Shown here: piece by piece, positions 1 to 32,267 of the stretch
Numbering within the stretch: position 1 is the first letter of the stretch
Layout: each line of letters opens with the position of its first letter
Notes under the pieces: generated by a model
What the model saw: the letters and a program-made list of their open reading frames with translations, nothing else
Database searches by the model: none
Told to the model about the DNA's origin: nothing
Assembly (NCBI GenBank): GCA_011330685.1
Contig: DRPV01000058.1
Location: 1-32,267, forward strand
Reading direction: 5' to 3'
Source: Desulfobacterales bacterium
Lineage (GTDB): Bacteria; Desulfobacterota; Desulfobulbia; Desulfobulbales; VMSU01
Length of the DNA stretch: 32,267 bases
Translations under genes and position numbers: made by a program

Positions 1-50
1 CAAAAATTGCTAAACTCGTTCGTTCCTCACTCAGACAGACGCAATTTTTG
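1..50. repeat. Inverted repeat / hairpin at window edge (CAAAAATTGC ... GCAATTTTTG)
   Basis: Perfect 10-bp inverted repeat at 1-10 and 41-50 with 30-nt loop; role unknown (terminator or REP-like). Confidence 0.5.
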
Positions 51-267
51 GCTGCGCTTCACTAAGAAAATGCTACAGAATTTGTTCAATACGCTACGAA
101 GACAGTCCTATTACCCTCGTGCAAGATTGTAACCGGACACCGCTGAATTACAGGGGGTGTGCGGGTGTGCCGTATGCCCCTTTTGTCTGATGCTCCAATT
201 ATGGTGCTTCATTACAAAGAATACAAAAATACAAAATACAAAAAACAAAAAAACATCAGGAGAAAAC

Positions 268-798
268 ATGGCGGAAAATGATCTACAGGTAACTATCAAG
301 ACCAATAAGGGAGAGATAAATTTACGTATCTTTGCTGATAAAACACCTTTAACGGCAGCAAATTTTATAAATCTGATTCAACGCAGTTATTATGACGGTC
401 TGGCATTTCATCGGGTAATTGCCGATTTTATGGTGCAGGGCGGCTGTCCGCACGGCACTGGTACCGGAGGGCCTGGTTATAATTTTGAGGATGAGTTTGA
501 TGCCTCTCTGCGTCATTCCAAGGGGGGAATCCTCTCCATGGCGAACGCCGGGCCCGGCACCAATGGCAGCCAGTTCTTCATTACTCATGTTGCCACTCCC
601 TGGCTTGACGATCATCATACCGTTTTTGGTGAGGTGCTGAATGATGATGATTTGGCGGTGGTGAACAGTATTGCCCAGGGTGATACTATTGAAGGAATAA
701 CCATCAGCGGCGATGTTGAGTCCCTGCTGCAGGCCCAGGAAGAGAGGGTAGCTGAATGGAATAAGCAGATTGACAAGGCCTTCCCTGATCTGGATTGA
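268..798 (+). CDS. Cyclophilin-type peptidyl-prolyl cis-trans isomerase
   Basis: Protein [36 protein letters not shown]...[31 protein letters not shown]...[17 protein letters not shown] is typical of cyclophilins. ATG at 268 with AGGAG upstream is preferred over the 157 start in the ORF track. Confidence 0.95.
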
Positions 799-805
799 GC
801 AGCAC

Positions 806-958
806 GTAACCGTTCACCTGCACCCCATCTTCGTCCGTTTTGCCCCCCTCACGTACAAAAGGTACGCTTCGGAGGCCGAAACGAACGAACCTGGGGCACA
901 TCTGAACGGTTACAGTTTACGAGTTGAGGGTAATTTATCGCCTCTGCTGAACGGTTAC
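806..958. mobile_element. MITE-like element, 11-bp terminal inverted repeats GTAACCGTTCA/TGAACGGTTAC, 8-bp target duplication AGCAGCAC
   Basis: GTAACCGTTCA at 806-816, TGAACGGTTAC at 948-958 (internal extra copy at 903-913); AGCAGCAC at 798-805 and again at 959-966. Confidence 0.85.
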
Positions 959-1087
959 AGCAGCACGTTCCCTTCGGCCGCCTACCGGGAAATAAATTCC
1001 CGCGTACAAAAAATTATACCCATTGGCCTTTTGTCTGGCCGGGTTTAAAAAAAGATACTATCCGTGATTCGGCTGTGAATGGGGGCG

Positions 1088-1121
1088 ACCGGCGTTTTTT
1101 AAAACGCCGGTATTATTTTTT
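1088..1121 (+). terminator. Rho-independent terminator
   Basis: ACCGGCGTTTT-TT-AAAACGCCGGT perfect 11-bp stem followed by ATTATTTTTT. Confidence 0.85.
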
Positions 1122-1284
1122 GTACTGATAACCACTTGATTTTAAACGAATAAAACCTGGCAGCCCGTTAAAACTACTTTTGCTGCCCCGGCGGCATTAT
1201 TAGAGGGGATGATTAATTGGGGAATGTGTGCCTAACATGTTGTTATTAATGAATAAAGAAACAAAATAAAAAATAAATCATTGT

Positions 1285-1301
1285 TTGGCACGGTGATTGC
1301 T
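1285..1301 (+). promoter_or_regulatory. Sigma-54 (RpoN) -24/-12 promoter
   Basis: TTGGCACGGTGATTGCT matches the consensus TTGGCACG-N4-TTGCT, with GG at 1287-1288 and GC at 1299-1300, exact 12-nt register. Confidence 0.8.
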
Positions 1302-1311
1302 TTAAGTATTA

Positions 1312-1388
1312 GTCAAGAACAAACTCTTAATCTTCTTTCCAAGCCAAAAGACCTGCCTTCTCCCCAAGGCGGGTCTTTTGGTTTCCGG
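1312..1388 (+). ncRNA. Candidate sigma-54-dependent small RNA
   Basis: Predicted +1 about 12 nt after the -12 GC; no ATG in the stretch; ends in hairpin CCAAAAGACCTGCCT-TCTCCCCA-AGGCGGGTCTTTTGG then TTT; next gene (cdaR) is on the opposite strand. Confidence 0.55.
1344..1384. terminator. Strong terminator hairpin, possibly bidirectional (sRNA + strand / cdaR - strand)
   Basis: CCAAAAGACC/GGTCTTTTGG plus GCC/GGC inner stem, C-rich loop. Confidence 0.75.
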
Positions 1389-1403
1389 GTCGTTAAATTG
1401 TTT

Positions 1404-1445
1404 GTAACCGTTCACCTGCACCCCATCTCGGAGTATTCGCTTACC
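1404..1445. repeat. Short mosaic repeat, GTAACCGTTCACCTGCACCCCATCTCGGAGTATTCGCTTACC
   Basis: Left part identical to the start of the 806 element through ACCCCATCT; reverse complement nearly identical to 17578-17618. Confidence 0.8.
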
Positions 1446-1472
1446 AAGGCCGGGCAATACCCCAGGGCGTAT

Positions 1473-2438
1473 TTATTTGATGGTAACATTAACGGAGGCC
1501 GGGATAACATCTTCAATGATGATCCTTGGTTGAGTGGCGGTAATTTTAACCGCCGCGCTATGCTGGCTGGCTGAAATTTTGCTTACATCCACCCGGGCCG
1601 TGAATAACTGCCGCGGCTTCAGTGTACTCTTGCTCACCAGCATAGGGATGCGAACCTTGAGCTCTACTACCCTGGGCTTAAGCACCGCTTTTTTGCCCTT
1701 GGCCAGGCCGATGACGGTGATGGTTAATTTGTTGATCTTTTTTTCCACCATCTTCTCTTTAATTATAATCCGGGCCGTAATGCTGGGCGAGCCAATGAGA
1801 TTAATTACTTCCGGCGGGATATTCAGATATATCTGTCTGGTGACCTCCTGGTCAAGACCGTTAATGTCGATGGGTTTGGTCGGGAGAATCTTGTGTTTAT
1901 CAATGATATTCTGCGGGCCGGATATATTAATGTGATCCGGGGTCAGAATAATTCTCTTTAATTCATACTCCCTGGGCGGCTTGCCCTTGGTGACGGCCTT
2001 GATGGGCAGATTTTTCTGGATCAACTTGTCAATCAGCAGGATTGTATGAGACGGCTGGATGCGGAGGACTGTAATTCCGCGGGCAAAGGATATTGAGTCC
2101 GGTTTGTTGTCGATGATCATATTGCCGGGCTTGGCATTGGAGAGGTCGATGGAGCGGGAGATATCACTGCGGGCAATCTCCCGGATCAGGCTGCGCGGCC
2201 CGCTCACCGTTACCTCTAAGATATTTTTAAATTGATTGGAGATGATCAGGTCGCGGGGCATGTTGACAATCTCCACCGGAATCTTGACATTCATGTCCAC
2301 CCGATCCTCTCCGGCGACGAAATACCAGAGAAAGACGGCGAAAAACAGGGAAATCAGTTTGATCAGCCAGTCTTTGCGCCAGGATAGTTTTGGCGGCCTG
2401 TAGTTGGTTTTTATTTGTTTATCAGCCAATTTTTCCAT
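1473..2438 (-). CDS. cdaR: YbbR-domain protein, CdaR-like regulator of CdaA
   Basis: N-terminal TM segment (WLIKLISLFFAVFLWYFVAGE) and repeated YbbR-like domains (VPVEIVNMP..., ITVIGLAKGKKAVL...); overlaps the end of cdaA. Confidence 0.85.
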   Translation of the reverse strand: MEKLADKQIKTNYRPPKLSWRKDWLIKLISLFFAVFLWYFVAGEDRVDMNVKIPVEIVNMPRDLIISNQFKNILEVTVSGPRSLIREIARSDISRSIDLSNAKPGNMIIDNKPDSISFARGITVLRIQPSHTILLIDKLIQKNLPIKAVTKGKPPREYELKRIILTPDHINISGPQNIIDKHKILPTKPIDINGLDQEVTRQIYLNIPPEVINLIGSPSITARIIIKEKMVEKKINKLTITVIGLAKGKKAVLKPRVVELKVRIPMLVSKSTLKPRQLFTARVDVSKISASQHSAAVKITATQPRIIIEDVIPASVNVTIK

Positions 2439-3208
2439 ACTGTGGTTGGAGGTTCTTTGGGCTTGAATATGGCTTCGAGGCGGGCGCTCAGGGAATGCTT
2501 GTCGAGATTAGAGGTGATGGCGCCATGCTGCACCAGGGAAATCTTGCCTGTCTCTTCGGAAACCACAATAACTACCGCGTCGGTTTCTTCGGATATCCCG
2601 AGGGCCGCCCGGTGTCTTGTGCCGAGACTCTTGGAGATATAGGGGTTTTTGGTCAGCGGCAGTACGCAACGGGCTGAATGAATACGTCCATGCCTGATAA
2701 TAACCCCGCCATCGTGGAGAGGCGAGACATTTCTGAAAATGCTTATTAAAAGTTCATGGGTCAGAATGGCGTCAATGGGGTGGCTCGATTCTAAGTAGTC
2801 CTTGAGCCCGGTTTCTTTTTCGATGACGATGATGGCCCCTATTCTTTTACGGGACATATAAAGCGCGGCGGTAACTAATTGCTGGATGTCTAAATCTGTG
2901 TCTTCCTGATGGCGGGTAAACGAAGGCGTGGCCTGGCCCATCTGGGTCAGAGCCCGGCGGATATCACGTTGGAAAACAATGATGACAATCAGGAAAATTG
3001 AACTGAGCAGGGTGCCTAACAGCCAGTAGAGGGTCATGAATTCTAACTCTCTTGCTCCGAAATAGACGATGATCAACACCCCGATACCTGCCAGCATCTG
3101 CACCGCCCTGGTACCGCGAATAAGCAGAATTATCCGGTAGATGATAAAGGAGACAATCAGGATGTCCGCTATATCCTGCCAGCGTAATAAGTGTAAAAAG
3201 TTCAGCAT
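2411..3208 (-). CDS. cdaA: Diadenylate cyclase (DisA_N / DAC domain membrane protein)
   Basis: Three N-terminal TM helices then SPLHDGGVIIRHGRI...LGTRHRAALGISEETDAVVIVVSEETGKISL. MLNFLHLLRWQDIADI start at 3208 preferred over the 3307 start. Confidence 0.92.
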   Translation of the reverse strand: MLNFLHLLRWQDIADILIVSFIIYRIILLIRGTRAVQMLAGIGVLIIVYFGARELEFMTLYWLLGTLLSSIFLIVIIVFQRDIRRALTQMGQATPSFTRHQEDTDLDIQQLVTAALYMSRKRIGAIIVIEKETGLKDYLESSHPIDAILTHELLISIFRNVSPLHDGGVIIRHGRIHSARCVLPLTKNPYISKSLGTRHRAALGISEETDAVVIVVSEETGKISLVQHGAITSNLDKHSLSARLEAIFKPKEPPTTVWKNWLINK

Positions 3209-3353
3209 GATAGTATTATGCCTGAAAACCTGAGGAAAGACAAGATGGAGCTTGAATTTTGGGAATTTAGCGGGTGGTTCTGCCTGAGGAATAAAACTTC
3301 TATCCAATTATGCGAAAGACATCATACTTGGAATTCAGGTGCGAGGGTTAGTC

Positions 3354-4532
3354 TTAAGGAGGATTTGAGGTGTTTAATGACCGCAGACGGGCGGTAAAAT
3401 GAAAGGTTGATCCCTGATTGATTTTGCTTTTTACCCATATCCTGCCGTTTATCATGGGGACTAAGCGGGTGCAGATGGCAAGTCCGAGGCCGGCTCCTTC
3501 ATGCCGCCGGGTGAGGTACTCGTCGGCTTGGGAAAAGGGGGCGAAAATTTCTTCCTGCTTGGCGGCTGGTATTCCGCAGCCGCTGTCGCGGACGCTGAAA
3601 CGCAGGATTATGCCGTCCGGGGGCTTTTTCTGCTCAAGCGCGGCTCGGATGCTTATCTCGCCGTGCTCGGTAAATTTTACCGCGTTTTCCAGCAGGGAGT
3701 TGAGTATCTGCTGGATAATACTCGGATCACCCTGCAGGGCGGTTGGAACGTCGTGTTCTACATGAAAGGATAATTTAAGTCCTTTTTCTTCGGCCTTCGG
3801 TGTTATAGCCCTGACGGTCTGCTCAAGGATGGCGTGCGGTTGGAAATTTATATCCTGGCGGTGCCGTCGATCCTCGCTGTGTGAGAAGTCAAGGAGCTGA
3901 TTTATCAGTCCCATGAGGCGGTCGGCGGAGAGCTGGATCAGGTTGAGAAAATTTTGCTGCTTCCTGGAAAGGGTGGTCTCAGTCAGCAGTTCCAGAAAAC
4001 CGAGAATACCGTTCATCGGGGTCAAAAATTCATGGCTGATGGTATTAATAAAGCCGTTTTTAACTTCATTGGCCTGCTGCACGGTATTTTTGGCTGCCAA
4101 CAGCTCAGCGCTGACATCTTTGTGATATTGTAATTCCCGCCGCAGATTGTTTAAAAGCGATTGTTCCCGAAAAATTCGTCTTAATTTGGCAATTAATTCG
4201 TCCTTGGGAAATGGTTTGACGATGAAGTCGCTGGCGCCGGCCTTGATGACGTCAGTGTAGGAGTAGTTATTGCTGTAACCAGTCATGGCTATGACGCTGG
4301 TTGAAGGGGAATGCTCCCGGATATGGCGGATTAACTGCATGCCGTCCGTCCCCGCCATAATCATGTCGGTGATGACCACGGTGAAGGTAAAGCTGTTGAT
4401 GTGATTTATGGCCTCGGTGCCGGATGCCGCTAATTGAAAGTTATGACCGGCAGAGGCCGCGTATCTGCCCACCAGGGCCAGATGATCGCGGTCATCGTCA
4501 ACTATCAGGATTTTACCGCTTAAGTCAGCCAT
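3354..4532 (-). CDS. REC-histidine kinase (N-terminal receiver, HisKA, HATPase_c)
   Basis: ILIVDDDRDHLALV...VVITDMIMAGTDG...KPF; H-box FINTISHEFLTPMNGILGF; G-boxes DSGCGIP, GAGLGLAI. Confidence 0.93.
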   Translation of the reverse strand: MADLSGKILIVDDDRDHLALVGRYAASAGHNFQLAASGTEAINHINSFTFTVVITDMIMAGTDGMQLIRHIREHSPSTSVIAMTGYSNNYSYTDVIKAGASDFIVKPFPKDELIAKLRRIFREQSLLNNLRRELQYHKDVSAELLAAKNTVQQANEVKNGFINTISHEFLTPMNGILGFLELLTETTLSRKQQNFLNLIQLSADRLMGLINQLLDFSHSEDRRHRQDINFQPHAILEQTVRAITPKAEEKGLKLSFHVEHDVPTALQGDPSIIQQILNSLLENAVKFTEHGEISIRAALEQKKPPDGIILRFSVRDSGCGIPAAKQEEIFAPFSQADEYLTRRHEGAGLGLAICTRLVPMINGRIWVKSKINQGSTFHFTARLRSLNTSNPP

Positions 4533-4535
4533 ATT

Positions 4536-6593
4536 TCAGCCTTCGCCGCATAGCTGCTGGATGGCGGCACTTAGTTTGTCGAGTTCCATGGGCTTTAGTA
4601 TTATCTTGCGAATCCCGATTTCTTTGGCGTATTGCATGGTGTCTTGATCTATAATGCCGGTGAACATGATGATTGGAATATGCGCTTTGATTTTAAGCAG
4701 TTCGACGGCCAGGTCAATTCCGGTCATGTTGGGCATGGTTTGATCGGTGAGAATTATGTCAAAGTCATCGGGGCGGGCCTTGAATGTTTCCAGGGCCTCG
4801 ATACTGTCGGTCTTGAAAGTCACCTTGTAACCCGTTTTGTTTAAGGCCCTGGCGGTTATTTCGGCCAATGGGGCCTCGTCATCAACTAACAGGATACGTT
4901 CTTGTCCGCCCATGGCGGGAAGTTTTGGGGCTGCTGGTTCTGCTTCCGCCTGGCAGGGGGGGATATAGATGATGAAGGTGGTGCCCTGGCCCGGTGCGCT
5001 ATTGATCTGAATCGCCCCGTTTAATTTGGTTACGATGCCATGCACGATGGCCAGGCCCATACCGGTGCCTTCGGGCTTGGGCTTGGTGGTAAAAAATGGG
5101 TTGAATATTTTGGGCAGCACCTCCGGCGGAATGCCGCTGCCGGTATCCGAGATGGAAAGCTGGATATAATCGCCGGGGCTGAGTCCGATAATAGCTGCTG
5201 CCTCCGCTTCGCTCAGGGTTGTGTCCCGCAGGCTGATATCAATGGTGCCGCCATGCCGGCGCATGGCGTAATAAGAGTTGGCGCAGAGATTCATCAATAT
5301 TTGATGAATCTGTAAAGGGTCTGCGATGATACTCGTCTGGCAGCCTTGGGCTATGTGGAGTTCTATTTTGATGGCGGCAGGTATTGAGGCCTGCAGAAGT
5401 TTTATGGTCTCTTGAAGCATCAGGTCTAAGCGCAGGGGAGAAAAATGCAGATCCTGACCGCGGCTGAAGGTTAGGATCTGTCTGGTTATTTCCTTGGCCC
5501 GGAGGCCCGCTGAGATGATATGTCCGAGATCAGAACGTATGGGGCTGTCAGGGGGTAATTCCTCCAGGGCCATATTTGCAAAACCCAGGACGGAGGCGGT
5601 GATGTTGTTGAAATCATGGGCTATGCCGCCGGCCAGGGTGCCGATGGCCTCAAGGCGCCAGGACTGCTGTAATTGTCGGTCAAGCTCCATTCGTTCCTCT
5701 TCCGCCCGGCGGCGGCGGCGAATGTCCCGGATTATGCCTACGGCATGGCGATGACCATTAATGTTAACCCCCGAGAGAGATAACTCAACCGGAATTTCCC
5801 GGCCGTCCCGGCAGCGGGCGTCGACCTCAACGGTTCTGGCTAAAATCTCTTGCGGTTCTTTTTTTAAGAAACTCATCAGGGCGGGCCGATAGGCATCGGA
5901 ATAATTGTCGGGCACAATAAGGTCATGGACATTGCGGCCCACGGCTTCCTCTTCTGAATAGCCGAAGAGACGGGTGGCGGCGGGATTCCACAGGGTGACT
6001 CTGGCCCGGTCGTCCATCATGATTATAGCATCAATGGCGGCATTGGTTATGGCCTTGGAATAATGCTGGCTGTTGGTTAACTTTTTGGCGCTGCGCTGGA
6101 GGCGGATGATACCGGCAATGGCTATGGCGGCAATCTGCAGGAGTTCGACGATTTCCGGGTCGTAATGATCTTCGATTCTGGCGTAGAGGGTAAAAACACC
6201 TAATACGGAACCATTCTGGCCCGGAATTGGGATACAATAATGGCCGTAGGGCTGGGAGACCTCGGCGTATTTCTGATAGCGGGGGTCGGAGTTGTCGGCC
6301 AGAATAATCCTTCCTTCGGCAGCGCATTGTCCGCACAGGCAATGGCCCAATGGGATCTGACGACAGAGATTGTTAAACGTGGGAGAGAGGTTGTGGGCGG
6401 CCCGCAGGCGTAAATTATGAGGGGGCTCTTCGTCAACCAGAAAGAGGACACCCCGGTTGATGAGGTTCAGATGAGGCAGGGAGGTCAGGATTTTCAGAAA
6501 ATGCCGCAGGATATCGGTAAAGGGCTCCTGGCTCACGGCCAATCGCATAACTTTACTCAACACAGTTTGGATATCTTTGTTGGAACGTCTCAT
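4536..6593 (-). CDS. GAF-PAS-HisKA-HATPase-REC hybrid histidine kinase
   Basis: PAS region (AAIDAIIMMDDRARVTLWNPAATRLFGYSEEEAVGR), H-box GGIAHDFNNITASVLGFA, GTGMGLAIVHGIV, C-terminal REC (ILLVDDEAPLAEI...DIILTDQTMPNMTG...KP). Confidence 0.93.
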   Translation of the reverse strand: MRRSNKDIQTVLSKVMRLAVSQEPFTDILRHFLKILTSLPHLNLINRGVLFLVDEEPPHNLRLRAAHNLSPTFNNLCRQIPLGHCLCGQCAAEGRIILADNSDPRYQKYAEVSQPYGHYCIPIPGQNGSVLGVFTLYARIEDHYDPEIVELLQIAAIAIAGIIRLQRSAKKLTNSQHYSKAITNAAIDAIIMMDDRARVTLWNPAATRLFGYSEEEAVGRNVHDLIVPDNYSDAYRPALMSFLKKEPQEILARTVEVDARCRDGREIPVELSLSGVNINGHRHAVGIIRDIRRRRRAEEERMELDRQLQQSWRLEAIGTLAGGIAHDFNNITASVLGFANMALEELPPDSPIRSDLGHIISAGLRAKEITRQILTFSRGQDLHFSPLRLDLMLQETIKLLQASIPAAIKIELHIAQGCQTSIIADPLQIHQILMNLCANSYYAMRRHGGTIDISLRDTTLSEAEAAAIIGLSPGDYIQLSISDTGSGIPPEVLPKIFNPFFTTKPKPEGTGMGLAIVHGIVTKLNGAIQINSAPGQGTTFIIYIPPCQAEAEPAAPKLPAMGGQERILLVDDEAPLAEITARALNKTGYKVTFKTDSIEALETFKARPDDFDIILTDQTMPNMTGIDLAVELLKIKAHIPIIMFTGIIDQDTMQYAKEIGIRKIILKPMELDKLSAAIQQLCGEG

Positions 6594-6740
6594 ATTTTAT
6601 GCCTGCTTCAGTTTGTTAAACTCTATGAAAAACAGCGTTCTTCTGCGGTGCATAATATTATATAATGGGGCTATAATGGTCTGTATGTCAAGCCTGTCCA
6701 TCCAAATTAATAGCCTGATGGCATAAAAAATTATAGGCTC

Positions 6741-6769
6741 TTGACATTAAAGGCCAATTGTTTTAAATT
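6741..6769 (+). promoter_or_regulatory. Sigma-70-type promoter upstream of rpsT
   Basis: TTGACA (6741-6746), 17-nt spacer, TAAATT (6764-6769). Confidence 0.6.
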
Positions 6770-6845
6770 AAAAAAATTTTCTATAGAGGCTTAATACGCT
6801 CAAAAGGCGTTATTGAATTTATCTTAAAAGTTGGGAGAAGAAGTT

Positions 6846-7127
6846 TTGGCAAATCATAAATCAGCATTAAAGAGAAGCAAACAGAGCCAGGTGCGCAGGT
6901 TACGGAACCGGGCTCGCAATTCCCGGATGAAGACTGCTGTCAAGGCGGTTGACACGGCAATTGAGGAAAATTCCGTTGAGGCGGCTCAGGAGGCCCTGCG
7001 GGCCGCTATTCCCATTATTGACCGGGTGGCGGTTAAGGGTAATCTCCACAAGAAGAACGCTTCACGTAAGGTATCACGTCTGACCAAGAGGGTAAACGCT
7101 TTTGTTGCTGCTGCGCAGCAGTCCTGA
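6846..7127 (+). CDS. rpsT: 30S ribosomal protein S20
   Basis: (M)ANHKSALKRSKQSQVRRLRNRARNSRMKTAVKAVD...; TTG start at 6846 with GGGAGA 7-8 nt upstream restores the canonical MANHKSA N-terminus. Confidence 0.95.
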   Translation: MANHKSALKRSKQSQVRRLRNRARNSRMKTAVKAVDTAIEENSVEAAQEALRAAIPIIDRVAVKGNLHKKNASRKVSRLTKRVNAFVAAAQQS

Positions 7128-7273
7128 GTGTCATTGCCCATAGGGAGATTTGCCGGAGGATGTGAAGAGCTCAGCCACCGGGGAATAAGATGTCTGTAAC
7201 GAACAAAATATTTTTAATGGCAGTACGGCACCTGTTATTTACTATGCGGTCGTTATGTTATGCCTGTTGCTAA

Positions 7274-7317
7274 AAAAAGCCATGTGGTCATTCGTGTCCT
7301 CATGGCTTTTTGTTTTT
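7274..7317 (+). terminator. Hairpin with T-tract between rpsT and trpE (rpsT terminator and/or trp attenuator)
   Basis: AAAAAGCCATG (7274-7284) / CATGGCTTTTT (7301-7311) then GTTTTT; ends 29 nt before the trpE ATG. Confidence 0.7.
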
Positions 7318-7345
7318 GGTTTCCGTTTTATCTTGCGGTAATATT

Positions 7346-8809
7346 ATGATTAAACCTGACTTGTCCACATTTAAGGAATTGGCGGCCGAGTCCGGCATGG
7401 TTCCTGTCTGTCGTGAGATTGTGGCAGATATGGACACGCCTCTCACCGCCTTTGCCAAGGTCGCTGCCGGCCGCCGGCATGTATTCCTCTTAGAGAGCCT
7501 TCAGGGAGGCGAGAAATGGGGCCGCTATTCATTCATCGGCCTGGAGCCCCTTGCCACCTTTCGCAGCTCCGGCTCAAAAATAGATATCAGCGGCCGGGAG
7601 CAGACCGGCGATCCCATCGCGGCCTTAAAGGAGCTGCTGGCCTCCTTTCGCACCTGTGATACCAGTTATCTGCCCCGTTTTTTTGGCGGGGCAGTGGGCT
7701 ATATGGGTTACGATATGGTGCGTTTCATGGAGCGGCTGCCGGAGACGAATCAGCCTCTTGATATTCCCGATTCATCATTTATGATTCCCCGCATAGTTCT
7801 GGTCTGTGACAATCTCTGTCAGACCATCGCCGTGGTTAATTGCGTGGCCATTGCCGATGATCTTGACCCTGCCGCGCAGTACCAGGATGCCCTGGCGGAA
7901 ATAGCCGAGATTACCGCCCTGCTTGCCGGGCCGATTCCCCCTCACCTCACCGCTGAGCCGGAGGAGGAGCTGAAGCACGATTTTACCGCCAATATGTCAC
8001 GGGATGAGTTCACTGCCATGGTGGCCCGGGCCCAGGAGTATATCATGGCCGGTGATGTTATTCAGGTGGTACTCTCCCAGAGGTTTCACAGTAAGACCAA
8101 GCTCTCACCCTTCGCCCTCTATCGGGCTTTGCGCCATATTAATCCCAGTCCCTATCTTTTTTATGTCCAGCTTGATGATATTATTCAAATTGGTTCTTCG
8201 CCGGAGATTCTGGTGCGGCTCGATAATAATAATGTCGAGGTGCGTCCCATTGCCGGTACCCGTAAGCGCGGGCGGAATGAGGCCGAGGACAGCACCCTGG
8301 AAGAGGAGTTGCTGGCCGATCCCAAGGAACGGGCCGAGCATTTGATGCTGGTGGATCTGGGTCGTAATGATCTGGGGCGGGTGGCACGATACGGTACAGT
8401 GGAGACCCGCGACTTGATGGTGGTTGAACGCTATAGTCACGTGATGCATATTGTCTCCGGTGTGCATGGTGAACTTAAACCGGGACTGGATCAGTTTGAT
8501 GTCCTGCGGGCCTGCTTTCCGGCCGGGACGGTGAGCGGCGCGCCCAAAATCAGGGCCATGGAGATTATTGAGGAACTGGAACCGGAGCGCCGGGGGCCGT
8601 ACGCCGGGGCGGTGGGTTATTTCGGTTTTTCCGGCAATATGGATATTTGTATTACTATTCGTACCTTTCTGATGCGGGGCGATGATCTCTGGGTTCAGGC
8701 CGGGGCTGGTATTGTAGCGGATTCTGATCCGGAGGCTGAATTTGAAGAGACCATTAATAAGGCTATGGGATTGCGCAAGGCGGTTGAATTAGCCGAGAAG
8801 GGGTTATAG
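7346..8809 (+). CDS. trpE: Anthranilate synthase component I
   Basis: [89 protein letters not shown] at 7346 preferred. Confidence 0.97.
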
Positions 8810-8813
8810 GGCT

Positions 8814-9380
8814 GTGCTTGTAATAATTGATAATTATGATTCGTTTACCTATAATATCGTCCAGACAATCGGCGGTTTTGGGGTGGAAATAAAGGTCTTC
8901 CGTAATGACGAGATTACCATCGCCGGGCTGGAGGCTCTGGCGCCCGATCATCTCCTCATTTCCCCTGGCCCCTGTACGCCGGATAAGGCCGGTATCTCCA
9001 TTCCGGCCATCAGGCATTTCGCCGGCCGCCTGCCCATCCTCGGTGTCTGTCTTGGTCATCAGGCCATTGGCGAGGCCTTTGGCGGCAAGGTGGTGCGGGC
9101 CGGGCGGGTGATGCACGGTAAGACCAGCATGATTGAGCATGACGGGCTGGGGGTGTTTGAGGGGCTGCCCAATCCCTTTGCCGCCATGCGCTATCACTCT
9201 CTGATTGTCGATGAAGACCTCCCCGAATGCCTTATGGCAACGGCTCATACTCCGGAGGGTGAATTAATGGGGCTGCGGCATAAGACCATGAAGGTGGAGG
9301 GGGTGCAGTTTCACCCCGAATCCATCATGACCCCGGACGGTGTGCAGCTCTTAAAGAATTTTGTCGCCCAGACGCCTTGA
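8814..9380 (+). CDS. trpG: Anthranilate synthase component II (glutamine amidotransferase)
   Basis: GTG start; [56 protein letters not shown]. Confidence 0.96.
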
Positions 9381-9422
9381 ATTTGTTGTTCGTTTACATA
9401 CCAATTACTGTACCCCGAAAAA

Positions 9423-10448
9423 ATGATTAAAGAAGCCTTATCCACGCTTGTGGACGGTCGTGATCTCGATGAGAAGAGGATGATCACGGTAATGAATGAA
9501 ATTATGTCCGGCGACTGTACCGATGCCCAGATTGGTGCCTTTATCACCGCTCTGCGGATAAAGGGGGAGACAGTGGCTGAGATTACCGGGGCCGCCCGGC
9601 TGATGCGCCGGAAGGCGGTAACCGTTGAGGCCGCGGGCCCGGATGAATTGCTCCTTGATATAGTTGGTACCGGCGGCGATTCTTCGGGTACCTTCAATGT
9701 TTCCACCACTTCCGCCTTTGTGGCGGCCGGGGCTGGAGCGGCGGTGGCCAAACATGGCAACCGTTCCGTTTCCAGCCGCTGCGGCAGCGCCGATGTCCTT
9801 GAGGCCCTGGGTGTTGATCTCAATATGAGTCCGGCCCGGATTGGTCAATGCGTGCGTGAAATTGGTATCGGTTTTATGTTCGCCCCCATGATGCACGGGG
9901 CGATGAAATATGCCATCGGCCCCCGGCGGGAGATTGCGATTCGGACGATTTTTAATATCCTGGGCCCCTTAACCAATCCGGCGGCGGCCAACGTCTATCT
10001 TTTAGGGGTCTATGAGCCGGCTCTTACTGAGATTATGGCAGAGGTCTTAAATAATTTCGGGGTTAAACGAGCCCTGGTGGTCTGCGGGGCCGGTAATATT
10101 GACGAGATAACCACCACCGGCACTACCAGGGTTTCAGAGACTGATGGTCATAAGGTCACCACCTATAATATTAACCCCGAGGACTATGGTCTGGCCCCGG
10201 CAACTCTAAACGATATTAAGGGCGGGGAGACGGCGCAGGAATCGGCTCGTCAATTGCGGGATGTTCTGTCAGGGAAACCAGGCCCCTGTTATGACGTGGT
10301 TGTCTTTAACGCCGGGGCCGCCCTCTGGGCTGCGGATCGGGCCGCTGATATCGCCTCCGGTATTGAACTGGCGCGGCAGACTATTGATTCAGGGGCGGCT
10401 TTGATTAAACTGGAGGCCCTGGCGGCCTTTTGCGGCAATGATTCTTGA
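9423..10448 (+). CDS. trpD: Anthranilate phosphoribosyltransferase
   Basis: DIVGTGGDSSGTFNVST, KHGNRSVSSRCGSADVLEALG, RTIFNILGPLTNPA. Confidence 0.97.
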   Translation: MIKEALSTLVDGRDLDEKRMITVMNEIMSGDCTDAQIGAFITALRIKGETVAEITGAARLMRRKAVTVEAAGPDELLLDIVGTGGDSSGTFNVSTTSAFVAAGAGAAVAKHGNRSVSSRCGSADVLEALGVDLNMSPARIGQCVREIGIGFMFAPMMHGAMKYAIGPRREIAIRTIFNILGPLTNPAAANVYLLGVYEPALTEIMAEVLNNFGVKRALVVCGAGNIDEITTTGTTRVSETDGHKVTTYNINPEDYGLAPATLNDIKGGETAQESARQLRDVLSGKPGPCYDVVVFNAGAALWAADRAADIASGIELARQTIDSGAALIKLEALAAFCGNDS

Positions 10449-11220
10449 TACCATAGTTGAATATAAACGGCAGGAGGTGGCAGGGCTCAAGGCTCAAGGC
10501 GGGCCGCGGCCGCCGGAGATGGAGATTGCGCCGCCGCGTGGTTTTAAGAGTGCTCTGTTGAATTACGAGGGGGTGGCGGTCATCGCCGAGGCCAAAAAGG
10601 CCTCGCCCTCCAAGGGCCTGATCTGCCCGGATTTTGAGCCGGCGGCAATCGCCCGTGATTATGAAAAGGGCGGAGCTCAGGCCATGTCCGTTCTTACGGA
10701 TGAACATTTTTTCCAGGGCTCTCTGTCCTATATCCCAGCGGTGCGGAGTGCGGTGAATCTGCCGGTGCTGCGCAAGGAATTTATTATTGATGAGATCCAG
10801 ATTCGGGAGGCGGCCCTCTACGGCGCCGATGCTATTCTGCTCATAGCCGCCATTCTCGACGATCAGGAGATGGCGGATTATCTGCTTCAGGCCAGGGAAC
10901 TGGGGCTGGATGTTTTGGTCGAGGCGCATGACGAAAGGGAGGCGGAACGGTCTTTAAAGGCAGGTGCTGATCTCATCGGGATCAATAATCGTAATCTTCG
11001 TGATTTTACAGTGGATATTGAGACAACTTTCAGGGTAATGGCCGAATTACCGGCAGCGGTGCCGGTGGTCAGTGAATCAGCGATTAAAGACGCTGCCGAT
11101 ATGCGGCGTTTGGCGGAACACGGGGTGTGTGCCGCTCTTATCGGTGAATCCTTAATGCGGGCGCCTGATCGCTCTCTGGCTCTGCGTGACCTGCGTCAGC
11201 CCTTTCCCGTTAACCAGTAA
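10438..11220 (+). CDS. trpC: Indole-3-glycerol phosphate synthase
   Basis: AEAKKASPSKGLI, VLTDEHFFQGSL, LRKEFIIDEIQI, DLIGINNRNLRDF, VSESAI; overlaps trpD by 11 bp. Confidence 0.96.
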   Translation: MILDTIVEYKRQEVAGLKAQGGPRPPEMEIAPPRGFKSALLNYEGVAVIAEAKKASPSKGLICPDFEPAAIARDYEKGGAQAMSVLTDEHFFQGSLSYIPAVRSAVNLPVLRKEFIIDEIQIREAALYGADAILLIAAILDDQEMADYLLQARELGLDVLVEAHDEREAERSLKAGADLIGINNRNLRDFTVDIETTFRVMAELPAAVPVVSESAIKDAADMRRLAEHGVCAALIGESLMRAPDRSLALRDLRQPFPVNQ

Positions 11221-11237
11221 AGAGGACAAAAAAATTA

Positions 11238-11879
11238 ATGGTTCCGCGAACGAGAATCAAGGTGTGCGGTATTACAGAGCAAGGTGAGGCCGAGGCCCTT
11301 GCCCGTCTCGGAGTAGATGCCCTGGGCTTTATCTTTTATAAGGAAAGTCCGCGTTATATTGAGCCGGAAGCGGCCCGTAAAATTATCAGCAGTCTGCCAC
11401 CCTTTGTCGATACCCAGGGGGTATTTGTCAACGAAGATCCAGACCTGGTCAATGATATTGCCCAATATTGTTCCCTGAGCTTTGTGCAGCTGCATGGTTC
11501 TGAACCGGTTAAATATTGTCAAGCCATTAACACCCCCATAATAAAGGCCTTTCAAATAAAAGGCAGAGAAAGCCTGGATGAAATTAAACCATTTGAGGAG
11601 TTAACCAAGGGCTTTCTGTTAGACACCTATCATCCTGAACTGGCTGGCGGTACCGGAGAGAAATTTGACTGGCAGCTTCTTGCCGATTGTTTAATCCCCA
11701 AGCCCTTTATTTTAGCCGGCGGTCTTAATGCCGGTAATGTGGAAGAGGCGGTTAGAATAACCCGGCCCTGGGCAGTGGATGTTAACTCGGGGGTGGAAAG
11801 TTCCGCCGGTCATAAGGATATCTCCCTGGTTGCGGAGGTTATGGCGGCAGTCAGAAGGGCGGACAACTCGAAAATGTAA
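11238..11879 (+). CDS. trpF: Phosphoribosylanthranilate isomerase
   Basis: RIKVCGITEQGEAEA...ALGFIFYKESPRYIEPE, VQLHGSEP, LAGGLNAGNVEEAV, DVNSGVESSAGHKD. Confidence 0.95.
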   Translation: MVPRTRIKVCGITEQGEAEALARLGVDALGFIFYKESPRYIEPEAARKIISSLPPFVDTQGVFVNEDPDLVNDIAQYCSLSFVQLHGSEPVKYCQAINTPIIKAFQIKGRESLDEIKPFEELTKGFLLDTYHPELAGGTGEKFDWQLLADCLIPKPFILAGGLNAGNVEEAVRITRPWAVDVNSGVESSAGHKDISLVAEVMAAVRRADNSKM

Positions 11880-11884
11880 AAGAA

Positions 11885-11918
11885 TTGAGTGAGCGGGGAG
11901 AGAGTCCCGCCCACTCAA
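11885..11918. terminator. Putative hairpin at the end of trpEGDCF
   Basis: TTGAGTG-A-GCGGGGA...TCCCGC-C-CACTCAA dyad 6 nt after trpF stop; no clear T-tract. Confidence 0.5.
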
Positions 11919-12240
11919 TAAGAGAGAGACATTAATATATATACAACATATTTCCCGTCTGCCAATATGGCAAATTGTCGCATAATCCACTGCCGCCTTT
12001 TATAACACCATGCCCGGCCGCCCAGGCACAACGAAACATGAACGCCGTGGCAAGGCCGGGAACCTTGGCAGGTGACTTCTATATAAAAGGCTTAGACGTC
12101 CGTCTGTATTGTCGACGCAGTATTTAACTGTTCCTTATAATTCCCCTTCCCATCTTTATCAGTTCCCCGTTCTTTCCTCGTTCATCTATAGTATTAACCT
12201 GTTATTTGTTGAAAAAACGCGGTGTTGGGGAATATATATG

Positions 12241-12270
12241 TTGACTTTATAGATTTTTTGACCATAAAAT
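12241..12270 (+). promoter_or_regulatory. Putative sigma-70-type promoter
   Basis: TTGACT (12241-12246), 18-nt spacer, TAAAAT (12265-12270), in AT-rich DNA upstream of the next gene set. Confidence 0.45.
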
Positions 12271-12400
12271 TAAGTTTATCCATTGTCTATTCCTGCTTAA
12301 AATACAAGAAGATACCAAACTATTTAAAATTGAGGCTGCGGCGGCTATGCACCCCCAGGGCGGGATGGTGAGGCTTAAAGCAAGAGGGGTAAATATCATA

Positions 12401-12757
12401 ATGGAGAAAACCATTCAGGAGTTACGGCGGATAATTTCTTTTAAGGACACAACCCAGGCCGGGGATATAGTCCTGACCGCCATTGCTGAGCCCAAATCAG
12501 TTTTTTACGCTCTAATTGTGGATATCACTCCCGATCAGGCTAAACGTGACTGGTGGCAGTTGACCATGCACATCCTGGGGCTGCCGCCCCAGAAGGTAAC
12601 CTGGGCTCTGCGTGAACCCCAATTCAGCGGCCGCGAAATTTTTACCATGAACGGTATAGAACATTTTATGCAGGCTGTTGACTTTGGGCCGGTTGCCGCG
12701 CCGCCTGCTTCTAAGCCTCCCGAGCGCAAGAAAGCTGTTTTGCGGGTGGTGAAGTGA
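12401..12757 (+). CDS. Small hypothetical protein
   Basis: Ends 3 nt before thiL; MEKTIQELRRIISFKDTTQAGDIVLTAIAEPKSVFYALIVDITPD...; ATG 12401 preferred over 12347. Confidence 0.75.
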   Translation: MEKTIQELRRIISFKDTTQAGDIVLTAIAEPKSVFYALIVDITPDQAKRDWWQLTMHILGLPPQKVTWALREPQFSGREIFTMNGIEHFMQAVDFGPVAAPPASKPPERKKAVLRVVK

Positions 12758-12760
12758 GGC

Positions 12761-13744
12761 ATGGTCTCGGAACGTCAGCTTATAGATTATATCAAAGGGG
12801 CAGCAGGTAAGGTTCCGGAGCGGGTAGATGGTATTGGCGATGATTGTGCCGTTTTTGGTTGTCGGGAGGGCTGTAAGCAGCTGGTAAGCGTTGATACTCT
12901 GGTGGAGGGGGTACATTTTGATCTTACCTGGCATGGCCCGCGGGAACTCGGTCATAAGGCGGCGGCGGTAAATATAAGCGATATTGCCGCCATGGGCGGT
13001 AAGCCGTGTTTTGCTCTGCTCTCTATGGCTCTGCCGGCCCGCTTGGATTTTGCCTGGCTCACCGCCTTTACCGAAGGCTTCACGGCTGAGTTAAAGGAGT
13101 ACGGGGTTGTGCTTGTCGGCGGCGATACTGTAGCCTCTCCGGAGGGTTTATTGTTGTCTGTCACCATTATTGGTGAGGCTGAGGAGGGCCGTATTTTATA
13201 TCGCTCCGGGGCCGGGGTCGATGATGTAATTATGGTCAGCGGCTCCTTGGGTGATGCTGCCCTGGGCTTAAAGCTCTGTCGTGAGGGGCGGCAGGCCTCC
13301 TGGCCGCAGCTGGCCGCGGCCCATCTCACTCCACGGCCGGAGGTGGCCCTGGGCCGTCATCTTGCCGCCGCCGGCAGCGGGGTAACGGCCATGCTTGATA
13401 TGTCCGACGGCCTGGCTACTGATCTGGCCCATATGTGCGCGGCCAGCGGTCTGGGCGCGCGTATTAATGCCGATTGGCTTCCTATCTCTGTTTCTGCCCG
13501 GCAGGCGGCTCTGGATCTTGAGATAGACGTCCTGGATTCGGCCCTTGGCGGTGGTGAGGATTACAGGCTGCTCTTCACCTGTCCGGCGGCCGTTGAAGAG
13601 GACTTGAGACGGGAGGTAAAGGCTGTCCTTAAACGGCAGATATTCAGGATCGGGAAGATGATACCCGGCTGCGGGGTTCTGCTTTGCGGTCGGGATGGGG
13701 AACGGGATGTTTCATTTCAGGGCTATGAACACTTAACCAGGTGA
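12761..13744 (+). CDS. thiL: Thiamine-monophosphate kinase
   Basis: GIGDDCAVF, VDTLVEGVHFD, LGHKAAAVNISDIAAMGGKP, GGDTV, DMSDGLATDLAHM. Confidence 0.95.
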   Translation: MVSERQLIDYIKGAAGKVPERVDGIGDDCAVFGCREGCKQLVSVDTLVEGVHFDLTWHGPRELGHKAAAVNISDIAAMGGKPCFALLSMALPARLDFAWLTAFTEGFTAELKEYGVVLVGGDTVASPEGLLLSVTIIGEAEEGRILYRSGAGVDDVIMVSGSLGDAALGLKLCREGRQASWPQLAAAHLTPRPEVALGRHLAAAGSGVTAMLDMSDGLATDLAHMCAASGLGARINADWLPISVSARQAALDLEIDVLDSALGGGEDYRLLFTCPAAVEEDLRREVKAVLKRQIFRIGKMIPGCGVLLCGRDGERDVSFQGYEHLTR

Positions 13745-13747
13745 ACT

Positions 13748-16474
13748 ATGTCGGGACTTGCTGAAAGTATAAATGTTGAGCGCATCCCCACTCTGCCCGC
13801 GGTGGCAGTTGAGGCCATTCGTCTGTTAGAGGGTGATCCTTCTAACTTTGAGTCGGTGGCAGATTTGTTGCGTAACGATCAGGTGTTGTCCGGCCGCATT
13901 CTCCGCTATGCCAATGCCGCCTTTGTTGGAGCTCGCCAGAGGATTACTTCCATTCCCCGGGCCATTTCTCTTTTGGGGTTTAATACCGTCCGCGGCTTGA
14001 TACTCTCGGTTTCGGTCTTTGACTGCTTTTCCGATGCCGCCCAGGAACGGCTTGATGGGCTGGTTAATTTCTGGCTTCATGCCATCGGGGTGGCGGCCGC
14101 CTCTGAACTGCTGGCCGAGAAGTTGGGCTTTGCCAATGTTGATGAGGCCTATCTCGCGGGGCTGGTACATGATATCGGTAAATTGATCTGCTATCAACAG
14201 ATGCCGGATGAGTTCAGTGAGGTTTGTCTTGAGCTGGAGAAACAGGGTGGGTATTCCACCGACGCCCCTCTGGCCCTTGATGTTGAGCGGCGCAAGATGG
14301 GGCTGGATCATACCGATGCCGGTCGTATTGCCGCTGAACAATGGATGTTTCCCGAGGCCTTAGTCAAGGCTTTGGCCGCTCATCACCAGCCCGTACCTGA
14401 GGCGATTAAACCGGAGAAGGAAAATCTTTACCAGTTGGTACGTTTTGCCGACGCAATCTGTGTCTGTCACAATATCGGCTCCAGTTATTTTTTTTCCACC
14501 GGGGCCTATGATCATCAACATTATCATTTCGCTCTGGAAAACTTTATGCTCTTAAACGGTATAAAGGGCGGAGAGATTGATGACCTGGTGACGGAGGTTG
14601 TGAAACGTATCGAAAAAATGGCTGTGGTCATGGGTTTCCATGATTCGGAGACCTATCAGCATCTGCTGTCTTCCGCTAATGTTAGTTTGGGAGCGATGAG
14701 TGTTGATCTGGACCAGCAGAACAATGAGCTGCTGGCGGCCAACCGGGTTTTAGATGCGGCCTGCGGCCTGGGACGAAGCCTGAAACCGGGGCTGACCATT
14801 GCTGAAGCCCTGCGGGAGATACTGCTGGCGGCCCAGGAGGCCTTTGGAGTTAAGCGTTGTTTATGCCTGGCCTTAGATGATGGTGAAGCTCATTTCCGTG
14901 GCCAGATATACAGCGGCGGCGAGTTTGCCGAGTTTTCAGTGCCGCACCATGGAGGCCCGGTGGTCAAGCCCGAGGCCGATATGGAGACGGAGGCCCTGCA
15001 GCAGTTGAGACGGGTGAGCCTGGAATTTGAGGAGGGTACAATCATGGAATCCGGGGTTGCCGAGATTATTGCCGGCTCGGAGTTCATGGCCGGTTTTTTC
15101 CTTGGTGATCAAAAGTCTCATGGCCGGGTGGAGCGTATAATCGGCGAATTATTGGTGGATTTTAAGGATGCCTCGCCGCCGGTAGCTGATCTGGCTGTTA
15201 TGCGGCGTAATTTTGAGTTGTTGTCCACGGCCGCGGCTAATGGTATTGACCGTATCCTCATGGAAAAGGATCTGAGTCGCCAGGCCAGGGCTATGGAGGC
15301 CGAGGCCCGTAAGCTGGAGGAACATCAACGCCAGCTCTTTAATACTCACCGTCTGGCCACGGTGGGACGGTTGGCGGCTGGTGCCGCCCATGAAATTAAT
15401 AATCCCCTGACCATTATTTCCTTGAATCTCCAGATTATGCAGCGTCTGTTGGTTAAGCAGCCCGATGATGAACTGCGCCACCGGCTGGAGGTTATTGCCG
15501 ATCAGGAACGGCGGATCTCCAAAATTATTGGTGATCTCATGGGATTTGCCCGCCCCAATGAACCAAAGTTTACCTCAGCCCAGGTCGGGGAGTGTATGGA
15601 TCTGGTTCTCGGAGTGCTGGGTGACCGGGTCTCTGTCTCTAAAATTGAAATCGTTAATAATATTCCGGCGGATTTACCTCCTGTTTTTGTCGATGCCATG
15701 CAGATTGAGCAGGTTTTTATGAATCTCCTGATTAACGCTATTCACGCCATGCCTAAGGGCGGGCGTCTGGAACTGCGGGGCGGGGTTGACGGTCATGAGC
15801 GGGTGGTTATCGCCGTTGTGGACAATGGGGTTGGTATTTCCAGGGAAAATATCGGCAAGATATTTGATCCATTTTTTACCACCAAGAGAGAAGGGGAAGG
15901 CACGGGGCTGGGGTTGGCAGTATGTCACTCTATTATTGAGCATAACGGCGGTATTTTGCAGGTGGAGAGTGTGGTGGGTGAGGGTAGTACCTTCAGCGTC
16001 CGACTCCCCATTGACCATGGGGTGCAGCTGCGGGATTTAAAAAAGGCAGTGGATCAGAAGACTGCGCGCGGTGATGAACAGCATGAGATCTGCCGAATCC
16101 TGATTATTGATGATGAACGTCTGCTTAATGAGATGCTGCAGGAATGTCTGAGGGCGGCGGGATATAATGTGGATGGGGCCTATGATGGAGTGGAGGGTAT
16201 CGGCATGCTGCGCTACCAGAAATATCATCTTATTCTACTTGATGTCCGCATGCCCCGTAAGGACGGCCTGGAGGTTCTGAAATTTGTTAATCGGGAATTC
16301 CCGGATATTCCCGTCATTATTGTCACCGGTCTGGCATCGCTGCAGGAGATTAAGAATACCGTGAAGATGGGGGCCTTTGCCTGTCTGAAAAAGCCCTTTG
16401 TTTTGGATAAGGTCTTAACAACGGTTAACAAGGCCCTGGCCTTGAAGTGTAAACACGGGCAGGTTATAACGTAA
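13748..16474 (+). CDS. HDOD domain-histidine kinase-REC fusion protein
   Basis: N-terminal HDOD (RIPTLPAVAVEAIRLLE...LLGFNTVRGLILS...AGLVHDIGKLI), H-box RLAAGAAHEINNPLTIISLN, GTGLGLAVCHSII, C-terminal REC (ILIIDDERLLNE...LILLDVRMPRKDG...KKPF). Confidence 0.93.
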   Translation: MSGLAESINVERIPTLPAVAVEAIRLLEGDPSNFESVADLLRNDQVLSGRILRYANAAFVGARQRITSIPRAISLLGFNTVRGLILSVSVFDCFSDAAQERLDGLVNFWLHAIGVAAASELLAEKLGFANVDEAYLAGLVHDIGKLICYQQMPDEFSEVCLELEKQGGYSTDAPLALDVERRKMGLDHTDAGRIAAEQWMFPEALVKALAAHHQPVPEAIKPEKENLYQLVRFADAICVCHNIGSSYFFSTGAYDHQHYHFALENFMLLNGIKGGEIDDLVTEVVKRIEKMAVVMGFHDSETYQHLLSSANVSLGAMSVDLDQQNNELLAANRVLDAACGLGRSLKPGLTIAEALREILLAAQEAFGVKRCLCLALDDGEAHFRGQIYSGGEFAEFSVPHHGGPVVKPEADMETEALQQLRRVSLEFEEGTIMESGVAEIIAGSEFMAGFFLGDQKSHGRVERIIGELLVDFKDASPPVADLAVMRRNFELLSTAAANGIDRILMEKDLSRQARAMEAEARKLEEHQRQLFNTHRLATVGRLAAGAAHEINNPLTIISLNLQIMQRLLVKQPDDELRHRLEVIADQERRISKIIGDLMGFARPNEPKFTSAQVGECMDLVLGVLGDRVSVSKIEIVNNIPADLPPVFVDAMQIEQVFMNLLINAIHAMPKGGRLELRGGVDGHERVVIAVVDNGVGISRENIGKIFDPFFTTKREGEGTGLGLAVCHSIIEHNGGILQVESVVGEGSTFSVRLPIDHGVQLRDLKKAVDQKTARGDEQHEICRILIIDDERLLNEMLQECLRAAGYNVDGAYDGVEGIGMLRYQKYHLILLDVRMPRKDGLEVLKFVNREFPDIPVIIVTGLASLQEIKNTVKMGAFACLKKPFVLDKVLTTVNKALALKCKHGQVIT

Positions 16475-16507
16475 GCGCTCCATGAGCACCGCCCCTGAAA
16501 CGCTTAC
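16471..16507. repeat. Palindromic mini-element GTAAGCGCTCCATGAGCACCGCCCCTGAAACGCTTAC
   Basis: 7-bp perfect terminal inverted repeats GTAAGCG/CGCTTAC; shares CCCCTGAAACGCTTAC with 24965-24987; contains the TAA stop of the HDOD-kinase gene. Confidence 0.8.
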
Positions 16508-16570
16508 AGATTTTATTTTCCCCTGTGTTAAGGGGAGAATGTGTCTTCTGTGCCCTGTGGTGAATTTTTT

Positions 16571-17581
16571 ATGAATCAATTGCTGACTATTACCGATTTA
16601 AGTGCTGCCACCGGCCTGGAAGAGAGCCTTATTCGTTTTTATGAGTCAGAATATAGTTCCCGGCTGCCGGAGAAGATTGTCCGGGGTGACGGCCTTTTTT
16701 TTCGTCCGGAGGCCGCTGCCGCCCTGCGTGATATTCATGCCCGGTATGGGAGCGGCGATGTCTCTTCCGCCCCGGAAAGAGGCTATGGGCGGGTAATCGC
16801 GGTCAGTTCCGGTAAGGGCGGGGTGGGTAAGAGTAATCTGGCCCTTAACCTGGCCATTGAATTCCAACGGGCCGGTCACATGAGTCTGGTCTTGGATGCC
16901 GATCTCGGTATGGCAAATATTCATCTCCTCGCCGGGGTGCAGCCTCGTTATACCCTGAGTGATTTTCTTAAAAATCAGCTTTCCATTTCCGAATTGATTA
17001 CTCCCGGCCCCTGCGGGGTGGGGATTATTCCCGGCGGCGCCGGGATCATGGCCCTGGCCGACAGCACGGCTCCTGATCGGCGGCGGATGCTTGGCGCCCT
17101 TGAGAGCATGGAAAAAAACGCCGAAATTATCGTGGTGGATACGGCGGCCGGGATGGGGGCCGGGGTGCGCGATTTTCTGCGGGCTGCCGATGAGATTATT
17201 ATTGTTTTAACCCAGGACATAACCGCCATGGCCGATGCCTACGGGCTGCTCAAGGGGCTCCAGCAGGAGGGGTTGCGGGGGGCGGTATATTCGGTAGTTA
17301 ATATGACTGCCTCCCTGAAGCAGGCAGCGGCGACAGCCGGACGTTTCGCGGCCTGCGCGGCACAATTTCTGGATCTGCGGGTGGAAAATATAGGCTATAT
17401 CATGCGGGATTCCTCCTTCGCCGCTGCCACCGCCCGCCGTACTCCACTGAACGTCTTTGCTCCGCGGTCGCGGGCGGCCGGGAATATCCGTAATATCGCC
17501 GGCTCGTTGTTGCGCGGCACGGAGAAAGGCATTAAGATGAACTCCGCTTTTAAGCGGTATATGAAGATGGTGAATCTGTAA
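16571..17581 (+). CDS. MerR-type HTH domain fused to MinD/FlhG-like ParA-family ATPase
   Basis: N-terminus LLTITDLSAATGLEESLIRFYESEYSSRLPEKIVRGDGLFFRPEAAAALRDI (MerR-like); deviant Walker A VIAVSSGKGGVGKSNLALNLA; VLDADLGMANIHLLAG; VVDTAAGMG. Confidence 0.88.
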   Translation: MNQLLTITDLSAATGLEESLIRFYESEYSSRLPEKIVRGDGLFFRPEAAAALRDIHARYGSGDVSSAPERGYGRVIAVSSGKGGVGKSNLALNLAIEFQRAGHMSLVLDADLGMANIHLLAGVQPRYTLSDFLKNQLSISELITPGPCGVGIIPGGAGIMALADSTAPDRRRMLGALESMEKNAEIIVVDTAAGMGAGVRDFLRAADEIIIVLTQDITAMADAYGLLKGLQQEGLRGAVYSVVNMTASLKQAAATAGRFAACAAQFLDLRVENIGYIMRDSSFAAATARRTPLNVFAPRSRAAGNIRNIAGSLLRGTEKGIKMNSAFKRYMKMVNL

Positions 17582-17618
17582 GCGTAGACTCCGAGATGGG
17601 GTGCAGCTGAGCAGTTAC
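17578..17618. repeat. Mosaic mini-element GTAAGCGTAGACTCCGAGATGGGGTGCAGCTGAGCAGTTAC
   Basis: About 36/41 identical to reverse complement of 1404-1444; supplies the TAA stop of the MinD-like gene. Confidence 0.75.
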
Positions 17619-17626
17619 GAATTATT

Positions 17627-18451
17627 ATGAATCAAGCCGATCATTGGGCGCTCCAGTTCGGACTGCGTCGTAATCCATTCCAGGATAATATTGATACCGA
17701 TCTCTTTTTTCGTACCCGGCAGCACGAGGAGGCCCTGCTCAAGATTGGTATGGGGCTGAAGGATAAACACGCCCTTATTCTCCTCGCCGGGGTTTCCGGC
17801 ACCGGCAAGACCCTGGTCTCGCAGGCCGCCCTACGGGAGATGGACGGCTTATTATACAAACCGGTTCTGATTCTGGCCCATCCGGGGATGAGCCGGGCCG
17901 GGCTGTTATCAGCTATAGTTCAGGAGCTTGAACTTGAGCCCGGCCGCTTTTCGGCCCAGCGGCTGCGGGCGGTGCAGGATAAGGCCCTGCGGCTTTATGC
18001 CGAGGGCAGACGCTTAGTTATTATCATTGATGAGGCCCACTTTTTAAAGGCCGACGCCCTTCACCTTCTGCGTACCCTCTCTAATCTGGAGACCGAGAAG
18101 GAGAAGCTGGTGACGGTACTGCTCTGTGCTGAACTTGCCCTTCTTCGTCGGCTGCGTGCCCCCTCCTATGCTGCCCTCCGCGGCCGTATTACCTTTGCCA
18201 TTACCTTAAACCCTCTAAGTGCCGCCGATCTGGAGCAGTATGTTAAATATCGGCTTTTAAAATGCGGTGCCGGGCCCAATCTTCTGCCGCCGGAGGTTTA
18301 TCCCCTGGCCCTGGAAAAGAGCGGCGGCATCCCCCGCCAGATTAATCGTCTCTTTTACTGCGCCTTTATAGAGGCTATGGCGGCTGATTCCCCTTTGAAT
18401 GTGAGCATGTTAGAGACGGCGGCTGTAAGCCTGGCGGCGCTGCATGACTAA
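17627..18451 (+). CDS. ExeA/GspA-like AAA ATPase
   Basis: [30 protein letters not shown], Walker [16 protein letters not shown], Walker [43 protein letters not shown]. Confidence 0.9.
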
Positions 18452-20549
18452 AATCAGCGATTTGCGGTTGAGCCGTACAAAGAGCGGCCCGCCGGATGAC
18501 AGAGGCGTAGCCGATCTGGAGCTTGCCGCGCTCAGCATCCCCGGTCCGCGGGGAGAGGCGGAATTTAAGCTTGTGACCTCCTTTGAGCCTTCCGGTGATC
18601 AGCCGCAGGCCATTGATCTGTTAGCGCGGGGCTTAAAGGCCGGACTCAGATCCCAGGTACTCCTCGGGGTGACCGGCTCCGGCAAGACCTTCACCATGGC
18701 CCAGGTTATTGCCGGGGCGGGGCGTCCCGCCCTGGTGCTGGCCCCGAACAAGACGCTGGCCGCCCAGCTCTACGCCGAGCTGAAGGAGTTGTTCCCCGAC
18801 AACGCTGTGGAGTATTTCGTCAGCTATTACGATTATTACCAGCCCGAGGCCTATATTCCCCAGTCTGATACCTATATCGAGAAAGACTCGGCCATTAATG
18901 ACATCATTGACAAAATGCGTCATGGGGCCACCCGTTCTCTCCTCACCCGTCATGATACCATCATCGTTGCCAGTGTCTCCTGTATCTACGGCCTGGGCTC
19001 GCCGGATGAGTATGAGGGCATGAATCTCACCCTGCGGGTCGGTGAGGACTACGCCCAGGAGGATATTCTGCGCCGTCTGGTCTATATGCTCTATGAACGG
19101 AATGATATCTCCTTTCACCGCGGTACCTTCCGGGTACGGGGCGATGTCCTGGAGATATTTCCGGCCTACGAGGATGAGCGGGCCGTGCGGGTGGAGATGT
19201 TTGGTGATACAGTGGAGGCCGTCAGCATGATTGACCCCCTGCGCGGGGTGGTATTAGAGACCCTTGATGAATTGACTCTCTTCCCCGGCAGCCATTTTGT
19301 GACCTCTAAGGAGCGTCTCGAAGCGGCAATGCTCTCCATTAAGGCGGAATTAAAAGAGCGCCTAACTGAACTTGGCCGTGCCGGTCGTCTGTTAGAGGCC
19401 CAGCGTCTTGAGCAGCGGACGGAGTTTGATCTGGAGATGATTGCCGAGCTGGGCTATTGCAACGGGATTGAAAATTACAGCCGCCATCTCACCGGCCGCC
19501 GACCGGGGGAGCCGCCTCCCACCCTCCTGGATTATTTCCCCGATGATTTTATCCTCTTTATTGACGAGAGTCATATCTCTGTGCCCCAGGCGCGGGGGAT
19601 GTACCGCGGCGACCGCTCCCGTAAGAAGACCCTAATGGAATTCGGCTTTCGGCTGCCCTCGGCCCTTGATAACCGCCCCCTGCGTTTTGAGGAGTTTGAG
19701 GCCCGGATCAAACAGGTGATCTTTGTCTCCGCCACCCCTGGTGATTTTGAGCTGGAGGCGGCTCAGGGCCGGGTGGTGGAGCAGATTATCCGGCCCACCG
19801 GCCTCATGGATCCGGAGATTGAGGTACGGCCGGTGGACACTCAGGTGGATGACCTGTTAGAGGAGATTCGCTGTCGCAGCGCCCGCCGGGAGGCGGTACT
19901 AGTTACCACCCTCACCAAGCGCATGGCCGAAGACTTAACCGAATATTATGAAAATCTCGGGGTGGCGGTGCGTTATCTCCATTCCGATATCAAGACCCTG
20001 GAGCGGGTGGAGCTGATTCGCGATCTGCGCCGGGGTGAGTATAATGTCCTCATTGGCATTAATCTTCTTCGTGAAGGATTGGATATCCCCGAGGTTACGC
20101 TGGTGGCCATTATGGATGCCGATAAGGAGGGCTTTCTGCGCAGTGAACGTTCTCTGATCCAGACCTGCGGCCGGGCGGCCCGCAACGCCAGGGGTAAGGT
20201 GATTATGTATGCCGAAGGGATTACCGCTTCCATGCGTTATACCATTGAGGAAACGGCCCGCCGCCGCTTGATTCAGGCGGCTTATAATCAGCGGCACGGT
20301 ATTACCCCGGCAACCATCAAGTCCAAAATTAAGGATATTGCCGCCACTATCTACGAACAGGATTATCCGGAGTTACCTGCCATGGCTGCCGAAGAGGAGG
20401 GGACTTACACCAATTTGGCCGATTTGCGCCGTGAGATCAAAGAACTTGAAGGTGAGATGCGGCAGGCGGCGGCGGAACTGGCCTTTGAGGAGGCCGCCGG
20501 TCTGCGGGATCGGATCAAAAAACTACGGGAGCTGGAATTGCAGTTTTGA
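18444..20549 (+). CDS. uvrB: Excinuclease ABC subunit B
   Basis: [104 protein letters not shown]-terminal UVR motif. Confidence 0.98.
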
Positions 20550-20567
20550 ATCTGTAATTGATCAAAA

Positions 20568-21233
20568 ATGTCTATCGCCTATAATTTATCGCTGAAATTA
20601 GTGCCGCCGCTTTACAGCCTTCTGTCGAAGGGCCTTTTTGCCACCTGTCGGCTGCGGGAGGAGGGCGGCGGCTATCGTGACGAGGTTGTTGGGGCCGGGA
20701 GGCCCTTTATCGCCCTTTTCTGGCATTACTCGGTACTCTGCTCATTGATGATGACGGAGCATACTCCCGCCGTGGCCATGGTCAGCGCCAGCCGGGATGC
20801 CGAGTATGTTTCCCGCCTTCTGCGCCGCTATGGCGTGGATACGGTGCGGGGCTCTAAGGGGAAGGGCGGGCTTAGAGCCTTGCGGGAGATGATGAGGCAG
20901 ATGAGGGAGGAGGGTAAAAACGCCGTCATTGTCGCGGACGGTTCTCAGGGGCCGCCCCTGGTTCTGCAGGCCGGGGCTGTTCTCCTGGCCTCAAGAACCG
21001 GGGCTCCCATCCTGCCCGTGGCCTGGGGAATGAAACGCTACTGGGCCTTTAACAGCTGGGATCGTATGATTCTGCCCCGCCCCGGTACTGCCATCCGGGT
21101 CTGTTTCGGGGAGCCGCTTTTGATTCCCTCCCACTTAAAAGCCGCTGATCTCGAGGTGAGACGCCTTGAGGTGGAGGAGAGGCTTTTATCCCTCTATCGG
21201 CAGGCCTGGGGCGCCGGTATTAAGCGCCACTAA
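20568..21233 (+). CDS. DUF374 / lysophospholipid acyltransferase-family protein
   Basis: FIALFWHYSVL, VSASRDAEYVSRLLRRYGVDTVRGSKGKGGLRALREM, ADGSQGPPLVLQAGAVLLASRTGAPILPV. Confidence 0.9.
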   Translation: MSIAYNLSLKLVPPLYSLLSKGLFATCRLREEGGGYRDEVVGAGRPFIALFWHYSVLCSLMMTEHTPAVAMVSASRDAEYVSRLLRRYGVDTVRGSKGKGGLRALREMMRQMREEGKNAVIVADGSQGPPLVLQAGAVLLASRTGAPILPVAWGMKRYWAFNSWDRMILPRPGTAIRVCFGEPLLIPSHLKAADLEVRRLEVEERLLSLYRQAWGAGIKRH

Positions 21234-21276
21234 GGGGTCGGCCCAAGTTTATTTTCTCCTTTACCTTTTATTCTGT

Positions 21277-21461
21277 ATAAATTACCCTCAACTCGTAAAC
21301 TGTAATCGTTCAGGTAAGCGAAGACTCCGGGAAAGCGAAGACTCCGGATGTGCTCCAGGTTCGTTCGTTTTGGCCACCGAGTCTGTACACCCCGTACGTG
21401 AGGTGGACAGGTAAGCGTAGACTCCGAAACGGACGAAAATGGGGTGCAGCTGAACGGTTAC
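21277..21461. mobile_element. Composite MITE-like element, inverted relative to the 806-958 element
   Basis: 29-bp identity ATAAATTACCCTCAACTCGTAAACTGTAA with reverse complement of 910-938; GTAATCGTTCA 21302-21312; TGAACGGTTAC 21451-21461; three internal copies of (GT/GA)AAGCG(A/T)AGACTCCG. Confidence 0.8.
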
Positions 21462-21528
21462 CAAAAAACTATTGCATAACGCCGTACAATCTCATGGGCG
21501 GCCGGTTGTCATAGGACGGAGTAGTTTA

Positions 21529-22341
21529 ATGTTTAGAGTAATGGTGTTTCTGCCGCTGTTGACGCTTTTTCTGCTTTATCCTCCCTCTGTGTCGGCCGTG
21601 TCCCGGCCTCGGTTACGGGTACTTACCTGTGAAGAACCACCTACAAATTATATGGAAAACGGCCGGATTACCGGGATAAGTACTGATATTGTCCGGGAAT
21701 TGATGCGCCGCACTCATGCTAAGGGTGTTATTCAGCTCTGGCCCTGGGCCAGGGCCTATCAAACTGCTCTCCATAAGGCCAATGTCGTTCTCTTTACCGC
21801 CGGCCATACCGCCCGTCGTGACAAGCTCTTTCAGTGGGTGGGGCCGTTGTTGAAGAAGCGTTGGATATTTTTGGCTCGCCGAGGCAGTGCTTATCATTTT
21901 TCTGACTGGCATTTGGCCGGGGAGGTGCCGGTGATTGTCGCTCTGCGTAATGATTCCCGGGCGCAGTTTCTGCGTGACGCGGGCTTTCGTAATATTATTG
22001 AGGTGGGACGCCATCGCCAGGCTCTGCGTATGCTGGCCGCCGGCCGGGCGAATCTCTGGCCGACCTCGGATGTGGAGGCCGCCCTCATTATCCGCCGGAG
22101 TGGATTGGACGAGGCCGATTTCAGGAGAGTAACGGTGATTAAGGATATTTATGGCGCGGTTATCATCTCCAGGGGTACGCCGCGGCGGGTGGTTGAGGGC
22201 TGGCAGCGGGCCTGGGAATCAATGATTGTAGACGGTACCCTGGCCGCTATTGCCCGCCGCTGGTCACAGAAACTCAAAATTGATGTTCATCTCCAGGGCC
22301 GGCTGCTGGTCTTTGGCGGTCGGCAGGGCGGAGGGGGGTAA
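21529..22341 (+). CDS. Periplasmic solute-binding protein, SBP_bac_3-like
   Basis: Signal-peptide-like N-terminus MFRVMVFLPLLTLFLLYPPSVSA; LRVLTCEEPPTNYMENGRITGISTDIVRELMRRT, GHTARRDKLFQWVGPL. Confidence 0.85.
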   Translation: MFRVMVFLPLLTLFLLYPPSVSAVSRPRLRVLTCEEPPTNYMENGRITGISTDIVRELMRRTHAKGVIQLWPWARAYQTALHKANVVLFTAGHTARRDKLFQWVGPLLKKRWIFLARRGSAYHFSDWHLAGEVPVIVALRNDSRAQFLRDAGFRNIIEVGRHRQALRMLAAGRANLWPTSDVEAALIIRRSGLDEADFRRVTVIKDIYGAVIISRGTPRRVVEGWQRAWESMIVDGTLAAIARRWSQKLKIDVHLQGRLLVFGGRQGGGG

Positions 22342-24959
22342 TGAGTGTCGGCCGCCTGTATCGTCAATCTCCCCTACTTGTCCGGATGGTACTTTGTCTT
22401 GCTGTTTTCGGGGTGGCGGCTGTTGTTCTTATTGCCGTTCTGGGGAGTCATTCTGAGTATCGTCATAAAATTGAGCATATTCGGCAATATATAGCAGGAT
22501 TGGGCCAGACCCAGGTGCCGGTGCTGACTCGTAATCTCTGGACGATGAATGATGAGGCCGTGCGTCTGCAGTTGAACAGCCTTCTGCAGAACCGCGACCT
22601 TGTCTATCTTGAGGTTGCTGATGTCTCCGGAGTTCTGTTCAAGGCCGGAGAGCTGCCGACGGCCGGGGAGCCGGTAATTTCGCAGACCTTCCCGCTAATC
22701 TATGATGCCAACGGGCATAAGGTCGATCTGGGCCGTTTTCTGGTATACGCCACCACGAAGAAGGCCTGGCGGGATGTGGTAGATGATATCCCTCTGCAGT
22801 CCGGTCTGGATGTCCTGATTATTGTCCTGATCTGTGTATTCGTCTTTTTTCTCTTCTATTTTACGGTTAACCGCCATTTACAGAAGATCGCCCACTTTGC
22901 CGCTGCACTTGATCTGGATAATCTGGGCCGGGAACTGCGGCTGGATCGTAAGTCCCGTGCCGGCGGTGATGAGCTGGAGCGTATTGTAACCGCCTTTAAC
23001 GAGATGTGCCGCCGTCTCATAGCGGATCGGGATGTAATGGCCGCGCAGCAGGCTAAGCTTCTTGAGGGGCAGCAGAAATATGAAACTATCTATAACGCCG
23101 CCTCGGATGCCATCTTTATTCATGATGCCGTTACTGGTGTGGTGGAAGAGGTTAATAAGAGCATGCTGGTCATGTTTAAATGCAGTCATGATGAGGCCTT
23201 AGCCGGTTTTCCACAGGTCTTTACCGAGTTGGATGGGGTTCATAATCCGGAATTGGCGTTGCAGCGCATAGAGGCGGCGAAAAAGGAGGGGCCGCAGCGT
23301 TTTGAATGGCACGCCCGCCGGGGGACGGGAGAGGCCTTTTGGGCCGAGGTCGGTCTGCGCTACGCCGAATTCGGCGGCCGGGGGCATGTGGTGGCTGTAG
23401 TGCGTGATATTGAGGCCCGTAAACAGATGGAGCTGGCCTTAAAGGCCGAGCAGCAACGGCTTCTCGTAACCATCCAGGGAATCGGCGACGGGGTAATTAC
23501 TACCGATACCACGGGCCGAATTACGCTGATTAATCAGGTGGCCCAGAAGTTGACGGGCTGGACGCAGTTAGAGGCCTGCGGCCGGAATCTGGCGGAGGTC
23601 TTTCATATTGTTAATGAAGAGAGCGGCAGGCTCTGTGCGGATCCGGTGAGCAAGGTCTTGGTGAGCGGCAAAATTATCGGCCTGGCCAATCATACCGTTC
23701 TCATTGCCAGGGACGGCCGTCGACGGGTGATTGCCGACAGCGGCGCGCCAATCCGGAATGAGGAGGGAGGTATCATTGGCGTGGTGCTGGTTTTCAGTGA
23801 TGTAACGGCCAAGGCCCGCTTGGATGCTGATCTGCAGCGGGTTAGAAAGTTAGAGGCGGTGGGGGTACTGGCCGGCGGTATTGCCCATGATTTTAATAAT
23901 ATTCTGGCCGCCATTCTCGGTAATATTAATCTGGCCCGTATAGATATTGAAACAGGTTCCGGGGCGGATAAATTACTGGCCGAGGCTGAACGGGCCTCGT
24001 TGCGGGCCAAGGGTCTCACCGGGCAGCTGTTGACCTTTGCTAAGGGCGGTGAGCCGATAAAGGATGTTGCCGATCTGAAGGAGATTATTCGTGATTCGGC
24101 TGATTTTGTCCTGCGGGGCGGTAAAGTCAGTTGCCGGTACGACTTTGCGCCCCGTCTCTCGCCGGTGATGATTGACAGCGGTCAGATCAGTCAGGTGATT
24201 CAGAATATGGTGATTAACGCTCAGCAGGCTATGCCCCAGGGCGGGAAAATTGAGATCAGCTGTCATAATCTCAGCGAGGAGGATGGCAATTTTGTCCGCC
24301 TGATTATCCGTGATGAGGGGGAAGGCATGGAGAAGGAAGTTGTGGATCGTATCTTTGATCCTTATTTCACCACCAAGGATGAGGGCAGTGGTCTGGGCCT
24401 GGCGGTCTCCTATTCCATTATTAATAAGCATGATGGCCGCTTACGGGTGGATTCGACACCGGGTAAAGGCACTGCCTTTATCATTGATCTGCCGGCGGTG
24501 CGCCATAACCCGGTCGGTATTATTGGCGGGGAAAAGAATCAGGTTTTAAGTTCCATGGAAATAAAAGGCGGGACGGTGATGATTATGGATGATGAAGGCC
24601 CCTTGCGTGATCTGGCCGCCATTATGCTGGGCCGCCTGGGTCATGAAACTGTGAAGACGGCTCATGGTCGTGAGGCGGTGGAACGTTACCGGGAGATGCT
24701 CAAGGCTGGTAAGGCCCCGGATCTGGTGATTATGGATCTGACTATTCCCGGCGGTATGGGCGGTCGGGAGGCGGCCGCTGAGATCCTGGCTCTTGATCCG
24801 GCGGCCCGGCTGGTGGTGGCCAGTGGCTATTCCAATGATCCTGTAATGGCCCGCTGCCGGGAATTCGGTTTTCGGGCCGCTATCAGCAAGCCTTACCAAC
24901 TGGCCGAGCTGCGGGTGGTAATTGATCAGGTTATGACGGCGGCCGCTGACGATCCGTGA
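22341..24959 (+). CDS. Membrane hybrid histidine kinase (2 TM, HAMP-like, 2 PAS, HisKA, HATPase, REC)
   Basis: Overlaps SBP stop (TAATG); GGIAHDFNNILAAILGNINLA; GSGLGLAVSYSII; C-terminal REC VMIMDDEGPLRDL...LVIMDLTIPGGMGG...KPY. Confidence 0.93.
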   Translation: MSVGRLYRQSPLLVRMVLCLAVFGVAAVVLIAVLGSHSEYRHKIEHIRQYIAGLGQTQVPVLTRNLWTMNDEAVRLQLNSLLQNRDLVYLEVADVSGVLFKAGELPTAGEPVISQTFPLIYDANGHKVDLGRFLVYATTKKAWRDVVDDIPLQSGLDVLIIVLICVFVFFLFYFTVNRHLQKIAHFAAALDLDNLGRELRLDRKSRAGGDELERIVTAFNEMCRRLIADRDVMAAQQAKLLEGQQKYETIYNAASDAIFIHDAVTGVVEEVNKSMLVMFKCSHDEALAGFPQVFTELDGVHNPELALQRIEAAKKEGPQRFEWHARRGTGEAFWAEVGLRYAEFGGRGHVVAVVRDIEARKQMELALKAEQQRLLVTIQGIGDGVITTDTTGRITLINQVAQKLTGWTQLEACGRNLAEVFHIVNEESGRLCADPVSKVLVSGKIIGLANHTVLIARDGRRRVIADSGAPIRNEEGGIIGVVLVFSDVTAKARLDADLQRVRKLEAVGVLAGGIAHDFNNILAAILGNINLARIDIETGSGADKLLAEAERASLRAKGLTGQLLTFAKGGEPIKDVADLKEIIRDSADFVLRGGKVSCRYDFAPRLSPVMIDSGQISQVIQNMVINAQQAMPQGGKIEISCHNLSEEDGNFVRLIIRDEGEGMEKEVVDRIFDPYFTTKDEGSGLGLAVSYSIINKHDGRLRVDSTPGKGTAFIIDLPAVRHNPVGIIGGEKNQVLSSMEIKGGTVMIMDDEGPLRDLAAIMLGRLGHETVKTAHGREAVERYREMLKAGKAPDLVIMDLTIPGGMGGREAAAEILALDPAARLVVASGYSNDPVMARCREFGFRAAISKPYQLAELRVVIDQVMTAAADDP

Positions 24960-24964
24960 TGAAG

Positions 24965-24987
24965 GTAAGCGCCCCTGAAACGCTTAC
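24965..24987. mobile_element. 23-bp palindromic mini-element GTAAGCGCCCCTGAAACGCTTAC with imperfect 8-bp flanking duplication
   Basis: Flanks TGATGAAG (24957-24964) and CGATGAAG (24988-24995), 7/8 identical. Confidence 0.7.
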
Positions 24988-25192
24988 CGATGAAGGCTTG
25001 CTTGAGAAATTCAGCGAACCGTGGGACGACAAAATGGCCGTATTATTGGCGACTCGGTTCTGAGGACTTATATTATATAGACGCGCGGCACTATCATTAA
25101 ATAATAAAAAGCTCTATGTGGGCTTTATAATCGGGGATATAATAATTTTCAGCAAGCTGCGGCGGGAAATTAAGCCCTCTCTCTTTTGACTT

Positions 25193-26734
25193 ATGACTAC
25201 TGATAAACCAAAGAATAAGGTCTCTGAAAAGGCGCCCCAGGGGTTCGTTCAGAAGATGCTCGACGCGGTATCTCATCCTTTTTATCTCGTTGATGCCAAT
25301 AATTATCAAGTGCTGCTGGCCAACGAGGCCAGCGGCTTTCCATCTGATTACAAGGGGACACCTTGCTATAAATTGACCCATAACAGTGATCATCCCTGCA
25401 GTGGTTCCGATCATCCCTGTTCCATCGAAGAGTGTAAACGCACCAAGGGCCCCGTGGTCATGGAGCATGTCCATACGGATGCCAAGGGTGGCGAGATAAT
25501 AGTGGAGATTCATGCCTATCCCCTTCTTGATGAGCAGGGTGAGGTGAGTCAGATTATTGAGTATTGTCTTGATATCAGTGATAAAAGGGGGTTGGAACGT
25601 CAGCTGCGTCAGGCCCAGAAGATGGAATCCATTGCCACTATGGCCGGCGGCATTGCCCATGATTTTAATAATATTCTCACCGTTGTCTTAGGCTTTTCCG
25701 ATCTGGCTAAGAGCGTTCTGCCCCAGGATCATGAGGCGGTACCCTATCTCGAGGAGGTGCTGAAGGCCTCCCGTCGGGCACGGGATCTGGTGGCCCAGAT
25801 TCTGGCCTTCAGCCGTCAGGGTGAAACCTGCCCCCAGGCCATATTCCTTGCCCCCATTGTTAAGGAGAGCATAAAACTCCTGCGGGCCACTCTGCCGGCT
25901 AATATTAAACTGGAAGATATTATCTCCCCGGACTGCGGCAAGGTGTTGGCGGATCCCAGTCAGTTCCATCAGGTCTTGATGAATATCTGTACCAACGCCT
26001 TTCAGGCCATGGAAGATAACGGCGGAATTTTGAGCATTTCCCTGCAGGTGGTTGAAATAAAACCCGTTGAACTTGAGAGAATGAATGCCTTGAGTCCCGG
26101 AACTTATGTCTGTGTAGAGGTTACTGACACCGGCACCGGTATGAATCCTTTGACTATGGAGAGAATTTTTGAGCCCTATTTTACTACCAAGGGCCAGGGC
26201 AGCGGGCTGGGGTTGTCGGTGGCCTATGGCATTATCAAACATTTCGGTGGTGACATAAAGGTGAAAAGTGAGCAGGGTCTTGGTTCTATCTTCAGGATTT
26301 ATTTGCCGGAGATGCTTGATGCCCCTGAGATTATGGGCAATGAGCTTTTGCCTAAGGGGAATGAACATCTGATAATCGTGGATGATGAGGTAACTATTAT
26401 CAATCTGGCCCAGAGGATGTTGGAGAAGCTGGGCTATAAGGTTACCGGTTTTACGGACAGTCAACTGGCTCTCGAGGCGGTTTTGGCACGTCCCGCTGAA
26501 TTCGATCTCCTGCTCAGTGATTATATGATGCCGGGGCTTTCCGGTCTGGCGCTGGCCCGGCAGATCACCGAGGCGGGGGTTCGGCTGCCGGTGCTTATTT
26601 TCTCCGGCTACAATCTGCCCAGGGAGTCTATGAAGGGTACTGAAAAGTTAGGGGTCAGGGATATTTTAAAGAAGCCCTTTGATTTGAGGGTATTGTCGGC
26701 CGCCATCAGAAATGCTCTCAGCACTGCTGAATAA
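25193..26734 (+). CDS. Cys-rich PAS-HisKA-HATPase-REC hybrid histidine kinase
   Basis: CYKLTHNSDHPCSGSDHPCSIEECKRTKGP; H-box GGIAHDFNNILTVVLGFSDLA; GSGLGLSVAYGII; REC LIIVDDEVTIINL...LLLSDYMMPGLSG...KKPF. Confidence 0.93.
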   Translation: MTTDKPKNKVSEKAPQGFVQKMLDAVSHPFYLVDANNYQVLLANEASGFPSDYKGTPCYKLTHNSDHPCSGSDHPCSIEECKRTKGPVVMEHVHTDAKGGEIIVEIHAYPLLDEQGEVSQIIEYCLDISDKRGLERQLRQAQKMESIATMAGGIAHDFNNILTVVLGFSDLAKSVLPQDHEAVPYLEEVLKASRRARDLVAQILAFSRQGETCPQAIFLAPIVKESIKLLRATLPANIKLEDIISPDCGKVLADPSQFHQVLMNICTNAFQAMEDNGGILSISLQVVEIKPVELERMNALSPGTYVCVEVTDTGTGMNPLTMERIFEPYFTTKGQGSGLGLSVAYGIIKHFGGDIKVKSEQGLGSIFRIYLPEMLDAPEIMGNELLPKGNEHLIIVDDEVTIINLAQRMLEKLGYKVTGFTDSQLALEAVLARPAEFDLLLSDYMMPGLSGLALARQITEAGVRLPVLIFSGYNLPRESMKGTEKLGVRDILKKPFDLRVLSAAIRNALSTAE

Positions 26735-26736
26735 TT

Positions 26737-26786
26737 GTAAGCGCTCAATAAATCACACTCAGCAGGGTTGTTCATGGAGTGCTTAC
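26737..26786. repeat. Palindromic mini-element between convergent genes, GTAAGCGCTC ... GAGTGCTTAC
   Basis: 10-bp terminal inverted repeats with one mismatch; flanks GAATAATT / AAATAATC (6/8); reverse complement resembles 16471-16507 (GTAAGCACTCCATGAACA vs GTAAGCGCTCCATGAGCA). Confidence 0.7.
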
Positions 26787-26792
26787 AAATAA

Positions 26793-27794
26793 TCAGCTTC
26801 GCGTCTCACTGAGGGCGGATTTTATTACGGGGCCGGCGGCCCTGCGGAAGTGTTCCTCTAATTGCGGATCACCAATCTCCATGCATAAAAGATCAATGAG
26901 TTCCTGGAGGCGGCTGGTTGCTGCCGGCCCGGCCAGTTGCCAGTCGGCAACGCCAGCCTGGAAAATTTCATGAGCCAGGGGGCCAATGATCTCCGTCATA
27001 GCGTCTTCCAGGTGCTTGAGCCTGTGAACCAGAGGAACTGAGCCGGGCTGGCGGGTGGTCTTGCGGGCCTGCGCTTCGCCCCTCAGAGCCGCTTGGAGTT
27101 CGGCGTTTAAGAACTTGAGGTTAGCGTTAATGAGCACGAGATTGAGGCTCGGCTTGGTGGCAACGATTAGGGCCGCTTCCGTACTGAGCGGCCTGATTAG
27201 AAGAAGAGAGCCGCGGAGTCTTATCTCCATGTCCAAAATACCGTCCTCTGTCGTCTGGAGCATCTGGAGGACAAAAGAGCCGATTCGGTGCCAACTCTCG
27301 GTATTGAGTGGCCCGCTTTTGTGTTTGATGATCTTGTCAGGCAGGACAATAAGGGCTGTCTGTACCGCCGGCAGACGGCTGATCCGGGAGAGAATGGGGG
27401 GCAGCAGCTTGTTAACTCCCCCCATGCCCAGATTGATTTTGTTGCCCCTCTGAGGGGCTGTTTCTTGCTCCTCATCACCGCGTTTGACTCCTTCAATAAG
27501 CATAAAACCCAGGGGCAGGTCAATATTTCTAACTGTCAGCTGGCAGCCTTCTTCAATGTCGATTATGACCTGCTGCCAGCTGATAATCCGCATGGCGGTT
27601 TCTGCTCCACACTCATCTTCACTCTGGGCATCCCATAACTCACCATTGATAAAATATAAGCTTCCCCGTCGGTTGCCGGAGGTCACTCGCAGGGTACAGG
27701 TCTTATTCTCCAGTTCAATTAACTGCAGGAAGGAGGTCAGGGAAATCCCGCTTATATGGCCTTGGTAACTCTTGTCCATGTCCTTTGTCGGCAT
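26793..27794 (-). CDS. DUF4388 (PatA-like N-terminal) protein with roadblock/LC7-like middle region
   Basis: YQGHISGISLTSFLQLIELENKTCTLRVTSGNRRGSLYFINGELWDAQSEDECGAETAMRIISWQ; later LIVLPDKIIKHKSGPLNTESWHRIGSFVLQML... Confidence 0.8.
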   Translation of the reverse strand: MPTKDMDKSYQGHISGISLTSFLQLIELENKTCTLRVTSGNRRGSLYFINGELWDAQSEDECGAETAMRIISWQQVIIDIEEGCQLTVRNIDLPLGFMLIEGVKRGDEEQETAPQRGNKINLGMGGVNKLLPPILSRISRLPAVQTALIVLPDKIIKHKSGPLNTESWHRIGSFVLQMLQTTEDGILDMEIRLRGSLLLIRPLSTEAALIVATKPSLNLVLINANLKFLNAELQAALRGEAQARKTTRQPGSVPLVHRLKHLEDAMTEIIGPLAHEIFQAGVADWQLAGPAATSRLQELIDLLCMEIGDPQLEEHFRRAAGPVIKSALSETRS

Positions 27795-27853
27795 TGGGAA
27801 ACTCCTGCACTTTGCGGGATGAATCGTGGAACCTGAAATAGTCAGCGGTTCTT

Positions 27854-28219
27854 TCAGGCCTTTAGATTCCGGGCCACAAAATCCCGGAGCGCGACCCTGA
27901 TTGGAGGGGGTATGTTGACAAACCGGCAGCCCAAAGCCAAGAGACCCAGGGCCTCATAATTGAGCAGCCAACGAACCTCTATTTCAATACCGAAATCAAA
28001 ATGGATACCGACTACTCCCCGTAACTCAACCATAATGCAATGCTCTCCCTGGTCAATAAAAATCTCATTTTGGGCCAGGGAGAGGCCGATGCCTGATTCA
28101 CTGATATCAAGGACGGTGGCGGTGACTATTCCCTGTTCCGGAACCTCAATCAGGGCTCTGGCCTGGTCGGCGGCCGAGAATAATAATCTGGCATGTTTTC
28201 TTTGTTCTATTTTGTTCAT
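27854..28219 (-). CDS. PilZ-domain protein
   Basis: RKHARLLF (RxxxR) and DISESGIGL ((D/N)xSxxG) c-di-GMP motifs in a ~121-aa protein. Confidence 0.88.
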   Translation of the reverse strand: MNKIEQRKHARLLFSAADQARALIEVPEQGIVTATVLDISESGIGLSLAQNEIFIDQGEHCIMVELRGVVGIHFDFGIEIEVRWLLNYEALGLLALGCRFVNIPPPIRVALRDFVARNLKA

Positions 28220-28328
28220 AGTTGGTTTGTGTGAAAGTCACTTGCCGGGGGTCTTGGCCTTTGCCGTGACCTTCATGTTTCGTTGTGCCTGAGGAATTTC
28301 TGTTCAGGCCCTTGGGTTAACCTTAACC

Positions 28329-30623
28329 CTATTTAAGGCATGAGCCTCTGGCATGCTTGAAATTGGTGTCTCCGGCTATGGTCTTGCGAATGGCATCCTG
28401 CATAAGGGTACGCATGCCATTGCGCATGGCAGATTCTTTGATCTCTGATAGAGGGCGGTTTTGGGAAATAAGTTGTTTGATCTCGTCGTTTGAGGTCAAT
28501 AATTCGTGGATAGCGAGGCGGCCCTTATAGCCTGATTGTTTGCAGGCCGGGCAGCCCTGAGGCGAAAACATGGTGACAGCCTTTAAGTTATCGGGGTCTA
28601 AGGGGGCGGTGGGATGCGAGCCATAGGCCTCCAAGACCGCCTGTTGGCGTTGCTCATCCGGTTTGTAGGCCTGCCTGCATTTCGGGCAGAGTCTTTTCAC
28701 CAGGCGCTGGGCCAGAACGCCTAACAGGGCGTCGGCGAAGGTAAAGGGGTCTATGCCGATGCCGGTGAGCCGGGTAATGGTCTCCGGGGCGGAATTGGTA
28801 TGCATGGTGGTAAAGACGAGATGACCGGTGAGAGAGGCCTCAATAACCGTGGTAGCCGTTTCTTTGTCCCTGGTCTCGCCCACCATTATAACATCGGGAT
28901 CGGCCCGCAGGAAGGCCTTCAGCACGCGGGCGAAGGTCAGGTCTATTTTGTTCTGCACCTGAACCTGGCGCAGGCCGTCCTGGACTATCTCCACCGGGTC
29001 TTCCGCCGTCCATATCTTCTTCTCCGGCCGGTTTATATAACGCAGGGCGGCGTGGAGAGTGGTGGTCTTGCCGGAGCCGGTGGGCCCCACCACGGCGATG
29101 AGGCCATAGGGCATTTCAATGAGATTCTTAAAATTTTGCAGGTTGGGCTCTAAAATTCCGGCCTGATCCAGCGGCATGGCGTTACTGCTGGCCAGGATTC
29201 TTAAGACTACGTCCTCGTTGTCGCCTGTGGTGGGCAGGGTGGCGACCCGCAGCTCAATCTTGCGGCCGTTGCGGGTTCTGAATTTTATTTTGCCGTCCTG
29301 GGGCAGCCGGCGTTCAGATATATCAAGCTTGGCCATAATCTTGAGCCTGGAGACCAGCGAGCGTTTGTAGTTAAAGGGGATATTGCGGTAATGGCGGCAT
29401 TCACCGTCAATACGGTAGCGAATCTGGATGCCCTTTGTTCCCAGCTGGGATTCGACATGAATATCAGAGGCCTCGGCGATAATCCCGTCTTCAATGACCT
29501 TATTGACCATCTGCACTACCACGCCATCGGCCTGGGCGACCTCGTCCGGCTCCGGCTCCTCATCCTCATAGTCGAGATCCATCTGCTCAAAAACCCCGTC
29601 TCCCTCATCCGGCTCGGGATCTGTAAAGGAGTATTTGCCAAAATAATAGTCAATGAATTTGTTAATATCCTCTTTCAGGGCCACGCTGTATTCAATATGG
29701 CCGATCTGCAGGGCATTGTTGATATTATCATTCTTGACCAGATCGTGGGGATTGTCCACCGCTACCTTGAGGCACCCGGCCTCTTCGGAAAAGGGGATGA
29801 AACAATTAGCGCGGAAGAACTGTTCCTTGACTGCCTTGATACAGGACGGGGCAACCCCGGCCGCCTGTTCGTCAAACTCCAGAAAGGGGCATTGATAGAA
29901 ATCACTCAGGGATTGACCGATATCCTCCTTGCTGATATTGAAGTCATCTAAGAGGACATCTTCAATTAATTTGTTCTTTGAACGGGCCAAATCCCTGGCC
30001 CGTTCAAGATCGGCCATGTTTAGACGCCTGTTTTTCAGCAGGCCGTAGAAGCGGCCGGCCTTTTCGCTGTTTTCGCTCAGGGCGGCCAGGCGCTGCCCGG
30101 CATTGCTGAAGGTGGGGGAGAGGCCGATGATTTGCTGCAGGGTGGTGATGGCCTCTTGGATGGCGCCATTATTTTCATAGATCATGGCCAGACGATCCAT
30201 AATCTCAAGACGTTGATCCCGGTCGGCAGCTTTATCCTTCAGGGCCTCTTCAAAATTACTTTGAGCCCCGAAGGGATCGTCTTGCCGCAGACAACATTCG
30301 CCCATGGCGCAGCGAATGGTGGCGGGTCGATAGCCGGTATCGGCCAGGCCCTCTAATTCGGTCATGGCCTCGGCATAAAAACCGGCGGTGATTAATCCCT
30401 CACAGGTGAGCCATTGCTCCTCCGGATCCGGGCCGGTGCTTTGGGCGGTATGGAATTTGTTTCTGTCCATGGCGGCGGTGAGTTCCTGGACATTCTCCCT
30501 GACTGCCTCATTGGGCTCTGACGCTATGATTGCCTGGCAAATAAGCCGGGCCTCCTGCTCAAGCCCCTGGCTCCAGTAAAGCTGGGCCTCGGTAATTTTC
30601 TGTCTTATGTCTTCAGCAATCAT
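28329..30623 (-). CDS. GspE/PilB-type secretion/pilus ATPase with N-terminal TPR-like and MshEN-like regions
   Basis: Walker A VVGPTGSGKTTTLHAAL; Asp box EDPVEIVQDGLRQVQV; His box TGHLVFTTMHTNSAPETITRL; CPKC...CPAC tetracysteine; N-terminal ~180 aa TPR-like. Confidence 0.95.
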   Translation of the reverse strand: MIAEDIRQKITEAQLYWSQGLEQEARLICQAIIASEPNEAVRENVQELTAAMDRNKFHTAQSTGPDPEEQWLTCEGLITAGFYAEAMTELEGLADTGYRPATIRCAMGECCLRQDDPFGAQSNFEEALKDKAADRDQRLEIMDRLAMIYENNGAIQEAITTLQQIIGLSPTFSNAGQRLAALSENSEKAGRFYGLLKNRRLNMADLERARDLARSKNKLIEDVLLDDFNISKEDIGQSLSDFYQCPFLEFDEQAAGVAPSCIKAVKEQFFRANCFIPFSEEAGCLKVAVDNPHDLVKNDNINNALQIGHIEYSVALKEDINKFIDYYFGKYSFTDPEPDEGDGVFEQMDLDYEDEEPEPDEVAQADGVVVQMVNKVIEDGIIAEASDIHVESQLGTKGIQIRYRIDGECRHYRNIPFNYKRSLVSRLKIMAKLDISERRLPQDGKIKFRTRNGRKIELRVATLPTTGDNEDVVLRILASSNAMPLDQAGILEPNLQNFKNLIEMPYGLIAVVGPTGSGKTTTLHAALRYINRPEKKIWTAEDPVEIVQDGLRQVQVQNKIDLTFARVLKAFLRADPDVIMVGETRDKETATTVIEASLTGHLVFTTMHTNSAPETITRLTGIGIDPFTFADALLGVLAQRLVKRLCPKCRQAYKPDEQRQQAVLEAYGSHPTAPLDPDNLKAVTMFSPQGCPACKQSGYKGRLAIHELLTSNDEIKQLISQNRPLSEIKESAMRNGMRTLMQDAIRKTIAGDTNFKHARGSCLK

Positions 30624-30645
30624 AGTATAGGCTATAGGTTAATAA

Positions 30646-32267
30646 TTATTGTACTCCGCCTATCGATAATACCGGTAGTCTCTCTTCCTGCCGCCATAAA
30701 AAGCCCTTAAACATGAAATGCTCATCGGTGCCCGCCTCCTGCCAGCGCCAGTTATCATCTATGCTTATTTCGGTACCCGGTTCGTCAATAATGGCACCGC
30801 CGCCCTGCTGGTTTTTATAAAGAATAATCAAGCTGCCGCTCCTGCGGTTCACCTGCTCAGGGGCGTTTATCAGCGGGGCAAGCCAGGGCAGTTCTAAACG
30901 GCGGAGGGCGGCCTCCGGCATTTGAGCCAGCTCACCCTTAAAAAGGGGTTGTAATTTTGACCAGGGCCGGGGCTTCAGCTTTTTCACGGGCAGGGGCCGG
31001 TCGGATGGTAATTTGACGGGGCGGCCCTGGGTTTCAATGGTTAGTTCATCAGGCGGGATGAGGACGGTAATCCCCTGCCAGCGGGCCTTAAAGAGAACGG
31101 GCCATGGGGAAGCGGCCGCCGGAGCGGGCTGTTTCGCCGCTGTTGTTGCTCCTGCCTCCCGCAGCCTGACGGCCAGTTGCTTTTTTTGAGATTCAAGATA
31201 CAGGCGGATACGGCGCTGGGCGGCGTGTAGTTTATCATAGCCCTTGGTTTTGCCGAAAAGATTTTCCAGGGGGAGTATCTGCTTTATGCATCTGTCAAGG
31301 GCCTCAATATGATCCCGCACCGCAATTGTCAGGGCCGGGGATGCTGGAATTTGCTCCGGGTGGAAGCCGTGGCGCAGGCCCATGGCCAGTAATTTCTGTT
31401 GACTATCGAGCTGGCGGCCGATTTCCTGCTCTGCCCGGTAGAGCTTTACCGCCTTTTTGCGGCGGGCTAATTCCGCTACCGGCTTTAGTTTTTTCAGGCA
31501 TTGTTTGATTGTCTCAATATCAGACCTCAGAGCGTCGCTGAGAACCTTTGGAATCCGGCCCGGTTGGGTGGGGCTGTAATTGCTGCTCAAGGCCATAGTC
31601 AGGCGGTCTTTTTCCTCCTCTAATGTTTCCCTGACCTGCCGATGAATGGTTAGATACTCCGCGTAGCGTGAGTTCCGGCCGAATAATTTTTCCAGGGGCA
31701 GGAGGCGGTTGATACACTGAGCCAGGATACTAAGATGGAGATTGACAATATTGCTGATCTCCCGGGGGATAACATCGGGTAGATCGGCAGCAATTATTTC
31801 CGGCCCGAAGGCGTCATTATCCGGGGACGGCCGACGGTTTTGTCCGGCGTTATCAAGGACTTCAGTGGAGATTTCTTCATTGATGGCCTGTAACTCTTTT
31901 ATGAGCCCGGCGGCTTTTGTTTTAACCTCCGGGGCCTTGTCGGGGCTGGTAAAGTCTTTAAAGAGAACGATGACTTTGCGTAGTGAGCCAGAGGCTCTGG
32001 GCGGTACTTGAGCCGGTTTCTTCGCTATGGCGTTCATGAGGTTGTGGGTAAGGTCGATAACGCGTAACAACTCTTCATCGCTGTTATTTAATAATTGGCG
32101 TAAATCATCTAACAGGGCCTGGAAATCATCGGTTCCCGTTTTGGAAACCTCCCAGTCGAGGGAAAGAAAGGTCTGGTCAAGGCGTTTAAGCAGGAGGTTG
32201 AGCTGGCCGCCGGGCTTGTCTTCTGCTGTTTTCCCCTTGCTCTCTGATTCCGGGGGGCTGTCTACCC
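30646..32267 (-). CDS. Hypothetical protein with three internal ~60-aa repeats, 5' truncated by the window end
   Basis: Frame stays open from 32070 to the window edge (VDSPPESESKGKTAEDKPGGQLNLLLKRLDQTFLSLDWEVSKTGTDDFQALLDDLRQLLNNSDEE then LLRVIDL...), so the listed 32070 start is probably internal. Confidence 0.8.
   Translation of the reverse strand, partial: VDSPPESESKGKTAEDKPGGQLNLLLKRLDQTFLSLDWEVSKTGTDDFQALLDDLRQLLNNSDEELLRVIDLTHNLMNAIAKKPAQVPPRASGSLRKVIVLFKDFTSPDKAPEVKTKAAGLIKELQAINEEISTEVLDNAGQNRRPSPDNDAFGPEIIAADLPDVIPREISNIVNLHLSILAQCINRLLPLEKLFGRNSRYAEYLTIHRQVRETLEEEKDRLTMALSSNYSPTQPGRIPKVLSDALRSDIETIKQCLKKLKPVAELARRKKAVKLYRAEQEIGRQLDSQQKLLAMGLRHGFHPEQIPASPALTIAVRDHIEALDRCIKQILPLENLFGKTKGYDKLHAAQRRIRLYLESQKKQLAVRLREAGATTAAKQPAPAAASPWPVLFKARWQGITVLIPPDELTIETQGRPVKLPSDRPLPVKKLKPRPWSKLQPLFKGELAQMPEAALRRLELPWLAPLINAPEQVNRRSGSLIILYKNQQGGGAIIDEPGTEISIDDNWRWQEAGTDEHFMFKGFLWRQEERLPVLSIGGVQ

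Follow-up and report, generated by a model that had tools for sequence, protein, structure and literature searches.

The window, by which we mean the whole 32,267-nt stretch of DNA that was analysed, is part of a 2.9-Mb draft genome. It contains a small RNA (sRNA) unit located between two convergent genes, encoding a cyclophilin PPIase (271-798, plus strand; the upstream neighbour) and cdaR (YbbR; 1473-2438, minus strand), the latter followed by cdaA. The convergence of sRNA and cdaR agrees with the initial annotation, as does the full match, with exact spacing, to the sigma-54 consensus. The -24/-12 promoter, TTGGCACGGTGATTGCT (1285-1301, plus strand), is kept in genomes G001, G002 and G003, and its segment TGGCACGGTGATTGCT at 1286-1301 fits TGGCAC-N5-TTGCW with zero mismatches, being the only such site in the 32-kb window; the 10 other sites with up to two mismatches are no more than are found in shuffled sequences. 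By an arithmetic estimate, approximately 0.1 exact matches would be expected by chance per 32 kb, so the element by itself is not compelling. It stands above chance because promoter, core, hairpin and upstream palindromes are conserved in relatives. Transcription is predicted to start at approximately 1311-1312, placed from the C of the -12 GC at 1300, and we infer from these signals that the unit is transcribed as an sRNA of approximately 73 nt (~1312-1384, plus strand), with its start set by the -12 element and its end by the hairpin. Neither ATG nor GTG occurs in 1311-1384, as expected of the start-codon-free unit originally described.

The strong hairpin annotated at 1344-1381 proved to be the core of a larger terminator hairpin of 19 base pairs (1341-1384, plus strand), predicted by folding and covariation, with a C-rich loop (CUCCCC) at 1360-1365. 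Its minimum free energy is -30.9 kcal/mol (z -6.4), which none of 200 shuffled sequences equalled. The T-rich tail attributed to it, TCTTTTGGTTT (1377-1384), is weak to mediocre in the window and good in most relatives. Across 88 aligned members, 96.5% of the stem cells are paired, double changes occur in 12 of the 13 pairs, and the covariation score is 0.663, compared with 0.285 in shuffles and at most 0.18 in slid versions, although the alignment was fitted to a covariance model and thus leans toward the structure. A weak 5' mini-hairpin (AAGA...UCUU; 1315-1328, plus strand) is stronger in some relatives and absent in others, and about half of the members fold it. We propose as the pairing seed a CU-rich, mostly single-stranded core, ACUCUUAAUCUUCUUUCC (1323-1340, plus strand; family consensus AACUCUUAUCUCCUUUCUCC), which has a mean unpaired probability of 0.83. 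This core is the family-wide invariant, and nothing else outside the stem is as well conserved, its TTT and flanking C/T being near-invariant; it reads UCUCCUUUCUCC in the family and has drifted to UCUUCUUUCC in the genus of the window. The C-rich loop, which had initially been favoured as a seed, is common in the family, yet it has been lost in family f12 and in a second order (that of G343).

Homologues of the unit are widespread. In the same-genus genome G002, the -24/-12 element, transcript and hairpin are approximately 90% identical to those of the window, with much of the flank far less alike, and the stem differs by changes from A-U to G-C and from G-U to C-G. With BLAST, additional copies turned up in other families of the same order, which is most probably Desulfobulbales. 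R1, a covariance model built from 11 sequences of the transcript only, without the promoter, had matches at E ≤ 1e-4 in 103 of 263 genomes, a set that is identical for the order and its class, and a second model (R2) found a member in all five genomes of the second order, each with a -24/-12 element. The members that we inspected individually come from approximately 90 genomes, 14 families and two orders, and the 44 named contigs with both promoter and core belong to Desulfobulbaceae, Desulfurivibrio, Desulfobia, unspecified deltaproteobacterial or proteobacterial MAGs and one Desulfobacterales. A -24/-12 element (TGGYNY-N6-TGC) is located no more than 45 nt upstream in 72 of the 81 members outside the R1 training set, where the background rate in the remainder of these loci would predict 0.5%; related genomes are not independent in this count, and the promoter is nonetheless present in nearly every sampled family. 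The nine exceptions in the full set comprise four chance matches, one member cut by a contig end and four with TGGCAY-N6-TGT.

The four model matches rejected as chance (L170, L179, L185 and L188) do not have a proper promoter or core; one of these, L179, is the inspected example of the few weak matches in f11, a well-sampled family of the order in which the sRNA is almost absent. When R1 was searched across the phylum, family f24 gave the only real-looking match outside the order, and L203-L205, L207 and L209, with neither core nor promoter, were dismissed. The gene is mostly single-copy per genome; G006 carries a second, diverged copy (L162:1404-1477) with its own promoter, TGGTACACCTTTTGC. 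No Rfam 15 family matched the window at the gathering threshold, and four loci searched at E ≤ 1 gave below-gathering matches only (Thr_leader, 26 bits versus 55, and unrelated ones). Judged from sequence, the locus is a real and previously undescribed sRNA gene, and family, of sulfur-cycling bacteria. The label "orphan" holds only in the sense that the promoter has no mRNA; the gene itself belongs to a set of no fewer than 90 homologues.

A second conserved signal, the palindrome GTACAA-N4-TTGTAC, emerged unexpectedly from upstream k-mers. With up to two mismatches it is found upstream of 77 of 90 promoters (124 sites, where 0.5 would be expected), a count that is partly circular since the motif was derived from the very regions in which it was counted; its palindromy, its preferred spacing and its spread over families are outside this circularity. 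The sites cluster near -103, -180 and -280 from the TGG of the -24 element. The window contains two candidate upstream activator sites (UAS) on the plus strand, both conserved in G001-G003: UAS1, GTACAAAAAATTATAC (1004-1019; one mismatch, -282 from the TGG), and UAS2, GTATTATTTTTTGTAC (1110-1125; two mismatches, -176). In the alignment of G000-G003, both UAS, the promoter and the transcript stand out as conserved islands, and G001, in which the gene has a different location, is no exception. Another upstream sequence, TAACATGTTGTTA, resembled a UAS in G000 and G002 but was rejected, since it is missing from G001 and degraded in G003. Known UAS motifs (NifA TGT-N10-ACA and the NtrC type) are not enriched upstream of the promoters.

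In the second order, the palindrome reads GTAAAA-N4-TTTTAC, and an NtrC-type response regulator with a GSFTGA/GAFTGA motif is encoded directly upstream of the sRNA in four of five loci. The remaining locus, L294 (G343), does not follow such a regulator and keeps both promoter and UAS. Outside the second order, the window included, the sRNA is not directly downstream of an NtrC-like regulator gene. The palindrome and this adjacent regulator strengthen the earlier suggestion of control by an enhancer-binding protein, and by its position the NtrC-type regulator of the second order is the best candidate for the activator, which would be an NtrC-family protein acting on the palindromes. Two hybrid sensor kinases are encoded after cdaA in the window (3354-6593, minus strand; REC-HisKA-HATPase and GAF-PAS-HATPase-REC), neither of which is the activator because both are without an AAA+ domain.

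We consider it likely that 1311/1312 to ~1384 encodes a free-standing, Hfq-independent, trans-acting sRNA of approximately 73 nt that is driven by an NtrC-family enhancer-binding protein and sigma-54, and that represses mRNAs by pairing through its core at their ribosome-binding sites. This reading builds on what comparison of genomes has established: a family with a promoter, UAS, a covarying terminator, a near-invariant core, changing gene contexts and no match to Hfq (PF17209) in any of ten host genomes, with control genomes positive. The gene would be silent until sigma-54 RNA polymerase at 1285-1301 is activated by the enhancer-binding protein, bound to GTACAA-N4-TTGTAC at 1004-1019 and 1110-1125, and the transcript would end at its own hairpin. 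The sRNA would then act in trans, probably without Hfq, its CU-rich core (aided in the lineage of the window by the C-rich loop) pairing with purine-rich ribosome-binding sites. Such anti-Shine-Dalgarno action would repress translation, and silencing of mRNAs in this way is the probable mode of action. Candidate targets in sister families are mRNAs of envelope proteins (Porin_5 and OmpA-type).

Exact complements of the core before an ATG, searched in 25 genomes, recurred at eight Porin_5, five OmpA-family and three DUF6765 sites. In family f5, the Porin_5 ribosome-binding sites carry a 12-nt perfect complement (-22 to -24 kcal/mol), and this pairing is stronger than that of all 592 background starts; four porin paralogues of family f3, which were not selected by pattern, are in the top 1-2% for core complementarity. 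Complements of CUCCUUUCU, part of the family core, occur before ATG approximately 10 times as often as in the reversed control, an excess that any Shine-Dalgarno sequence would show; since the core is similar to a generic anti-Shine-Dalgarno, it would be expected to match strong ribosome-binding sites in any case. A search with the core of the window's genus gave no more complementary start sites than its reversed control. Porin_5 went undetected in the family to which the window belongs, and a universal Porin_5 target was therefore rejected; on sequence grounds, Porin_5 and OmpA-family genes are target candidates in sister lineages only. Porin_5 and OmpA-family loci with unusual complementarity to the core in sister families include L266-L281, L212, L252, L255, L260 and L264.

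The near-invariance of the core, set beside candidate mRNA targets that are not universal, would also suit a sigma-54-driven sRNA that titrates a protein, or acts as another kind of decoy, with no mRNA pairing. We regard this as unlikely: the transcript shows no GGA loop motifs of the CsrA type, and in Listeria LhrC, single-stranded CU-rich cores and C-rich loops pair at ribosome-binding sites (PMC4132741). Alternatively, the RNA might act as a mimic of the 16S rRNA 3' tail, lowering the translation of many mRNAs with strong Shine-Dalgarno sequences at once rather than controlling selected targets. The family core contains CUCCUUUCU, which is identical to the usual 16S 3' end, and the tenfold excess before ATG noted above would be accounted for, but the core of the window's genus, as drifted, is a poorer 16S mimic, and we give this reading only a small chance. 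A search for the 16S 3' tail pattern gave no matches in seven genomes, in which the rRNA is probably unassembled or left out of the sequence.

The preferred reading, a free-standing gene, follows from neighbours that differ between lineages, which argues against a cdaR terminator. Three unrelated contexts recur: PPIase, sRNA and convergent cdaR in the window; aconitase, sRNA, a DUF362-like protein and an SDR, all in one direction, in a second context; and MCP and glucokinase genes divergent from the sRNA, with tRNA-dihydrouridine synthase downstream, in a third (gene names in the latter two were read off the protein sequences). That the hairpin is merely a bidirectional cdaR terminator beside a coincidental -24/-12 match is very improbable; it lies ~90 nt past the cdaR stop, with a weak terminator-like match on the minus strand at 1370-1355, but in G001 and all families beyond the close relatives of the window the unit occurs in other gene contexts. 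There, -24/-12 element, transcript and hairpin travel together far from cdaR, the opposite of the outcome named beforehand as refuting (a hairpin conserved without the -24/-12 element), and the UAS travel with them. Retention of promoter and UAS in differing contexts refutes the cdaR terminator as a complete explanation, and a dual role of the hairpin as cdaR terminator in the window's genus is possible. That the unit is the leader or small ORF of an unannotated gene is scarcely credible, since the TTG-initiated open frame that overlaps it (1281-1574) would begin upstream of +1, 1311-1384 is devoid of ATG and GTG, an ATG occurs in just 11 of 88 members and so is not a conserved feature, and the stem covariation is at the RNA level. 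The sRNA region is also flanked by a dispersed 25-bp repeat, GTAACCGTTCACCTGCACCCCATCT, with two exact and two near copies in the window (806-830, 1404-1428, 17594-17618 and 21437-21461) and more on other contigs of the genome (L003 and L004).

Desulfobulbales include sulfate reducers and sulfur disproportionators in which regulatory RNA is almost unstudied, and we found no description of an sRNA from this order in the literature searched. Because promoter, spaced activator site, near-invariant core and covarying terminator are defined across many lineages, the signal and the targets are directly testable, and with no detectable Hfq in ten hosts the family is a useful case for chaperone-free pairing sRNAs. 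A more speculative idea, with the odds against it, is that a mostly single-copy, Hfq-free sRNA with a near-invariant, 16S-tail-like core could be the fixed output of one NtrC-type signalling system in at least two orders of the phylum, acting as a brake on the envelope (porin/OmpA) or on translation in general.

The family is unnamed, with no Rfam match, and is of a known kind, that of sRNAs driven by sigma-54 and enhancer-binding proteins such as Qrr, Pxr and Dv_sRNA2. Vibrio Qrr1-5 (LuxO) are likewise sigma-54 sRNAs under an NtrC-family regulator that repress translation by pairing. The Qrr sRNAs are Hfq-dependent, have four stem-loops and occur in several copies, unlike the mostly single-copy family described here, in whose ten examined hosts Hfq was not found. 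Pxr of Myxococcus has a sigma-54 promoter, an upstream enhancer region and a predicted 3' terminator stem-loop, and its gene is directly downstream of that of the NtrC-like response regulator PxrR (PMC5568312, PMC5684412). In the sulfate reducer Desulfovibrio vulgaris, Dv_sRNA2 and other ncRNAs controlled by enhancer-binding proteins (DVU0679, DVU0653, DVU1419 and DVU2359) use sigma-54, and two of them are downstream of a regulator gene (PMC3333781, PMC4641369). The adjoining upstream regulator in four of five second-order loci reproduces the layout of pxrR-pxr (PMC5684412) and DVU0679-Dv_sRNA2 (PMC3333781). Compared by description only, Pxr is longer (~108 nt), has three stem-loops (with SL1 and SL2 conserved), occurs in long and short forms and is reported in myxobacteria only, whereas the present RNAs (~75 nt) have one strong stem, a CU-rich core and a weak, non-universal 5' stem. 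The D. vulgaris ncRNAs, also compared by description only, belong to a different order and have a narrower reported distribution, and the main text on them does not give the UAS palindrome of the present family. Listeria LhrC1-5 pair with a ribosome-binding site through CU-rich motifs, which lie both in a single-stranded region and in the loop of the terminator, and Hfq is dispensable for LhrC action on lapB (PMC4132741). LhrC is LisR-controlled, from a Firmicute, with five copies and three motifs, and we claim no homology; an LhrC-like pair of CU-rich stretch and C-rich loop is present in the window and in many relatives, although f12 and the second order do not have the loop site.
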